DNA of 42,843 nt. Origin: a virus. Where the stretch lies: the IMG/VR virus record IMGVR_UViG_3300048597_000073, positions 1 to 42,843 of that record; one strand, given 5' to 3'. The notes under the pieces are model-generated. The model saw only the letters and a program-made list of their open reading frames with translations, had not been told where the DNA came from and ran no database searches. The position numbers and the translations under genes are program-made. Below are positions 1-42,843 of the stretch, piece after piece (within the stretch, counting starts at the first letter, position 1; every line of letters starts with the position of its first letter).

Positions 1-127
1 AACGACGTTGCTTTCAGGCGCCGGAACGCGGCCTCGATCGCGGCGTCGTCGTCGTCCGCGTTCACGTCGACCTTCCCGTCGTACTGCGCGTACGGGCCGG
101 GCGTTGAGCGCATCCACACGCGCCAGC
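1..127. repeat. Left copy of 127-bp terminal duplication
   Basis: Bases 1-127 are identical to 42717-42843. A coding frame passes through the join without a break, so the simplest reading is that both ends of a circular contig carry the same assembly overlap. An odd length of 127 is also a common assembler k-mer. A true short terminal repeat cannot be excluded from sequence alone. Confidence 0.95.
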
Positions 128-134
128 GCTTCAC
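1..134 (-). CDS. Small phage protein across the circle junction (5' part)
   Basis: This is the first part of a 64-residue protein. It starts with GTG at 134 (minus strand), overlapping the TGA of the pyrophosphohydrolase-fusion gene (GTGA overlap), and runs off base 1. On the circle it continues at 42716 and ends with TGA at 42662. The N-terminus (MKRWRVWMRSTPGPYAQYD) is followed by a run of four aspartates and a basic, Arg-rich tail. No family is recognised. The tight overlaps on both sides (this gene and the NinB-like gene downstream) support a real translated gene in the leftward recombination operon. Confidence 0.6.
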   Translation of the reverse strand, partial: MKRWRVWMRSTPGPYAQYDGKVDVNADDDDAAIEAAFRRLKATS

Positions 135-1396
135 GCCGCGGCCTCGTCCGTGCGCACGTGCTCGATCGGTGTGCCGGCCGGCTGCGTGCGCCAGTCCGGC
201 CAGCGCCGCGCCTCGTTGCGGTACTGCTTCGCGAGCAGCCCGGCCGCGATTTCCTCCGGCTCCCAGCCAGCCCGCCAGGCGCCGTCGAGCGCGAGCAGCA
301 CGATGTCGATCCATTCCCCGAGGTCGCCCGGCGCGCTCAGCACCTCGTCGAGCTCCTTGCGGATGTGCGCGACGACCGCCTCCGAGCGCGTGCCCGGGCC
401 GAACGTACGCAGCGAGAACTCGCGCTGACGCTTCAGGTGGGAGACGAGATCGGCGGAGACGACCCAGCCCGGGGAGGCGTAGTCGTCCCGGGGCAGCGGT
501 GGCTTCGGCTCGGCCACGGCAGGCGGCGGCTCCGCCGCCTTTCGGGCTGCCTCCTCCGCTCGGGCGCGCTCCTCCGCCTCCCGCTGCTTCTGCGCTTCGG
601 CTGCCGCGCGCTCCTCCTCGAGCTTCCGCCGCTCGGCGGCGAGGGCCTCACGCTCAGCTGCGAGCCGGCGCTCTTCCGCCTCGCGGGCCTCGCGTGCAGC
701 GCGCTCCTCGGCCTCGCGCTGTGCCCGAGCCTCGCGCTCGCGTGCCTCGTGCTCTGCGCGCTCGCGGGCGAGCCGCTCCTGCTCGATGCGCAGGGCCTTC
801 TCGCGGGCCTCGCGGTCGCGCGCTGCCTGGTACAGCTCGCCGAGCTCGCGGATCACCTCGTTCTGCGCGGCCTTCGCGGCGTCGACAAACTCCTCGAACG
901 ACGCGTCGACCACGATCGCGGTCACGTCGGCGAGGCACTGGCCGATGGTCTTCGCGTCGGTCGTTGCCCGGATCACGCGCGGCGTGCCGCGGATGTTCGC
1001 GATCCGCTCCTGTATCCGCGCGACGCGCTTCTGCTCGGCCTCGATCATCGCCTGCCGCTCGCGCTCCTTCCGGTCTTCCTCGGCCTTGATCTGTGCGGCG
1101 ATCGGCTCTTCGAGCTTCAGCAGCTCCGCGGTGATGCGCGCCGCCTCGCTGTCGAGCCGCCGGCCGAGTGCGAGGATCGGGGCCTTCGCCTCCTTCCGGA
1201 TCTTCTCGACGGCGACGCGCGGCTCGCGGACCGCGTTACGGGCGGCCTTCGCCGCGGTCATGCCGCCGGTCGTCGTCACGTCGTACACGACGCCGGCGTA
1301 GGTCTCGCGCAGCAGGGCGATCCCCGCGTCGACGGCGGAGAACTCGACGAGAGCGTTCTCGATCTGCTGCAGGTCGTCGTTCTTCTGGGTGGTCAC
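131..1396 (-). CDS. Coiled-coil protein fused to MazG/MazZ-like (DUF550) nucleotide pyrophosphohydrolase
   Basis: 421 residues, GTG start. Residues 30-130 are helical and resemble DUF1351-type phage proteins that accompany recombination genes. Residues 185-290 are a long highly charged Glu/Arg/Ala coiled coil. Residues 290-305 are a proline-rich linker. Residues 313-415 match the DUF550 dATP/dGTP pyrophosphohydrolase family: RQREFSLRTFGPGTR, the metal-binding ExxE (E348, E351) and ExxD (E361, D364), LALDGAW, and a C-terminal RRWPDW...IEHVR signature. In that family the domain converts dNTPs to dNMP plus pyrophosphate. Usually it is a free-standing protein of about 100-200 residues, so the fusion to a long coiled coil is notable. 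It lies directly downstream of the exonuclease gene with a 27-bp gap. Nucleotide-pool control is inferred. Confidence 0.75.
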   Translation of the reverse strand: MTTQKNDDLQQIENALVEFSAVDAGIALLRETYAGVVYDVTTTGGMTAAKAARNAVREPRVAVEKIRKEAKAPILALGRRLDSEAARITAELLKLEEPIAAQIKAEEDRKERERQAMIEAEQKRVARIQERIANIRGTPRVIRATTDAKTIGQCLADVTAIVVDASFEEFVDAAKAAQNEVIRELGELYQAARDREAREKALRIEQERLARERAEHEAREREARAQREAEERAAREAREAEERRLAAEREALAAERRKLEEERAAAEAQKQREAEERARAEEAARKAAEPPPAVAEPKPPLPRDDYASPGWVVSADLVSHLKRQREFSLRTFGPGTRSEAVVAHIRKELDEVLSAPGDLGEWIDIVLLALDGAWRAGWEPEEIAAGLLAKQYRNEARRWPDWRTQPAGTPIEHVRTDEAAA

Positions 1397-1423
1397 GGTC
1401 GGTGCTCCTGCGGGTCCGTGGGA

Positions 1424-2077
1424 TCAGGCGGCGCGGCGCAGCGCGCGGATGCTGTCGGCCTCGACGCGTGCCTCGGCGATCAGCTTCTCGACGCGTGCGC
1501 GGTGGTCGGCCATGTCGAAGTCGGCGGGCGTCACGCGCTTGCGGAAGAGCTGCAGGTCCTCCGGCAGCCGCGGGTCGAAGCTGATGAAGTCGAGCCAGTC
1601 CGCGCCGGTGACCCACAGCTCGTGCGTCACCTGGGCGACGTACTCGGACGGCACGACGCCGTCGCGGATGTAGCCGATGTGGATGGCGGTCTTCGGGCAC
1701 TTCAGCTGCACCATGCCGACGATCCGGTCGCCCGACAGCACGACGCCGTCCGGCGAGCAGCCGGCCGCGCAGTCGAGCCGCTCGACAAACCCGACGCGCT
1801 CGAGCAGCTGGCCGGTCGCGGCCTCGTACGCTTCGAACGCGTCCGGCTCCAGTTCGATGCCGCGCTTCATTTCGAACGACTGGTAGCCGTCCTCCTCGAT
1901 CGCGCCGCCCGTCACGAGCTCGACAGCGATCGTCACGCGCAGATCGCGCCGGGCGGCCGGCTCGCCGCCGCTCTTCAGCTTCGCGTACAGGGCGTCGGCG
2001 ACCGAACCCGTGACCTTGGCCGCGCGCGCCTGGTACCACTCCGGCGTGCGCTGTTCGATGCGGTGGATACGGATCAC
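1424..2077 (-). CDS. YqaJ/lambda-exonuclease-like viral recombinase
   Basis: 217 residues. The GTG start at 2077 overlaps the TGA of the ERF gene (GTGA), which fixes the start. The protein carries the YqaJ nuclease layout: a QRTPEWYQARAAKVTGS N-terminal segment, GCSPDG at 106-111 (metal-binding D110), the strand/ExK region at 122-128, then EYVAQVTHELWVTG. In the ExK motif the family's acidic residue is Gln (VQLKCP, Q124; codon CAG near 1706-1708), whereas K126 is kept. The family resects dsDNA 5' to 3' to make tails for the annealing protein. With ERF beside it, this is a two-component recombination module like lambda Exo/Beta. The Glu-to-Gln change leaves catalytic activity uncertain. Confidence 0.85.
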   Translation of the reverse strand: MIRIHRIEQRTPEWYQARAAKVTGSVADALYAKLKSGGEPAARRDLRVTIAVELVTGGAIEEDGYQSFEMKRGIELEPDAFEAYEAATGQLLERVGFVERLDCAAGCSPDGVVLSGDRIVGMVQLKCPKTAIHIGYIRDGVVPSEYVAQVTHELWVTGADWLDFISFDPRLPEDLQLFRKRVTPADFDMADHRARVEKLIAEARVEADSIRALRRAA

Positions 2078-2871
2078 TGCTGCTCTCCCTTTGCCCGCGC
2101 CTTCTGGCCTTCCCACCAGTCGCGGTGGTGCTTCAGGATCAGCTGGCGCGTCGGCTCGGTGAGCCCGCGCCACACGTTGCTGATCTCGTCCCAATCGCCG
2201 GCCTCGGTGATCGCGAGTTTCGCGTCGGAGGGGATCTCCGGCGCCTGCGCCGGCGCGCCCGAGTGGCTGCTGATGCCTGCGCCGCGTCCGTCGTCGTCGA
2301 CGTCGCGCATGTCGGCCGTCGTGAGACCGGTCACCGCGAGCAGCGTGTACCGCTGCAGGTAGGTGACTGCAGAGCCGAGCTGCTGGATGCTGTTCTTGTT
2401 GCCGGAGTCGTCGCGGCTCGCGTGCATCGACACGCGCTCGCTGTGCCCGGCCGCGTGGGTGAGGATGCAGGTCACGCGGATCGCGCCGTTGTCGGCCTGC
2501 TCCACGTCCCAGCGGTGCGACAGACCGTGCGGCGCGAGCGCGGCGGTGATCTTGTTCGTGACCTCGTCGTGCGTGGCGTGCCGGTACGTGGTCCGACCCT
2601 TCGACGTCGCGAAGTCGACGAGCTTGTTCTTGACGATGGCCGGCGGGTTCGCCTTGAACGCGGCCGTCGCGGCGTCGAACGCTTTGCGGGCTTCGTTCGC
2701 CTCCCACCGCTGCTGCAGCGCCATCAGCTGCTCGAGCTTCTGCAGGTCAGCCCCCTGCGAGACGGCGACCTGCAGCATGTGCATCGGCGTGACGGGGCCG
2801 GCGGGTAGCGCCGGGGCGGGATCGGGCTGCGCGAGCGCGCGTCGATCGTTGACGATGAGTTCCTGCGGCAT
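2074..2871 (-). CDS. erf: ERF-family single-strand annealing protein
   Basis: 265 residues, ATG at 2871 with GGGGA about 8 bases upstream. The core at about residues 40-190 matches the ERF superfamily: EARKAFDAATAAFKANPPAI, then KGRTTYRHATHDEVTNKI, a CILTHAAGHSE strand, and the signature QQLGSAVTYLQRYTLLAVTG (163-182). The last ~70 residues are hydrophilic, as is usual for ERF C-termini. It would pair complementary single strands made by the adjacent exonuclease and could circularise or recombine phage DNA after entry. The downstream gene starts inside its stop codon, so the two are translationally coupled. Confidence 0.92.
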   Translation of the reverse strand: MPQELIVNDRRALAQPDPAPALPAGPVTPMHMLQVAVSQGADLQKLEQLMALQQRWEANEARKAFDAATAAFKANPPAIVKNKLVDFATSKGRTTYRHATHDEVTNKITAALAPHGLSHRWDVEQADNGAIRVTCILTHAAGHSERVSMHASRDDSGNKNSIQQLGSAVTYLQRYTLLAVTGLTTADMRDVDDDGRGAGISSHSGAPAQAPEIPSDAKLAITEAGDWDEISNVWRGLTEPTRQLILKHHRDWWEGQKARAKGEQQ

Positions 2872-2890
2872 AGTGATTCCCCGGTGGTGG

Positions 2891-3094
2891 TTAGAAAACG
2901 TGCTCGTCGACGTAGCGGCGCTGCACGGCGGTGTGATGCGGCGGCGGAAGTACCTCGTCGGCGACCCGGCGCGCCATCGGCCGGCGCGGCCAGCGACGAC
3001 GCACGAGCGGGCGCAGCGTGCGGCGATCGGCCAAGCGGCCGAGCAGCACGACGACGACGCCGATCAGGAAGCCAGCGAGGCGGGCGCGACTCAC
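2891..3094 (-). CDS. Small membrane protein in the early leftward operon
   Basis: 67 residues. The GTG at 3094 overlaps the TGA of the gene before it. Residues 5-20 (ARLAGFLIGVVVVLLG) form one strong hydrophobic segment, followed by a very basic Arg-rich region, so an N-out/C-in membrane anchor with a cytoplasmic basic tail is likely. No family is recognised. It is the second gene after the PL promoter and precedes erf by 19 bp, so it should be expressed early and be repressed in the lysogen. Being short and Arg-rich it could be partly spurious, but the coupling supports it. Confidence 0.55.
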   Translation of the reverse strand: MSRARLAGFLIGVVVVLLGRLADRRTLRPLVRRRWPRRPMARRVADEVLPPPHHTAVQRRYVDEHVF

Positions 3095-3390
3095 GGCCGC
3101 ACCGCGAAGACCGACGCGACGCCGAAGCGGCTTTCGTCCGTCTCAGGCGAACGAAGCGCCTCGCCCGGACGGCCGCCGAGCTGCGGCAGCTCCGCGCGCA
3201 CCTTGCCGAGATTCCCCATCGCTTCGATCACGCCCTGGCAGTACGCGATGGCGAGCGCGTAGTGCAGCTGCTCGACGGCGGCCAGCGGCAGCTGCGCGCC
3301 GACGGTCTGCAGGGTGGTGACGAGGGTGCCGAGGCTACGGTTCGCGTAGTCGCGGGCGGGGGTGTTCGAGGCGGGCATCGTTGGCTCCAT
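3091..3390 (-). CDS. First gene after PL, function unknown
   Basis: 99 residues from ATG 3390. A second in-frame ATG at 3378 has the better ribosome site (GGAG 6 bases upstream) and would give 95 residues. The protein is mostly helical (residues 14-65), soluble, with a disordered C-terminal third; it has no recognisable domain. It occupies the place of lambda N, directly after the repressed early promoter. It is not Arg-rich at the N-terminus like N, so an antiterminator role is not supported by its sequence. Its stop overlaps the start of the next gene. Confidence 0.7.
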   Translation of the reverse strand: MEPTMPASNTPARDYANRSLGTLVTTLQTVGAQLPLAAVEQLHYALAIAYCQGVIEAMGNLGKVRAELPQLGGRPGEALRSPETDESRFGVASVFAVRP

Positions 3391-3415
3391 CGGTCGAACC
3401 TCGACCGTGGTGCCT

Positions 3416-3445
3416 ACGTTACGGCATCCCGTAATACGGTGTCAA
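3416..3445 (-). promoter_or_regulatory. PL-type early leftward promoter
   Basis: Read on the minus strand, a perfect -35 TTGACA (3445-3440) is followed after 18 bases by TAACGT (3421-3416). Transcription would begin about 18 bases before ATG 3390. Both core elements are covered by 16-bp operators. The arrangement mirrors the rightward promoter at 4151-4180. Confidence 0.8.
3419..3434. promoter_or_regulatory. Operator OL1, perfect palindrome
   Basis: The 16-bp site TTACGGCATCCCGTAA has arms TTACGG and CCGTAA around a 4-bp centre and covers the spacer and -10 of PL. It is the best copy of four related sites around the repressor gene. Confidence 0.85.
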
Positions 3446-3458
3446 CGGGATTCCGTAA
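3443..3458. promoter_or_regulatory. Operator OL2
   Basis: CAACGGGATTCCGTAA matches the OL1 pattern, with one perfect arm (CCGTAA). Its centre lies exactly 24 bp from that of OL1, and it overlaps the -35 of PL. Confidence 0.75.
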
Positions 3459-3500
3459 ATTCGTCGCAATGTGTCCCGAGAAGGGTTGCGGGGGTGCGGT

Positions 3501-3656
3501 TTAGCGGGACAGCCGGGCGGCGAGGGGGATGAGCGCGAAGGCGCCGATCAGGAGCGCGAGGTTCGTCCAGAAGCCGGGCGGCAGCGAGTAGGCGAGGGCG
3601 CCGAAAGCGATCAGCACGAGAGCGATGATCGCGGCACGCCGGAGGTCGTCGCTCAC
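3501..3656 (-). CDS. 51-residue two-helix membrane protein in the rex position
   Basis: The GTG at 3656 overlaps the TGA of the repressor (GTGA); stop TAA at 3503-3501. The protein begins VSDDLRRAAII. Two hydrophobic segments (about residues 8-23 and 30-47) are separated by a short PPGFW turn, giving a helical hairpin. It would be co-transcribed with the repressor and hence made in the lysogen, the same genetic position as the rex genes of lambda. No homologue is recognised by eye. A role in superinfection exclusion or another prophage-expressed membrane function is an inference from position and topology only. Confidence 0.65.
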   Translation of the reverse strand: MSDDLRRAAIIALVLIAFGALAYSLPPGFWTNLALLIGAFALIPLAARLSR

Positions 3657-4114
3657 GCCTGCGCCCGCGATTCGGCCGGCGCGCGCTTTCGCTTACCAGG
3701 CTTCACCTCGGCCTCCTTCCGGCGCTTCACGAGCGTCCGGATCACCTCGGCCAGTGCGTCGCGCTCTTCTGCCGAGAGCTTCTGCCATTCCCAGCCGAGT
3801 TCCGCCGCGTCCCGGGTGAGGTCGAAACCCCAGAACGTTTGCCGATCTGCGAGGGCCACCGGCGGCGCGTCGCGGACCTCGCGAGCGTCGGCGGATCCGC
3901 GGCCGGAGAGCAGCCACTCGGCGCTGGTCTGCAGCTGCTCGGCGATGACGTGGATCGGCACCTTCGCCGTATTCACGATGCGGCCGTTCTCCCAGTCGGC
4001 GAGCGTGCTGTACGGCATGCCCACCAAGCCGGCGAAGACGCGCCGGTCGATCTTGAGCGCCTCGCGACGCGCGCGTGCGCGTTCGCCGGGCGTGCGGGTA
4101 TCAGGAGAAGCCAC
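3653..4114 (-). CDS. CI-like phage repressor, no autoprotease domain
   Basis: 153 residues from the GTG at 4114 (other starts upstream would run into the operators). Residues about 26-47 form a helix-turn-helix of the HTH_3/XRE type (RRVFAGLVGMPYSTLADWEN), followed by the helix EQLQTSAEWLLSGRG typical of this group. The remaining ~80 residues are helical and very basic at the C-terminus (KRRKEAEVKPGKRKR). No S24/LexA-like Ser-Lys protease domain is present and the protein is too short to hold one. It lies between two operator pairs and is divergent from the Cro-like gene, the standard immunity layout. It should repress PL and PR and may control its own promoter. Confidence 0.85.
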   Translation of the reverse strand: MASPDTRTPGERARARREALKIDRRVFAGLVGMPYSTLADWENGRIVNTAKVPIHVIAEQLQTSAEWLLSGRGSADAREVRDAPPVALADRQTFWGFDLTRDAAELGWEWQKLSAEERDALAEVIRTLVKRRKEAEVKPGKRKRAPAESRAQA

Positions 4115-4137
4115 AACTGCATCATGACGGGCTTCCG

Positions 4138-4153
4138 TAACGGAATGCCGTTG
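4138..4153. promoter_or_regulatory. Operator OR2-type site
   Basis: TAACGGAATGCCGTTG matches the operator pattern (ACGG-N4-CCGT core) and overlaps the -35 of PR. It also lies just upstream of the repressor start, so it could control the repressor's own transcription. Confidence 0.75.
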
Positions 4154-4180
4154 ACAGTCGATTACGTAATCCCGTAATTT
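4151..4180 (+). promoter_or_regulatory. PR-type early rightward promoter
   Basis: TTGACA (4151-4156), 18-bp spacer, TAATTT (4175-4180). The initiation codon of the Cro-like gene (4188) lies 7 bases after the -10, about where transcription should begin, so this mRNA is predicted to be leaderless. The promoter and its two operators mirror PL. Confidence 0.8.
4162..4177. promoter_or_regulatory. Operator OR1-type site
   Basis: TTACGTAATCCCGTAA differs from the perfect palindrome at one arm position. It covers the spacer and part of the -10 of PR; its centre is 24 bp from the neighbouring operator at 4138-4153, the same spacing as the left pair. Confidence 0.8.
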
Positions 4181-4187
4181 CGCGTCT

Positions 4188-4412
4188 ATGAGCACATGGG
4201 CGCAGCGAATTCGGGACCTGCAGGCCGCCGGAATGACGTTCCAGGCGATCGGCGAGGAAATCGGCCTAGCGACGTCCTCGGTCGGAGACATCGCCAACGG
4301 ACGCAGCTCGTCCCCCCGCGGCGAGGCGGCCATCAAGCTGCACGCACTGCACCAGCTCCGCTGCGGATCGCTGGGCGGAGGCTCGTCTGCGTCGCAGGCC
4401 GTCCCCCAGTGA
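4188..4412 (+). CDS. Cro-like helix-turn-helix protein
   Basis: 74 residues, ATG at 4188. Residues 16-40 form a helix-turn-helix (MTFQAIGEEIGLATSSVGDI), followed by a short helix and a Ser/Gly-rich tail. It is the first gene of the rightward early operon, opposite the repressor, which is the position of cro. There is no Shine-Dalgarno sequence, since the start codon falls at the predicted transcription start of PR. It would be expected to bind the same TTACGG-type operators and favour lytic growth; that is inference from position and fold. Confidence 0.8.
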   Translation: MSTWAQRIRDLQAAGMTFQAIGEEIGLATSSVGDIANGRSSSPRGEAAIKLHALHQLRCGSLGGGSSASQAVPQ

Positions 4413-4669
4413 GCCTCGAACGCAAGGACGTCCGCTTCAAGCTGGACCCCGAGGTGCACGCCGACCTCGCCGATCTGTGCGACGTCGACGGGCTGGAGCT
4501 CGCCGAGTTCTGCGAGCGGGTCGTGACCGAAGCGGTGCGGAGCCGAGTACATGCGGCGACCGTACTCGCGGCCCGCGTGGCACGTCGGGGAAAAACCGGG
4601 AGCGTCCGGGAGTGCGATCCCGCGCCCGGTGATTCGGGGCGCGATCTTCCCTTCGCGGTGCGGCGCTAG
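4409..4669 (+). CDS. Ribbon-helix-helix-like small regulator
   Basis: 86 residues; the GTG at 4409 overlaps the stop of the Cro-like gene (GTGA). The N-terminal 45 residues (RKDVRFKLDPEVHADLADLC, then a helix ending AVRSR) have the strand-helix-helix pattern of Arc/MetJ-type DNA-binding proteins. The C-terminal half is basic and probably unstructured. It sits in the place of lambda cII, but the fold does not look like CII. A DNA-binding role in the lysis/lysogeny switch or in replication control is possible; no closer assignment can be made. Confidence 0.6.
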   Translation: MSLERKDVRFKLDPEVHADLADLCDVDGLELAEFCERVVTEAVRSRVHAATVLAARVARRGKTGSVRECDPAPGDSGRDLPFAVRR

Positions 4670-4945
4670 ATGCCGCAGAAGTCGCAATTCGCACCGCTGA
4701 ACCGTGCTGGGTCCAGCTTGGCGCAGGACGATTCCTACACCGGCGCGGAGCGGAACAAGCAGCCCGCGACCGTGTACGCCGAGATCCGCTCAGACCGCGA
4801 GCGCGCCGAGCTGCGCCGCGCCGGTATCCGCCGGGCCGAGCAGCAGAAGCGGGCGGCGCTCCGCGCCGAGCTGCAGACCGACGGCGTCGCGCACGGGCGC
4901 CTCGGCCGCGCGTGGCCGACCGTCCCGCGGCGGGGTGGGGCATGA
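4670..4945 (+). CDS. Small early protein, unknown
   Basis: 91 residues, ATG immediately after the stop codon of the preceding gene. It is hydrophilic, with a helical Arg/Glu/Ala-rich segment at about residues 36-72 that could be a coiled coil. No domain is recognised. Its TGA overlaps the ATG of the replication gene (ATGA), so it is translated just upstream of the initiator and may help replication, but the sequence does not show how. Confidence 0.6.
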   Translation: MPQKSQFAPLNRAGSSLAQDDSYTGAERNKQPATVYAEIRSDRERAELRRAGIRRAEQQKRAALRAELQTDGVAHGRLGRAWPTVPRRGGA

Positions 4946-5808
4946 ACTACTTCGAGTTCCACGTCGGCGACTGGGTGAAGGCGACGCGGCACCTCACGTT
5001 GACCGAGGAGGGCGTCTACCTGCGCCTCGTCCTCCGGTACTACGAGGAGCAGGAGCCGCTGCCGGCCGATCTGGCGAAGGTCCAACGGCTCGCCGGTGTG
5101 CGCACCGGACTCGATCGCCGCGCTGTCGAAACGGTGCTCGCGGAGTTCTTCGAACTGCGCGCCGACGGCTATCACCACACGCGCTGCGACGAAGTCCTGC
5201 AGGCCTACGAAAAATTCTGTGAATCGCAGTCCGTCAAGGGCAAAGCGGGAGCCGCGGCGAAATGGTCAGGCAAATCAGGGCGCGAAGATGGCCAGCGGCC
5301 AGCGTCCGGCCAAGCCGCAGGTATGGCCGAAGCATGTCCGGGCGATGGCCTTCCCACTTCCCACTTCCAACCTCCCACTACCCAAGATGGTTCTAACGAA
5401 CCATCTACCAAGACAGCGCGCGTGCCGCGCGTGGATCCGGTCGGCCTCGGATGCGAGTTGCTTCCGAGTCCCGTGCACGCCGCCTGGAACGACTGGATCG
5501 CGCACCGTCGCGAGCGCAAGCACCCGCTCGGCGCGACCGTGCTCCGCAAGCACTGCGAGTTCCTGACCGCGTTCGATCCCGCGACGCAGGTCGAAATCAT
5601 CAACACCTCGATCCGCTCGAACTGGCAGGGCCTGTTCGCGCCGAAGGGAGCAGTCAATGGCCGCCCGCAATCTCGATTCGACCAGACCCGGCAGCACCTC
5701 GACCGACTCATCGCCGAGGCCGAGCGCGAAGAGCTCCCGCTTCTGGCGAGCGATGACGAGCCTGTACGGCCAGCGGTGGGTCGACAGCTACGGATCGGAA
5801 CCGGATGA
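4942..5808 (+). CDS. DUF1376 phage replication initiator-like protein
   Basis: 288 residues from ATG 4942. Residues 1-90 match DUF1376: NYFEFHVGDWVKATRHLT, then LTEEGVYLRLVLRYYEE, a winged-helix-like module found in phage replication proteins. Residues about 105-160 are a low-complexity linker encoded by an iteron-like repeat array. Residues 170-235 (PVHAAWNDWIAHRRERKHPL, then a helix and NWQGLF) form a second conserved helical module of phage replication proteins. It takes the place of lambda O: first large gene of the right operon, followed by a P-like gene overlapping its 3' end. It probably binds the origin within its own gene and recruits a helicase loader. Confidence 0.8.
   Translation: MNYFEFHVGDWVKATRHLTLTEEGVYLRLVLRYYEEQEPLPADLAKVQRLAGVRTGLDRRAVETVLAEFFELRADGYHHTRCDEVLQAYEKFCESQSVKGKAGAAAKWSGKSGREDGQRPASGQAAGMAEACPGDGLPTSHFQPPTTQDGSNEPSTKTARVPRVDPVGLGCELLPSPVHAAWNDWIAHRRERKHPLGATVLRKHCEFLTAFDPATQVEIINTSIRSNWQGLFAPKGAVNGRPQSRFDQTRQHLDRLIAEAEREELPLLASDDEPVRPAVGRQLRIGTG
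5351..5405. other. Candidate replication origin: five 7-bp iterons and inverted repeat
   Basis: Inside the linker of the DUF1376 gene there are five tandem 7-bp units (TTCCCAC, TTCCCAC, TTCCAAC, CTCCCAC, TACCCAA; 5351-5385). They are followed immediately by a perfect 8-bp inverted repeat GATGGTTC-TAAC-GAACCATC (5386-5405). The stretch is visibly less GC-rich than its surroundings. Lambda ori likewise lies as iterons inside the O gene, between the two domains of its protein. Function here is inferred. Confidence 0.6.
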
Positions 5809-6259
5809 GCTCTGGCAGCACGCGCTCGCCGCGGCCACCGAAGCCGAGCTGAAGCGCGCGATCAAGGCGCTGATGACGCGAGGCGGGGCGCATCCGCCGG
5901 CGCTGCCGGAGTTCCTCGAGCTCGCGAAGCCCGGGACGGCCGCGAAGTCGCGCGACCGGCACCCGGAGCCGTACTCCCCCGAGTGGAACGACGCGCGGAA
6001 GGGCGTGTTCGCGAAGATCGCGGCGCAGTCGGTCTCGCGAGGCGTGCAGTTCCCGGAGCACGTGCGGGAGGCCTCGGCCGCGGCGATGTCGCTGATCGAC
6101 AACCCGCCGGGCGCGATCGGCCACGACGACGCACGCCGCGAGAACGAACGGCTCGCCGCCCGACGCATGGCGCCGCTCGTCGGCATGACGCCCGAGCAGC
6201 TGATCGCGAAGTGGCACCGCGAAGCGGCGGCTCAGCGTACGCCGGGGCGCGCCGCATGA
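5753..6259 (+). CDS. Replication protein P-like
   Basis: 168 residues from ATG 5753, starting MTSLYGQRWVDSYG. The pattern LYGxxWxxSYG, followed by EAELKRAIKALMTRGGAHPPALPEFLEL written in two blocks (helix, then PPALPEF), is that seen in phage P-type replication proteins. These load or recruit host DnaB helicase. The C-terminal part (HDDARRENERLAARRMAPLV) is helical. An earlier in-frame ATG at 5657 has a strong ribosome site (AAGGGAG) and would add 32 Ser/Pro/Arg-rich residues encoded within the DUF1376 gene; the conserved domain begins only at 5753. Either way the gene overlaps its neighbour, by 56 or 152 bases. Confidence 0.7.
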   Translation: MTSLYGQRWVDSYGSEPDELWQHALAAATEAELKRAIKALMTRGGAHPPALPEFLELAKPGTAAKSRDRHPEPYSPEWNDARKGVFAKIAAQSVSRGVQFPEHVREASAAAMSLIDNPPGAIGHDDARRENERLAARRMAPLVGMTPEQLIAKWHREAAAQRTPGRAA

Positions 6260-6603
6260 GCGCGCTCGACGAGATCAGCACGTTCGACGTGATCACCGAC
6301 ACGCACGCGATCGAGACGAAGTGCCGGGGCGAGGGGCCGCTGCAGTTCGCGGCCTGGCGCCGCGGCGACCTCGAGCGCCAGGTGCGCGCGGTGCACCTCG
6401 GCAACTTCGACACGCGCGAGGCGGCCGAGGCCGCGTGCCGCGCCGACCTGAACCGGTCCTGCCTCCAGGCCACCGTGAGCAACGGAGCCAGCGCCCCCGA
6501 CGCCGGGTGTGCCCCCCGCACGACGGACGTCGACGCACGCGCCGAGAGCACCGCGCGAGACAGGTGCACCCCATCCCCCCACGAGGAGCCCGCCACATGC
6601 TGA
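6256..6603 (+). CDS. Early phage protein, unknown
   Basis: 115 residues, ATG overlapping the previous TGA (ATGA). The N-terminal 75 residues are a mixed alpha/beta segment (DVITDTHAIETKCRG, FAAWRRGDLERQVRAVHLG). The C-terminal 40 are disordered and cysteine-containing, and the frame ends inside the start of the next gene. No family is recognised. Its place between replication and recombination genes suggests an early function. Confidence 0.55.
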   Translation: MSALDEISTFDVITDTHAIETKCRGEGPLQFAAWRRGDLERQVRAVHLGNFDTREAAEAACRADLNRSCLQATVSNGASAPDAGCAPRTTDVDARAESTARDRCTPSPHEEPATC

Positions 6604-7085
6604 AGATCGGCCGCCGCACTGCCATGGTCGGCACTGGAATCCCGAGCCGGACCGAAAAGCACGGGGACGAAAACGTCACCGCGCTCGACATCCCGCTGCA
6701 CGGGATCACGCTCGCCCCGCCGACGCTCGAGGAGCTGCTGCCAGGCGCGTCCGAGCGGCTGTTCGACGCGCAGAAGACCCCGGTCTTCACCCGCCTAAAG
6801 GCGTTCCGACTGCGCGACAAGATCGAATCCGCCCGCGTCACGCTGTGGCTCGGGCTGGACCCGACCGAAGTGCTCTTCGCCGACGTGAAGCTCGCGAAGG
6901 TCGACATCACGCCGACGATCGGCGGCGGCGCGGAGCTGTCGCTCACCGTGCAGGTGACGCCGGACCTCGACAAGTCGATCGCGATGCTGCTCGGGCACCT
7001 GAACCAGCAGGTCGAAGTCGAGATCGAGGCGAAGCACTACGGCTCGCAGGGCGAGCTCGAACTGCCGCAGCGGGAAGCGGCGTAG
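6597..7085 (+). CDS. Conserved-looking phage protein of the replication region
   Basis: 162 residues; the ATG at 6597 lies inside the last codons of the preceding gene, with a GAGGAG ribosome site about 8 bases upstream. The protein begins MLKIGRRTAMVGTGIPSRTE and contains alternating strands (ARVTLWLGLDPTEVLFADV, then KVDITPTIGGGAELSLTVQV) followed by a helix and another strand. Such beta-rich proteins are common beside phage replication genes, but no name can be given from sequence alone. An OB-like nucleic-acid-binding fold is conceivable. Confidence is high that it is coding and low for function. Confidence 0.7.
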   Translation: MLKIGRRTAMVGTGIPSRTEKHGDENVTALDIPLHGITLAPPTLEELLPGASERLFDAQKTPVFTRLKAFRLRDKIESARVTLWLGLDPTEVLFADVKLAKVDITPTIGGGAELSLTVQVTPDLDKSIAMLLGHLNQQVEVEIEAKHYGSQGELELPQREAA

Positions 7086-7087
7086 CC

Positions 7088-7225
7088 GTGCCGCAGCACC
7101 GCAGCAACAAGGGACCACGGACCGTCGCGGCTCACCGTTCCGAGGCGTGGTTCTGGCCGCACGTGAAGCGGCAGCGCCGGCGCGACGAGATTGCGAAGGC
7201 CAGCCGCCGGAGGAACCGCAAGTGA
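7088..7225 (+). CDS. 45-residue very basic protein
   Basis: GTG start at 7088, 2 bases after the previous stop; the stop overlaps the resolvase start (GTGA). The product (MPQHRSNKGPRTVAAHRSEA, then WFWPHVKRQRRRDE and a basic end) is rich in Arg and Lys and probably binds nucleic acid nonspecifically or by a short motif. No family is recognised. Coupling to both neighbours supports expression. Confidence 0.5.
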   Translation: MPQHRSNKGPRTVAAHRSEAWFWPHVKRQRRRDEIAKASRRRNRK

Positions 7226-7746
7226 ACCGTATCCTCGGAGTCGACCCGGGCCTGACCGGCGCGTTCGCGCTGATCGGCCCCGACGGGACGCTCGTCGAAG
7301 ACCTGCCCGTGATCCGCGACGGGAAGCTCGCGTGGATCGACGCGCCCGTGCTCGAGCATCAGCTGCGACTGATCGGCTGCGGGGAGGGGACGACCGCCTA
7401 CGTCGAGCGCGTGCACGCGATGCCGAAGAACGGCTGCGTCGGCGCGTTCTCGCAGGGGCTCACCCTCGGCAGCATCCTCGCGGCGCTGCAGGTCGTCGGC
7501 GTGGCGATCCGGCTGATCCCCCCGCAGACGTGGAAGCGGCATCACGGGCTGCTCGGCACGGCCGGCGACAAGCTGACCGACCGGGAGCGGAAGCAGCGAT
7601 CGCTCGACCGCGCGCGGCTGCTGTTCCCGAATCTCCGGCTCGACCGCGTCAAAGATCACGGGCGCGGCGAGGCGCTGCTGATCGCCGCCTACGGCCAGGC
7701 GCAGCACGCGATCCCGGCACGCACGATCAGCGCGGAGGCCGCATGA
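7222..7746 (+). CDS. RuvC-like Holliday junction resolvase
   Basis: 174 residues, GTG start at 7222. The RNase H-fold motifs are clear: first strand ILGVDPGLTGAFALI with D8; second acidic residue in TTAYVERVHAMP (E62); the helix region LGSILAALQVVG; IPPQTWKRHHGL; and the C-terminal acidic cluster RVKDHGRGEALLIAAYG (D145, E150). Length fits phage RuvC-like nucleases. It would cleave four-way junctions and branches in replicating or recombining phage DNA before packaging, complementing the ERF/exonuclease and NinB genes of the leftward arm. Confidence 0.88.
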   Translation: MNRILGVDPGLTGAFALIGPDGTLVEDLPVIRDGKLAWIDAPVLEHQLRLIGCGEGTTAYVERVHAMPKNGCVGAFSQGLTLGSILAALQVVGVAIRLIPPQTWKRHHGLLGTAGDKLTDRERKQRSLDRARLLFPNLRLDRVKDHGRGEALLIAAYGQAQHAIPARTISAEAA

Positions 7747-7931
7747 CCCGCGCCCGCAAGCTCGACGACGCCAAGCGCGCGGAGGCCCTCGAGCGGATCC
7801 GCCGCGGCGAGAAGTTCCGCACGATCGGCTGGGAGCTCGGCGTCAGCGAGTCGCTCCTCTGCCGGATGGCGCGCGCGAACGGCATCGCCCGCCGGCCGCT
7901 GTACAGCCGTCGGCCGAAGGCGCCCGCATGA
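7743..7931 (+). CDS. Small helix-turn-helix protein
   Basis: 62 residues, ATGA overlap with the resolvase stop. Residues 8-45 (DAKRAEALERIRRGEKFRTI followed by GWELGVSESLLCRM) are a helix-turn-helix of the kind found in small phage regulators and transposase N-termini. The C-terminus is basic. It lies at the end of the early region, where lambda carries its late regulators. A role in switching on late genes is a guess from position; the sequence shows only likely DNA binding. Confidence 0.6.
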   Translation: MTRARKLDDAKRAEALERIRRGEKFRTIGWELGVSESLLCRMARANGIARRPLYSRRPKAPA

Positions 7932-8044
7932 GCCGCAAGCCGCTCCGGTTCCAGACCCCCGACGACTGGCTCGCCTACATCGTCCACCTGCGCCGGGTGC
8001 GGCTCCGTGCCTGCCTGCGCGCTCTCGGAGTACGCACACCATGA
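7928..8044 (+). CDS. 38-residue protein
   Basis: ATG at 7928 overlaps the previous stop and its TGA overlaps the next ATG, so it is held in a chain of coupled genes. The product is MSRKPLRFQTPDDWLAYIVH followed by an Arg-rich helix. It is too short to classify. The coupling at both ends is the main reason to accept it. Confidence 0.45.
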   Translation: MSRKPLRFQTPDDWLAYIVHLRRVRLRACLRALGVRTP

Positions 8045-8169
8045 ACGACGACCTCTACGGATCCCCGTACGACGACGGCTACGAGAACCCGAACCCGCCT
8101 TGGTGGCTCGGCGCCGGCCTGCTGGCCGCGGCGTTCGCCTGGGGTGTCCTGCTCGGGAGCGTGCTGTGA
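8041..8169 (+). CDS. 42-residue single-span membrane protein
   Basis: ATG at 8041 (ATGA overlap). The N-terminal 20 residues are acidic and Tyr/Asn-rich, followed by PPWWLGAGLLAAAFAWGVLL, one transmembrane helix running almost to the C-terminus. No family is recognised. The gene is coupled on both sides, and the membrane segment is convincing. Confidence 0.5.
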   Translation: MNDDLYGSPYDDGYENPNPPWWLGAGLLAAAFAWGVLLGSVL

Positions 8170-8492
8170 GCATGGCGAAGTCGAAGGCGCTAGCCGACGC
8201 CGAAATCGCGCTGCAGGCCGCGGCAGAGGCCGCCTGCAGCGAGCTTGGGCTGGATCACGGCGCCAGCGTCACGCTGTTCGGGACCGGGCTGATGGCGACC
8301 CGGCAGACGTTTCAGGCGAAGGTGCTGCTGCTAGCCGCACTGCCGGCCGACAGCCCGATCAGCACGATGCTACGACGGCACCTGATCGAGTTCATGCCCA
8401 ACCTGCCAGACGCGCCGGACCGTCGAGAGGCGCGGCACGAGGGTCGGAACCCGGCAAAGGCGTCGAGGCGCAAGGTCGCGCCCGACGTCTAA
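8166..8492 (+). CDS. Phage protein upstream of terminase, unknown
   Basis: 108 residues from GTG 8166 (overlapping the previous stop), or 106 from ATG 8172. Residues 5-80 are helical with a short strand turn (GASVTLFGTGLMATRQTFQA); the last 25 residues are basic and disordered. No domain is recognised. It is the last gene before the terminase pair and ends 13 bp before it. Confidence 0.6.
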   Translation: MSMAKSKALADAEIALQAAAEAACSELGLDHGASVTLFGTGLMATRQTFQAKVLLLAALPADSPISTMLRRHLIEFMPNLPDAPDRREARHEGRNPAKASRRKVAPDV

Positions 8493-8495
8493 AAT
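8490..8495 (+). promoter_or_regulatory. Possible -10 element before the terminase genes
   Basis: TAAAAT lies in a small AT-rich island at the stop of the preceding gene, 11 bases before the ATG at 8506. There is no convincing -35 and no Shine-Dalgarno before that ATG. Confidence 0.3.
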
Positions 8496-8505
8496 AGGCA
8501 CGAAA

Positions 8506-8781
8506 ATGGCGAAGGGTCAGAAGACCGGCGGCCGCCGAAAGGGCGTGCCGAACCGCGTGACAGCCGACGTCCGGCAGGCGTTCGCGTTGCTGCTGCAGGC
8601 GAAGACGCACGAGCTCGATGGCTGGCTGTCACGCGTCGGCAAAAGCGATCCCGCGCGCGCGCTCGATCTCGTGATCAAGCTCGCGGAGTACCACATCCCG
8701 AAACTGTCGCGGACCGAGATCGCGAACGCGGGGAACCAGGCGTTCGTCGTGCAGATGATTGAGGGCGATGATCGGGTTTGA
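8506..8781 (+). CDS. Small terminase-like DNA-binding protein
   Basis: 91 residues, ATG 8506. The N-terminus KTGGRRKGVPNRVTADVRQA is the GRPKGxPNKxT-type basic motif often found at the start of phage packaging-associated proteins, followed by two helices (about 22-75) and a short tail. Position directly before the large terminase, with a 14-base overlap, suggests the DNA-recognition subunit of the packaging motor. It is shorter than many TerS proteins, so the assignment rests mainly on motif and position. Confidence 0.6.
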   Translation: MAKGQKTGGRRKGVPNRVTADVRQAFALLLQAKTHELDGWLSRVGKSDPARALDLVIKLAEYHIPKLSRTEIANAGNQAFVVQMIEGDDRV

Positions 8782-10099
8782 GCCCACGGCGAAGCAGCGT
8801 GAGGCGCAGCGGCTCATCGGCGGCGGGGCGCCCCACGTCATGCTTTTCGGCGGCAGCCGAAGTGGAAAAACGTTCTGGCTCACGCGCACAATCGCAGGGC
8901 GGGCGATTAAGGCGCCGGGGTCGAGCCACGCGGTCCTGCGGTTCCGGTTCAACCACTGCCGTCAGTCGGTGCTCGAGCAGACCTGGCCGGCGGTCATGTC
9001 GCTGTGCTTCCCGGGCGTCGAGTACGCGCTCGATCGCGAGCTCTGGCGCGCGCGGTTCGCGAACGGTTCTTGCGTCTGGTTCGGCGGGCTCGACGACAAG
9101 GACCGTGTCGAGAAGGTGCTCGGCCAGGAACACGCGACGATCTATCTGAACGAGTGCTCCCAGATCACCTTCGACGCGCGGAACATGGCGATCACCCGTT
9201 TGGCGCAGCGGGTCGACCAGGAAGTGAACGGCCGTCGCTCGCCGCTGCGTACGCGGGTGTTTTACGACTGCAATCCGCCGAACAAGGGCCACTGGACCTA
9301 CAAGCTGTTCGTTGCGAAGCAGGATCCGTTCTCCGGGCGACCGTTGGCGAACCCGGACGACTATGCCGCGATGCGCATGAACCCCGAGGACAACGCTGCG
9401 AACCTGTCGGCCGAGTACCTGGCGACGCTGCGCTCCCTGCCGATGCGGGAGCAGCGCCGCTTCTTGTTCGGCGACTGGGCGGAGGCGAACCCGTCGGCGC
9501 TGTTCTCGGAGTCGGTGCTCGACCGCTGGCGCGTGGTCGCCGAGCCGCTGCCGCAAATGGTTCGCGTGGTCGTCGGCGTGGACCCGTCCGGGTCGGGCGA
9601 CGTCGACAACGCCGACAACGACGAGATCGGGATCGTCGTCTGCGGGCTCGGCACCGACGGTGTCGGGTACGTGCTCGAAGACTGCTCGCTGAAGGCGGGC
9701 CCGCGCACGTGGGGCGGCGTGGCGACGTCGGCCTACGACCGCCACCAGGCGAACTGCATCGTCGGCGAAGCGAACTTCGGCGGGGCGATGGTCGAGCACG
9801 TGATCCAGACCGCGCGGCCGCGCACCCCGTACCGCAAGGTCACTGCCTCACGCGGGAAGGCCGTGCGCGCGGAGCCTATCGCGTCGCTGTGCGAGACCGG
9901 CAAGGTGCGGCTCGCCGGCGAGTTCCGCCAGCTTGAAAGCGAACTGCTCGGGTTCTCGTCCGCCGGCTACATCGGCGAGCGCAGTCCGAACCGGGCTGAC
10001 GCGATGGTCTGGGCGCTGCACGAGCTCTTCCCGTCGCTGGTGAGGCCCGAGCGCACGCGGCCGATCCGCGTCGTCGACGACTGGAAGCCGTTCGGCTAG
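8768..10099 (+). CDS. terL: Terminase large subunit
   Basis: 443 residues from ATG 8768. The ATPase half shows Walker A GGSRSGKT (28-35) and Walker B TIYLNE (124-129, catalytic E129), then the coupling region FYDCNPP. The nuclease half shows the RNase H-like acidic triad: VVVGVDPSG (D272), VGEANFGG (E334) and NRADAMVWAL (D411). Length and motif order are those of the Terminase_6 type. The enzyme translocates DNA into the prohead through the portal and cuts the concatemer. Packaging by cos or pac cannot be decided here. Confidence 0.95.
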   Translation: MIGFEPTAKQREAQRLIGGGAPHVMLFGGSRSGKTFWLTRTIAGRAIKAPGSSHAVLRFRFNHCRQSVLEQTWPAVMSLCFPGVEYALDRELWRARFANGSCVWFGGLDDKDRVEKVLGQEHATIYLNECSQITFDARNMAITRLAQRVDQEVNGRRSPLRTRVFYDCNPPNKGHWTYKLFVAKQDPFSGRPLANPDDYAAMRMNPEDNAANLSAEYLATLRSLPMREQRRFLFGDWAEANPSALFSESVLDRWRVVAEPLPQMVRVVVGVDPSGSGDVDNADNDEIGIVVCGLGTDGVGYVLEDCSLKAGPRTWGGVATSAYDRHQANCIVGEANFGGAMVEHVIQTARPRTPYRKVTASRGKAVRAEPIASLCETGKVRLAGEFRQLESELLGFSSAGYIGERSPNRADAMVWALHELFPSLVRPERTRPIRVVDDWKPFG

Positions 10100-10102
10100 G
10101 GC

Positions 10103-10130
10103 TTGCAGTAGTGGCGTGCGCGTCTACCGT
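10103..10130 (+). promoter_or_regulatory. Late promoter-like element A
   Basis: TTGCAG (10103-10108), 16-bp spacer beginning TAGTGGC, then TACCGT (10125-10130). The ATG of the first adhesin-cassette gene lies 7 bases on (10138). Similar elements occur at 16730, 19602 and 34962. In this copy the terminase stop codon TAG is four bases upstream. Confidence 0.6.
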
Positions 10131-10137
10131 CGCGCGC

Positions 10138-10347
10138 ATGTCTGCACTGTTCAGCCGACCGAAGGTCACCGTCCCGAAGGCGCCCGAACCGGCGCCGGTG
10201 CCGACGATCGACGACGCGGCGAAGCAGCGCACGGAGGGCGACCGCCTGCGCCGTCGCCGCGGGTCGCTCGGCAACCTGATGTCCGGCCCGCTCGGCGTCG
10301 CCGTGCCGGCGCAGAACCTCGCGCAGAAGCAACTCACAGGGTCGTAA
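10138..10347 (+). CDS. Small protein opening the adhesin cassette
   Basis: 69 residues, ATG 10138, right after late element A and without a ribosome-binding sequence. The product is proline-rich at the N-terminus, with a basic helix (AAKQRTEGDRLRRRRGSLGN) in the middle. Small proteins of this type (basic RRGS patches after terminase) occur in several podoviruses, but no function is known to me. It is probably a minor virion or assembly protein. Confidence 0.6.
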   Translation: MSALFSRPKVTVPKAPEPAPVPTIDDAAKQRTEGDRLRRRRGSLGNLMSGPLGVAVPAQNLAQKQLTGS

Positions 10348-10350
10348 CGC

Positions 10351-10665
10351 ATGGCGCTGTTCGTCACCCAGTTCCGGTCGCTGTCGCGGCTCCCCACGTT
10401 CCAGGGCGGCCCGCCGGCCCCGACGCTGCAGGCGCCCGCGATCCGCACCGACGTGTACACGCCGGGGGCCGGCAACGCGCAGTCGCCGGCGTTCGACCCG
10501 GCCTGCGCCTTCGTCCGCGTGCACACCGACGCGGCCGTCAAGATCGCGATCGACGCGAACCCGGACGCCACCGCAGCCACGCAGGGCTTCCGACTGGCGG
10601 CCGGGCAGACCGAGACGTTCGGCGTCAATCCCGCTCACCTGATCGCCTACGCGACGACGGCATGA
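10351..10665 (+). CDS. Predicted beta-rich structural protein
   Basis: 104 residues, ATG 10351, three bases after the previous stop. After a short N-terminal segment the sequence alternates short strands (ACAFVRVHTDAAVKIAIDAN, then GFRLAAGQTETFGV) typical of small beta-sandwich virion components. The spacing and direction put it in the virion operon. No family is recognised. Confidence 0.6.
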   Translation: MALFVTQFRSLSRLPTFQGGPPAPTLQAPAIRTDVYTPGAGNAQSPAFDPACAFVRVHTDAAVKIAIDANPDATAATQGFRLAAGQTETFGVNPAHLIAYATTA

Positions 10666-10675
10666 GGCAGCGCGC

Positions 10676-11176
10676 ATGAACGTCTCGATGGTCACCCCCG
10701 ACGTGCTCTCCGTGGCGGTCACGCTGCTGAAGATCGCGACCGATCCGGACGCGGCGAAGCAGCTGCTCGAGGAAATCCAGACGGCGGCCAGCGACGTGCA
10801 CGCCACGCTCGCCAAGGTTCAGCTCGAGCAGCGCAACGCCGCGTCGACGTTGGCGACGGTGGTCGACCGTACGGCGGCGCTGGACGCGCGCGAGGCGGCC
10901 CTGGCGGCGGCCGAGGCCGAGTACGAGAAGCGCCACGCGGAGCTCGTGCGTGGACGCAACGAGCACGGCGACGCGCAGGCGACGTTCGACCGCGAGAAGC
11001 GCAAGTTCGTGGACGCGCAGGCGGAGCGGGCGAGGGAACTCGACGCCCGCGAGCAGGCGCTGGCCGCGGTGCAGGCGTCGGTGGACGAGCGCGAAGCGGC
11101 AGTGACGGTGCAGGAGTCGCGACTGGCGGCGGTCTCGGCGAAGGCCGCGGAACTCGCGGCCGTGGCGGGAGCGTAG
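10676..11176 (+). CDS. Long coiled-coil protein
   Basis: 166 residues, ATG 10676. Residues 25-160 are a nearly unbroken Ala/Glu/Arg/Gln-rich helix (for example AALDAREAALAAAEAEYEKR) that should form a coiled coil; it has no membrane segment or known domain. A fibre shaft, chaperone or scaffold-like role for the neighbouring adhesin genes is possible. The start is preceded by GAGGCAGCGC, a weak ribosome site. Confidence 0.6.
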   Translation: MNVSMVTPDVLSVAVTLLKIATDPDAAKQLLEEIQTAASDVHATLAKVQLEQRNAASTLATVVDRTAALDAREAALAAAEAEYEKRHAELVRGRNEHGDAQATFDREKRKFVDAQAERARELDAREQALAAVQASVDEREAAVTVQESRLAAVSAKAAELAAVAGA

Positions 11177-11179
11177 TCC

Positions 11180-11617
11180 GTGTCCGCCTCCAATAGCTTC
11201 GAGAGCGCGGTCCTCGCGCTGATCTTCCAGAACGCGAACATCGCGAACCTCGGCGACGCGACCGGCGTGCGCGGTTCGACGACGCCCGGCACCGTCGACG
11301 TGGCGCTGCATTCGTCCGATCCGGGCGAGGCTGGTACGCAGTCGACGAACGAGATCGCCTACACGGGCTATGCCCGCGCAACCGTTGCTCGATCGAGCGG
11401 CGCCTGGTCGCTGACCGGCACCGCACCGACGCAGGTGTCGAACATCTCGGCGGTCGCGTTCCCGGCTTGCACGGGCGGCAGCGCCACGGCGACGCACTTC
11501 TCGATCGGCTACAACGGCACGATCATCGTGTCGGGTGCGCTGGGCGCGTCGCTGGCCATCTCCAACGGCATCACGCCCAGTTACGCTGCCGGCCAGCTCG
11601 TCGCGAACTGCGACTAA
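11180..11617 (+). CDS. Phage structural protein, tail-associated beta protein
   Basis: 145 residues, GTG at 11180. The layout ALIFQNANIANLGDATGVRG, then VDVALHSSDPGEAGTQSTNE, YTGYARATVARS and a C-terminal strand pair ending in SYAAGQLV is shared by a widespread group of phage structural proteins found near tail fibres. No Cys network or enzyme motif is seen. It probably forms a beta-sandwich attached to the tail or fibre. Family recognition comes from general pattern, not from a search. Confidence 0.7.
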   Translation: MSASNSFESAVLALIFQNANIANLGDATGVRGSTTPGTVDVALHSSDPGEAGTQSTNEIAYTGYARATVARSSGAWSLTGTAPTQVSNISAVAFPACTGGSATATHFSIGYNGTIIVSGALGASLAISNGITPSYAAGQLVANCD

Positions 11618-11626
11618 GGTCGCACC

Positions 11627-12988
11627 GTGATCATCCTTCGCGCTACTGCCGACGTCATCCGCGTCGTCACGCTGCAGGCCGTGTCCGCGATCCGCGCGCA
11701 CGTGGCGGCGATGGAAGCCGACAACGCGACGCCGCCGGTCGTGCAGGACATCGTCCGCGCGTCCACGGCCGACATCTCGACCGCGACCACGACCACGATC
11801 CTCGACTGCACGACTGCCGGCCGCCGGCGGAACGTGAAGCACATCGTGATCGAGAACTCGGACGCGACGAACCTCTGCGGGATCCGGGTCGAGCACTTCG
11901 ACGGAACGACCGCGCGTCAGTTGTACGAGACGACGCTGCTCGCGGGCGAGTTCGTGATCTGCGACGAGGCGGGCAACTGGACGCCGTACACCTCGGGCGG
12001 CATCCCGAAGTGCGCGAACAACGTCGGGCCGGTCGATATTCAGACGTTCACGGCGTCGGGCACCTGGACGAAGCCGACGAGCTTCACCCCGCGCGCGGTG
12101 TTCGTGAAGCTGTGGGGCGCAGGCGGCGGCGGCGGTGCCGGTGCATCGCTGGCGACGGCCACGGTCGCGAAGGGCGGCGGTGGTGGTGGCGGCGGTGCGC
12201 TCGCGCGCGAGACGCTGGTCGCGGCTGACCTGCCGGCCACCGTCTCGGTCACCATCGGTGCCGCCGGCACGGGCGGCACGCCCGGTGCTGCCGGCGCGGC
12301 GGGCGGTAACGGCGGTATCGGCGGAACGTCGTCGTTCGGCTCGTACACCATCGCCTACGGCGGCGGTGGCGGCGCAGGCGGCGCGATCTCGGCGGCGGCC
12401 ACTGGTGGTGGCGGCGGCGGCGGGACGGGCTCGGCGGGCACGACAGGCTCCACGGCGGTCGGTCAGGGCGGTAACCCCGGTGTCTCGGGCGCGAAGGGCG
12501 TCACGGGCGTCGCGGGCGGCGTCGGCTCGGACGGTCCGGTCACGGTCGTCACGACGCATAACGCCGAGTTCGGCGGTGGCGGTGGCGGCGGCTCGACGAA
12601 CGCGCCGGCCTCGTGCGTCGGCGGCGGAAGCATCTTCGGCGGTGGCGGTGGCGGCAGCGGTGGGCATCACAACGCCACGCCTGCAGTCGTCGCGGCGACG
12701 GCGGGCGGCCTCGCTGGCGTCTACACGGCCGGCACGGGCGCGGCGGCGGGCACCAGCGGCGCGTCTCCGACGGCCGGCTCGGCGGGCGCCGACGGCAACA
12801 GCACGGTCGGTGGCGGTGGTGGTGGCGGTGGCGGCACGACCGTCGCGGCGTCCACGAACGGCGGTGCCGGTGGTGCTGGTGGCCGTGGCGGCGGTGGCGG
12901 CGGTGGCGGTGGCGTCGGCATGAACCCCGGCCTCGGTGGCGCGGGCGGTAACGGCGGCGCGGGCTATGCCGTGGTGGTGACCTGGTGA
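11627..12988 (+). CDS. Glycine-rich adhesin-like protein
   Basis: 453 residues, GTG at 11627. Residues 1-135 form a beta-rich base. Residues 138-165 (QTFTASGTWTKP..., ending VKLWGAGGGGG) are the entry strand typical of phage glycine-rich domains. From 165 to about 449 the protein is dominated by poly-Gly runs separated by Ala/Ser/Thr and short strands, ending GYAVVVTW. This resembles adhesins whose receptor-binding region is a stack of polyglycine-II helices, such as T-even gp38-type tips. Receptor binding is inferred. The Gly codons are GGC/GGT mixed, and the region reads as open frames on both strands because of its composition. Confidence 0.75.
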   Translation: MIILRATADVIRVVTLQAVSAIRAHVAAMEADNATPPVVQDIVRASTADISTATTTTILDCTTAGRRRNVKHIVIENSDATNLCGIRVEHFDGTTARQLYETTLLAGEFVICDEAGNWTPYTSGGIPKCANNVGPVDIQTFTASGTWTKPTSFTPRAVFVKLWGAGGGGGAGASLATATVAKGGGGGGGGALARETLVAADLPATVSVTIGAAGTGGTPGAAGAAGGNGGIGGTSSFGSYTIAYGGGGGAGGAISAAATGGGGGGGTGSAGTTGSTAVGQGGNPGVSGAKGVTGVAGGVGSDGPVTVVTTHNAEFGGGGGGGSTNAPASCVGGGSIFGGGGGGSGGHHNATPAVVAATAGGLAGVYTAGTGAAAGTSGASPTAGSAGADGNSTVGGGGGGGGGTTVAASTNGGAGGAGGRGGGGGGGGGVGMNPGLGGAGGNGGAGYAVVVTW

Positions 12989-13554
12989 TGACGCACAACT
13001 TCCGTGCCTTCCTCGGCGTGCTGTTCGCGCTGGTGACGCTGTTCTGCTATGCGCAGGCGTACGCGGGGACGGCCAATCTGACGTGGACCAACCCGACGAC
13101 GCGCACCGACGGCACGGCCGTCACGGTCGCGAAGAATCGCGTGTATCGCGCGCCGACCTGCACGAGCACGTTCACGCTGCTGCAGGAACTGCCGGCGGCG
13201 ACCACGTACACCGACACGACGGCCCCGGCCGGTGCGGTGTGTTACGCGGTGTCGGCGCTGGACGCGAGCGGGCTTGAGTCCGCGTTCGCGACGGTCGCAA
13301 CGACCATCCCGGCCGCGAAGCCGAATGCGCCGTCCGGCCTGACCGCGACGCCGGTCGTGGCGGATACGGGCGCGTACAAGCTGCGGCAGTCGGTCGACGG
13401 GTTCGCGTTCGTGCGGATCGGCACCGTGCCTCTCGGTACGAACTGCAACGCCGACCTCGCCATCGGCGAATACGCGGTCGTCCCGCGCGCCGCGGTCACG
13501 CTCGCCTCTCGGTTCGACACCCTCCCGCTGATCACGTTCGCACGATGCGCGTAA
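12985..13554 (+). CDS. Secreted protein with fibronectin type III-like domain
   Basis: About 189 residues; GTG 12985 overlaps the previous stop, with ATG 12988 as the alternative. The N-terminus looks like a Sec signal peptide: a basic start (NFR), a hydrophobic core (FLGVLFALVTLFC) and a likely cut after AYA. Residues 25-110 show an FnIII-like beta sandwich (ANLTWTNPTTRTDGTAV, then a VYRAP strand and VCYAVSALDASGLESAF). A second module follows residue 115. Four cysteines in the mature part could form disulfides in the periplasm. Virion proteins normally lack signal peptides, so this may be exported or membrane-bound in the infected cell or lysogen. Confidence 0.65.
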   Translation: MMTHNFRAFLGVLFALVTLFCYAQAYAGTANLTWTNPTTRTDGTAVTVAKNRVYRAPTCTSTFTLLQELPAATTYTDTTAPAGAVCYAVSALDASGLESAFATVATTIPAAKPNAPSGLTATPVVADTGAYKLRQSVDGFAFVRIGTVPLGTNCNADLAIGEYAVVPRAAVTLASRFDTLPLITFARCA

Positions 13555-13601
13555 GCGAGTCGGTGCGGCTCTTCGCCTATCTCTGGAAAAGGATACAGAC
13601 C

Positions 13602-13847
13602 ATGTCGAAGCAGATCGACGACCTCACCGCCGCGGTAGCCGCTCTGACGGCGCAGAAGGACGCGGCCGTGGCGAACGCCGCCTCGCTGAAGGCGAAGCTC
13701 GACGCGGCGCTGGCCGCACTCGCGGTCGCGCAGGCCGGTGCGCTGTCGGACGCTGAGAAGGCGCAGCTCGCGCAGGCCGTGACGGACGTGCAGGCCGTGT
13801 CGCAGGCGCTGGCGGACTCGACGGCGATCACGAACCCGGCGAACTGA
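13602..13847 (+). CDS. Small coiled-coil protein
   Basis: 81 residues from ATG 13602, chosen because of the good ribosome site AAAAGGA upstream; a start at 13545 would lack one. Nearly the whole chain is a heptad-like Ala/Leu/Lys helix (KQIDDLTAAVAALTAQKDAA). It contains no membrane segment. It may be a trimerisation or spacer component beside the adhesins; function unknown. Confidence 0.65.
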   Translation: MSKQIDDLTAAVAALTAQKDAAVANAASLKAKLDAALAALAVAQAGALSDAEKAQLAQAVTDVQAVSQALADSTAITNPAN

Positions 13848-13848
13848 G

Positions 13849-14310
13849 ATGGCGTTTCCGAGCAGCGTAGGCACGAAGGCCGATTCCCTCGCCGATGCGT
13901 GGGAGCGTGCCCGCGCGGTCGCGGCGAGCGTGAAGCAGTCGGCGCAGAACCTGAACGCGCTGTCGCTGGCGGGGCCGGTCGCGGGTCCGTCGATCATTCG
14001 CTTCTGCGGCGATCTCGCCGACGCTCGCGACGTGTTCACGCGGCTGGCGGCGGTGCCGGGGCTCGGTGCGTACGCGCAGGAGCAGGTCGCGGACCCGGCG
14101 CTGGACATCGCGGCGTCGTTTAACGCGATGGTGTCTGCCATCGACGCGACGCGCTCGTGGATCACGACAAACTTCCCGAAGGACGGCGGCGGCTACCTGC
14201 TCGCGCTGCAGTTCAACGGGCAGGGCCGCACGATTGAGCGCACGTTCGATACGGCGACGCTCGCCGGCTTTCGCACTCAGCTTGCGGCACTGATCGCAAC
14301 GATCGACTGA
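13849..14310 (+). CDS. Phage protein with mixed helical fold, unknown
   Basis: 153 residues, ATG one base after the previous stop. Helices at about 8-40 and 50-85 are followed by a strand region (GGYLLALQFNGQGRTIERTF) and a final helix. Similar proteins occur next to phage tail fibre and portal genes, but no function is known to me. Its position inside the adhesin cassette suggests a virion or assembly role. Confidence 0.6.
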   Translation: MAFPSSVGTKADSLADAWERARAVAASVKQSAQNLNALSLAGPVAGPSIIRFCGDLADARDVFTRLAAVPGLGAYAQEQVADPALDIAASFNAMVSAIDATRSWITTNFPKDGGGYLLALQFNGQGRTIERTFDTATLAGFRTQLAALIATID

Positions 14311-14320
14311 GGGGCCGGCG

Positions 14321-15988
14321 ATGCCCGCCCCAACCATCGGCCAAGCATCTGCTCCGCTTGAGAACCCAGGCGGCGGCACGACGATCAGCCGCACGCTGAC
14401 CGGTGTGCAGGCAGGCTCAACGCTTGTACTGCACCTCGGCTACGACTATAGCAGCGGAACCTCCGTCACGTCCGTCGCGGACGGGGGCGGCAACTATACG
14501 CTGCGCGGCAGTGCCGTTGACGACACGCCGAACACCGGACGCTCGCTGGTCTACGTCCGAGAGAACGTCAGCGCGGGCGATTACACGGCGACCGCGACGT
14601 GGAGTGCCGCGACGGGATTCCTGCGCGCGCGCCTGATCGAGATTCGTGGTGCGGCTGCTAGTTCGTTTGAGGCAGCGACCGGACAGTATCAATCCACGCC
14701 GGGTACTGGCACCGATGCGGTCACGTCGGGCAACGTCACGACGCTCGGCACCGACCGGCTAATTCTCGGCCTGTCGCAAAGCTGGGATAACATTTTCGGG
14801 GCCGTGTCGGGAACGATCTCTGCGGGAACGAGCTTCACTATCGGCTCGCCCACGCAGCGCGAGTTTGCGTACCAGAGCCGCTCTGCGCCGTCGGCGGGCA
14901 ATTACGCCGCGACATTCACGTTGTCAGCCGGTAGTGCGCAAAGCACGCACGTCCTCGCATTCAAGCCACTAAGTCCCGCCCCGACTCTCGTTGACAGCCA
15001 GAAGACGGCGTACGACAACAGCGCGACGCCGAAGGCTGTCACTGTTTCGTGGCAGGCCGGCGACATCATCGTCTGGTGCGGGCAGGGCGAGAACTACACC
15101 GGCTCCAACGAAACGCTCACCCCCACGGCAACGGGGCTGACGTTCGCCGAGCAGCAGGTGATCGCGGTCGGCGCTTACGGCTACGTCCGCGTGATGACCG
15201 CCGTAGCCGCAGGCGCTGGCTCGTCGGTCAGCGTCTCTACGGCGGGGACTGGACCATTCAACGGATCGAACTGGTGGGGTGCCGACGTCAAGGTCTGGCG
15301 CAACTCCGGTGGCGTTGGGGCCAGCAGCAAGGCGAACGTCGATGGCGCGGCACCGTCGCTCAACCTGACGACGACGCAGGCGAACAGCGCGATCATCGTC
15401 TACAACAACGACTGGAACGCGGTAGACGGTACGAGCCGGACGTGGCGCACCGGGGCCGGCTCGCTTACCGAGTCGAACTACTTTCGCGACGCAGCGCGCT
15501 GCACGAGTTACAGCGGATACCACGCTGACGCAGGGTCCGTCGGCACGTACGCGGTCGGCCTGTCCGCACCGGGCGGGCAGAAGTACAGCATCGTCGCGAT
15601 TGAGATCAAGGGCAGCGCTGCCGCAGCTCCGACGATTACCAGCCAGCCCGGCAACACGCAGGTTCCCGAGGCAACGCGCGCGGTGTTCGCGACGACCGCG
15701 ACCGCGAGCGGCGGTAGCCTGACCTACCAGTGGCAGGACAACCGCAGCGGCAGCTTCGCGAACATCACGGACGGGATCGGCGCGACCTCGGCGACGTACG
15801 TCACCGACTTCCTCCCGTTGCTCGCGAGCGGGCGACGGTATCGCTGCGTCGTCACGGACGCCAACGGCAGCACCAACACGGGCGAGGCGAGCGTCACCGT
15901 GACGCCGCGCCTGCCGGCCGAGCGCAGGCGGCGCACGCGCGGGGGCGGCGGAACGGACTTCGGCACCGACATCCGCGAGTGGTGGTAG
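14321..15988 (+). CDS. Multidomain beta protein with duplicated module and C-terminal Ig-like domain
   Basis: 555 residues, ATG 14321 shortly after GGGG. Residues 1-220 and 222-430 look like two copies of one jelly-roll-like module: both end in a strand series of the type YAATFTLSAGSAQSTHVLAF and TYAVGLSAPGGQKYSIVAIE. Residues 432-530 form an Ig-like domain (ITSQPGNTQV, LTYQWQD, YRCVVTDANGST). The C-terminus is Arg/Gly-rich. Ig-like domains on phage virions bind cell surfaces weakly. A carbohydrate-binding role is plausible but not shown. Confidence 0.7.
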   Translation: MPAPTIGQASAPLENPGGGTTISRTLTGVQAGSTLVLHLGYDYSSGTSVTSVADGGGNYTLRGSAVDDTPNTGRSLVYVRENVSAGDYTATATWSAATGFLRARLIEIRGAAASSFEAATGQYQSTPGTGTDAVTSGNVTTLGTDRLILGLSQSWDNIFGAVSGTISAGTSFTIGSPTQREFAYQSRSAPSAGNYAATFTLSAGSAQSTHVLAFKPLSPAPTLVDSQKTAYDNSATPKAVTVSWQAGDIIVWCGQGENYTGSNETLTPTATGLTFAEQQVIAVGAYGYVRVMTAVAAGAGSSVSVSTAGTGPFNGSNWWGADVKVWRNSGGVGASSKANVDGAAPSLNLTTTQANSAIIVYNNDWNAVDGTSRTWRTGAGSLTESNYFRDAARCTSYSGYHADAGSVGTYAVGLSAPGGQKYSIVAIEIKGSAAAAPTITSQPGNTQVPEATRAVFATTATASGGSLTYQWQDNRSGSFANITDGIGATSATYVTDFLPLLASGRRYRCVVTDANGSTNTGEASVTVTPRLPAERRRRTRGGGGTDFGTDIREWW

Positions 15989-15991
15989 CCG

Positions 15992-16738
15992 GTGAACCTG
16001 AACACGCAGAAGTGGTTCGATCGTGACCTGCCGTTCGTCACGGCGGGCGCACCCTCTGGCGCGCTGCAGGGGACCGCGACGCTGACGTTCGGGCAGTCCG
16101 GGACGCTGACGGGGGCCGGCGCCCTGGCGGGGACCAACGGGCTGACGTTCGGCCAGAGCGGCAACGCGCGCGGAACGGGTGCGCTCGCGGGCACGAACGG
16201 CCTGACCTTCGGGCAGAGCGGCACCGTCGCCGGGCTCGGCGCGCTGACCGGCGCCAACGGGATCACGTTCGGTCAGGCGGGAACGATGCGCGCGGACGGC
16301 GCGCTGGGCGGGACTGCCGGCGTCACGTTCGGGCAGATCGGCACGCTGAACGCGCCACCGTCCGACATGAGCGGAACCGCGTCGTTCTCGTTCGGCCAGC
16401 TCGGCACGCTGACCGGCGTCGGCGCGCTGTCGGGGACGGCGTCGCTCGTCTTCGGCCAGTCCGGCGCGCTCGGCGGGACCGGTGCGCTGACCGGCACGGC
16501 GTCGGTCGCGTTCGGGCAGTCCGGCAACTCGCGCGGAAGCGGAGATCTCGCAGGCACGGCCAGCGTGACGCTCGACGCATCCGGAACGCTGCAGGCGGCC
16601 GGCGCGCTGTCTGGCGTGGCGTCGCTCACGTTCGGGCAAGCGGGCATCCTGACGCCTCCGGAGGGCGGCGCAACGGCGGTGCAGGCGGGCTCGCTGCTCG
16701 TCGATCCCGGCCGCAACCCGAGTACGCGGTTGCAGTAG
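15992..16738 (+). CDS. 20-residue-repeat protein (GTxxLTFGQSG repeats)
   Basis: 248 residues, GTG 15992 three bases after the previous stop. After about 25 residues the chain consists of nine units with the core ALxGTxxLTFGQSGTLxGxG, mostly exactly 20 residues (60 bp) long; one unit carries a short insertion (NAPPSDMS) and one has lost the FGQ core. Each unit has a short strand and glycine turns, suggesting a beta-solenoid or stacked fibre. The C-terminus is unrelated. It is probably an elongated virion or surface-binding fibre. The stop codon lies inside late element B. Confidence 0.7.
   Translation: MNLNTQKWFDRDLPFVTAGAPSGALQGTATLTFGQSGTLTGAGALAGTNGLTFGQSGNARGTGALAGTNGLTFGQSGTVAGLGALTGANGITFGQAGTMRADGALGGTAGVTFGQIGTLNAPPSDMSGTASFSFGQLGTLTGVGALSGTASLVFGQSGALGGTGALTGTASVAFGQSGNSRGSGDLAGTASVTLDASGTLQAAGALSGVASLTFGQAGILTPPEGGATAVQAGSLLVDPGRNPSTRLQ
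16047..16650 (+). repeat. 60-bp tandem coding repeats
   Basis: About nine diverged copies of a 60-bp unit, most easily seen as GACGTTCGGGCAG or close variants recurring every 60 bases. Copies are diverged at the DNA level, so recent slippage is not the only force acting. Confidence 0.8.
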
Positions 16739-16757
16739 CGGCGGCGCCGTTCACCCT
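16730..16757 (+). promoter_or_regulatory. Late promoter-like element B
   Basis: TTGCAG (16730-16735), 16-bp spacer beginning TAGCGGC, then CACCCT (16752-16757); the portal ATG follows at 16766. The TAG in the spacer is the stop codon of the repeat protein. Confidence 0.6.
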
Positions 16758-16765
16758 CGCGCGTC

Positions 16766-18430
16766 ATGGACTCCCGCGCACGCGCTGCCCTCGACCTGCA
16801 CGATCAACTGGAATCCGAGCGGTCGACCCTGAACGGCGTCTATCAGGAGATCGCGAAGCGGGTCGCGCCCGAGTACGCGTCGTTCTACCGCGCGCCGACG
16901 CAGACCGATGCGCAGTACCGCAACACGGAAATCTTCGACCTGACCGGCGCTGTCGCGCTGGAGCGGTTCGGCTCGGCGCTGCACAAGATGACCGCGGACT
17001 CGTCCCGGATCTGGCACACGCTGACCGTGGACGACGAGCAGCTGGCCGACGCGCCGGACGTGAAGGGCTGGCTCGACGAGGCCAACCGGCTGCTGTTCCG
17101 CGAGCGGTACGCGCCGGAATCCAACTTCGCGACGCAGTACCTCGAGAACTGCAAGGCGCTGGGCGCGTTCGGCTGGATGGGCACGCTGATCGAGGACATC
17201 CCCGGCAGCCCCATCCGGTACGCGCCACTGATCCTCGCGTCGACCTACCTGACCACGGACGCATGGGGCCGAGTGAACGGCTGCGTGCGCCGGCTGGAGT
17301 ACACCGCGCCGCAGCTGGCCGAGAAGTTCGGGTATGCGAACCTGCCGCCGCGCGTGCGGGCCGCGGCCGACAGTCCGATGGCCGGGCAGCGTCACCAGAA
17401 GTGGGACTGCGTGCATTCGATCCAGCCGGGCGGCGACCGCTGGCCGGTGCAGTCGGTGTACGCGCTGCGCGAGAACGGCACGCTGCTCGCCGAGGGCGGC
17501 TACCGGGAACTCCCCGTCGCGGCGGCACGGTTCTCGACGATGCCGTTCGAGGTCTACGGCCGCAGCCCGGCGATGCTGGTGCTGCCGTCGCTGAAGATGC
17601 TGAACGAGATGAAGAAGACGTTCCTGCGCGCGGCACAGAAAGCGGTCGACCCGCCGCTGCTGGCGCACGACGACGGCATCCTGTCGGTCATCAACACGGC
17701 GCCCGGCAAGGTCACGACCGGCACGGTCGACGACCAGGGGCGCCCGCTGCTCATTCCGCTGTCGACCGGCGCGAAACTCGACTGGGCGCAGCAGGCGATG
17801 GACGACGAGCGGCAGCCGGTCAACGACGTGTTCCTCGTAAGCCTGTTCCAGATCCTCGCCGACGAGCAGCGCCAGCAGACCGCGCGCGAGGTGATCGAGC
17901 GGGCCGCCGAGAAGGCCGCGCTACTGGCCCCCGCGACCGAGCGGCTGCAGTCGGAGTACCACGGCCCGATGATCCGACGCGAGCTCGCGATCCACATCGA
18001 GGCGGGTCGCATCCCGGTCCCGCCGGACGCACTCGCCGAGTATTTCGCCGAACGCGGCGGCACGGCGCTGTCCGTGAGGTTCGAAGGTGAGATGGCCCGC
18101 GCACGGCGCGCGGACGATGCCGGCGCGATCCTTCGGCTGGCCGAGACGGCACCCGCGATCAGCGCGCTTGACCCGACCGCCCCTCGCCGCGTGAAGTGGG
18201 GAGACGCGTTCGGCAAGCTCGCCGAGTTCCTGGGCGTCGAGCAGTCGCTCATTCGCTCGGACGACGAGATGGCCGACCTCGAGGCCGAAGACCAGGCGAT
18301 GCAGCAGGCCGCGCTGCTCGCGGAAGGCGTGCCGGCGGCGGCCAGTGCCGCGAAGGACTTCGCGACGGCTGAGGCTACGCGGGCTCAGACCGTGGCCGCG
18401 CAGGCTGCACCTGGCGGGGCGCTGTTCTGA
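16766..18430 (+). CDS. Portal (head-to-tail connector) protein
   Basis: 554 residues, ATG 16766. It has the layout of T7-type podovirus connectors: LDLHDQLESERSTLNGVYQE at the start, then IAKRVAPEY, an EIFDLTGAVALERFGSALHK segment, a central beta region, and a long helical part containing KTFLRAAQKAVDPPLL and the stem/crown helices near AREVIERAAEKAALL. T7 gp8 has a similar length (about 536). Twelve copies would form the ring through which terminase packages DNA and to which tail tubular protein A binds. Late element B lies directly upstream. Confidence 0.92.
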   Translation: MDSRARAALDLHDQLESERSTLNGVYQEIAKRVAPEYASFYRAPTQTDAQYRNTEIFDLTGAVALERFGSALHKMTADSSRIWHTLTVDDEQLADAPDVKGWLDEANRLLFRERYAPESNFATQYLENCKALGAFGWMGTLIEDIPGSPIRYAPLILASTYLTTDAWGRVNGCVRRLEYTAPQLAEKFGYANLPPRVRAAADSPMAGQRHQKWDCVHSIQPGGDRWPVQSVYALRENGTLLAEGGYRELPVAAARFSTMPFEVYGRSPAMLVLPSLKMLNEMKKTFLRAAQKAVDPPLLAHDDGILSVINTAPGKVTTGTVDDQGRPLLIPLSTGAKLDWAQQAMDDERQPVNDVFLVSLFQILADEQRQQTAREVIERAAEKAALLAPATERLQSEYHGPMIRRELAIHIEAGRIPVPPDALAEYFAERGGTALSVRFEGEMARARRADDAGAILRLAETAPAISALDPTAPRRVKWGDAFGKLAEFLGVEQSLIRSDDEMADLEAEDQAMQQAALLAEGVPAAASAAKDFATAEATRAQTVAAQAAPGGALF

Positions 18431-18483
18431 CCGACCTCGCTGCCCTGCCGGACGCGCAGCGCAAGCGCGCCGAGGCTCTACGG

Positions 18484-18732
18484 ATGGCATGGCGCGACGT
18501 GCTGGGGGTGCCCGGCCAGCGGTCGCGCGAGCAGCAGCTGGCGTGGGCCTGGATCGTTCACTTCTGCCGGCTGCACAAGTCGGCATTCGACGCGGACCCG
18601 CGCGTCACCGCATTCCGGCTCGGGCGTCAGGAAGTCGCGATCGCGATCGCCGAGGCGTTCCGGGACTCGGAGCCGACCGTCGGCGACCTGCTGACGGAGT
18701 TGTTCCCCCCTGACATCGAGGATCCCCCATGA
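18484..18732 (+). CDS. Small protein between portal and scaffold
   Basis: 82 residues from ATG 18484, with GAGG about 9 bases upstream. The open frame continues upstream to a CTG at 18427 overlapping the portal stop, so a longer product cannot be excluded. The chain is helical (REQQLAWAWIVHFCRLHK, then a helix near FRLGRQEVAIAIAEAF) with an acidic C-terminus. Its TGA overlaps the scaffold ATG. Function unknown; probably an assembly factor because of position. Confidence 0.6.
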   Translation: MAWRDVLGVPGQRSREQQLAWAWIVHFCRLHKSAFDADPRVTAFRLGRQEVAIAIAEAFRDSEPTVGDLLTELFPPDIEDPP

Positions 18733-19598
18733 CGATCGAAACGCCCCCGGCGCCCGTCGCCGGCCAAGGCGCTGCCGCTGCCGGCGCGCCGACTGCCTGG
18801 CACGGCACGGACTACGCGGCGCTGGTGCAGACGAAGGGCTGGAAGAGCCCGGACGATGCGCTGAAGAGCTACGCCGAGCTGGAGACGTTCCGCGGCGCCC
18901 CCGCTGAACGACTGCTGAAGCTGCCCGAGAAGCCTGACGACCCGGCATGGGCTGACGTGCGGAAGCGCGTCGGCTGGTCCGCGCCAGAGAAGCCGGAGGA
19001 CTATGGAATCGCGGTTCCGGACGGGTTCCCGGCCGAATACGCGCAGACGATCGCGGCGACCGCTCACAAGCTCGGCGTGCCGAAAGACACGCTGCTCGCG
19101 CTCGCCGCCGAGAACGACAAGTTCGTGCAGGCGCAGCTGCAGCAGCAGGACGCGCAGCTGAAGGAGCGGCTGACGGCGGCCGACCAGGCGTTCGCGAAGG
19201 AGAACGGCGCGAAGCACGCCGAGGTGAGCGAACTGGTGCAGCGCACGCTCGCGAAGTCGGGGCTGACGCCAGAGGCCGTGTCGGCGGTCGAGGAAACGCT
19301 GGCGCTGCAGGGCGACGGCTCGGCGGTGCTGGCGTTCCGTAAGTTCCTCGCCACGGCCGCGCAGGCGGGCCGCGAGTCACCGATCCACACCGACGGCGCG
19401 GGCGGCGGCGCGATGAGCGCCGAGCAGGCGAAGCAGGCGCTGGCGACCAAGCGGCAGAACGTCGAGTGGGTGTCGAAGGCACTGACCCGCGGCACGACCG
19501 AGGCCGAGGAGAACATCCGGCTCAACATCATCGCGACCGGCGGCACGCCGGACGACGCGACGGTGAAGCGACTGGCGTCGGGCATCGCGACGGGCTAG
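18729..19598 (+). CDS. Scaffolding protein
   Basis: 289 residues, ATGA overlap with the gene before. A disordered Pro/Ala N-terminus (1-22) is followed by TDYAALVQTKGWKSPDDALK and an LPEKPDDPAWADV segment, then a long Gln/Ala/Lys helix (FVQAQLQQQDAQLKERLTAA) and a helical C-terminus. This is the usual look of podovirus scaffolds, which lie between portal and capsid genes and guide capsid assembly before leaving. Late element C begins four bases after its stop codon. Confidence 0.85.
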   Translation: MTIETPPAPVAGQGAAAAGAPTAWHGTDYAALVQTKGWKSPDDALKSYAELETFRGAPAERLLKLPEKPDDPAWADVRKRVGWSAPEKPEDYGIAVPDGFPAEYAQTIAATAHKLGVPKDTLLALAAENDKFVQAQLQQQDAQLKERLTAADQAFAKENGAKHAEVSELVQRTLAKSGLTPEAVSAVEETLALQGDGSAVLAFRKFLATAAQAGRESPIHTDGAGGGAMSAEQAKQALATKRQNVEWVSKALTRGTTEAEENIRLNIIATGGTPDDATVKRLASGIATG

Positions 19599-19601
19599 GG
19601 C

Positions 19602-19629
19602 TTGCACTAGCGTCCGTGCGGCGTATTTC
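19602..19629 (+). promoter_or_regulatory. Late promoter-like element C
   Basis: TTGCAC (19602-19607), 16-bp spacer beginning TAGCGTC, then TATTTC (19624-19629). It precedes the leader ORF at 19640 and the capsid gene at 19823. Of the four elements this has the most -10-like second box. Confidence 0.6.
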
Positions 19630-19639
19630 TAACGCCGCG

Positions 19640-19684
19640 ATGAGTGACTCCCCGTGGCGGTTCGCGGGGGTGTCGGGCGAATAA
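19640..19684 (+). CDS. 14-codon leader ORF ahead of the capsid gene
   Basis: ATG 19640, 11 bases after the TATTTC box of element C; product MSDSPWRFAGVSGE, stop TAA at 19682-19684. The start lies at the same place relative to the element as the real start codons at the other three copies. The last codons run through the left arm of a strong terminator hairpin (19663-19698) and the stop codon is in its loop, so translation would compete with hairpin formation. Expression is not proven. Confidence 0.4.
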   Translation: MSDSPWRFAGVSGE

Positions 19685-19702
19685 CCCGCACCCCCGCGTT
19701 TT
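19663..19702 (+). terminator. Strong intrinsic terminator or attenuator before the capsid gene
   Basis: A 10-bp perfect stem (CGCGGGGGTG with CACCCCCGCG) is extended by four more pairs (CGGG/CCCG, one bulged T), with a 7-base loop and TTTT at 19699-19702. Upstream CCCCG (19650-19654) can pair with part of the left arm instead, giving a possible alternative fold. It lies after element C and 120 bp before the capsid gene. Confidence 0.8.
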
Positions 19703-19778
19703 CCGGAGGGGCAGGACAACCGGCAACGGCCCCCACGATCTCGTCGGCAGGCAGTCGGCCCCGCCGGATGGCGGACAA

Positions 19779-19793
19779 GCCCTGCGAAAGCAG
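19779..19793 (+). promoter_or_regulatory. GNRA-type hairpin in the capsid leader
   Basis: CTGC-GAAA-GCAG forms a small stem closed by a GAAA tetraloop about 30 bases before the capsid start, in the untranslated stretch 19703-19822. It may protect or position the capsid mRNA. No other gene is visible in that stretch. Confidence 0.35.
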
Positions 19794-19822
19794 CGTTTGT
19801 TCAACCCATCGGAGCAAGGACC

Positions 19823-20725
19823 ATGTCCACCGTCATCGAAACCCACTACGTCCCGACGTTCAAGAACAACGTCGAGCTGCTCGCGCAGCAGACGCAGTCG
19901 ATCCTCGAGCCGTTCGTCGAGACGCAGCCCTGCGAGGGGCTCGCCGCGGCGGTCCGCGACCAGTACGGCAGCGTCACGGCGCGCCGCAAGGTCGAGCGCC
20001 ACGAAGACACCAAGTACAGCGACACGCCGCGGGCGCGCCGCTGGCTGTCGCCGATCGAGTTCTACACGTCGGAACTCTACGACGAGTCCGACCTGATGCG
20101 GATGCTGACCGATCCGCAGTCGCCGCTCGTCCGCGCGCACGTCGCCGCGATGAATCGCGCCAAGGACTCGGTGATCCTGCAGGCGTTCTTCGCCGCCGCA
20201 CCCATCGGCGAGCAGTTCACGGCCGGCGCGACCGTCGCCTACGACACGAACAACGACATCGCCACCGACGTCGACCTGCCCGGCACGCCGAGCGGCCTGA
20301 CGCCGTTCAAGCTCATCAAGGGCACGGGCCGCCTGATGCGCAACCAGGTGGACACGTCCGCCGAGAAGCCGACCTGCGTCATCAACACGAAGGCGTGGGA
20401 GGACATGTTCGGCCAGGCGCAGTACATCAGCAGCGACTTCAACAGCGGCAAGCCGCTGACGAGCGCGCCGCGCGCGATCGATTACGGCGGCTTCAACCTC
20501 GTGCAGATCGAGCACGCCGACTTCCCGGTTAACGGCACGACCGACTGGCAGCTGCCGGCGTTCGTGAAGTCCGGCGTCGTGTTGGGCAAGTGGATGGAGC
20601 GCAAGGTCGAGGTGCAGCGCCTGCCGAACAAGGTGTCTTCGTGGGAAGTGAAGGTGCGCGAGAGCTTCGCCGCCGTTCGCGTCGAAGAGGCCAAGGTCGC
20701 GCGCATCCGCATCAAGTTCAGCTGA
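19823..20725 (+). CDS. Major capsid protein
   Basis: 300 residues, ATG 19823 with GGAGCAAGGA upstream. It follows the scaffold gene and has the length and alternation of an HK97-fold coat protein: an N-terminal helix (NNVELLAQQTQSILEPFVET), SVTARRKVERHEDTKY, a helix with SDLMRMLTDPQSPLVRAHVA, and a C-terminal strand series (KVSSWEVKVRESFAAVRVEE). Phages of this type use about 415 copies on a T=7 shell. It forms one unit with the next gene, bounded by a terminator on each side. Confidence 0.88.
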   Translation: MSTVIETHYVPTFKNNVELLAQQTQSILEPFVETQPCEGLAAAVRDQYGSVTARRKVERHEDTKYSDTPRARRWLSPIEFYTSELYDESDLMRMLTDPQSPLVRAHVAAMNRAKDSVILQAFFAAAPIGEQFTAGATVAYDTNNDIATDVDLPGTPSGLTPFKLIKGTGRLMRNQVDTSAEKPTCVINTKAWEDMFGQAQYISSDFNSGKPLTSAPRAIDYGGFNLVQIEHADFPVNGTTDWQLPAFVKSGVVLGKWMERKVEVQRLPNKVSSWEVKVRESFAAVRVEEAKVARIRIKFS

Positions 20726-20748
20726 TCGGCTCGGAATAGGAGAAAGAC

Positions 20749-21156
20749 ATGCCAGCCTTTTACCCGATCGAAGCCGGTCAGGTTGCCTCGCCGACGCGTC
20801 CCGTCGACCACGGCAACATCCGGCAGAAGTCCGTCATTCGGCGCACGTGGAACCTCGCGTCGCGCACGACCTCGGACACGTTCGAAGGTCTCACGCTGCC
20901 GCGCAATACGCGGCCGACGCGCGTCTCGCTGTTCCCGTCCGTGTCCCTCGGTTCGTCGACCATCGCGGTCGGCATCCAGGGCACGGCCGGCAAGTACCGT
21001 GCGGCGGCGACGGTCACGACCAACGTCGAGGCGGTGGTCGTGGCGCTCGGCGCTCCGGTGCTGGCGGCCGACGAGCCGGTGGTGCTGACCATCGGCGCGG
21101 CGACGCTGCCCGCGTCCGGCACGCTGACGTGTGAGTTCGAAGTCACGTACGAGTAA
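20749..21156 (+). CDS. Small beta-rich head or decoration protein
   Basis: 135 residues, ATG 20749 with an excellent ribosome site (AGGAGAAAG), as expected for an abundant virion protein. After an N-terminal extended arm, alternating strands follow (TRVSLFPSVSLGSSTIAVGI, then ATVTTNVEAVVVALG and GTLTCEFEVTYE). It follows the capsid gene and is followed by a terminator, so it is probably a decoration protein. Function is inferred from position and sequence character only. Confidence 0.65.
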   Translation: MPAFYPIEAGQVASPTRPVDHGNIRQKSVIRRTWNLASRTTSDTFEGLTLPRNTRPTRVSLFPSVSLGSSTIAVGIQGTAGKYRAAATVTTNVEAVVVALGAPVLAADEPVVLTIGAATLPASGTLTCEFEVTYE

Positions 21157-21184
21157 GCGAGCGCAGGTCGCGACAGTGACCAAC

Positions 21185-21218
21185 GGCGCGCTCGGGGGTG
21201 ACTCCGGGCGCGCCTTTT
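21185..21218 (+). terminator. Intrinsic terminator after the capsid unit
   Basis: The stem GGCGCGC (21185-21191) with GCGCGCC (21208-21214) is followed by TTTT (21215-21218). A short inner pairing (GGG/CTCC region) may extend it. It ends 15 bases before the next ATG. Confidence 0.8.
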
Positions 21219-21233
21219 CGTTGAGAGGGACCG

Positions 21234-22919
21234 ATGCCGACAGCCCTGAAGGTGAAGACACTGGTTCGCTACCCTGGAACCGGCGCTCCTTGGTCGAGCA
21301 AGCTTCCGGGGGCGTCCGTCATCAGTCTTGCGGCGCGGCGCTACGATGGCGCAAGCGGTGCGACCACCGTCAACGGCGGTATTCCGCTGCAACCGGGCCA
21401 ACTCACGGCCGCGCAGCTTGGCAACGTTTCCATCGTCGAGGGCAGTACGGAGCGGCCGATCCGCGTCACGGCGCTGCAGGGCACGCACCCGGACGGGTCG
21501 CTTCGGGCGATCCAGGTACAGACCGACCTGACGTTTGCGACGAGCAGCGAGGCAAAGACGCTGACGCTGCGGCTGACGGTGCCGCCGACCGCCGGCACGG
21601 CCACGGCCACCACGATCAACTACGCGTGGATGCGGCAGCCGCGGCTGCTGTACTGCACCGACTCGGCGCATATGTGCCGCTCGCGCGTGTTCCCGCTGCC
21701 GCTGATCCCGATCGACGACCCGGCGGTTCCGTCGAGTTGGTACACGTTCCTGACGACGGACATGGATGCGCTGTACGAAGCCACGTATACGCGGACGCTC
21801 GCGGGCAACAACGCAGGGGCGGAATACGATCACCCGTATGAAATGGCCTGTGCGTTCGTCTCACAGGTATCGGCGCGACCGACTGCGGCGGTGCAGTACC
21901 TTCGCAGGGCGCTGGCGCACTACCTGAACGATTCGGCCGGGGTCACGGCGGCCGATGGACTCAGTTCTCAGGTCGGAACAAACGTCTACCTGTCTTTCGA
22001 GCGATTCGTTCCGTACTGCATTCCGCAGAGCGGCTCCTGGACTGGCTTCGACGACAACCCGGAAGGGCTGACGCGCAGCGCGACGGATCGTTCTGGCGCG
22101 GGCGCCGAATGGGCCTGTCGCTTGCTGTCGAGCGTCGCGATCTACTACCTGACCGGCTGGCAGCAGGCGCAGCTGCATACGCGCTACGCGGGCGGGTGGG
22201 CGTGGCGCGAATTGTCGGCGTTCTCCGCAACGATGGCGGCGAGCAGCGGCACGGCGCGCGACATGGTGAGGCGTCGCGGGCTGGGCGCGCAGGTTCATCA
22301 CTATCTGCAGAACCCCGCCTCGAGCTACCTGTTCGCACCGAACCCGCCTGCCTGGGACGCGTCCAACTTCATGACGCCGGTCAATGCGTGGCGCAACGGC
22401 GCCGACGCGCTTGCCGCCGTGGCCCCGGCACCGCTGACTGGAGTGTTCGGTGCGGCGAACGCAACCAACAACCCGGTGCAGCCGGTGTTCCAGTTCGCGA
22501 CCGTGGCCCCGTACCTTCTCTATCAGGCCTACCACATGGGCGTGTCGTCGACCGTCGTGGGCGATCGCATCAAGAGCGTCGCCGACTTCGTGCAGGCAAT
22601 CTGCGGTGCGCCGGTCTACAAGGCGGTGAGCAACTGGGACGTCTACGTTTCGCCGTACGACGCGTTCGGCGACAGCGACCAGATCATCGATCTTCAGATG
22701 ATGCAGACGCTGAACATGGCTTACACGTTCGCCTATACGGGGAACACGAGCTATCGCGACTGGGTTGACCGCGTCGCGACCGCCAAGCATTCACTGGAGC
22801 CGGGCGGCGCAGCCTATCAGACGATGGGCGGCTTCAAGCTGTGGGGGGAGCAGTTCCTGAATGCTCACCACGCGCTCGCGTACCGCAGCGGCGTCGCACA
22901 TAGCGGGTGGTGGAACTGA
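21234..22919 (+). CDS. Putative polysaccharide-active enzyme (RIFT-barrel plus alpha/alpha-toroid-like)
   Basis: 561 residues, ATG 21234 with GAGAGGGA upstream. Residues 15-125 have the pattern of N-terminal RIFT-barrel domains of PcRGLX/YetA-like proteins: GGIPLQPGQLTAAQLGNVSI, then RPIRVTALQ and HPDGSLRAIQVQ. The remainder is largely helical with Trp/Tyr/His-rich loops (ERFVPYCIPQSGSW, YLTGWQQAQLHTRYAGGWAW), like alpha/alpha-toroid lyases or hydrolases. No catalytic residue can be fixed by eye. Placed between capsid and tail genes, it may be a tail-associated depolymerase acting on capsule or exopolysaccharide. Moderate confidence in fold, low in substrate. Confidence 0.55.
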   Translation: MPTALKVKTLVRYPGTGAPWSSKLPGASVISLAARRYDGASGATTVNGGIPLQPGQLTAAQLGNVSIVEGSTERPIRVTALQGTHPDGSLRAIQVQTDLTFATSSEAKTLTLRLTVPPTAGTATATTINYAWMRQPRLLYCTDSAHMCRSRVFPLPLIPIDDPAVPSSWYTFLTTDMDALYEATYTRTLAGNNAGAEYDHPYEMACAFVSQVSARPTAAVQYLRRALAHYLNDSAGVTAADGLSSQVGTNVYLSFERFVPYCIPQSGSWTGFDDNPEGLTRSATDRSGAGAEWACRLLSSVAIYYLTGWQQAQLHTRYAGGWAWRELSAFSATMAASSGTARDMVRRRGLGAQVHHYLQNPASSYLFAPNPPAWDASNFMTPVNAWRNGADALAAVAPAPLTGVFGAANATNNPVQPVFQFATVAPYLLYQAYHMGVSSTVVGDRIKSVADFVQAICGAPVYKAVSNWDVYVSPYDAFGDSDQIIDLQMMQTLNMAYTFAYTGNTSYRDWVDRVATAKHSLEPGGAAYQTMGGFKLWGEQFLNAHHALAYRSGVAHSGWWN

Positions 22920-25516
22920 TGCCGACGCCAATCACGCCTGTTGCGCTGACGGTAGGCTCGCTCGAGACGTGGGTGACGGTCGACGTTTCCGCTCACGTGC
23001 CGTCGGGTACGACCGGCGTGATGATCCGCGTCCGCAACGACACGGGCAACGGCGCGATCGGCTATCGCAAGACCGGATCGACCGACACGTTCACGACGAA
23101 CTCGCTCGCCGGACGAACCGGGTTCATCTGCGTCGGCGTCGATGGCAGTCGACGAGTCGATCTTTACAAGCAGTACACTAATTTCTCGTTCGATCTGATC
23201 GGGCACTTCGGTGCGGAGGCCGTGTTCTTCACGAACGCGGTCAGCAAGGGTCCGTACAACTCGTCGTCTACCTGGACCGACGTAGACATCTCGGGCGACA
23301 CGGGCGGGGACACGGCCGTCGCCGCCATCGTGGCCATCGATTACGGGCAGACGCGGGGCGCCCGAAAGAACGGCAGCACCGATCCGCCGCGCCTCACGGA
23401 CGAAAGCGCCGGGACGCTCATCGTCGGGTGCGATGGGTCCGAGGTCTTCGAGATCCAGACCGAGGGCAACGGCGTCAACCAGCGCGTGCTCGGCTATCTG
23501 AAGTCCGCCGTGACGATGCACACGGACGCCATCGACCGGTCACTTGGGTCGACCGGGGTATTTACCGACCTCGCTGCGCTGCCAGCTGGCGCGGTCATGG
23601 GGATCTACTCGGTATTCGGCGCTGGCAATGCTGCCCTGCGCAAGAACGGCGCGAGCGAGGACTACAGCGGGAACGGGCTCGGCGACTGTCACGCCATCGT
23701 GGAGTGCGACGGTTCGCGGCTTGTTGAGGGGCGGATCGCGTCGACTGGAACCGACTTCTACGAACTCGGGTACTTCACGACGGCGGCAGCGCTCCCCTCG
23801 CTGACGGATGTCGACAGCGACGAGATCCTGACCAGTGCGCAGTCCGGTGCGACGTTCACCGGCAGCAATCTCGGTGCGACCACGGGCGATAGGACCGTGG
23901 CGCTGGTGCAGGGCTCGACGGTCGTCACGCAGACGCAGACCGGCGGCAATTCGACCTCGGGAACCTTCAACGTCACGGGGTTCGGCGCGGGTGGGCTGCT
24001 GCGCTATGGGACGGCAACGACGCTGCGCGTGACCGTGGGCAGCGACGTTGCCAACTTCTCGCTGGCTTCCGTCAGTGGACAGACTGCGCCTATCACCCCG
24101 CCTGCCGGGCGCGCGTGGGTCACGTTCGGCTCGCTCGAGACGACGGCCGCATATCGACTGGAAGGCGATCCGGGCGACATCGCGCCGGGGCATCAGCTCG
24201 AGTACGACACGGCCGGCGGCACCCTGACCGTCAACAGCAATGGCACCGTCAGCGGCACGAGCGGAAGCACGACGAGTATCGTCGGCCGCATACAGGACGG
24301 GTCGGGATGGTCGGCCGACGTCACCGTGCCGATTACCGGCGGCGATGTCCCGGTCATTGGCACGCAGCCATCAGCGCAGACCGTTCTGCGCGGCGCGACC
24401 GCGACGTTCTCGGTTTCCGCGAGCGGATCTGCGCCGCTGAGCTACCAGTGGCGCAAGAACGGTGCCGCTATTGGCGGCGCGACGGCGGCGACGTATACGA
24501 CTCCGGCAACCACCGATTTCGACAACGGCGCGCTGTACTCGGTGGTCGTGACGAATTCGCTCGGCGTCGTGACATCGTCCGCTGCCCTGCTGACGGTCAA
24601 CGTCGCTCCTGCGATTACCACGCAGCCGGCCAATGTGTCGGTGGCGTCCGGGCAGGCGGCGACCTTCTCGGTCGTCGCAACGGGGCGGCCTTCCCCCGCG
24701 TTCCAGTGGCGTCGAGACGGCGTCGACATCGCCGGAGCGACCAACGCGACCTACACCACGCCGCTGCTGTCACTGAGCGATTCAGGCGCACAGTTCACGG
24801 TCGTGCTGTCGAGTTCGGTTGGTAACGTAACGTCGAGCGCGGCCGTGCTGACTGTAACGGCGGTGACCGCGCCGGTACAGCCGCCGGTTCCAGGCGCGAT
24901 CCTGCCGCTCGAGCGAGTGTCGAAGGTCGCGATCGCCAATCAGGCGCTCACGAAGCTCGGCGTGTCGCTGATCGAGTCGTTCACCGAGGACTCGAAGGCC
25001 GCGCGCACGATGGCGGCGATCTACGATCGCATCCGCGACGCGGAACTGTCGCGCCGCTGGTGGAACTTCGCGAAGGCGCGCAAGCGGATGCCGGAGGCGA
25101 TCAACGACGAGCCGACCGGGCCGTTCCGCTACAGCTACGCGCTGCCGGCGGACTGGTTGACGACGATCTACGTCGGCAACCTGCCGCTGTCGATGACGCT
25201 CACCGACCTGCAGACCTACGATCCGGGCGACTGGTCGCACGAGGGCGCGTACATCCTGACGAACACGGCGCCCCCGGCGGACCTGTTCTACGTTCGGCGC
25301 ATCACCGACCCGACCCGCTACCACGCGCTGTTCGTCGAGGCGCTCGCCTGCCGACTGGCGATGGAAGCCGCCGACGCGCTGACGAACTCTCTCACGCGCT
25401 GGGAGAAGTGCGCGGCCGAGTACAAGGACGCGATCAAGGAAGCGCGCCGGGCGAACGCGATCCAGAACCCGCCGCAGAGCCTGCAGGACGGTAGCTGGCT
25501 CGGCTCGAGGCACTGA
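22919..25516 (+). CDS. Tail tubular protein A with a giant N-terminal adhesin-like extension
   Basis: 865 residues; ATG 22919 overlaps the previous stop (TGATG). Residues 1-290 contain three tandem ~95-residue beta modules, each ending in a VGxDGSR-type strand and then IGHF, LGYL or LGYF. Residues 290-475 include an IPT/TIG-like region. Two Ig-like domains follow (about 478-565 and 566-650: IGTQPSAQTV...YQWRKNG and ITTQPANVSV...FQWRRDG). Residues 664-865 are a full-length T7 gp11-type tail adaptor (SKVAIANQALTKLG, RRWWNFAKARKRMPE, FRYSYALPADW). T7 gp11 is only about 196 residues. An in-frame GTG at 24917 could start a free adaptor of 199 residues. The adaptor joins portal and tail in 12 copies. 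Confidence 0.85.
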   Translation: MPTPITPVALTVGSLETWVTVDVSAHVPSGTTGVMIRVRNDTGNGAIGYRKTGSTDTFTTNSLAGRTGFICVGVDGSRRVDLYKQYTNFSFDLIGHFGAEAVFFTNAVSKGPYNSSSTWTDVDISGDTGGDTAVAAIVAIDYGQTRGARKNGSTDPPRLTDESAGTLIVGCDGSEVFEIQTEGNGVNQRVLGYLKSAVTMHTDAIDRSLGSTGVFTDLAALPAGAVMGIYSVFGAGNAALRKNGASEDYSGNGLGDCHAIVECDGSRLVEGRIASTGTDFYELGYFTTAAALPSLTDVDSDEILTSAQSGATFTGSNLGATTGDRTVALVQGSTVVTQTQTGGNSTSGTFNVTGFGAGGLLRYGTATTLRVTVGSDVANFSLASVSGQTAPITPPAGRAWVTFGSLETTAAYRLEGDPGDIAPGHQLEYDTAGGTLTVNSNGTVSGTSGSTTSIVGRIQDGSGWSADVTVPITGGDVPVIGTQPSAQTVLRGATATFSVSASGSAPLSYQWRKNGAAIGGATAATYTTPATTDFDNGALYSVVVTNSLGVVTSSAALLTVNVAPAITTQPANVSVASGQAATFSVVATGRPSPAFQWRRDGVDIAGATNATYTTPLLSLSDSGAQFTVVLSSSVGNVTSSAAVLTVTAVTAPVQPPVPGAILPLERVSKVAIANQALTKLGVSLIESFTEDSKAARTMAAIYDRIRDAELSRRWWNFAKARKRMPEAINDEPTGPFRYSYALPADWLTTIYVGNLPLSMTLTDLQTYDPGDWSHEGAYILTNTAPPADLFYVRRITDPTRYHALFVEALACRLAMEAADALTNSLTRWEKCAAEYKDAIKEARRANAIQNPPQSLQDGSWLGSRH

Positions 25517-27756
25517 TGCCGCGCGCGCATTCCCTGCGCAGTCAGTTCAACGGCGGCGAGCTGTCGCCGCTGCTGATGGGGCGCACCGACCTCGCGCGGT
25601 ACGGCAGCGGTTGCCGCGTGCTGTTCAACATGCTGCCGACCGTGCAGGGTCCGGCCCGGCGCCGCGGCGGCACGCGCTACGTCGGGGCCGTGAAGGACGG
25701 CGCCAGCCGGACGTGGACGGCGCGCTTCGAGTTTTCGCGGACGCAGGCGTACGTTCTGGAGTTCTCGCCCGGCTGGGTACGGTTCTTCACGAGCCGCGCG
25801 CAGCTCGTCAGCGGCGGCAGCGCGTACGAGGTGGCGACCCCGTACACGGCTGGCGACCTGACCAACGCCGACGGCGCGTTCGGGCTGCGCATGGTGCAGT
25901 CCGGCGACGTGCTGTACATCGCCTGCGCCGGCAAGCCGCCGAAGAAGCTGTCGCGACTCGGGGCGACCAACTGGACGCTGACCGACTACGTGCCGAAGAA
26001 CGGGCCGTTCCAGGACGAGAACCCGACCAAGACGCTGCGGCTGTACGCGAGCGCGCGCACCGGCAGCGTGACCGTCACGGCGTCGGCGTCCTACTTCACG
26101 GCCGCGATGGTCGGGCACCTGATCCGGCTGGACGTCGAGAGCTTCGACATCCCGCCGTGGGAGCCCGGCAAGGCGTACGCGGCCGACTTGCTGGTGCGCT
26201 CGGACGGCAAGACCTACAAGGCACTGAACGCCAACGGCACGCGCAAGTCGGGGTCGAAGACGCCGATTCACGAAGAGGGCACCGCGTTCGACGGCAGCGG
26301 CACGGTCGACGATCCGCCGGTCGCGGCGGGCATCGAGTGGGAGTTCCAGGACCCCGGCTACGGCGTCGGCACGATCACGGCCTACACCAGCGGCACCGTG
26401 GCCACGGTCGCCGTCGGCACCGACACGCCGCTCCCGGCCGGCGTGGTTGGCAGTGGCAACGCGACGAACGCGTGGCGGCTGGGTGCCTGGGGCACGGCCG
26501 GCGAGTACCCGGCGCACGTGTTCTTCTGGAACAACCGGCTCGGCTGGGCGGGCCGGCGCCGATTCTGGCTGTCGGTGCCGTCGGACTACGAGAACCACGC
26601 GCCGGACATCGTCGGCCAGGTGCGCGACGACGCGGCGATCAACCGCGCGATCGAGAGCCCGGAGGCGAACGCGATCACGTGGGCGCACGGCGGCGAGGTG
26701 CTGCTGATCGGCACCGAGGGTTCGGAGTTCATCGTCCGCAAGGGCACGGAGACGGAGCCGCTCGGCCCGGCGAACCTACAGGCCTATGAAAAATCGACCT
26801 ACGGCTCGCGCGCGGTGCGGCCGGTGCGCGCGGCGCAGGGCGTGCTGATCGTGCAGAAGTCCGGTCGGCGGGTCCGCGAGGTGCGCTACGACAACGACAG
26901 CGGCACCTACGAGGCGCCGGACCTGACGACGCTCGCGCGGCGGCTGCCGGCGTCGGGCGTGATCGACTGGGCGTGGCAGCAGGAGCCGGACCGCATCCTG
27001 TGGCTCGTGATGGGAGACGGGCAGCTGTGGGGCCTGACGCTGGACCGCGAGCAGGAGGTGATCGCGTGGCACCGGCACGACGTCGGCGGGTTCGTGGAGG
27101 CCGTGCAGACGATCCCGGCGCCGGACGGCTCGCGTGACGACCTCTGGCTGATCGTGCGCCGCACGGTCGGCGGGGCGACGGTGCGCTACGTCGAGTTCAT
27201 GGAGGCCGGGCTGGACGAGGGCGGCGCGCAGGCGGATGCGTTCTTCGTCGACTCGGGCCTGACGTACAACGGCGCACCGGCCACGACGATCAGCGGGCTC
27301 TCTCACCTGAACGGCCAGACGGTCGCGGTGCTGGCGGACGGCGGCGTCCACCGGCCGCTGACGGTCGCGAACGGGCAGATCGTGCTCGACGCCGCGGCCA
27401 GCCGTGTGCAGGCCGGGCTCGGGTTCCGGTCGATCGTCTCGCCAATGCCGCTCGACGACGGCGCGGCCCGCGGCACGGCGCAGGGGAAGACGAAGCGCGT
27501 GTCGCAGATCGACGTGCGGGTCTACGAGAGCCTCGGGTTCCGGGTGGGGCCGTCACTGTCCAAGCTGCGTCCGATCAAGGCACGCGATGCATCGGTGGGG
27601 CTCGGGAACGCGCCGCCACTGTTCACCGGCGACCTCGCGATCGACTTCGACGGCGATTGGGGGCCGGACGCGCCGATGTACTTCGTGCAGGACGACCCGT
27701 TCCCGATGACGCTGCTGGCGCTGATGCCGGAGGTCGTCACGAATGAACGTGGCTGA
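25516..27756 (+). CDS. Tail tubular protein B (nozzle)
   Basis: 746 residues; the ATG at 25516 shares its A with the previous TGA. The N-terminus SQFNGGELSPLLMGRTDLARYG and VQGPARRRGGTRYVG are characteristic of T7 gp12-type nozzle proteins. The propeller-like body contains FFWNNRLGWAGRRRFWLSVP, SDYENHA and YGSRAVRPVRAAQGVLIVQK. Length is close to T7 gp12 (794). Six copies would form the nozzle below the adaptor, to which the fibre attaches. The 3' end overlaps the next gene by 14 bases. Confidence 0.92.
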   Translation: MPRAHSLRSQFNGGELSPLLMGRTDLARYGSGCRVLFNMLPTVQGPARRRGGTRYVGAVKDGASRTWTARFEFSRTQAYVLEFSPGWVRFFTSRAQLVSGGSAYEVATPYTAGDLTNADGAFGLRMVQSGDVLYIACAGKPPKKLSRLGATNWTLTDYVPKNGPFQDENPTKTLRLYASARTGSVTVTASASYFTAAMVGHLIRLDVESFDIPPWEPGKAYAADLLVRSDGKTYKALNANGTRKSGSKTPIHEEGTAFDGSGTVDDPPVAAGIEWEFQDPGYGVGTITAYTSGTVATVAVGTDTPLPAGVVGSGNATNAWRLGAWGTAGEYPAHVFFWNNRLGWAGRRRFWLSVPSDYENHAPDIVGQVRDDAAINRAIESPEANAITWAHGGEVLLIGTEGSEFIVRKGTETEPLGPANLQAYEKSTYGSRAVRPVRAAQGVLIVQKSGRRVREVRYDNDSGTYEAPDLTTLARRLPASGVIDWAWQQEPDRILWLVMGDGQLWGLTLDREQEVIAWHRHDVGGFVEAVQTIPAPDGSRDDLWLIVRRTVGGATVRYVEFMEAGLDEGGAQADAFFVDSGLTYNGAPATTISGLSHLNGQTVAVLADGGVHRPLTVANGQIVLDAAASRVQAGLGFRSIVSPMPLDDGAARGTAQGKTKRVSQIDVRVYESLGFRVGPSLSKLRPIKARDASVGLGNAPPLFTGDLAIDFDGDWGPDAPMYFVQDDPFPMTLLALMPEVVTNERG

Positions 27757-28171
27757 ACTGCGGGCCGAGCACCTCGACCGCCTCAGCGTGCAGCCGTCAC
27801 AGGCGTGGGCGCTGCCGCTGCTGCGCGGACCAGGCTACGTCGATTCGCTGCTCGCGGACGGCGATGCGTGGGTGGTCGAGCACGGCGAGCGTGTGGTCGC
27901 GGCTGGCGGGATCGTGCGTTTGCACGCGCAGCACGGCGAGGCGTGGACGCTGATCGCGCCCGACGCCGGCCCGCACATGCGGCGGATTCACAGGCTGGCG
28001 TGCGAGGTGCTGGACGGCTGCCCGTTGCGGCGGGTGCAGGCGTACGCGGACCCCGAGTTCCGGCCGGCGCAGCGGTGGCTGCGGATGCTCGGGTTCGAAC
28101 TCGAGGGGTACTGCGCGGCGATCACGCCGCAGGGCCGGGACATGCTGCTATTCGCGAGGATCAGGACGTGA
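27743..28171 (+). CDS. GNAT-like protein in the gp13 position
   Basis: 142 residues, ATG 27743 within the end of the nozzle gene. The core strand pair and helix (WVVEHGERVVAAGGIVRLHA, then RIHRLACEVLDGCPLRRVQA) and the following RWLRMLGFELEGY resemble the C-terminal part of GNAT acyltransferases; the usual acetyl-CoA loop is not clear. T7-type phages have a protein of about 138 residues at this place that acts in assembly of the internal core. It could be a structural derivative of the GNAT fold rather than an enzyme. Confidence 0.65.
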   Translation: MNVAELRAEHLDRLSVQPSQAWALPLLRGPGYVDSLLADGDAWVVEHGERVVAAGGIVRLHAQHGEAWTLIAPDAGPHMRRIHRLACEVLDGCPLRRVQAYADPEFRPAQRWLRMLGFELEGYCAAITPQGRDMLLFARIRT

Positions 28172-28623
28172 GCAACCCGTTTCAGGCGCTCGGCAAGGGG
28201 CTGATGTCGCTGGGCGACATCATGGACGCGAACGCGCAGTCCGGGTCGCTGCGGTCGCAAGGACTGATGGAGCAGCAGAACGAGCGGATGCTCTACCGTC
28301 GCGCCGAGCAAATCGGCTCCGAGGGCGCGCGCAACGAGGAGGCGCTGAGGCGTGACTACCGGCGGTTTGCGGGCAACCAGGCGGCGGCGATCAGCGAGTC
28401 GGGCCTGACGAACGACGGCAGCGCGCTCGATGTCGTCCGCGACTCCGAGACGCAAGCGAACATGGACGCGCTCAACCTCCGGTATCGGGCGACGTCGGAG
28501 GCGCAGGGCGCGACGTTCCAGGCGCAGCAGGCCGGGATGCGGTCGTCGCTGGCCCGGCAGATGGCGAAGCGGGTGCGGGCGTCCGGCTACCTGCGCGCGG
28601 TTGGCCGGTTCGCGGGGGGCTGA
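28168..28623 (+). CDS. Internal virion protein, gp14-like
   Basis: 151 residues; the GTG at 28168 overlaps the previous TGA. The start NPFQALGKGLMSLGDIMDAN is followed by a long helical region rich in Gln, Ala and Arg and a segment SGLTNDGSALDVVRDSETQA seen in small podovirus internal core proteins. It is placed first among the ejection proteins, as gp14 is in T7 (196 residues). It is predicted to leave the virion with the other core proteins and reach the outer membrane at DNA ejection. Confidence 0.75.
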   Translation: MSNPFQALGKGLMSLGDIMDANAQSGSLRSQGLMEQQNERMLYRRAEQIGSEGARNEEALRRDYRRFAGNQAAAISESGLTNDGSALDVVRDSETQANMDALNLRYRATSEAQGATFQAQQAGMRSSLARQMAKRVRASGYLRAVGRFAGG

Positions 28624-28624
28624 C

Positions 28625-30721
28625 GTGGCACGCATCCGACAGTACGAACAGCGCACGAGCGCCCAGTCGGCCGAGATCCCGCTCGGTCGCGTTCCGAGCT
28701 ACGGTGACGGCGGGGTGGGCGCGGCACTGGCGAGCGTCGGTGCGGGGCTGGTGCAGCGCGGCGAGCGCATCGAGCGCGAGAAGGCGCAGGCGGCGGACGA
28801 GGCGTACCGCAAGGAAGTTGACCGCGAGGGGCGCGTCGCGCTGACCAACGGCATCCAGTCGGAAGCCGAATGGGACCAGCACCTCGATTCTCTGGACTTC
28901 ACCGACGAGGGCGCGCTTCCGGCGCTGGACAAGCAACTCGCCGAGGCGCGCGCCAAGTCGGCCGCGAACTACAAGACGCCGGAGGCCCGCGAACGCTGGG
29001 ACACGATCTGGACGCAGGTCGAGACGAAGGTCCGCGGGCGGGCCATTGAGCGGCGCGGGCAGGCACTCGGCCAGCAGTCGACGGATCAGGCAGCCAGCGC
29101 GCTCGACACGGCGGCGCAGCTCGTCGGCCGCGATCCCTCGCGCTACGCCGCGCAGCGTGCGCTGGCGTTGAAGCTGGTCGAGGAACTGCCCGGTCTCGAC
29201 GCGAACATGCGTCGGGACTTCGCGCGCGGCGTGGACGCGAAGCTCTCGGTCGCGGCGGTCGGCGCGATGATCCGCACGAACCCGCGGGCCGCGCTCAAGG
29301 CGCTTTCGGCGGCCGGCGACGAGAACGGCAAGGTCGGTATCGCGGCGATCGACGCGCTGGAGTTCGACAGGCGCGACGCGCTGACCGGGCACGCGCGCAG
29401 CGAAGTGGCGCGACTCGACGCCGATGCACGCGCCCGACAGGCGGAGGCGCGGGACGTGCTGCGAGCCGACGTCGAGGACGCGTTCGCCCAGCGGGCGATG
29501 GGCCTGCCGGCGACGATGCCCGACCGCAAGCGATTCGTCGCCGCGTACGGGGACGAGGGCGTCGGCCGGTACACGGCAGCCCGCACGCGCTGGACGGCCT
29601 ACGACGCGGCGGCGGAAGCCGCGTTCCTGCCGCCTGCGGAGGCCGCTGGCAGGCTGTCGCGGCTCAAGGGTGCCGACGGTCAGGAGGGCGCCTCCGACCG
29701 GCTGGCGGCCTACCAGACGGCCGTACAGGTGTACGGCGAGCAGCGCCGACAACTGGAGGCGGACCCGGCGGCGGTACTGACGGCGCGCGATCCCGGCCTG
29801 CAGCGGCTGCTGGACGCGGGTGCGCAGGGCGATCCGGCGGCGCTGAAGCAGTACGTGGACCGGCAGCGGGCGCTGCAGGCGACGCTCGGCGTCGAAAAAA
29901 CGGCGGTCGTGCCGGAGTCGATCGCGACGCGGGTCGCGGCGCAGTTGCAGCCGAACCCGGACCAGCCCGGCGCGAGGGCCGAGAAGATCCAGCAGTTGGC
30001 GCAGGCGTGGGGGCCGGCGTGGCCCGACGTGCTGCGGCAGGTGTCGCCGAAGCTGGAAGGCGCGGCGCGGGTGATGGTGAACATGCGGCCGGAGACCGCG
30101 CGGCAGCTCGACGCCGCGCTGACGCAGGACACGGCCGGCGCGGCGAAGGTGCTGCCGAAGGGCGACGCGACGCTGATCGACGAGACGGTGGCGCAGGAAC
30201 TGGAACCGTTCGCGAACTCGCTGGCCGACAGTCTCGACGCCGAGAGCCGCATCGACGAGCACGCCAGCGCGGCGAAGGCGCTCGCGCTGTCGCTGCGGCT
30301 GCGCGGAGTCGGTGCGGCCGACGCGGCCCGGCAGGCCGTGCAGGCGGTGGTCGGCGAGCAGTACGAGTTCCGGGGCCAGGCGCGCATCCCGCGGGCGTTC
30401 GACGCCGACGCGGTGATGGACGGCGCACGGCGGGCGCAGGAGCGGCTACTGGGCGAGACGCTGGCGGTCGCGGCGATGCCGAACTCGGACGCGGCGGCGG
30501 CGCAGAAGGACCTGAAGTACAACGTCCGCGCGCAGGGCTACTGGGCGACCAGTCCCGACGGCGGCGGGCTGGTTCTGCGTATCCCCAGCCGGCGCGGGGC
30601 GGGGACGGTCTACCGCGCCGACGGCAAGCCGGTCGCGTACAGCTGGGCGGAACTCGCGGCGTTCGGGTCCGAAGGCACGTTCGGCGCGCCGTACGACGCC
30701 AAGCGCGACACGGTGCCCTGA
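28625..30721 (+). CDS. Internal virion protein, gp15-like
   Basis: 698 residues, GTG 28625. It is almost entirely helical, with an N-terminal segment ASVGAGLVQRGERIEREKAQ and many Ala/Arg/Gln-rich helices; the C-terminus (FGSEGTFGAPYDAKRD) is more compact. T7 gp15 has 747 residues and is also helical. Position after the gp14-like gene and the length fit the second component of the ejection machine spanning the periplasm. Its last base overlaps the next ATG. Confidence 0.75.
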   Translation: MARIRQYEQRTSAQSAEIPLGRVPSYGDGGVGAALASVGAGLVQRGERIEREKAQAADEAYRKEVDREGRVALTNGIQSEAEWDQHLDSLDFTDEGALPALDKQLAEARAKSAANYKTPEARERWDTIWTQVETKVRGRAIERRGQALGQQSTDQAASALDTAAQLVGRDPSRYAAQRALALKLVEELPGLDANMRRDFARGVDAKLSVAAVGAMIRTNPRAALKALSAAGDENGKVGIAAIDALEFDRRDALTGHARSEVARLDADARARQAEARDVLRADVEDAFAQRAMGLPATMPDRKRFVAAYGDEGVGRYTAARTRWTAYDAAAEAAFLPPAEAAGRLSRLKGADGQEGASDRLAAYQTAVQVYGEQRRQLEADPAAVLTARDPGLQRLLDAGAQGDPAALKQYVDRQRALQATLGVEKTAVVPESIATRVAAQLQPNPDQPGARAEKIQQLAQAWGPAWPDVLRQVSPKLEGAARVMVNMRPETARQLDAALTQDTAGAAKVLPKGDATLIDETVAQELEPFANSLADSLDAESRIDEHASAAKALALSLRLRGVGAADAARQAVQAVVGEQYEFRGQARIPRAFDADAVMDGARRAQERLLGETLAVAAMPNSDAAAAQKDLKYNVRAQGYWATSPDGGGLVLRIPSRRGAGTVYRADGKPVAYSWAELAAFGSEGTFGAPYDAKRDTVP

Positions 30722-32529
30722 TGCCGCTGCAGACCGCGGGACTGGTCGAGACGGACTACACGCAGGCGGACCTGACGCCGGATCCGTCGGTGGTGCGCGG
30801 GGCGGTGGTCGAGCAGGCGTTCTCCGACCTCGTCGGGCCGTCGATCCTGCGCGGCTCGGAACTGTCGACCGCGCGCCGATTCGGCGGCATGGCCTACGGC
30901 AACCTGACGCCGGACGCGGCGCGCGCGTGGGTGGCGGGGCAGGGACTCGAGAGCGACCTGGCGATCGAGGACCGGCAGTACAACCCGCTGGAGCTGTCGA
31001 TCCTCGCGCGCCGTAAGACCGAGGAACTGCGGCGGCAGGCGATCCTTGCCCGCGCGCCGTCGGGCGCCGGGGCGCAGTTGGGCCGGTTCGGGCTGACGCT
31101 CGCGACCTCGCTGGCCGACCCGCTGACGATCGCGTCCGCGTTCGTGCCGGTGGTCGGCGAGGCGAAGTACGCGCAGCTGCTGGCGCGAGCGGGGCAGTCG
31201 GCCGTGGCGCGCGCGGGCGTGCGGGCCGGCGTCGGGGCGGTCGAAGGCGGCGTCGGTGCGGCGCTGGTCGAGCCGCTGATTCTGGCCGCCAAGACGCAGG
31301 AGCAGGCCGACTACGGGCTGGCCGACTCGCTGCTGAACATCGGGCTCGGGACGGTGTTCGGCGGCGGGCTGCACGCGGTGGGCGGGGCGGTCGGGGACCG
31401 GCTGCGTGCGCCGCGCGTCGTCGAGACGATCAACGAGCGGCTCGCGGCCGAGGAGACCCGCGCGGCGGCACCGGCGCCTGACGCACCCCGAATCGACCCG
31501 GCCCAGTACACGGCCGCGCGCGAGACCGGCGGGCCGGACGAATACTTCCGGCAGGCGACGATGCTGCGCGAGGCGCTCGCCCGCGTCCCGGACGTGGACC
31601 CGAACGATCCGCGCTCGCTGTCGAAGGCGCTCGGCACGAAGGCCGTGCCGCTGTCGCACTTCATCCGCGACACGGGCGGGATCGTCGATGACGGCGGAGA
31701 ACTGTCCGCCCGCGATGTCGGCGCGAAGGATCTGCCGGGGCTGGTGCGCAAGGCTGGCACGTCGGACGCGGGCATGGACTCGGTGCGGCAGCGCGTGTGG
31801 GAGGCCGGGTACTTCCCGGACCGGGCCGACTACAACGACATCAGCGACTCGGACCTGTTCGACGCGATCACCGAGGACGTGCAGGGCAACCGGCGCTATC
31901 CGCAGGACGTGCAGGAGCGGCTGCGCGAGATCGGCGCGGACCAGGAGTTCGCCGAGGCGATGCGCCGGGACGGGATCACAAAGGCAATGAGCGCCGAGGA
32001 CATCGCGCGGCATCTGCGCGACCTCGACGACTCCGCGAAGGCGTACAGCGAGGCCGGTGGCGTCGACCCGCAGTCGCTCGCCGAGTACGACACGGCGGCC
32101 GAACTCGCCGCCCGTGCCGGCCCCGAAGTCCGCGAGGCGGCGCTGCGGACCGCGGTGTCGCAGGCGGTCACAGGGCGGCCGGTGGACGTGGACGCGATCC
32201 TGCGGCGGCAACTGCCGGACGTGGAGCGGCTGTCGCGGCCGGACCCGGACGCCGCACCGCTTGCCGACGTGGAGGCGCTGCGCCGCGTGGACGAGACGCT
32301 GGCGGCGGGCGAGACGGCCGACGAAGCGGCGGTCAAGCAGCAGATCGCCGACCTCGACGCCGAGGTGCGCGCGCTCGAAGCGGAAGCGAAGGTCGACGAG
32401 GTCGACGACGTCTTCCCGGCCGAGATCCGTGAGGAACTCGACGCCGCTGCCGCCGCGGCCGACGAGGCGGCACTGACCGACCGCGCCGGCCGGATGCTGG
32501 CCGCGTGCGCACTGAGGTTCGGAACATGA
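30721..32529 (+). CDS. Ejection protein, first part of a gp16-like pair
   Basis: 602 residues, ATG 30721. Residues about 115-225 are hydrophobic and Gly/Ala-rich (LGRFGLTLATSLADPLTIAS, then GVGAVEGGVGAALVEPLILA and LLNIGLGTVFGGGLHAVGGA), suggesting membrane insertion during ejection. The rest is charged and helical with a coiled coil near the end (EVRALEAEAKVDEVDD). No lytic transglycosylase motif is seen, unlike the N-terminus of T7 gp16. The ATGA overlap with the next gene and the combined length (602 plus 810) suggest the two together replace gp16 (1,318 residues). Confidence 0.65.
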   Translation: MPLQTAGLVETDYTQADLTPDPSVVRGAVVEQAFSDLVGPSILRGSELSTARRFGGMAYGNLTPDAARAWVAGQGLESDLAIEDRQYNPLELSILARRKTEELRRQAILARAPSGAGAQLGRFGLTLATSLADPLTIASAFVPVVGEAKYAQLLARAGQSAVARAGVRAGVGAVEGGVGAALVEPLILAAKTQEQADYGLADSLLNIGLGTVFGGGLHAVGGAVGDRLRAPRVVETINERLAAEETRAAAPAPDAPRIDPAQYTAARETGGPDEYFRQATMLREALARVPDVDPNDPRSLSKALGTKAVPLSHFIRDTGGIVDDGGELSARDVGAKDLPGLVRKAGTSDAGMDSVRQRVWEAGYFPDRADYNDISDSDLFDAITEDVQGNRRYPQDVQERLREIGADQEFAEAMRRDGITKAMSAEDIARHLRDLDDSAKAYSEAGGVDPQSLAEYDTAAELAARAGPEVREAALRTAVSQAVTGRPVDVDAILRRQLPDVERLSRPDPDAAPLADVEALRRVDETLAAGETADEAAVKQQIADLDAEVRALEAEAKVDEVDDVFPAEIREELDAAAAAADEAALTDRAGRMLAACALRFGT

Positions 32530-34958
32530 GCGCCGTCCCGAAGGACTGCATCCAGCGCGTCGCGACCGCGCTCGGCGGCAAGGCCACCCCGCAGCAGCTG
32601 CAGCTGATCGCGTCCAACCTGACGAACGTGCAGCAGCAGATCGTGAACGCGGGCAGCAGCCCGACGACGGCGCTCACCGCCGCGGCCGCGCGCGTCGCGC
32701 AGCAGGCGCAGCTCGCCGCGCTGATCGCGAAGCGCAACGCCGCGCTGAACGCAATCCGCTACCGTGCGCTGACCGACTACGTCTCGACCCACTGGCAGGG
32801 CAGCGAGGCCGAGGGCCTGCGCGCGCTGCTGACCGGGTCGATCCGTGCGAAGACGGGTGCCCGCGCGTCGGCGGCGCTGGAGCAGCGGATGCTCACGAAC
32901 ACGTATCTCGGCAGCCTGACGACCGAGCTCGAGCGCGGCGGGCTGATCGACGCGTGGCGAACGGGCTCGCTCGACCAGGACGTCGCGCGCGCGCTGTGGG
33001 CGCTGAACTCGCCGAACCCGAGCGTCGCGGGCCTGCCGCGCGAGGCGGTCGACATCGCGAAGGCGGTGCACCGGGTGCAGGAGGCCGCGCGCGCCGACGC
33101 CAACAAGGCCGGCGCGTGGATCGGCAAGCTCGAAGGCTGGGTCGTCTCGCAGTCGCACGACGCGTGGAGGCTGATGCAGCGCGGGTTCGACCAGTGGCGC
33201 GCGACGATCGAGCCGCGGCTGGACTGGGCGCGGATCGAGGCCGAGCGCGGGCCGATCGCCGACCGGGCGAAGTGGCTGAACGAGACGTACACGAACCTCG
33301 CCAGCGGCGTGCACCTGACCGCACGCGGCGCGTCGAAGACCGACGGGTTCAAGGGGCCGGCGAACCTTGCGAAGAGGATGTCGCAGGAGCGGGTGCTGCA
33401 CTTCCGCGATGCCGACGCCTGGTCCGAGTACAACGCCGAGTTCGGGCGCGGGTCGCTGCGCGAGGCGGTGTTCCACGGGCTGATGGGCTCGGCGCGCAAC
33501 ACCGGCCTGATGCGCGTGTTCGGGCCGAACCCCGAGGCGATGTTCAACCGGCTGACGACCGAGTTCCGCGAGCGAATCCGCAAGGCCGGCGATGCGAAGG
33601 CGTCGCAGAAGTTCGACACCGCGACCGCGGACGACGGCTGGCTGACGAACCGGCTGAAGGAAGTCTCGGGCGAGGTGAATCGGCCCGTGAACGAGACGCT
33701 CGCACGGTACGCCGCGAACGTGCGCGCGTGGCAGTCGATGGCGAAGCTCGGAGGCGCCGTGATCTCGTCGGTCACGGACCTCGCGACGTACGCGTCCGAG
33801 CTGTCGTATCAGGGCCGCGGGTTCCTGTCCGGCATCGGCGAGGCGATCGGCGGCGTCGTGCAGGGGCGCGCGGCCGGCGAGCGACAGGAGATCCTGTCGT
33901 CGCTCGGCGTGTTCTTCGACTCGATGGTCGGTGACATCACCCGGCAGGGCTCGCTCGACGAGAGCATGGGCGGCGCGACCTCGCGGATGCTGCAGACGTT
34001 CTTCAAGTACAACCTGCTGAACTGGTGGACGGAGTCGCTGCGCTCGAGCGCGGGGCTCTCGATGTCGCATCACCTGGCGCTGCAGGCCGGGAAGACGTTC
34101 GACCAGCTCGCGCCGGAGATGCAGCGGACGCTCGCGCTGTTCGAAGTCGACGCGCCGACGTGGGACCGCATGCGTGCGGCGGGTGTCCGGAAGGCGGCTG
34201 ACGGCGTCGAGTTCATGGTGCCGGACGGGATGCAGCCGGCCGACGCCGACAAGCTGCGGCGGTACGTGGTCGACCGCGCTGACACCGCGGTGCTGCAGCC
34301 GGACGCCGACGCGCGCTCGATGCTCCGGCAGGGCACGCGCTCGGGGACGATCTCCGGCGAGCTCTTCCGGATGATCGCCCAGTTCAAGGGCTTCCCGGTC
34401 GCGTTCACCCGCCAGGTTCTCGGCCGCGAGCTGTACGGCCGCGGCGCTGAAGGCGGCACGGTGAAGGGCCTCACGCAGCTGATGGTCGCGACGACCGTGC
34501 TCGGCTACGCGGCGATGGCGACGAAGGATCTGCTGAAGGGAAAGACGCCGCGCGACGCGACGGACCCGAAGACGATCGCGGCCGCGATGGTGCAGGGCGG
34601 CGGCGCGGGCATCTACGGCGACTTCCTGTTCGGGCAGTACAGCCGGAGCGGCAACCGGGCGCTCGAGACGCTCGCCGGCCCCGCGCTGGGGACTGGCGCC
34701 GAGGTCGTGAACCTGTGGGCGAAGCTGCGGGCCGGGGACGCGGACGGCGGCGACGCGCTGCGGCTGGCCGTGAACAACACCCCGTTCGCGAACCTGTTCT
34801 ACACGCGGATCGCGGCCGACTACCTGTTCCTGTACGACGTGCAGGAAGCGATCTCGCCGGGCACGTTGCGGCGGATGGAACAGCGGGTGCAGCGCGACAA
34901 CGGGCAGACGTTCCTGTGGTCGCCATCGCAGGACCGGGCGACGCCGATCACGCAGTAG
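32526..34958 (+). CDS. Ejection protein, second part of a gp16-like pair
   Basis: 810 residues; ATG 32526 overlaps the previous stop. It is helical throughout, with amphipathic segments (MAKLGGAVISSVTDLATYAS, LMVATTVLGYAAMATKDLLK) that may enter the inner membrane. Podovirus proteins of this type lie last in the core-protein block and are ejected ahead of the DNA. The run QTFFKYNLLNWWTESLRSSA and RLAVNNTPFANLFYTR resemble conserved parts of large internal virion proteins. No enzymatic motif is recognised. Late element D follows the stop codon. Confidence 0.7.
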   Translation: MSAVPKDCIQRVATALGGKATPQQLQLIASNLTNVQQQIVNAGSSPTTALTAAAARVAQQAQLAALIAKRNAALNAIRYRALTDYVSTHWQGSEAEGLRALLTGSIRAKTGARASAALEQRMLTNTYLGSLTTELERGGLIDAWRTGSLDQDVARALWALNSPNPSVAGLPREAVDIAKAVHRVQEAARADANKAGAWIGKLEGWVVSQSHDAWRLMQRGFDQWRATIEPRLDWARIEAERGPIADRAKWLNETYTNLASGVHLTARGASKTDGFKGPANLAKRMSQERVLHFRDADAWSEYNAEFGRGSLREAVFHGLMGSARNTGLMRVFGPNPEAMFNRLTTEFRERIRKAGDAKASQKFDTATADDGWLTNRLKEVSGEVNRPVNETLARYAANVRAWQSMAKLGGAVISSVTDLATYASELSYQGRGFLSGIGEAIGGVVQGRAAGERQEILSSLGVFFDSMVGDITRQGSLDESMGGATSRMLQTFFKYNLLNWWTESLRSSAGLSMSHHLALQAGKTFDQLAPEMQRTLALFEVDAPTWDRMRAAGVRKAADGVEFMVPDGMQPADADKLRRYVVDRADTAVLQPDADARSMLRQGTRSGTISGELFRMIAQFKGFPVAFTRQVLGRELYGRGAEGGTVKGLTQLMVATTVLGYAAMATKDLLKGKTPRDATDPKTIAAAMVQGGGAGIYGDFLFGQYSRSGNRALETLAGPALGTGAEVVNLWAKLRAGDADGGDALRLAVNNTPFANLFYTRIAADYLFLYDVQEAISPGTLRRMEQRVQRDNGQTFLWSPSQDRATPITQ

Positions 34959-34961
34959 GCG

Positions 34962-34989
34962 TTGCAGTAGTGGCTTGGGGCGGCACCCT
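34962..34989 (+). promoter_or_regulatory. Late promoter-like element D
   Basis: TTGCAG (34962-34967), 16-bp spacer beginning TAGTGGC, then CACCCT (34984-34989); the tail fibre ATG is 6 bases on (34996). Confidence 0.6.
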
Positions 34990-34995
34990 GCCGGC

Positions 34996-37014
34996 ATGAC
35001 CGTCCCCAGCACGCAGAGCCGAATTCAGTACACCGGCGACGGTGTGTCGACGCAGTTCGACTTCCCGTTCGCGTTCCAGAAGAACGCCGATATTCGGGTA
35101 CTGCGTATTTCGGCGACCGGCGTTACGACGACGCTCGTCGAGGGCTCGGACTACGCGCTCGCATCGGTGTCCGGCGGCGGGCGGGTGACGCTCGGGGTCG
35201 CGCTGCCGACCGGCGCCAAGCTGACGATCTTCCGCGACCCGGAACTCGTGCAGGAAACCGATCTTCGCGAGAACGATCGCTTCTTCGCCGAGACGCTGGA
35301 GCAGGGGCTGGACCGGCTGACGCAGATCAGTCAGGCGCTCGCCGTGCGGCAGGAGCTCGCGCTGACGCTGCACGAGGCCGAGGTCGGCCCGAATACCGAG
35401 ATCCCCGACGTCGCGACCCGCGCCAACAAGGTGCTGGGCTTCGACGCGGCTGGCAACCTGGTCGTGGTCGAAGCCTCGACCGGCTCCGGCGGCGGGGGCG
35501 GCACGCCGGGGACGCCGGGCGTACCGGGGCAGAGCGCCGTGGCCGTGGTGCTGTCGCGGCCGAGTGTCACGGTGCCGGCCGATGCGTCGGGCGTGGTGTC
35601 GGACTTCTCGCAGGCGACCGGCAACGTCCTCGTGACGCAGGGCGCCGTGAGCGTGACGACGCTGTCGGCGTTCTCCGTGATCCAGCAGACCAACTGCACC
35701 GGCACGGTGGACGCGAACGGCGTCTACGCGGTGACCGCGTTGTCCGCCGATACCGGCGCGCTCGGCATCCGGGTCACGTACGCGTCCGTCACCTACGACG
35801 TGTTCTTCACGCTGACGAAGTCGCGGGCCGGCTCGCAGGGGCCGGCCGGATCTGGCACGGGGGCGCTGGCGATCATCCTGTCGCGCGACTCCGCACCGTT
35901 GCCCGCGTTCGCCGACGGCTCGGTGCCGAGCTACGCCGGCATCAACGCGCTGGCCCGGTTCTACGACGGCCCGACCGAAGTCACGGCGACGACAACGTGG
36001 TCGATCGCGTCGACGGCGAACTGCACGGCCACGATCAACACCGCGACGAACACGCCGGTGAACGGCCAGCCGCGCGGCTACTTCGAAGTGACGGCGGTCA
36101 CCGCGGATGTCGCGACCGTCACCGTGCAGGGCGTCTACTCCGGCAACACGCTGCAGCGCACGTTCCAGGTCTACAAGATCAAGGGCGGCTACGAGATCGT
36201 CGCGGCGCTCCCGGCGACGAACCTGTTCGCCGGGCGGCTGGTGTACCTGACGACCGACGCGAAGCTGTACCGGTACACGGGCAGCGCGTGGTCGAAGGCG
36301 GTCGACGGCGGCGACGTGCTTGCCGGCACTGTCACGACGAACGCGCTCGCCGCGGGGGCGGTCACGGCCGCGATCATCAACGTGACGCAGCTGTCCGCGA
36401 TCGCCGCGAACCTCGGCACCGTCACGGCCGGGCTCATCCGCGACGCCGCGAGCCGCACGCGCTTCGACGTGACGGCCGGGACGCTGATCTTCAACAACGG
36501 CACGCACATGCTCGCGTTCGGGCCGGGGTTTGGCACGAGCGGCCAGTTCTACCTGTGGGGCGGCCCGACGCAGGCCAGCCTGAGCACGTGTTCCGAAGCG
36601 AACGCGGTCATCTACATGAAGCTCGACGGCACGGTGGGTGCGCGCCTCGTCGTGCTCGCCGGCTCGACGCTGCCCTCGCCTGCGCCGTTCTCGGCCGGAC
36701 CCGCGGAAGGTGCGATCTCGTCGGTGGGCGGCAACGGCGGGCGGGTCTACGCCACGCGCACCGCGCTCATCAGCGGCGGTCGCGCGCCGTACACGATCAT
36801 CTGGTCGATCGGGAATCTCAAGCAGGACATCGAGCCGCCGCTGGCGGGACGGTCGATCAACCTGACGAACCCGACGAGTTCGGTCGTCACCGTGTCCGGC
36901 GTCTGCACCAACGGAATCCTGTACGGGGACCTGGTGCTGACCGTCACCGACGCCGACGGACGAGTGGCGCAGGGCTACGCGCCGATCACTGCACAGCACG
37001 GCGTCCCGCCGTAA
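34996..37014 (+). CDS. Tail fibre with T7-type N-terminus
   Basis: 672 residues, ATG 34996, no ribosome site between element D and the ATG. Residues 1-150 match the T7 gp17 attachment domain: TQSRIQYTGDGVSTQFDFPF, YALASVSGGGRVTL, ETDLRENDRFFAETLEQGLD and LALTLHEAEV. A short collagen-like stretch (GTPGTPGVPG) follows at about 169-178, then beta-rich repeats with VTVPADASGVVSD-type Ig-like segments. The C-terminal half resembles host-specificity modules (TNALAAGAVTAAIINVTQLS, NNGTHMLAFGPG). Trimers would attach at the adaptor-nozzle joint and bind the receptor. Confidence 0.88.
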   Translation: MTVPSTQSRIQYTGDGVSTQFDFPFAFQKNADIRVLRISATGVTTTLVEGSDYALASVSGGGRVTLGVALPTGAKLTIFRDPELVQETDLRENDRFFAETLEQGLDRLTQISQALAVRQELALTLHEAEVGPNTEIPDVATRANKVLGFDAAGNLVVVEASTGSGGGGGTPGTPGVPGQSAVAVVLSRPSVTVPADASGVVSDFSQATGNVLVTQGAVSVTTLSAFSVIQQTNCTGTVDANGVYAVTALSADTGALGIRVTYASVTYDVFFTLTKSRAGSQGPAGSGTGALAIILSRDSAPLPAFADGSVPSYAGINALARFYDGPTEVTATTTWSIASTANCTATINTATNTPVNGQPRGYFEVTAVTADVATVTVQGVYSGNTLQRTFQVYKIKGGYEIVAALPATNLFAGRLVYLTTDAKLYRYTGSAWSKAVDGGDVLAGTVTTNALAAGAVTAAIINVTQLSAIAANLGTVTAGLIRDAASRTRFDVTAGTLIFNNGTHMLAFGPGFGTSGQFYLWGGPTQASLSTCSEANAVIYMKLDGTVGARLVVLAGSTLPSPAPFSAGPAEGAISSVGGNGGRVYATRTALISGGRAPYTIIWSIGNLKQDIEPPLAGRSINLTNPTSSVVTVSGVCTNGILYGDLVLTVTDADGRVAQGYAPITAQHGVPP

Positions 37015-37024
37015 AGGGCTCTCG

Positions 37025-37156
37025 ATGGAAACCTACCTCTCGCTGCTGATCGTGGCGGTCGCGATCGCGGCGGCATTCTGGTACGTGCGCCGTCGGCGCG
37101 GATCGTCCGGCTCCGGTGGCGGCAGCGGCGGCGAGGGGCGCGAGGTAGAGAAGTGA
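37025..37156 (+). CDS. 43-residue single-span membrane protein
   Basis: ATG 37025. Residues 3-20 (TYLSLLIVAVAIAAAFWYVR) form one transmembrane helix followed by an Arg cluster and a Gly/Ser tail. It opens the lysis region. Class III-like holins have one span, so a holin or pinholin role is possible, but the two-helix protein at 37907 is the better candidate. The stop overlaps the next gene (GTGA). Confidence 0.6.
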   Translation: METYLSLLIVAVAIAAAFWYVRRRRGSSGSGGGSGGEGREVEK

Positions 37157-37431
37157 GCGACGACCGCCACGAGTTCCGCGTAGGCCCACTCAGCATGGGC
37201 GACCTGATCGCGCTCGGCGCGGTCGTGTTCATGTCCGGCGCGCTGTGGTTTCAAGTGGGCCTGATGCAGAAGGAGCAGGAGCGCATGAACGTGCGCCTGT
37301 CTGCGCTGGAGCAGGTGGTGCCGAGCAGCTACGTGCGCCGTGAGGACTACCGCGAGGACATGCGCGAGGTGAAGGAGCTGCTCAGGAGGATCGAGGTCAA
37401 GGTCGACACGAAGCAGGACCGGCCGCTGTGA
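37153..37431 (+). CDS. Membrane-anchored coiled-coil protein of the lysis region
   Basis: 92 residues, GTG 37153. One hydrophobic helix (about 16-36, GDLIALGAVVFMSGALWFQV) is followed by a long charged helix (MNVRLSALEQVV..., then REDYREDMREVKELLRRIEV). The layout, a single anchor with a coiled coil, is frequent next to phage endolysins. The function is uncertain: an antiholin or a structural membrane partner are both possible. It overlaps the endolysin start. Confidence 0.65.
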   Translation: MSDDRHEFRVGPLSMGDLIALGAVVFMSGALWFQVGLMQKEQERMNVRLSALEQVVPSSYVRREDYREDMREVKELLRRIEVKVDTKQDRPL

Positions 37432-37910
37432 TTCCGTGGCTGGCGATCGCGCGGCGCTATCTCGGCCTCGCGGAAATCCCCGGCCGCGAGCACAACCCGA
37501 CGATCGTGCGCTGGCTGCGCGACCTGCGCGCCTGGTGGTCCGAGGACGAGACGCCGTGGTGCGGCACGTACTGCGCTGCCGTGATGCGCGAGGCTGGCAT
37601 TGAGCCGCCGAAGCACTGGTATCGCGCGCTCGCGTGGCTCGATTTCGGTACGCCGCTGATGCTGCCGCAGGTTGGCTGCATCGTGGTCTTTGACCGCAAG
37701 GGCGGCGGGCACGTCGGGTTCGTCGTCGGCGAGGACGAGCAGATGCGCCTGATGGTGCTCGGCGGCAACCAGGGCAATCGGATCAGCATCGCGCCGTTCG
37801 ACCGCTCGCGGGTCCGTGGCTATCGATGGCCGGACAAGACCCTGCATTCCGTCGCGCCGCTGCCGCGGCTCGCGTCCAACGGCCAGCCCGTATCGAGCAA
37901 CGAAGCATGA
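37428..37910 (+). CDS. Endolysin, NlpC/P60-like (TIGR02594-type) peptidoglycan hydrolase
   Basis: 160 residues, GTG 37428. It has the small cysteine-peptidase layout: IARRYLGLAEIPGREHNPTI, TPWCGTYCAAVMREAG with the likely nucleophile C45, GGGHVGFVVGED with H95, and VLGGNQGN with N114. Proteins of this family cut peptide bonds in peptidoglycan at lysis. No signal peptide is present, so it needs a holin to reach the periplasm. It is flanked by membrane proteins and followed by holin and spanins. Confidence 0.85.
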   Translation: MIPWLAIARRYLGLAEIPGREHNPTIVRWLRDLRAWWSEDETPWCGTYCAAVMREAGIEPPKHWYRALAWLDFGTPLMLPQVGCIVVFDRKGGGHVGFVVGEDEQMRLMVLGGNQGNRISIAPFDRSRVRGYRWPDKTLHSVAPLPRLASNGQPVSSNEA

Positions 37911-38128
37911 ACACCGACCGCACCGTCGCCGTCGCGCAGATCACGCTCTCCGTCGTGTTCCTGCTGGGCTACTTCGCGATGTTGGCGCTGTTCATCACCG
38001 GCAAGGTCGCGACGCCGGTCGAGTGGAAGGACACGCTCGCCGCGTTGCTGTCGGTCCTGACGGCCGGCGTGCTGTCCATCGTCGGGTTCTGGTTCTCGCG
38101 CTCGAGGCCGCAGGAGCCGAAGGCGTGA
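37907..38128 (+). CDS. Two-helix holin candidate
   Basis: 73 residues, ATG 37907 (ATGA overlap with the endolysin). Two hydrophobic helices, about 9-32 (AQITLSVVFLLGYFAMLALF) and 44-63 (LAALLSVLTAGVLSIVGFWF), are joined by a short charged loop, with a basic C-terminus. This is the class II holin layout. It would form holes in the inner membrane and release the endolysin. Its stop overlaps the spanin gene. Confidence 0.75.
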   Translation: MNTDRTVAVAQITLSVVFLLGYFAMLALFITGKVATPVEWKDTLAALLSVLTAGVLSIVGFWFSRSRPQEPKA

Positions 38129-38574
38129 GCCTGCGCGCGCTCGGGCTGGTCGGCGACGGTCTCACGCTCGCGAAGAACTTTGCCCCGTGGTTCGGCGGGG
38201 TCGCGTTGGTGGCCGCGCTGGGCGGCGTAGCGCTCGGCGCATGGGGCGGCGTTCGGTGGACGGAGGCAAGGGCGCTCCGGGCCGAGAAGGCACTCGCTGA
38301 GTTCCGGGCCGAGCTCGCGACCGCGACTGGCGAGGCGGAGCGGAAGGCGGCGGAGCGGCAGGCGCAGGCGGCTGAGGCGCGGGCCGAGCATGACCGCACC
38401 ATCACCCGCGCCGTCGACAGCATCCCGGCGAAGGTCGCGGCGATCATCGCACCGCAGTTCGCGCAGATCCGGAGGGACCTCGATGACCCGCAGTGGAATT
38501 GCCTGCGCGTGCCTCTGCCTGGCACCACTCTTGAGCGGCTGTCCCGGCCCGGTGGCACCGCCGCGGATCGTTGA
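38125..38574 (+). CDS. Inner-membrane spanin (Rz-like)
   Basis: 149 residues, GTG 38125. An N-terminal anchor (about 22-42, FGGVALVAALGGVALGAWGG) is followed by a periplasmic coiled coil (LRAEKALAEFRAELATATGE, then a long Ala/Glu/Arg helix) and a compact end (NCLRVPLPGTTLERLS). It is the inner component of a two-part spanin that fuses inner and outer membranes at the end of lysis. The outer component is encoded in another frame within its 3' end. Confidence 0.85.
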   Translation: MSLRALGLVGDGLTLAKNFAPWFGGVALVAALGGVALGAWGGVRWTEARALRAEKALAEFRAELATATGEAERKAAERQAQAAEARAEHDRTITRAVDSIPAKVAAIIAPQFAQIRRDLDDPQWNCLRVPLPGTTLERLSRPGGTAADR

Positions 38575-38731
38575 GATCGAGGTGCCGGCCGAGGTGCCCG
38601 AAGCGTGTCGGCGGCTGTGCGCCGTCACCCTCCCAGCGGGCTCCACGGCGCTCGACGTGATGGAGAAGCAGGCGGCCTGCATCCGGCAGTACGAGGAGCA
38701 GGTCGCGGAGTGCGCGCGGGGGCCGAAGTAG
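38483..38731 (+). CDS. Outer-membrane spanin lipoprotein (Rz1-like), nested in Rz
   Basis: 82 residues, ATG 38483 with GGAGG 7 bases upstream. The signal sequence ends in a lipobox (LLSGC, Cys20), so the mature protein is lipid-anchored at the outer membrane, followed by a Pro-rich start (PGPVAPPRIVEIEVPAEV). The first 92 bases lie within the Rz gene in another frame, and the rest extends beyond it. Nested lipoprotein spanins are diagnostic of phages of Gram-negative hosts. Its C-terminus would meet the Rz C-terminus in the periplasm. Confidence 0.88.
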   Translation: MTRSGIACACLCLAPLLSGCPGPVAPPRIVEIEVPAEVPEACRRLCAVTLPAGSTALDVMEKQAACIRQYEEQVAECARGPK

Positions 38732-38736
38732 CCGTC

Positions 38737-38756
38737 CCTTGCCAGCGCCTTGCCAG
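38737..38756 (+). repeat. Arm-type repeats, pair 1 (candidate integrase/Xis sites)
   Basis: CCTTGCCAG occurs at 38737-38745 and again at 38748-38756, 11 bp apart. The same 9-mer, orientation and spacing recur on the other side of the attP core. Confidence 0.7.
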
Positions 38757-38788
38757 TTCTGGGAAGTCTGCTCGTAAGTTGCTGATTC

Positions 38789-38833
38789 TGGTGGGCGCGA
38801 CAGGGATCGAACCTGTGACCCCTTCCATGTCAA
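38789..38833 (-). other. attP: attP core: 3' 45 bases of a tRNA-Val(GAC) gene
   Basis: Read on the minus strand, the 45 bases begin TTGACATGG (anticodon loop with GAC), then the anticodon-stem 3' arm GGAAG, variable loop, a T arm of ACAGG-TTCGATC-CCTGT, the acceptor half CGCGCCC and ACCA. The 5' part of a tRNA is absent, and the anticodon stem has no partner here, so this is not a tRNA gene. It lies 8 bp from the integrase stop. Integration would restore the host tRNA 3' end. Confidence 0.88.
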
Positions 38834-38852
38834 CGACGGTGCTATCCGTCGT
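38833..38852. terminator. Hairpin at the end of the integrase gene
   Basis: ACGACGG (38833-38839) pairs with CCGTCGT (38846-38852) around a 6-base loop that contains the integrase stop codon. No good U-tract follows on either strand, so it may be a weak or factor-assisted terminator, or a structural part of attP. Confidence 0.4.
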
Positions 38853-39981
38853 TTACGGCTACTTGAGACGACCCGAGTAGCAGGTCGGCAACGTTCGAAT
38901 TCAACGGGTTGGCGTTCGCACCTTGCCAGTCCCTTGCCAGTGGCAGCCAGCTCGGGGCGAGCTCGCGGAGCATGCGCTCGATCGCGTCCCGGGCGGCGCC
39001 CATGAAGTCCGGCCGCGCGTGCGCGTAGCGCTCGGTCATCGTGCCGCCGAACCGGTGCGCGAGGAGCGCGGAGACGTCGGCCTCCGGCACCCCGTGCGCG
39101 CGCAGCCAGGTCGCCGTGTACTTCCGGATCCGATACCCCGATCCCGCGACGCCGGCGCGCTCGCAGATCCGCTGCAGCTTCTTCTTCCACTCGCGGATGG
39201 GCCGAATCGTCTTCGTGTGCTTTTCTGAACGCACTACGGGGCCGATGGAGCGGCGCGCCTCCAGGTAGTCGCGCAGGGTAGGGGCGACCGGCGCGATGGC
39301 CCTGCGCTTCTTCGTGATGCGTCGGCCGGGCACCCGGAAGTCGATCATCGTCGGCGCGACGCGGTCCCACGTCAGGTCTGGTACGGCGCCCGGACGGCAG
39401 GCGGTCGCGAGGCAGATCAGCACGAGCAGCCGCTCGCCTTCGGTCTGGCAGGCCTCCAGCACCGCGCGCATTTCCTCAAACGTGAACGGGTCGACGCCAG
39501 CGGTTTCCTCGGCCTCGGGCCGTGCGAGGGGCTTCGTGTCCGGCAGCTCGCCGAGGTCGGCCGCGCGCTTCAGGGCGGACCGGATCACGCCCATGTACCG
39601 AGAGATCGTGCCGGCGCTGCAGCCGAACGCCCGCAGCTGCTCGATGAACCACAGCTGCTTCGACCGATCGAAGCCGGCGACCGTGACGCCGGGCAGGTGC
39701 TCGTTGACGTGCGCCAGCGCGTAGCGGATCGGGTCGCGGGAGGTGCGGCTCTTGCCGTGGTGCTGCCAGTAGCGGGACAGCACGAGCTGAACGGTTACGA
39801 GGTCGGGTCGCTGGTCGCGGGGGCGGTCGAGTTCGAGGACGAGCTTCGCGCGTGCCGTCTCAGCTTCGGCGCGATCGCGCGTGCGAGCCGATCGGCGGCG
39901 TGGGCGTCCAGATTCGTCGGTCCAGCAGACGTAGTAGGTGCCGGGGCGGTCGGGGAAGTCGTTTCGCAGGTAGAAGCGCAC
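38842..39981 (-). CDS. int: Tyrosine integrase
   Basis: 379 residues, GTG 39981. The N-terminal arm-binding part (YYVCWTDESGRPRRRSARTR) is followed by a SAM-like core-binding domain (about 60-150) and the catalytic domain. Catalytic residues: R196 (TACRPGAVPDLTW), Lys in RITKKRR (224-225), R286 in GYRIRKYTATW, H309 (LLAHRFG) and nucleophile Y319 (TERYAH). In the HxxR box the usual His is Tyr283. It integrates the phage at tRNA-Val(GAC) and sits beside its attP. One pair of arm-type repeats lies inside its 3' end. Confidence 0.92.
   Translation of the reverse strand: MRFYLRNDFPDRPGTYYVCWTDESGRPRRRSARTRDRAEAETARAKLVLELDRPRDQRPDLVTVQLVLSRYWQHHGKSRTSRDPIRYALAHVNEHLPGVTVAGFDRSKQLWFIEQLRAFGCSAGTISRYMGVIRSALKRAADLGELPDTKPLARPEAEETAGVDPFTFEEMRAVLEACQTEGERLLVLICLATACRPGAVPDLTWDRVAPTMIDFRVPGRRITKKRRAIAPVAPTLRDYLEARRSIGPVVRSEKHTKTIRPIREWKKKLQRICERAGVAGSGYRIRKYTATWLRAHGVPEADVSALLAHRFGGTMTERYAHARPDFMGAARDAIERMLRELAPSWLPLARDWQGANANPLNSNVADLLLGSSQVAVNDG
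38921..38940 (+). repeat. Arm-type repeats, pair 2, inside int
   Basis: CCTTGCCAG at 38921-38929 and 38932-38940, 11 bp apart, in the same orientation as pair 1. They encode LARDWQG near the C-terminus of the integrase. Confidence 0.7.
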
Positions 39982-40154
39982 GCGGTCACCTGGACGTAGC
40001 GGGCCAGCTGGTCCTCCCGGATTTTGACCACTCGGCCGATCCGGATAAAGCCAAGCCGGCCGCGGCGGCGCTCCCGGGCGACCGTCTCGGGGTCGCAGCC
40101 CAAGTACTCGGCGGCCTGTTCGTCTGTGTACAGCTTCGGGAGGGCCGTGATCAC
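39795..40154 (-). CDS. Excisionase-like MerR/HTH_17 protein overlapping int
   Basis: 119 residues; GTG 40154 overlaps the previous TGA (GTGA). Residues 6-56 (LYTDEQAAEYLGCDPETVAR, then GRLGFIRIGRVVKIREDQLA) are a winged helix-turn-helix of the excisionase type. Residues 58-119 are Ser/Thr/Pro-rich, encoded where the frame runs through the first 187 bases of int, so they may be an accident of a missing stop codon. Gene order xis-int with overlap is classical. It would bend attP DNA and direct excision. Confidence 0.75.
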   Translation of the reverse strand: MITALPKLYTDEQAAEYLGCDPETVARERRRGRLGFIRIGRVVKIREDQLARYVQVTACASTCETTSPTAPAPTTSAGPTNLDAHAADRLARAIAPKLRRHARSSSSNSTAPATSDPTS

Positions 40155-40453
40155 CGCAGCACCTCGATCACGTCCCCCGGCGTCAGGGCAGCCGCCCGGT
40201 CTCGCTCGTCGATCCCGAACCGCAGGACGACGGACACGGTGCCGCGCCGCATGACGGACACCTTCGACACGACCGCGCGCAGGCCGCCGTCGCTCGCGGC
40301 GTGGTGATCGGTGCGGCACTTCGGGCTGCAGAACTTGGCCCACCGCTTGCGCGGGACGAACGGAGAGCCGCAGTGCGCGCAGGGCTGACCGTCGGTGCCG
40401 CCCTGCAGGGGATCGCGGCGCGGTGCAGTTGCCGATGCATCGGAGCGGCTCAC
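40151..40453 (-). CDS. Small zinc-finger protein
   Basis: 100 residues; GTG 40453 overlaps the previous TGA. A zinc-binding motif of the treble-clef/zinc-ribbon type is visible at about 24-50: CAHCGSPFVPRKRW followed by KFCSPKCRTDHH, giving a Cys2-Cys2 (or CCCH) set. The C-terminal half is beta-rich (VSVMRRGTVSVVLRFGID). It may bind nucleic acid; it lacks an HNH active site. It is coupled to the gene before and to the excisionase gene after it. Confidence 0.65.
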   Translation of the reverse strand: MSRSDASATAPRRDPLQGGTDGQPCAHCGSPFVPRKRWAKFCSPKCRTDHHAASDGGLRAVVSKVSVMRRGTVSVVLRFGIDERDRAAALTPGDVIEVLR

Positions 40454-40752
40454 GGCTGCACCTCGTCCCGCAGCGCGCAGCGCATCCGCTCGCGGATGCG
40501 GTTCGCGTCGATCCGGTACCCGTTCTGCAGGTCGTGGCCGATCAGCTTCAGCACGTGCTGCGTCTCGGTCTGGTCGAACCAGCTCCACGCGAGCGCGATG
40601 TCGAACCCGTCACGTTCGCGCGCCTTCCGTGCGCCGTCCTCCTCGAACCGGCGGATCAGCCGCTCGATCGCGCTGACCGCCAAGATGACGAACAGGGCCG
40701 CGACGATGATTGCCACCGCCGCGATCACGATCCACCCGACGACCTCAGCCAT
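40450..40752 (-). CDS. Single-span membrane protein with cytoplasmic helical domain
   Basis: 100 residues, ATG 40752. Residues 5-28 (VGWIVIAAVAIIVAALFVIL) form a strong transmembrane helix, followed by a charged helical domain (IERLIRRFEEDGARKARE) and FDIALAWSWFDQTETQHVLK. No family is recognised. It belongs to the leftward operon between the methyltransferase and integrase and overlaps both neighbours. Confidence 0.6.
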   Translation of the reverse strand: MAEVVGWIVIAAVAIIVAALFVILAVSAIERLIRRFEEDGARKARERDGFDIALAWSWFDQTETQHVLKLIGHDLQNGYRIDANRIRERMRCALRDEVQP

Positions 40753-40945
40753 TCGGCACCTCCGGCATGTGCGCCCAGTGCGTCACGTCGTTCGCCGTGT
40801 ACTGCACGCCTCCGCCAGCGTCTATCCAGCCGGCGGCGTCTCGGTACGCCATCCAGACCTCGCCGTCGGACATCACGATTAGCACCGTCTCGTCGTCGTC
40901 CGGCAGCCGCTCGGCGCTGGGGACCCACTCGATCGACGTCTTCAT
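40745..40945 (-). CDS. DUF551-like small protein
   Basis: 66 residues, ATG 40945, overlapping the methyltransferase stop. The sequence IEWVPSAERLPDDDETVLIV, then GEVWMAYRDAAGW and a final VTHWAHMPEVP, follows the DUF551 pattern (WIPVSERLPE...VTHWMPLPEPP), a small phage/prophage family of unknown function. It is known to me only by its pattern. Confidence 0.7.
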   Translation of the reverse strand: MKTSIEWVPSAERLPDDDETVLIVMSDGEVWMAYRDAAGWIDAGGGVQYTANDVTHWAHMPEVPNG

Positions 40946-42240
40946 GCAGCCACGGCGCCGGGCACCGCCTCCTCGCAGAAGTTCGCGGCCACGATCGCGG
41001 CCGCAACGGGTGGCGAAACCGAGTTCCCGCACAGCGCGACCTGGCTCCGAGTGGAGCCCAGGAGCTGCACGTCCTCCGGGAACCCCTGCGCGCGGTACAG
41101 CTCGCGCGGCGCGAGCATCCGCAGGCCGATGTCCGCGATGTAGTGCGGCTCGCCGTGCACGGTCACGAGCCCGAACCGGTCCTTCGACACGATCGTCCCC
41201 ATCGGCTCCGCCAGCGACCGGCCATGGCGCTCGTTGCCGTAGTAGGCGACGAGGAACGCGGCGACCTGCTCCCGCCGATCGGGCGCGAGCGTCGCCGTCA
41301 CGAGCGAGTGGTGATCCGTCGCCGTGACGGTCGGCATCGGCTGCTCGAGCCCGCGGCCGACGACGCCGGTGAAGTGCCGGGCAAGGAAGGCCGCGACCAG
41401 GCAGTGCCGCGCCTTCGTGGTGATCGTCGAGAGCGGGTCGGCAGCCCCGCGGATCGCGGAGCCCGGCTCGCTGCTCTGGTGATCGATCGTCATCACGAGG
41501 AACGGCTGGCGGGCGTGGACGACGTACCGCATCACGCCGGCCGCGACTCGGCGCAGCGTCGCGTCCGCGAGCGGCTTTCGGCGTTCGAAGATCGACGCGC
41601 AGGGGAGCGTCCAGTCGATGCACTCGCCGGCCGTGCGGTACGGCTGCAGGCCGTGGCCGTGCGTCGGCTCGGGCCAGCGGATTGGCTGCCCGTCGCAGCG
41701 CGCGATCACGAACAGCCGCTTCCGGCTCGTCGGTGCACCGTAGTCGCACGCTTTCAGCTCGCGCGCGTCGAGCTCGTAGCCGAGATTCTCGAGCTGCCGC
41801 CACCAGCGGCGGAACGTCATCCCGCGGCGCACTGGGCACGGCCGGCCGTCGTCGAGCAGCGGACCCCAGTCGGCGAACTCCTCGACGTTCTCGAGGCAGA
41901 TCACGCGCGGCTGCACCGCCTTCGCCCAGTGATAGACGACCCATGCGAGCCCGCGGATCTTCTTCGACCGGGGCTTGCCGCCCTTGGCCTTGCTGAAGTG
42001 CGTGCAGTCGGGTGAGAACCAGGCGAGCCCCACGGGCCGGCCGCTGGTCGCCTCGCGCGGGTCGACCTTCCAGACGTCCTCGCAGAAGTGCCGCGTTCCC
42101 GGATGGTTGAGCCGGTGCATCGCGATCGCCTCGGGCGAGTGGTTGATCGCGATGTCGGGCGAGCGGCCGAGTGCCCACTCGATCCCGGTGGACGCGCCGC
42201 CGCCGCCGGCGAAGCTGTCGACGATCAGTTCGCGCGTCAT
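40942..42240 (-). CDS. C5-type DNA cytosine methyltransferase
   Basis: 432 residues, ATG 42240 overlapping the NinB stop. SAM motif I: VDSFAGGGGAS (7-17). Motif IV with the catalytic Cys79: FSPDCTHFSKAKGG, where PDC replaces the usual PPC. Motif VI: CLENVEEF (115-122). Motif VIII: APTSRKRLFVIA (169-180). Motif X region: CGNSVSPPVAAAI. The target-recognition region lies between about 190 and 370. It would methylate C5 of cytosine in a specific sequence, probably to protect phage DNA from host restriction; no partner endonuclease is present. Confidence 0.9.
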   Translation of the reverse strand: MTRELIVDSFAGGGGASTGIEWALGRSPDIAINHSPEAIAMHRLNHPGTRHFCEDVWKVDPREATSGRPVGLAWFSPDCTHFSKAKGGKPRSKKIRGLAWVVYHWAKAVQPRVICLENVEEFADWGPLLDDGRPCPVRRGMTFRRWWRQLENLGYELDARELKACDYGAPTSRKRLFVIARCDGQPIRWPEPTHGHGLQPYRTAGECIDWTLPCASIFERRKPLADATLRRVAAGVMRYVVHARQPFLVMTIDHQSSEPGSAIRGAADPLSTITTKARHCLVAAFLARHFTGVVGRGLEQPMPTVTATDHHSLVTATLAPDRREQVAAFLVAYYGNERHGRSLAEPMGTIVSKDRFGLVTVHGEPHYIADIGLRMLAPRELYRAQGFPEDVQLLGSTRSQVALCGNSVSPPVAAAIVAANFCEEAVPGAVAA

Positions 42241-42665
42241 GCAGCCTGACCCTCGCGCTCGCCGGCCTCAGGCACGAAGATCCCGCGGTCGGCCATGGAC
42301 GCCTTGATCCACTCGACGTGGTCGGAGAACTCCTGCTTGTTCATGCCGGACGAGCGCCGGATCGGGCGCGCGCGCTTGCGGCCGAACCCCTCGGTGATCT
42401 CCCAGCCGAAGTGCTCGCCGAGCAGGAACTCGTGGAGATCGTCCGCGGTCCAGCCGCGCAGCTGCTCGCCGCCTTGCTCGAGGATCGACCGGTACACCGC
42501 GCCCCAGAGGTAGGCGTTCTGCGAGTCGGTCCGGCGCGGCTTGTGCGGCGCGACGGTCACGTCGAACGGGTGATTAGGCGGCAGCGCGGACAGCGCGCGT
42601 GCGATCCGGTCGATCACTTCGGCGCGCGTCGCGCTCGCCGGGAGGCGCCAGACCCGTGCGTTCAC
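42237..42665 (-). CDS. ninB: NinB-like recombination protein
   Basis: 142 residues; the GTG at 42665 overlaps the TGA of the junction gene. Recognisable NinB (Orf-type) features: PFDVTVAPHKPRRTDSQNAY, LWGAVYRSILEQG, WTADDLHEFLLGEHFGWE, and the C-terminal SSGMNKQEFSDHVEWIKASM with FVPEA. In lambda the homologue (Orf) is a recombination mediator that binds ssDNA and helps annealing by the Red system. It fits with ERF and the exonuclease in the same leftward operon across the join. Confidence 0.88.
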   Translation of the reverse strand: MNARVWRLPASATRAEVIDRIARALSALPPNHPFDVTVAPHKPRRTDSQNAYLWGAVYRSILEQGGEQLRGWTADDLHEFLLGEHFGWEITEGFGRKRARPIRRSSGMNKQEFSDHVEWIKASMADRGIFVPEAGEREGQAA

Positions 42666-42843
42666 AGCAGCCGCTCCACGCGCTCGACCCGCCAGCAGTC
42701 CCGCGACCGGTCGCGGAACGACGTTGCTTTCAGGCGCCGGAACGCGGCCTCGATCGCGGCGTCGTCGTCGTCCGCGTTCACGTCGACCTTCCCGTCGTAC
42801 TGCGCGTACGGGCCGGGCGTTGAGCGCATCCACACGCGCCAGC
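42662..42843 (-). CDS. Small phage protein across the circle junction (nearly complete copy)
   Basis: Continuation of the gene described at 1-134: because of the end duplication this copy holds all but the first seven bases, and it ends with TGA at 42664-42662. The C-terminus reads RDRSRDCWRVERVERLL and its stop overlaps the NinB GTG. The full product has 64 residues. Confidence 0.6.
   Translation of the reverse strand, partial: WRVWMRSTPGPYAQYDGKVDVNADDDDAAIEAAFRRLKATSFRDRSRDCWRVERVERLL
42717..42843. repeat. Right copy of 127-bp terminal duplication
   Basis: Identical to bases 1-127; marks a circular sequence. One copy should be removed, leaving 42,716 bp. Confidence 0.95.

Follow-up and report, generated by a model that had tools for sequence, protein, structure and literature searches.

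A predicted lambda-type immunity switch with three right-hand and two left-hand operators in a temperate phage of high GC content

The segment from position 3416 to 4180 of the window, the window being the whole viral record of 42,843 bases with a GC content of 70%, is very probably the immunity region of a temperate phage, built as a switch of the lambda OR/OL type with three predicted operators on its right side and two on its left. The assignment is made from sequence, in which one can follow directly two promoters and five dyads, the distances between the dyads and their persistence in related phages, and the co-variation of left and right sites. The initial annotation had proposed a lambda-like PL/PR region whose shared operators predict immunity specificity, and the conservation and the co-variation strongly support this proposal.

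The phage looks temperate, since its record contains an integrase and a phage gene set, with terminase, tail, lysis, methyltransferase and NinB-like genes among the others. The contig, whose first bases recur at its end as a direct terminal repeat of about 127 bp (window positions 1-127 and 42717-42843), probably has a circular or circularly permuted form. The genes that matter here are:

131-1396: 421-aa protein with a C-terminal dATP/dGTP pyrophosphohydrolase domain; its N-terminal part matches phage families of unknown function
1424-2077, minus strand: YqaJ exonuclease, PL operon
2074-2871, minus strand: Erf-like ssDNA annealing protein, PL operon
3091-3390, minus strand: first PL gene, 99 aa, with a leader and GAGG
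3501-3656, minus strand: predicted membrane protein, 51 aa; its start overlaps the repressor stop
3653-4114, minus strand: repressor, 153 aa, HTH_3, DicA-like, GTG start at 4114 (domain and family matches)
4188-4412, plus strand: Cro-like HTH protein, 74 aa, predicted leaderless (phrog_6223 at 1e-12)
4409-4669, plus strand: second PR gene, 86 aa, phrog_7146 transcriptional regulator
4912-5808, plus strand: DUF1376, primosomal or replication initiation-like protein, PR operon
39013-39483, minus strand: tyrosine integrase

The repressor and cro genes are divergent, with the shared predicted operators between them. Leftward, the gene order is the 99-aa protein, a 67-aa protein, the Erf-like protein, the YqaJ exonuclease and the pyrophosphohydrolase-domain protein; rightward, it is the Cro-like protein, the small regulator and the DUF1376 replication protein. 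The recombination genes thus lie on the repressor side and the replication genes on the cro side.

Promoters, predicted operators and the proteins between them

The divergent promoters PL and PR bound the region, and their elements and predicted operators are located as follows:

3416-3421, minus strand: PL -10-like hexamer TAACGT, 18 bp from TTGACA
3440-3445, minus strand: PL -35, TTGACA
3419-3434: O_L1 (predicted), TTACGGCATCCCGTAA, 12 of 12 arm bases; over the PL spacer and -10
3443-3458: O_L2 (predicted), CAACGGGATTCCGTAA, 10 of 12 arm bases; over the PL -35
4121-4126, minus strand: putative PRM -10 (CATGAT), 6 nt before the repressor start
4125-4140: O_R3 (predicted), TGACGGGCTTCCGTAA, 11 of 12 arm bases; centre 13 bp from that of O_R2
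4138-4153: O_R2 (predicted), TAACGGAATGCCGTTG, 9 of 12 arm bases; over the PR -35; 3 bp in common with O_R3
4151-4156, plus strand: PR -35, TTGACA
4162-4177: O_R1 (predicted), TTACGTAATCCCGTAA, 11 of 12 arm bases; over the PR spacer and -10
4175-4180, plus strand: PR -10-like hexamer TAATTT, 7 nt 5' of the cro ATG

Both promoters have a perfect TTGACA and an 18-bp spacer, as the initial annotation had noted, while their -10 hexamers are weak, each with three of the six bases of TATAAT. The operators have the dyad form TTACGG-N4-CCGTAA, and at PL as well as at PR the centres of O1 and O2 are exactly 24 bp apart, so that the pairing claimed earlier agrees with the coordinates. A composite in which O1 and O2 stand in register with TTGACA occurs twice in the window and in none of 40 order-2 Markov resamples of it, with loose and with strict thresholds alike. 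Two further statements of the annotation have to be modified. That each side carries two sites holds for the left but not for the right, where a third site (O_R3, missed at first reading) is present and kept in relatives; and the two sides are not alike outside the operators, since identity is 14/55 outside operators and -35 against 30/35 inside.

The repressor and the small membrane gene do lie between the promoters, as had been stated in analogy with lambda, but no homologue of the 51-aa membrane protein was found among the related loci compared, and the gene is therefore regarded as accessory and outside the module; that its product is a superinfection-exclusion factor is only a guess. The GTG start at 4114 is supported by the conserved distance of 73 nt to cro, since almost every relative has its repressor start at about this distance. 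At 153 aa and with an HTH domain only, the repressor resembles short repressors of the DicA type, and DicA (NF007257) is its best NCBIfam match (3e-8), but 33 bits is far below the curated cut-off of 101, and it is not placed in that subfamily. The RecA-stimulated S24 self-cleavage domain is absent from the window repressor. The relatives L004, L005, L014 and L053, which have the same operator architecture, carry S24 above the cut-off, with L051 just under it. From this follows that one operator architecture serves repressors with different C-terminal parts.

Conservation of the array among related phages

A search for the operator sequence in relatives, suggested by the initial annotation, was made by scanning viral contigs with the pattern TTGACA-N5-TTACG-N5-CCGTAA. 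It returned 10 loci, 8 of which have the paired operators in the whole arrangement; the other two, L003 and L006, have no second operator and were attributed to chance, and in L004 and L009 both promoters match, in mirror orientation. A second DNA pattern gave 11 further loci, in which the left spacing is mostly 23 bp. When a Cro alignment built from the first set was used alone as a protein query, 24 viral loci were found, about half of them already known from the patterns and the rest new, and all 24 carry the array directly upstream of cro. The locus L012 is that of Rhodanobacter sp. B04, and among 233 genomes from the family of this Rhodanobacter genome, Cro was matched at 1e-8 in 9; L049, where the same Rhodanobacter genome matches Cro a second time but weakly, is without operators.

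Conservation was counted in 34 non-identical regions upstream of Cro homologues, the window included. The O1-O2 distance is 23 or 24 bp in all 34 right regions, and a matching PL is recognizable in 30. For an O3 placed 13 bp from O2, the score reaches 6/8 or more in 32 right regions and 7/8 or more in 30, where each locus was scored against its own half-site class, assigned by hand from the alignments, which slightly favours the variant loci. This 13-bp spacing thus occurs in 32/34 right regions against 0/30 left regions, and L018 and L019 are the right regions that lack O3 there. L018 (8908-8979) has a dyad at 56 bp from O_R1, where the usual distance is 37, and its repressor starts farther from cro, at 105 nt, as if O_R3 had been displaced. 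No third left site, which would allow a loop between O_L3 and O_R3, appears at the corresponding place in any of the 30 PL regions (the window and 29 others), the best score being 4/8.

The half-sites fall into at least five classes, with ACGG in most loci and the variants distributed as follows:

ACGA: L039, L045, L057
ATGG: L053-L055
ACAG: L052
ACCG: L056

In the variant phages with a visible PL (L039, L045, L052, L055 and L057) the left half-site is changed in the same way as the right one. Over arm positions 3-6 the left-right agreement is 0.90, against 0.84 when permuted, and none of 2000 permutations reaches the observed value, a comparison to which shared ancestry may contribute, the classes being few and the phages related. 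The motif in the recognition helix of the repressor goes with the class by eye (SYTGL in ACGA, PYPTLAG in ATGG), while the Cro helix has by eye no clear link to it. The fifth class, TACCG..CGGTA, was seen upstream of cro in L056, a genome of 69% GC with no PL within the sequence examined. A compact version of the switch, with related operators on back-to-back promoters merely 46 bp apart, is seen in L015 (5415-5487) and L021 (88-160), and in L015 a more distant Cro homologue lies downstream of the promoter pair.

A back-translation scan of viral contigs with the repressor gave no match, and in named phages tblastn with the repressor as query found HTH-domain matches only; the Stenotrophomonas BUCT708, Acinetobacter and EBPR regions obtained in this way have by eye no such operators. 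No Cro match was found in plasmids, the module was found in no named phage of the GenBank set searched, and literature searches on the switch in Rhodanobacter, Xanthomonas and Stenotrophomonas yielded nothing relevant.

Transcript starts and the geometry of the right operators

The gap between the PR -10 and the cro ATG is 7 nt in the window and in most relatives. This gap of 7 nt to the ATG is kept in L016, L017 and L023 by a -10-like TACACT, although O1 lies 3 bp farther from cro there. Four-base matches to a Shine-Dalgarno sequence were seen ahead of cro in 4 of 34 cases, always within GTAGGAT at the -10, and ahead of the repressor in 0 of 33. Since the two genes start 6-7 nt past a -10 and a Shine-Dalgarno sequence is usually missing, the cro and repressor messages are predicted to be leaderless. 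The first genes from PL usually have a leader of 50-80 nt, often with a motif resembling GGAG (by eye).

On the repressor strand, a hexamer resembling TAnAAT is conserved 6 nt before the start in relatives, and no -35 is seen for it. This hexamer would be the -10 of PRM, so that the three related dyads at OR would cover both PR and a putative repressor promoter, with O_R3 over the latter. If the message is assumed to start at 4114, the centres of O_R3, O_R2 and O_R1 lie about 18.5, 31.5 and 55.5 bp upstream, the corresponding values for lambda being about 19, 42 and 66 bp upstream of the PRM start. With this predicted start, O_R3 would be placed as in lambda, while O_R2, at about 31.5 instead of 42 bp, would be about one turn too close for activation of PRM in the lambda manner.

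In the reading preferred here, the switch would work as follows. Dimers of the HTH repressor would bind O_R1 and O_R2 together with O_L1 and O_L2, so covering the -10 and -35 of PR and PL, and with these sites occupied, cro and replication to the right and erf and exonuclease to the left would be off. In the lytic state, the Cro-like protein would bind the same dyads, most usefully O_R3 over the putative PRM, by which repressor synthesis would be blocked. Dimers 24 bp apart may cooperate, and O_R3 and O_R2, with their 3-bp overlap, would be hard to fill at the same time. One may go further and suppose that the switch operates without repressor self-activation of the lambda type. O_R2, with its centre some 32 bp before the start proposed for a leaderless PRM transcript and over the place of the missing -35, would then let the repressor hold PRM down, filling of O_R2 and O_R3 would be mutually exclusive, and, as one operator class is served by self-cleaving and by non-cleaving repressors, immunity would be shared by prophages that differ in their rules of induction. 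This extended scheme is tentative, and we regard it as somewhat improbable in its entirety.

Other readings of the dyads have to be weighed against the switch. That they are a product of chance or of the composition of a 70% GC phage is hardly conceivable: the 16-mer taken alone, with up to three mismatches, is only mildly enriched (14 matches in the window against 7.4 expected, or about twofold), but the composite sites never arose in the 40 simulations, and exact spacing and half-site class are kept across diverged phages. In a closer competitor, O_R3 would not be an operator of its own; it would arise from a longer run of half-sites (ACGG..CCGT.ACGG..CCGT) that the protein covers as a continuous oligomer. 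This would suit the close packing of the four half-sites and the further dyad formed at the O3/O2 junction, CCGTNACGG. O3, however, shares its 6-4-6 dyad form with the other sites and has both arms conserved, and the oligomer is accordingly judged unlikely.

Less remote, though still on the unlikely side, is the case where the dyads serve one protein only, for example the repressor, and the Cro-like protein recognizes a different site or O_R3 alone. The Cro of PY54 has a single site, OR3 (PMC4488713), and it is the helix of the repressor, not clearly that of Cro, that tracks the operator class. Cro homologues do accompany the array in every viral locus selected by Cro, an association that says nothing about which sites Cro fills.

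Relation to known switches and significance

With lambda, the switch considered here has in common the divergent repressor and cro genes, the three OR sites, the dyads over -35 and -10 of PR and PL, the recombination genes to the left and the replication genes to the right, and the O_R1-O_R2 distance, which is 24 bp in lambda as well. It differs by having two OL sites, by a repressor without self-cleavage domain, and by an O_R3-O_R2 distance of 13 bp with overlap, where the lambda distance is about 23 bp. N15, which stands with phiKO2 and PY54 (immB) among the closest known systems, shares the arrangement with three and two sites, but its operators are of TTATA type and lie 22 and 27 bp apart with none overlapping, as read from the N15 sequence; in a two-protein search its repressor HTH matches the repressor profile, and its Cro has no match to the Cro profile of the present group. 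933W, known here by published description, lacks OL3 and has five operators in all (PMC5977221, PMC3317979), hence three sites at OR, and thus also shares the arrangement, with the difference that its operators are of 15 bp. As 933W and N15 are likewise without OL3, a missing third left site is no bar to membership in the wider lambdoid kind. In PY54, cI and cro are leaderless (PMC4488713), and with these precedents neither the 3+2 sites nor the leaderless messages are new. The unusual parts are the overlapping O2 and O3 and the PRM geometry, and a limited search of the open-access literature found no described switch with overlapping O2 and O3.

What emerges is a conserved immunity code, legible in the DNA, of a group of temperate phages without match in the named-phage collection searched. 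Since more than thirty further prophages and viral contigs share this layout of the DNA, the sites of superinfection immunity should be readable from sequence, and by sequence alone it may be predicted, across at least five half-site classes, which prophages share immunity. If the overlapping geometry of O2 and O3 is true, the switch would be a natural variant of that of lambda, in which mutual exclusion between sites replaces separate sites.

Follow-up and report, generated by a model that had tools for sequence, protein, structure and literature searches.

The capsid locus

We analyzed a window of 42,843 nucleotides, a viral record of IMG/VR that has a terminal repeat of 127 bases and a G+C content of 70%. 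The leader and capsid features described below are all on the plus strand. The gene at 19823..20725 encodes an HTVC010P-type major capsid protein. Matches to PF19821 (E 8e-51) and phrog_3437 bore out the assignment made in an earlier sequence-only reading, and on these profile matches the capsid identity is firm. Its Shine-Dalgarno sequence, GGAG, was read at 19811..19814, 8 nt upstream of the ATG at 19823. Elsewhere in the window, the tail-related protein encoded at 22907-25516 has Ig-like domains (Pfam I-set and Ig_3); a terminator-like hairpin of 13 pairs followed by TTTT is located at 21185-21214, 3' of the ORF that comes after the capsid gene; and tandem repeats of about 60 bases occupy 16039-16645 within an ORF (15992-16738) that lies 5' of the portal gene.

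Upstream of the capsid gene is a promoter-like element, TTGCAC-16 nt-TATTTC (19602..19629, element C). The genome contains four TTGCANTAG sites, of which this is one. The pattern TTGCA[GC]TAG occurs at 10103, 16730, 19602, and 34962, always on the plus strand, against a chance expectation of 0.11 for the whole genome, and each site is followed by a -10-like hexamer and then, 6-10 nt further, by an ATG. At the three sites other than element C, the spacing between hexamer and ATG is 6-8 nt, and the ATGs are those of the portal gene (16766), ORF 10138, and ORF 34996; the ATG at 19640 is located 10 nt 3' of the hexamer of element C. Judged by this arrangement, the four sites are probable leaderless promoters, one of them serving the portal gene, and the capsid transcript is predicted to start at about 19635-19638. 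A promoter-like CTTG element is present at the equivalent place in the five close relatives compared below. A sigma-54 promoter was considered for element C and dropped, because the spacing was not maintained at the other copies; a sigma-70 scan found no site.

The short ORF and the 5' hairpin

The sequence-only reading had interpreted the region between element C and the capsid gene as a possible attenuator. Direct reading confirmed the coordinates of its layout: the element at 19602-19629, a 14-codon ORF, MSDSPWRFAGVSGE (19640..19684; ATG 19640-19642, TAA 19682-19684), a hairpin with TTTT (19663-19702), a GNRA hairpin (CTGC-GAAA-GCAG, 19782-19793), and the capsid gene. The first hairpin has a stem of 14 pairs with one bulged base (19663-19677 / 19685-19698), and its loop (19678-19684) holds the stop codon. 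Its stability of -31 kcal/mol (z -4.3) was matched by 0 of 200 shuffles. Folding places this hairpin (19663-19698) inside an outer helix formed by CCCC 19650-19653 and GGGG 19708-19711, with TTTT at 19699-19702; we refer to 19650..19711 as domain I. An upstream CCCCG had been proposed to pair with the left arm of the hairpin; the CCCC is present, but the best fold pairs it with the GGGG of the outer helix. Similarly, the hairpin described as a strong terminator does exceed chance, but its strength is doubtful: only four U follow, and then a CCGG that pairs upstream. The hairpin was not among the terminators listed in a scan of the window. As for the suggestion that it ends the portal-scaffold transcript only, the predicted start of the capsid transcript lies 5' of the hairpin, and a terminator at this place would affect the capsid transcript too.

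The conservation of leader peptide and hairpin was compared in five close relatives (L002, L003, L004, L006, and L040), which are independent sequences with 65-71% capsid identity. The hairpin persists. The start codon of the ORF is missing in L002, L003, L006, and L040; only L004 has a short ORF beginning with ATG (ATG CAT GAG ACC ..., with its end in the U-tract), and its peptide is unrelated. L002, L006, and L040 retain the hairpin but have a weak U-tract or none. Neither the conserved leader ORF nor the conserved hairpin plus U-tract by which an attenuator would be recognized was found in these relatives. In the window, the 14-codon ORF has no Shine-Dalgarno sequence and no run of regulatory codons, and to judge from its sequence and from the relatives it is probably not functional; however, its ATG is spaced much like those of the three leaderless-looking sites, so that weak translation is possible.

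Enclosed hairpins similar to the one in the window, made of other sequences, are found in L003, L004, and L006. The bases of the outer helix differ as well, being CCCC/GGGG in the window, CCUC/GAGG in L004, and CCCCUGAA/UUCGGGG in L003. A hairpin enclosed by an outer helix of differing bases, in the window and in several relatives, looks like a structural domain.

A conserved motif in capsid leaders

Leaders were gathered through relatives of the capsid protein in IMG/VR, phage records, and bacterial genomes (Burkholderia, Pandoraea, Cupriavidus, Trinickia, and Pseudomonas, where the loci are presumably prophages), which resulted in 112 non-redundant sequences; capsid-linked leaders in IMG/VR number roughly 600. 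In the alignment of relatives, the best-kept bases were near the capsid start, with conserved sequence and structure 3' of the hairpin at 19663-19698. The conserved element is a small hairpin with a 4x1 internal loop: a helix, RYAA opposite C or GUAG opposite U, a second helix, and a loop. This motif was present in 81 of the 112 leaders of HTVC010P-type capsid genes, compared to 29 of 3223 control segments (0.9%) from the same loci. One copy was found in 43 leaders, two in 37, and three in one. The downstream copy ends at a median of 43.5 nt 5' of the capsid start codon, a distance that is nearly fixed across the phage family.

The leader in the window contains two copies, one per strand orientation. 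Copy 1, GG-ACAA-CCG-GCAA-CGG-C-CC (19714..19732), has the bulge on the 5' strand and a GNRA loop; its outer helix is weak in the window, with just 2 bp. GNRA-capped equivalents are present in L002 (loop ACAC), L003 (loop GAAA), L004, and L006. Copy 2, GGC-C-CCGCC-GGAT-GGCGG-ACAA-GCC (19757..19781), has the bulge on the 3' strand and is matched by the covariance model described below; this hairpin covaries in 34 other leaders.

When 4x1 internal loops were enumerated without naming their letters, with dinucleotide shuffles as control, the commonest were ACAA:C (53 leaders), AUAA:C (24), GCAA:C (14), and GUAG:U (11); the shuffles gave counts of about zero. The fourth loop base and the base opposite to it change together (A-C 93, G-U 17, A-U 4, G-C 1, C-C 8), which suggests, as a reading of sequence variation, a wobble-shaped pair (A·C or G·U) beside a 3-nt bulge, RYA.

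The strict motif was missing from 31 of the 112 leaders, largely those of pelagiphages. Pelagiphage-type leaders (L049, L053-L056, L061, L062, L116, L120, L122, L124, L127, L128, L134, L137, and L138) have another conserved hairpin at the same place, consisting of AGAGA/UCUCU, an inner stem, and a loop containing AGAAC, with compensatory changes. Phages BPP-1 and BcepC6B have related capsids but gaps of only 13 and 10 nt, respectively, and thus no such leader; a capsid of the HTVC010P type therefore does not strictly need the leader RNA.

Compensatory changes

The motif helices were paired in 95.9% of the alignment cells, a value reached by 0 of 500 shuffles, and contained 29 double changes compared to 6.9 in shuffles. 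These sequences had been selected by pairing; the table of a helix switch compiled without a pairing requirement therefore matters more. In this table, GGC/GCC was found 39 times, GAC/GUC 14 times, GGC/GUC, which retains a G·U pair, once, and GAC/GCC never. Mapped on the capsid tree, the switch amounts to about 5-6 changes, with only 3 independent coupled changes on well-supported branches. RNAalifold predicted the same helices. The leaders thus exhibit conserved secondary structure with compensatory changes, as is characteristic of a structured leader RNA.

Specificity of the motif

A covariance model (R1) was built from 34 leaders, with the group of the window excluded. Its only match in the 42.8 kb of the window was 19755-19825 (E=1.3e-6). 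Over 59 loci, matches up to about E 0.3 sit at capsid starts. Four bacterial genomes that bear prophages, each 6-7 Mb in size, had the known capsid leader as their top match; a fifth bacterial genome (Pseudomonas) gave no match. The Burkholderia peredens genome behind L043 also contained a second, weaker match (G004:C33:170833-170911, E 0.0075), possibly another prophage.

A first, wide DNA pattern had returned mostly chance matches, with only the capsid group being real. A scan of IMG/VR for the motif, blind to the capsid gene, returned 80 loci, 41 of which had an HTVC010P-type capsid gene downstream. The distance between motif and capsid gene was mostly 53-86 nt in these 41 loci (one, at 737, is probably due to chance), and the remaining loci look like chance matches inside genes. 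The motif is thus placed consistently before one gene, as in cis-regulatory leader RNAs. Rfam 15, searched with the window and 19 diverse relatives, gave no match at gathering score, and a permissive Rfam search with five loci, at E values up to 5, produced weak, chance-level matches only, far below the gathering scores.

A competing fold near the Shine-Dalgarno sequence

The minimum-energy structure of the window leader contains a competing fold (19767..19810), in which GGACAAGC (19773-19780) pairs with GTTTGTTC (19795-19802) around the GNRA hairpin at 19782-19793, and GATGG (19767-19771) pairs with CCATC (19806-19810), adjoining the Shine-Dalgarno sequence. This fold and motif copy 2 share bases and exclude each other. 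According to the energy models, the motif was part of the minimum-energy fold in just 5 of 65 leaders, a competing fold being favored in the other 60, and the computed competing fold often buries the Shine-Dalgarno sequence. With shuffled upstream sequence as control, pairing of the Shine-Dalgarno sequence is slightly increased (unpaired 0.217 versus 0.287 +/- 0.023). When the motif was forced in 62 leaders, the Shine-Dalgarno sequence opened in 27 and closed in 8. In the window, forcing the motif closes it (unpaired 0.50 to 0.24), so control may run in either direction.

The motif strand is 80% complementary to the Shine-Dalgarno region. A covarying pairing between the two was striking by eye and in a duplex-energy permutation; however, column-wise covariation did not go beyond shuffles, and we retain complementarity only.

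Proposed function of the leader RNA

At the level of sequence comparison, these results establish that the leader RNA is conserved, structured, and linked to the capsid gene, and that it repeats an internal-loop motif. The leader before the capsid gene is less likely to be an attenuator with a leader peptide than an example of a folded RNA common to a large phage family. The regulatory role that the sequence-only reading gave to the stretch between late promoter and capsid gene is supported; the mechanism it specified, attenuation through translation of the leader, is poorly supported.

The explanation we prefer, with a probability of roughly 0.55, is that the capsid mRNA carries a structured RNA acting in cis, the leader 19640-19822, in which the motif is a protein site that shifts the folds and thereby controls capsid translation. 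The leader RNA probably sets the amount of capsid protein made, and the computed structures suggest that it perhaps does so by switching between the motif fold and the fold that buries the ribosome-binding site. The simplest binding partner would be a virion protein, for example the capsid protein or its assembly partner; its binding would shift the leader between the two folds and match capsid translation to need. The hairpin taken for a terminator in the sequence-only reading would form the structural domain at the 5' end of the leader. More tentatively, the leader may represent a new class of RNA switch: a two-site RNA operator in tailed DNA phages with HTVC010P capsids, with the RYA bulge and wobble in both orientations. 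A virion assembly protein would recognize this operator and regulate capsid translation by feedback, in phages whose bacterial hosts are very different.

Among the alternatives, an element of mRNA stability, processing, or enhanced translation survives best, although we consider it unlikely. The 5' hairpin would protect the capsid mRNA, and the conserved hairpins would keep access or mark a nuclease site, with no switch involved. The mRNAs of T7 gene 10 and ompA, with a 5' hairpin near their start, provide a precedent, and a strong 5' hairpin near the predicted start is indeed present in the relatives. However, the conserved identity of bulge and wobble in two copies and two orientations, and the competing fold adjoining the Shine-Dalgarno sequence, would be left unexplained.

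A cis-acting antitermination RNA of the put type, modifying RNA polymerase for the late genes, is quite improbable. It would agree with the position of the leader, which follows a promoter-like element and opens the operon of capsid and tail genes, and with the pair of hairpin modules that the leaders of many phages contain, but the strict restriction to capsid leaders argues against it, and the fixed distance to the capsid start codon and the overlap with structures burying the Shine-Dalgarno sequence suit translation better. It is very improbable that the leader is a riboswitch for a small molecule or that the protein bound comes from the host instead of the phage: two competing folds and a conserved internal loop speak for these readings, but no Rfam class matched, the strong matches in the searched bacterial genomes are prophage capsid leaders (with the one weak match at E 0.0075 in addition), and the hosts of this phage family are very different bacteria. 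The least probable explanation is attenuation, by which ribosomes on the 14-codon ORF would keep the hairpin from forming, so that RNA polymerase could continue into the capsid gene. The ORF, the hairpin, and a stop codon within its loop are all in place, and the ATG is about where a leaderless start is expected, but the start codon is gone in four of five close relatives while the hairpin and the downstream RNA are kept, and the objections to ORF and U-tract given above apply.

In dsDNA phages, the ratios of capsid, scaffold, and portal protein are usually ascribed to promoters and the strength of ribosome binding. A conserved RNA before the major capsid gene would provide a concrete point of post-transcriptional control, in a phage family that includes the abundant marine pelagiphages, and the motif is compact enough for direct tests of its binding partner.

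Comparison with known systems

A literature search covering open-access full text found no description of the capsid leader element, and one paper on a pelagiphage of this family reports no ribonucleotide switches (PMC10504331). The manA and wcaG candidate RNAs of cyanophages are structured leader RNAs partly carried by marine phages; capsid genes are not mentioned in that paper (PMC2864571). The capsid leader differs from these RNAs in preceding a different gene and in having no Rfam hit. With the attenuators of amino-acid operons, the window shares a short ORF, a hairpin, and a downstream structural gene; however, its ORF and U-tract are not conserved, and regulatory codons are lacking.

The put RNAs of phage HK022 are cis-acting RNA hairpins that follow a promoter. 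The capsid leader likewise has phage hairpins, probably cis-acting, behind a promoter-like element, but their distance to a single start codon is fixed; the likeness to put is one of description rather than of computed comparison. Autoregulatory leaders of ribosomal-protein mRNAs are similar in that a structured leader precedes the gene of an abundant assembly protein, with probable translational control, whereas the capsid leader shows no recognized rRNA mimicry and no Rfam match.

In the single-stranded RNA phages MS2, Qbeta, and PP7, the coat-protein operators are small hairpins with a conserved bulge, located at or near the ribosome-binding site, and act on the replicase gene. The capsid leader resembles them in having a small bulged hairpin near the ribosome-binding site, in the context of a phage structural gene. 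In contrast to these operators, it precedes the capsid gene of a dsDNA phage, has a 3-nt bulge with a wobble in two copies and two orientations, and would bind a protein by inference. A structured regulatory leader is of a known kind; the motif and its tie to the capsid gene of tailed phages appear to be new.

Follow-up and report, generated by a model that had tools for sequence, protein, structure and literature searches.

Podophages are usually taken to recognise their hosts by fibres or spikes docked at the groove between the adaptor and the nozzle. The locus described here raises the question of what a T7 gp11-type tail adaptor (tail tubular protein A, TTPA) does at the end of an 865-aa protein whose remaining part is built of beta and Ig-like domains. 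The window, that is, the whole stretch of DNA analysed, is a 42,843-base virus record with 70% GC; its ends carry an exact 127-base direct repeat, so that the genome is very probably complete. The gene plan is that of the BcepC6B/BPP-1/epsilon15-like podophages, with the order terminase, portal, scaffold-like gene, capsid, small virion protein, 561-aa protein, fusion, nozzle, internal virion proteins and tail fibre (Table 1).

Table 1 Positions of the features in the window and the evidence for each; residue numbers refer to the fusion protein unless another protein or model is named.
Feature	Position	Strand	Evidence or remark
Exact terminal direct repeat, 127 bases	1-127 and 42717-42843		
Terminase	8759-10099		
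Portal	16766-18430	+	phrog_332, Pfam Head-tail_con
Major capsid protein	19823-20725	+	phrog_3437, Pfam Phage_capsid_2
135-aa virion protein	20749-21156	+	weak phrog_486; between capsid gene and putatively inserted segment
561-aa upstream protein	21234-22919	+	no family match
N-terminal 27-residue peptide of the 561-aa protein	21234-21314	+	shared with the equivalent L001 gene
865-aa fusion, N-terminal multidomain beta extension and C-terminal tail adaptor	22919-25516	+	
Beta module 1 (N-terminal triple)	22919-23230	+	repeat alignment, module HMM, AF2
Beta module 2	23231-23512	+	repeat alignment, module HMM, AF2
Beta module 3	23513-23791	+	module HMM, AF2
IPT/TIG-like first half of core, residues 291-393	23789-24097	+	78% identity to L001 over 288-479
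'AWVTF' Big_9-like second half of core, residues 394-477	24098-24349	+	A5 alignment, shuffles
Ig-like domain 1	24350-24607	+	Pfam Ig_2/Ig_3/I-set
Ig-like domain 2	24608-24868	+	Pfam Ig_3 564-622, I-set 564-639
Pro-rich linker, residues about 650-663	24869-24913	+	AF2 pLDDT <50 at model residues 175-188
In-frame GTG, proposed internal start	24917-24919	+	no support
T7 gp11-type adaptor domain (TTPA), last 199 residues (667-865)	24917-25513	+	
Tail nozzle (T7 gp12-type)	25516-27756	+	phrog_376 E 1e-204, Pfam Phage_nozzle
Separate tail fibre	34996-37014	+	phrog_1640, residues 1-123; T7-like tail-binding N-terminus

Several other genes of the window are of interest in their own right. Upstream of the portal gene, the 555-aa product of 14321-15988 contains beta modules and shows weak Ig similarity (phrog_3995, E 2e-10); it may be a second adhesin or decoration protein. 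The 248-aa product of 15992-16738 consists of near-identical repeats with the pattern LTFGQSGTLxGxGALxGT. Between terminase and portal, the 453-aa product of 11627-12988 matches phrog_863 (tail fibre assembly). A small protein encoded just after the nozzle gene (27743-28171) matches phrog_4177 and also phrog_308, an internal virion protein family; the gene at the equivalent position is annotated as an acetyltransferase in several relatives.

The fusion frame opens with an ATG that overlaps the TGA of the upstream gene, runs for 865 codons without an internal stop to the stop codon at 25514-25516, and shares the last base of that stop with the ATG of the nozzle gene directly downstream. The unbroken frame with a C-terminal adaptor that the earlier note had described is, thus, correct in its coordinates, its frame and the fusion itself; neither a stop nor a frameshift lies between extension and adaptor, and the third-position GC is high throughout (0.79-0.93 across all parts of the frame). 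The adaptor domain matched phrog_394 'tail protein' (E 1e-45, positions 3-189 of 190), is 42% identical to BcepC6B gp11, and gave profile matches to the solved Carin-1 connector (8ck1) and LME-1 adaptor (9efk). Its AlphaFold2 (AF2) model (pLDDT about 95) shows a helix bundle and the fibre-dock fold, and Foldseek retrieved 8ck1 (E 9e-12) and T7 gp11 (7box, E 2e-6), the nearest solved folds also including 9efk, PhiM1, cyanophages, T7 gp11 (6r21) and KP32 TTPA (5mu4). A search with Pfam 'Tube' (PF17212) gave no match in the window, and none in its 14 control genomes either. Profile and predicted fold together identify the domain as an adaptor and bear out the claim that the last ~200 residues are a complete tail tubular protein A. 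At 865 aa, the fusion is unlike stand-alone adaptors, for which a length of about 190-220 aa is typical but not essential. The TTPA is present in a single copy, directly before the nozzle gene; since no other adaptor gene exists in this genome, which ends in 127-bp terminal repeats, virions should carry the fusion unless it is processed. As for the masses that had been given, the short form of ~22 kDa agrees with the computed 22.5 kDa, but the full-length protein comes to 89.7 kDa and not to ~86 kDa.

The arm ahead of the adaptor comprises about 660-669 residues, and repeats and Pfam matches delimit it as had been drawn: three beta modules of ~95 residues, an IPT/Big-like core and two Ig-like domains, to which a Pro-rich linker is added. 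A full-length alignment, in which the beta modules were wrongly placed on the adaptor, was discarded in favour of two partial models. The triple module (residues 1-291) was modelled as all-beta (pLDDT about 90), while the model of the core (about residues 288-479) is of low confidence and the Pfam Big_9 match of its second half (E 0.009) falls below the cut-off. The Ig pair occupies residues about 480-650, and the linker that follows is predicted to be disordered. Foldseek found no confident PDB match for the triple module and only three borderline viral matches. Used as a single-sequence query, the three modules of the window had no relative in the scan; the repeat alignment, however, did find relatives, the unit forming the N-terminus of eight other viral proteins (L179-L186), which are diverse phage proteins. 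The unit is without a Pfam family, and its copies occur mostly in threes (e.g., L181, 3959-4990). One carrier, L179, has weak baseplate-hub similarity, and in L186 the triple module is followed by a Gly-rich repeat tail resembling the repeats of 15992-16738.

A search for other phages with such a fusion, as the earlier note had suggested, led to two further viral genomes, L003 and L119, with different caps and linkers. Searching the frames of all fetched loci with the adaptor profile yielded 176 matches, some of which represent the same virus twice. N-terminal extensions of more than 110 residues occurred in three viruses only, namely the window, L003/L095 (774 residues) and L119 (488 residues), whereas those of the other TTPA loci measured 0-107 residues, nearly all having none. 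At the upper end of that range, the adaptor of L154 (5074-5998) has a 107-residue extension and is possibly an intermediate form. The adaptors of L003 and L119 are 73% and 46% identical, and none of the three fusions was covered to 80% by a record among 50,697 phage genomes. A quick tree built from 141 nozzle proteins grouped all three fused phages with the unfused L017 in one clade (99% SH-aLRT). Since this clade holds three fused phages and one unfused phage, the fusion arose once or twice; on the sequences compared, the trait would need two changes, either one gain with a loss in L017 or two gains. The order in L017 is capsid gene, 168-aa gene, small ORF and a 201-aa adaptor, with neither the large upstream gene nor the extension. 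Because L017 is without both, the segment between the small virion protein and the adaptor looks like an insertion site.

Among the fused phages, the arm is modular. The L003 arm combines a LamG-like cap (a label that is a reading of the sequence rather than a profile match) with IPT-like domains, a Big-like core and a set of three FN3-type domains matched by Pfam fn3 and RGI_lyase; in L119, IPT-like and Big-like domains are accompanied by two of the He_PIG type. Pro/Gly-rich linkers are present in both. The Big-like core is common to the window, L003, L119 and a siphophage-like contig, L001, whose downstream gene matches the tail family phrog_2048. In the A5 alignment, the Big-like half of the window is 79% identical to that of L001 and 35/28% identical to those of the other two, and none of 500 shuffles reached the score of either the window-L003 or the window-L119 comparison. 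The IPT half is only weakly similar to that of the window (9/500 shuffles reached the score for L119 and 24/500 for L003), while L003 and L119 resemble each other in this half (0/500). As the domain content differs around a shared Big-like core, caps and linkers have been exchanged while core and adaptor were kept.

L001 carries two adjacent genes corresponding, in the same order as in the window, to the 21234 gene and the arm. Of the first gene, only the first ~23-27 residues are alike (61% over 23, E 2e-4), and the remainder scores as shuffled sequence does. Of the second, only the ~190-residue core is alike (78%); the caps are at best weakly similar (19/300 shuffles) and the C-terminal parts are unrelated. 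The cores of the window and L001 differ at 31/22/91 first, second and third codon positions, and this third-position excess shows protein-level selection. The viral_contigs scans, both for the core and for the peptide, confirmed L001 as the sole relative. Since only these two elements are retained in L001, it is suggested that peptide and core act together, most simply by mutual binding. Such docking, possible on the strength of this one genome pair, may be portable between podophages and siphophages.

Before a role is considered, two readings that concern the protein itself have to be weighed. An assembly chimera or a missed frameshift joining two genes is extremely improbable: L003 and L119 are independent contigs with the same type of junction, and the codon-position signature, with high third-position GC through the whole frame, also rules it out. 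Another reading is that the gene makes two products, the full-length protein and a 22-kDa adaptor started at an in-frame GTG, so that only some ring positions bear arms. The GTG exists as the earlier note had stated and lies near the usual start of ordinary adaptors (alignment A1), but is the 26th in the series of start-type codons in this frame, and in-frame GTGs are common in a 70% GC genome. Its Shine-Dalgarno (SD) pairing is -1.8 kcal/mol (rank 134/200 among background internal starts of the same genome), as against -5.8 to -10.2 kcal/mol for most real starts nearby, the portal start also being weak; the equivalent position holds GTC in L003 and no start codon in L119. Because of the weak pairing and the non-conservation, the idea of dual forms was not accepted, and we regard it as very unlikely.

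The arm, then, has to be accounted for as part of the adaptor, and we consider it probable that it forms an adsorption collar at the neck, possibly also holding a spike. This reading is favoured because carbohydrate-binding modules at the neck of lactococcal 936 phages bind host cells (PMC6669499) and the Ig-like modules of other phages are considered to have an accessory part in adsorption (PMC13320782). T7 adaptors form a dodecamer that sits on the portal clip and contacts the nozzle through the loop linking helices 1 and 2 (alpha1-alpha2) (PMC6702177); since this loop faces the nozzle, the adaptor N-terminus should face the portal side. By analogy with the T7-type structure, the C-terminal 199 residues would form a 12-fold ring between portal and nozzle, like T7 gp11, with the collar facing outwards. 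The computed volume of 12 arms is about 1.05 million cubic angstroms, as against about 0.09 million for a channel 40 angstroms wide and 70 angstroms long; because they need about twelve times the channel volume, the arms must be outside the channel. The 660-residue arm would leave the ring on its outside through the flexible Pro-rich linker, giving a neck collar of up to 12 flexible arms, each made of two Ig domains, the IPT/Big core and the triple beta-module cap. With seven beta domains in a row, an arm might reach a few hundred angstroms, a length comparable to the tail. Its most likely job would be adsorption by multivalent, low-affinity binding to host-surface glycans; as a possible second job, it may hold the spike-like 21234 protein by its N-terminal peptide. 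Both host binding and spike docking by the arm are functions that we infer. Since an ordinary tail fibre is also encoded (34996-37014), the arm would not be the sole adhesin.

Other roles for the arm can be set against the adsorption collar. It may mainly carry the 21234 protein, the core binding the 27-residue peptide so that the spike hangs from the neck. That the L001 pair shares only peptide and core with the window, and is the only confirmed relative of both, speaks for this; it is, however, a single pair, adjacent pieces can move together without binding, and L003 and L119 have the core but, in the loci searched, no such peptide upstream. Moreover, PHROG and Pfam profile searches found no enzyme family for the 21234 product, which, from its position, is a possible spike- or enzyme-like partner. 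We therefore hold this reading to be possible but doubtful. Alternatively, the arms might lie folded back against the capsid vertex and, in the manner of head decoration proteins, strengthen the joint between head and neck; the PHROG matches of the Ig pair do include Hoc-like head decoration. An extension that varies between 488 and 774 residues and in domain content among relatives, and is absent from the sister phage L017, makes this unlikely. It is quite unlikely, too, that the arm is removed during assembly and absent from the finished virion: it could be cleaved off at the disordered linker, but no protease was recognised among the proteins searched, and the variable domain content is more in keeping with surface exposure than with a conserved role in assembly. 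A broader proposal, in which the adaptor of this podophage clade is a 12-fold modular receptor-binding platform with swappable caps and a core docking an exchangeable spike, the cassette being shared with a siphophage, goes further than the adsorption collar and appears rather unlikely. Because the ring protein itself carries the arm, an adsorption collar would give all virions a fixed set of up to 12 neck modules; the arm also gives a way into the question of how podophages acquire and exchange accessory host-binding parts.

No description of an adaptor-fused Ig or adhesin arm was found in the literature searched. To call this a new position for host-binding modules, as the earlier note did, goes too far, since the neck modules of 936 phages (PMC6669499) and the adaptor Ig domains of the Vibrio phages VP2, VP5 and phiVC8 precede it. 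In the 936 phages, host-binding modules sit at the neck, as proposed here, but they belong to a separate trimeric fibre protein of siphophages, whereas in the window they lie on the adaptor itself. The 'tail tubular protein' of VP2/VP5/phiVC8 (VP2p14, 741 aa, phrog_9239) is likewise an adaptor fused in frame to Ig-like domains; part of VP2p14 also matches phrog_863. Its adaptor is N-terminal, however, with the Ig and Gly-rich parts in a 551-residue C-terminal extension (L004, 9329-11554), so that the order is reversed and the modules differ, and VP2 is ruled out as an identical precedent because there the adaptor is extended at its opposite end. These Ig-decorated adaptors belong to cultured phages and are thus within reach of structural work. 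The T3 minor capsid protein, Peru-2 P2_50 and Hoc carry Ig-like virion modules thought to be weak surface binders (PMC13320782), but on the capsid and not on the tail adaptor. The adaptors of T7 (gp11), KP32, Carin-1 and LME-1 (phrog_394) resemble that of the window in profile, predicted fold and gene order before the nozzle, yet have about 190-220 residues and no N-terminal extension. BcepC6B, BPP-1 and epsilon15 share the plan of portal, scaffold-like gene, capsid, small virion protein, adaptor and nozzle; in these phages, however, the adaptor is not fused, and capsid/cement and adaptor are not separated by a large gene. Compared with these systems, what appears to be new, on the papers searched, is an N-terminal, module-swapping adaptor arm in one small clade of uncultured podophages, a rare arrangement.

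Follow-up and report, generated by a model that had tools for sequence, protein, structure and literature searches.

The segment 38737-38940 of the viral genome IMGVR_UViG_3300048597_000073 (analysed over its whole length of 42,843 bp, hereafter the window) is very probably the attP of a temperate phage, whose tyrosine integrase would insert into the host tRNA-Val(GAC) by means of CTGGCAAG arm pairs. An earlier note had read the segment in this way, and the reading is supported by a footprint conserved in relatives, a tRNA junction of a sister phage, a predicted fold like that of lambda integrase and rare codons beneath one arm pair. The site is a lambda-type, tRNA-targeting attP and ordinary in kind; its comparative anatomy and the flipped orientation of attP relative to the integrase gene (int) are the interesting parts. 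For an uncultured phage family, the sequence by itself is enough to define the host target, the core with its likely crossover, and the arm sites.

Arm repeats and layout of the site

The window possesses a 127-bp terminal direct repeat and is therefore a closed circle, so that the site is an attP and not a prophage junction. Its features, all on the minus strand, are the following:

38737-38756, minus strand: arm-site pair R, on the CCA side of the core, two CTGGCAAGG copies (38748-38756 and 38737-38745) 11 bp apart
38775-38787, minus strand: IHF-like box AATCAGCAACTTA (consensus WATCAANNNNTTR, one mismatch), 1 bp after CCA
38789-38833, minus strand: attP core, the 45-bp 3' half of tRNA-Val(GAC), TTGACAT...CCACCA, identical to the 3' half of the sister-phage junction tRNA
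38827-38833, minus strand: anticodon loop TTGACAT, probable 7-bp overlap (crossover) region, where the identity of sister-phage attP and junction starts
38842-39981, minus strand: tyrosine integrase, 379 aa, C-terminus AVNDG, PF00589 at residues 167-323
38899-38911, minus strand: IHF-like box CAACCCGTTGAAT (consensus YAANNNNTTGATW, one mismatch), 77-78 bp before the anticodon loop
38921-38940, minus strand: arm-site pair L, inside the integrase ORF, two CTGGCAAGG copies (38932-38940 and 38921-38929) 11 bp apart
39795-40151, minus strand: small HTH_17 ORF, candidate excisionase, overlapping the integrase start by 187 bp

The 9-mer CCTTGCCAG is present in exactly four copies in the window (38737, 38748, 38921 and 38932, all on the plus strand), against 0.19 expected, and four copies were reached in none of 100 shuffles. 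According to an unbiased scan it is the sole 9-mer in the window with two 11-bp tandem pairs inside 300 bp, a pattern (+11, second pair <300 bp) that appeared in 0 of 60 simulated sequences. Number, spacing and common orientation of the repeats are exactly as the earlier note had given them. The gaps between core and pairs measure 87 bp (38834-38920), as had been stated, and 32 bp (38757-38788), one base less than the 33 bp claimed; the description as mirror-spaced fails, since all four repeats are direct and the two gaps unequal.

The location of pair L inside the integrase coding sequence is borne out, with 38921-38940 forming the codons for LARDWQG. The codons GCA (6.8%), AGG (3.4%) and CAA (5.2%) used there are rare within their codon families in this 70% GC genome, and the pair is located at the start of a tail predicted to be disordered; the DNA site, and not the peptide, therefore appears to be constrained. 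It is extremely improbable that the repeats are incidental, or that the coding pair is conserved merely because the protein sequence LARDWQG is. One pair does lie within a protein-coding gene, but chance does not yield such a quadruple in the shuffles and simulations, the coding pair uses the rare codons listed above, and the non-coding pair is equally conserved in the sister phage L002 despite diverged flanks. Furthermore, the same octamers in the reversed attP sites described below encode LASPLP-like residues or fall outside int.

A near-perfect inverted repeat (GTCAACGACGG / CCGTCGTTTAC, 38829-38856) adjoins the probable crossover. It is also present in L002 and was not seen in the other attP sites.

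Footprint in relatives

Relatives were collected by integrase searches and by a search of viral contigs for the arm pattern, and L022 via its shared tRNA core. With L015 carrying the same attP as L016, and L058 the same as L061, nine distinct relatives were obtained, whose integrases are 42-98% identical to that of the window: L002 (98%), L013 (69%), L003 (65%) and, at 42-46%, L008, L016, L018, L019, L061 and L041. The integrase of L022 is 32% identical. Both arm pairs are kept in eight of the nine relatives (L002, L003, L013, L008, L016, L019, L061 and L041), L003 and L041 having one-base octamer variants in their R pair; L018 has lost one pair. Among nine attP sites aligned at the L pair, including the window, all 16 positions of the two CTGGCAAG octamers are invariant, as are AA and TGA of an IHF-like box; elsewhere the spacer is mostly variable. 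In every one of these nine sites, 106 or 107 bp separate the start of the L pair from TTGACAT. From CCA to the start of the R pair the distance is 32-37 bp in most relatives, with L019 (4 bp) and L041 (55 bp) as exceptions. No convincing helical phasing emerged for the right-hand gap, which takes values of 4, 32-37, 55 and 61 bp. Repeated sequences that are conserved as arm-type sites would be thus occupy both sides of the core, as in a lambda-type attP.

The left IHF-like box is found 77-78 bp before TTGACAT with 0-1 mismatch in all nine sites (window, L002, L003, L013, L008, L016, L019, L061 and L041), and in L022 88 bp before the anticodon loop. The right box, on the CCA side, is exact in L008 and L061 and has one mismatch in the window, L002, L003, L013, L016 and L022; it is located 1-4 bp after CCA in seven of the nine sites of the aligned set and is absent from L019 and L041. 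Shuffle frequencies per site (left box 0-0.083, right box 0.002-0.012 where tested) are modest; the constant position argues more strongly for the boxes. IHF may be used at them.

The arm pattern CTGGCAAGNNNCTGGCAAG matched 39 viral stretches; most single-pair matches lack a related integrase in the stretch examined and are probably unrelated. A scan of genome contigs returned only a distant integrase (L021, 29%), and named phage and plasmid records likewise only distant ones (<31% identity). A literature search for CTTGCCAG together with attP gave nothing relevant in titles and the first lines of abstracts.

Integrase and neighbouring ORF

The PF00589 match of the integrase has an E value of 4.4e-10, and its catalytic domain is marked by R196, K225, R286, H309 and Y319, invariant across 11 integrases; the usual H of HxxR is Y283. 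An AlphaFold model of moderate quality (pLDDT 77.6, pTM 0.56) predicts a beta-beta-beta-alpha N-terminus at about residues 1-51 (E2-6, E15-21, E27-31, H37-51; pLDDT mostly ~83), followed by core-binding and catalytic helices. Residues 354-379 have pLDDT < 50, the tail being predicted as disordered from about 354. Lambda integrase (1z1b) is the best PDB fold match. No Pfam arm-binding domain was called in the integrase, even at E 0.5; from the topology of the model, the N-terminal domain may nevertheless have an arm-binding role.

All ten integrases of the two orientation classes defined below end in ND(D/G) (window end 38842-38859, minus strand). The codons vary synonymously and the residues before them are diverged, which points to selection at the protein level. 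This end resembles the AAND start of tmRNA tags, which we take to be a mere resemblance. L008 possesses a similar HTH_17 ORF overlapping its integrase.

tRNA core, crossover and host target

ARAGORN called no whole tRNA in the window, which is expected because the core comprises the tRNA 3' half only. The intact attP of the L002 phage occupies the left end of contig 000151; at the right end of this contig ARAGORN calls a complete tRNA-Val(GAC), which passes into the phage R arm. Compared with each other, sister-phage attP and junction have 0 bases in common upstream of TTGACAT and 127 of 127 compared bases downstream. To judge from this comparison, the right end joins phage and host in the manner of attL/attR, and the crossover falls on the first base of the anticodon loop or past it. 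A crossover at the anticodon loop has been described for classical bacterial tyrosine recombinases (PMC8371274). Integration into tRNA-Val(GAC) is thus documented for the sister phage, although the junction could in principle be an assembly join. Core, crossover and tRNA restoration of the anticodon-loop subclass of tRNA-targeting attP sites are present in this junction, which has the same 45-bp core as the window. The shared core suggests tRNA-Val(GAC) as the target of the window phage as well. The earlier note had proposed looking for a tRNA-Val(GAC) with a prophage behind it, and a close version of this was found: a complete tRNA-Val(GAC) joined to a phage arm, in the sister phage and not in the window phage.

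Among 398 genomes from the phylum that includes G005, none has an exact host match to the tRNA-Val. In the class of an Azospirillum MAG, 6 of 289 genomes possess a close tRNA-Val(GAC) gene, and no arm pairs lie behind these six in the stretch examined. These six genes make an alphaproteobacterial host plausible.

Integration by this very probable attP would proceed as follows. The N-terminal domain of the integrase would grip the CTGGCAAG arm sites, two per side of the core, with the 11-bp spacing putting two protomers on the same DNA face. IHF-like bends just inside each pair would fold the arms back, and the catalytic domains would carry out strand cleavage and exchange around the 7-bp anticodon loop TTGACAT, the 45-bp phage copy restoring the tRNA 3' half. 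Protein binding at each arm site, the use of IHF and the exact cleavage points are inferred in this scheme. An attP with decayed recombination function is very unlikely. Each IHF-like box of the window has one mismatch and a prophage of the window phage is not in hand, but the integrase ORF is intact with its five catalytic residues conserved, the sister phage has a host junction, and the genome is closed and circular.

Orientation of attP relative to int

Two classes are distinguished by the orientation of attP. Class A comprises the window, L002, L003 and L013; here the tRNA and int share a strand, and int contains the L pair. In class B, with six relatives (L008, L015/L016, L018, L019, L058/L061, L041), attP has the opposite orientation with respect to int, which contains the R pair (lost in L018) and whose ORF runs antisense through the core; the int end encodes LASPLP-like residues there, compared with LARDWQG in class A. 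Core-relative distances are unchanged between the classes, so that the position of the arms is tied to the core, not to the integrase gene. Class A forms one clade (100/100), and the two groups need only the minimum number of changes on a tree in which the root and the placement of L022 are unsure. An obligatory co-evolution of arm site and protein C-terminus, as the earlier note had it, is too strong a claim given the reversed attP of six relatives, in which other residues are encoded, and the predicted disorder of the tail past ~354.

The reversed sites also bear on whether the repeats, beside a real attP core, are operators through which a phage regulator or excisionase, such as the HTH_17 protein, controls transcription or excision. 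Winged-helix proteins binding head to tail would fit 11-bp direct repeats as well, and the HTH_17 protein is encoded beside int. This explanation is nevertheless very unlikely: the pairs keep fixed distances on both sides of the core regardless of whether they fall in non-coding DNA or in the int 3' end, and where they lie at the int 3' end they are about 1 kb from the int start. In the reversed attP they keep their place, and thus follow the core, not a promoter, as integrase arm sites would.

In the window the core does not lie inside int, which stops at 38842, 8 bp before the core (38833). In class B relatives L008, L016, L019, L061 and L041 int reads through the core, and integration into a generic tRNA-Val is predicted to change the tail from ...HVKDRAEPIILPLTAANDD to ...HVKVVLYR. 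As a tentative reading, which we hold to be possible and not probable, an attP cassette (arm pair, bend, tRNA-Val core, bend, arm pair) has turned over as a rigid unit with respect to int within one family, and attP orientation decides whether the prophage integrase keeps a control tail. If this were true, the window orientation would leave the integrase unchanged on integration, and class B integration would swap the conserved AANDD tail for host-encoded residues.

L018 (3513-3785) contains a complete antisense tRNA-Val(GAC) directly behind the integrase body, with a remnant of the usual core further on and the R pair gone. The arrangement may be a hybrid attP or a rearranged prophage end.

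More distant integrases

L022 (8130-8400) possesses the identical 45-bp tRNA-Val core, flanked on either side by an IHF-like box. As arm word it carries GTGCCACGC, in tandem at 11 bp; the R sites are located at 32/43, and the L sites are displaced by 11 bp. By its sequence, L022 appears to be a natural switch of arm specificity. In another integrase branch, L059 (4114-4345) and L045 (4060-4270) have CTGGCAAG pairs flanking a tRNA-Val core whose anticodon reads as CAC. Their octamers and the tRNA lie on opposite strands, and the spacing of one pair is 12 bp. Arm word and core target are thus separable, and with CTGGCAAG and GTGCCACGC at equal 11-bp spacing the specificity of the integrase N-terminal domain becomes testable.

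Comparison with known systems

Acetobacter phage phiAX1 (LC644973) has a 45-bp tRNA-Val core 93% identical to that of the window, adjoining an integrase gene. In contrast, flanks and arm word are unrelated, and its integrase is only distantly similar (E 8e-9 to the family profile). CTGCAC occurs in phiAX1 (L004, 3109-3125) at 3109 and 3120, 11 bp apart, between core and annotated integrase, as a candidate arm pair.

The attP of ICEMlSymR7A, used by IntS, is 283 bp long with five arm motifs, all needed for efficient integration (PMC11963761). It is likewise compact, compared with 204 bp here, and has several short arm motifs, but these are five with the consensus TGKTGGTATC, and the element is integrative and conjugative, not a phage.

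In Myxococcus phage Mx8, attP lies inside int and integration rewrites the integrase 3' end (PMC6070905). The overlap of attP with int is shared, and in class B the integrase 3' end would be altered on integration in the same manner; in the window, however, the int stop precedes the core, only an arm pair is coding, and the protein would be unchanged by integration.

Phage lambda attP, recombined by Int, carries arm-type sites and the IHF sites H1, H2 and H' (PMC4880445). Similar to it are the tyrosine integrase, probably heterobivalent with a putative N-terminal arm domain and with lambda integrase as its best fold match, and the possible separation of arm from core sites by IHF bends, represented here by IHF-like boxes. 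Unlike lambda with its five arm sites, the present attP has four, arranged as two identical 11-bp pairs, with one IHF-like box per arm, a core formed by the tRNA-Val anticodon stem-loop, and one arm pair inside int.
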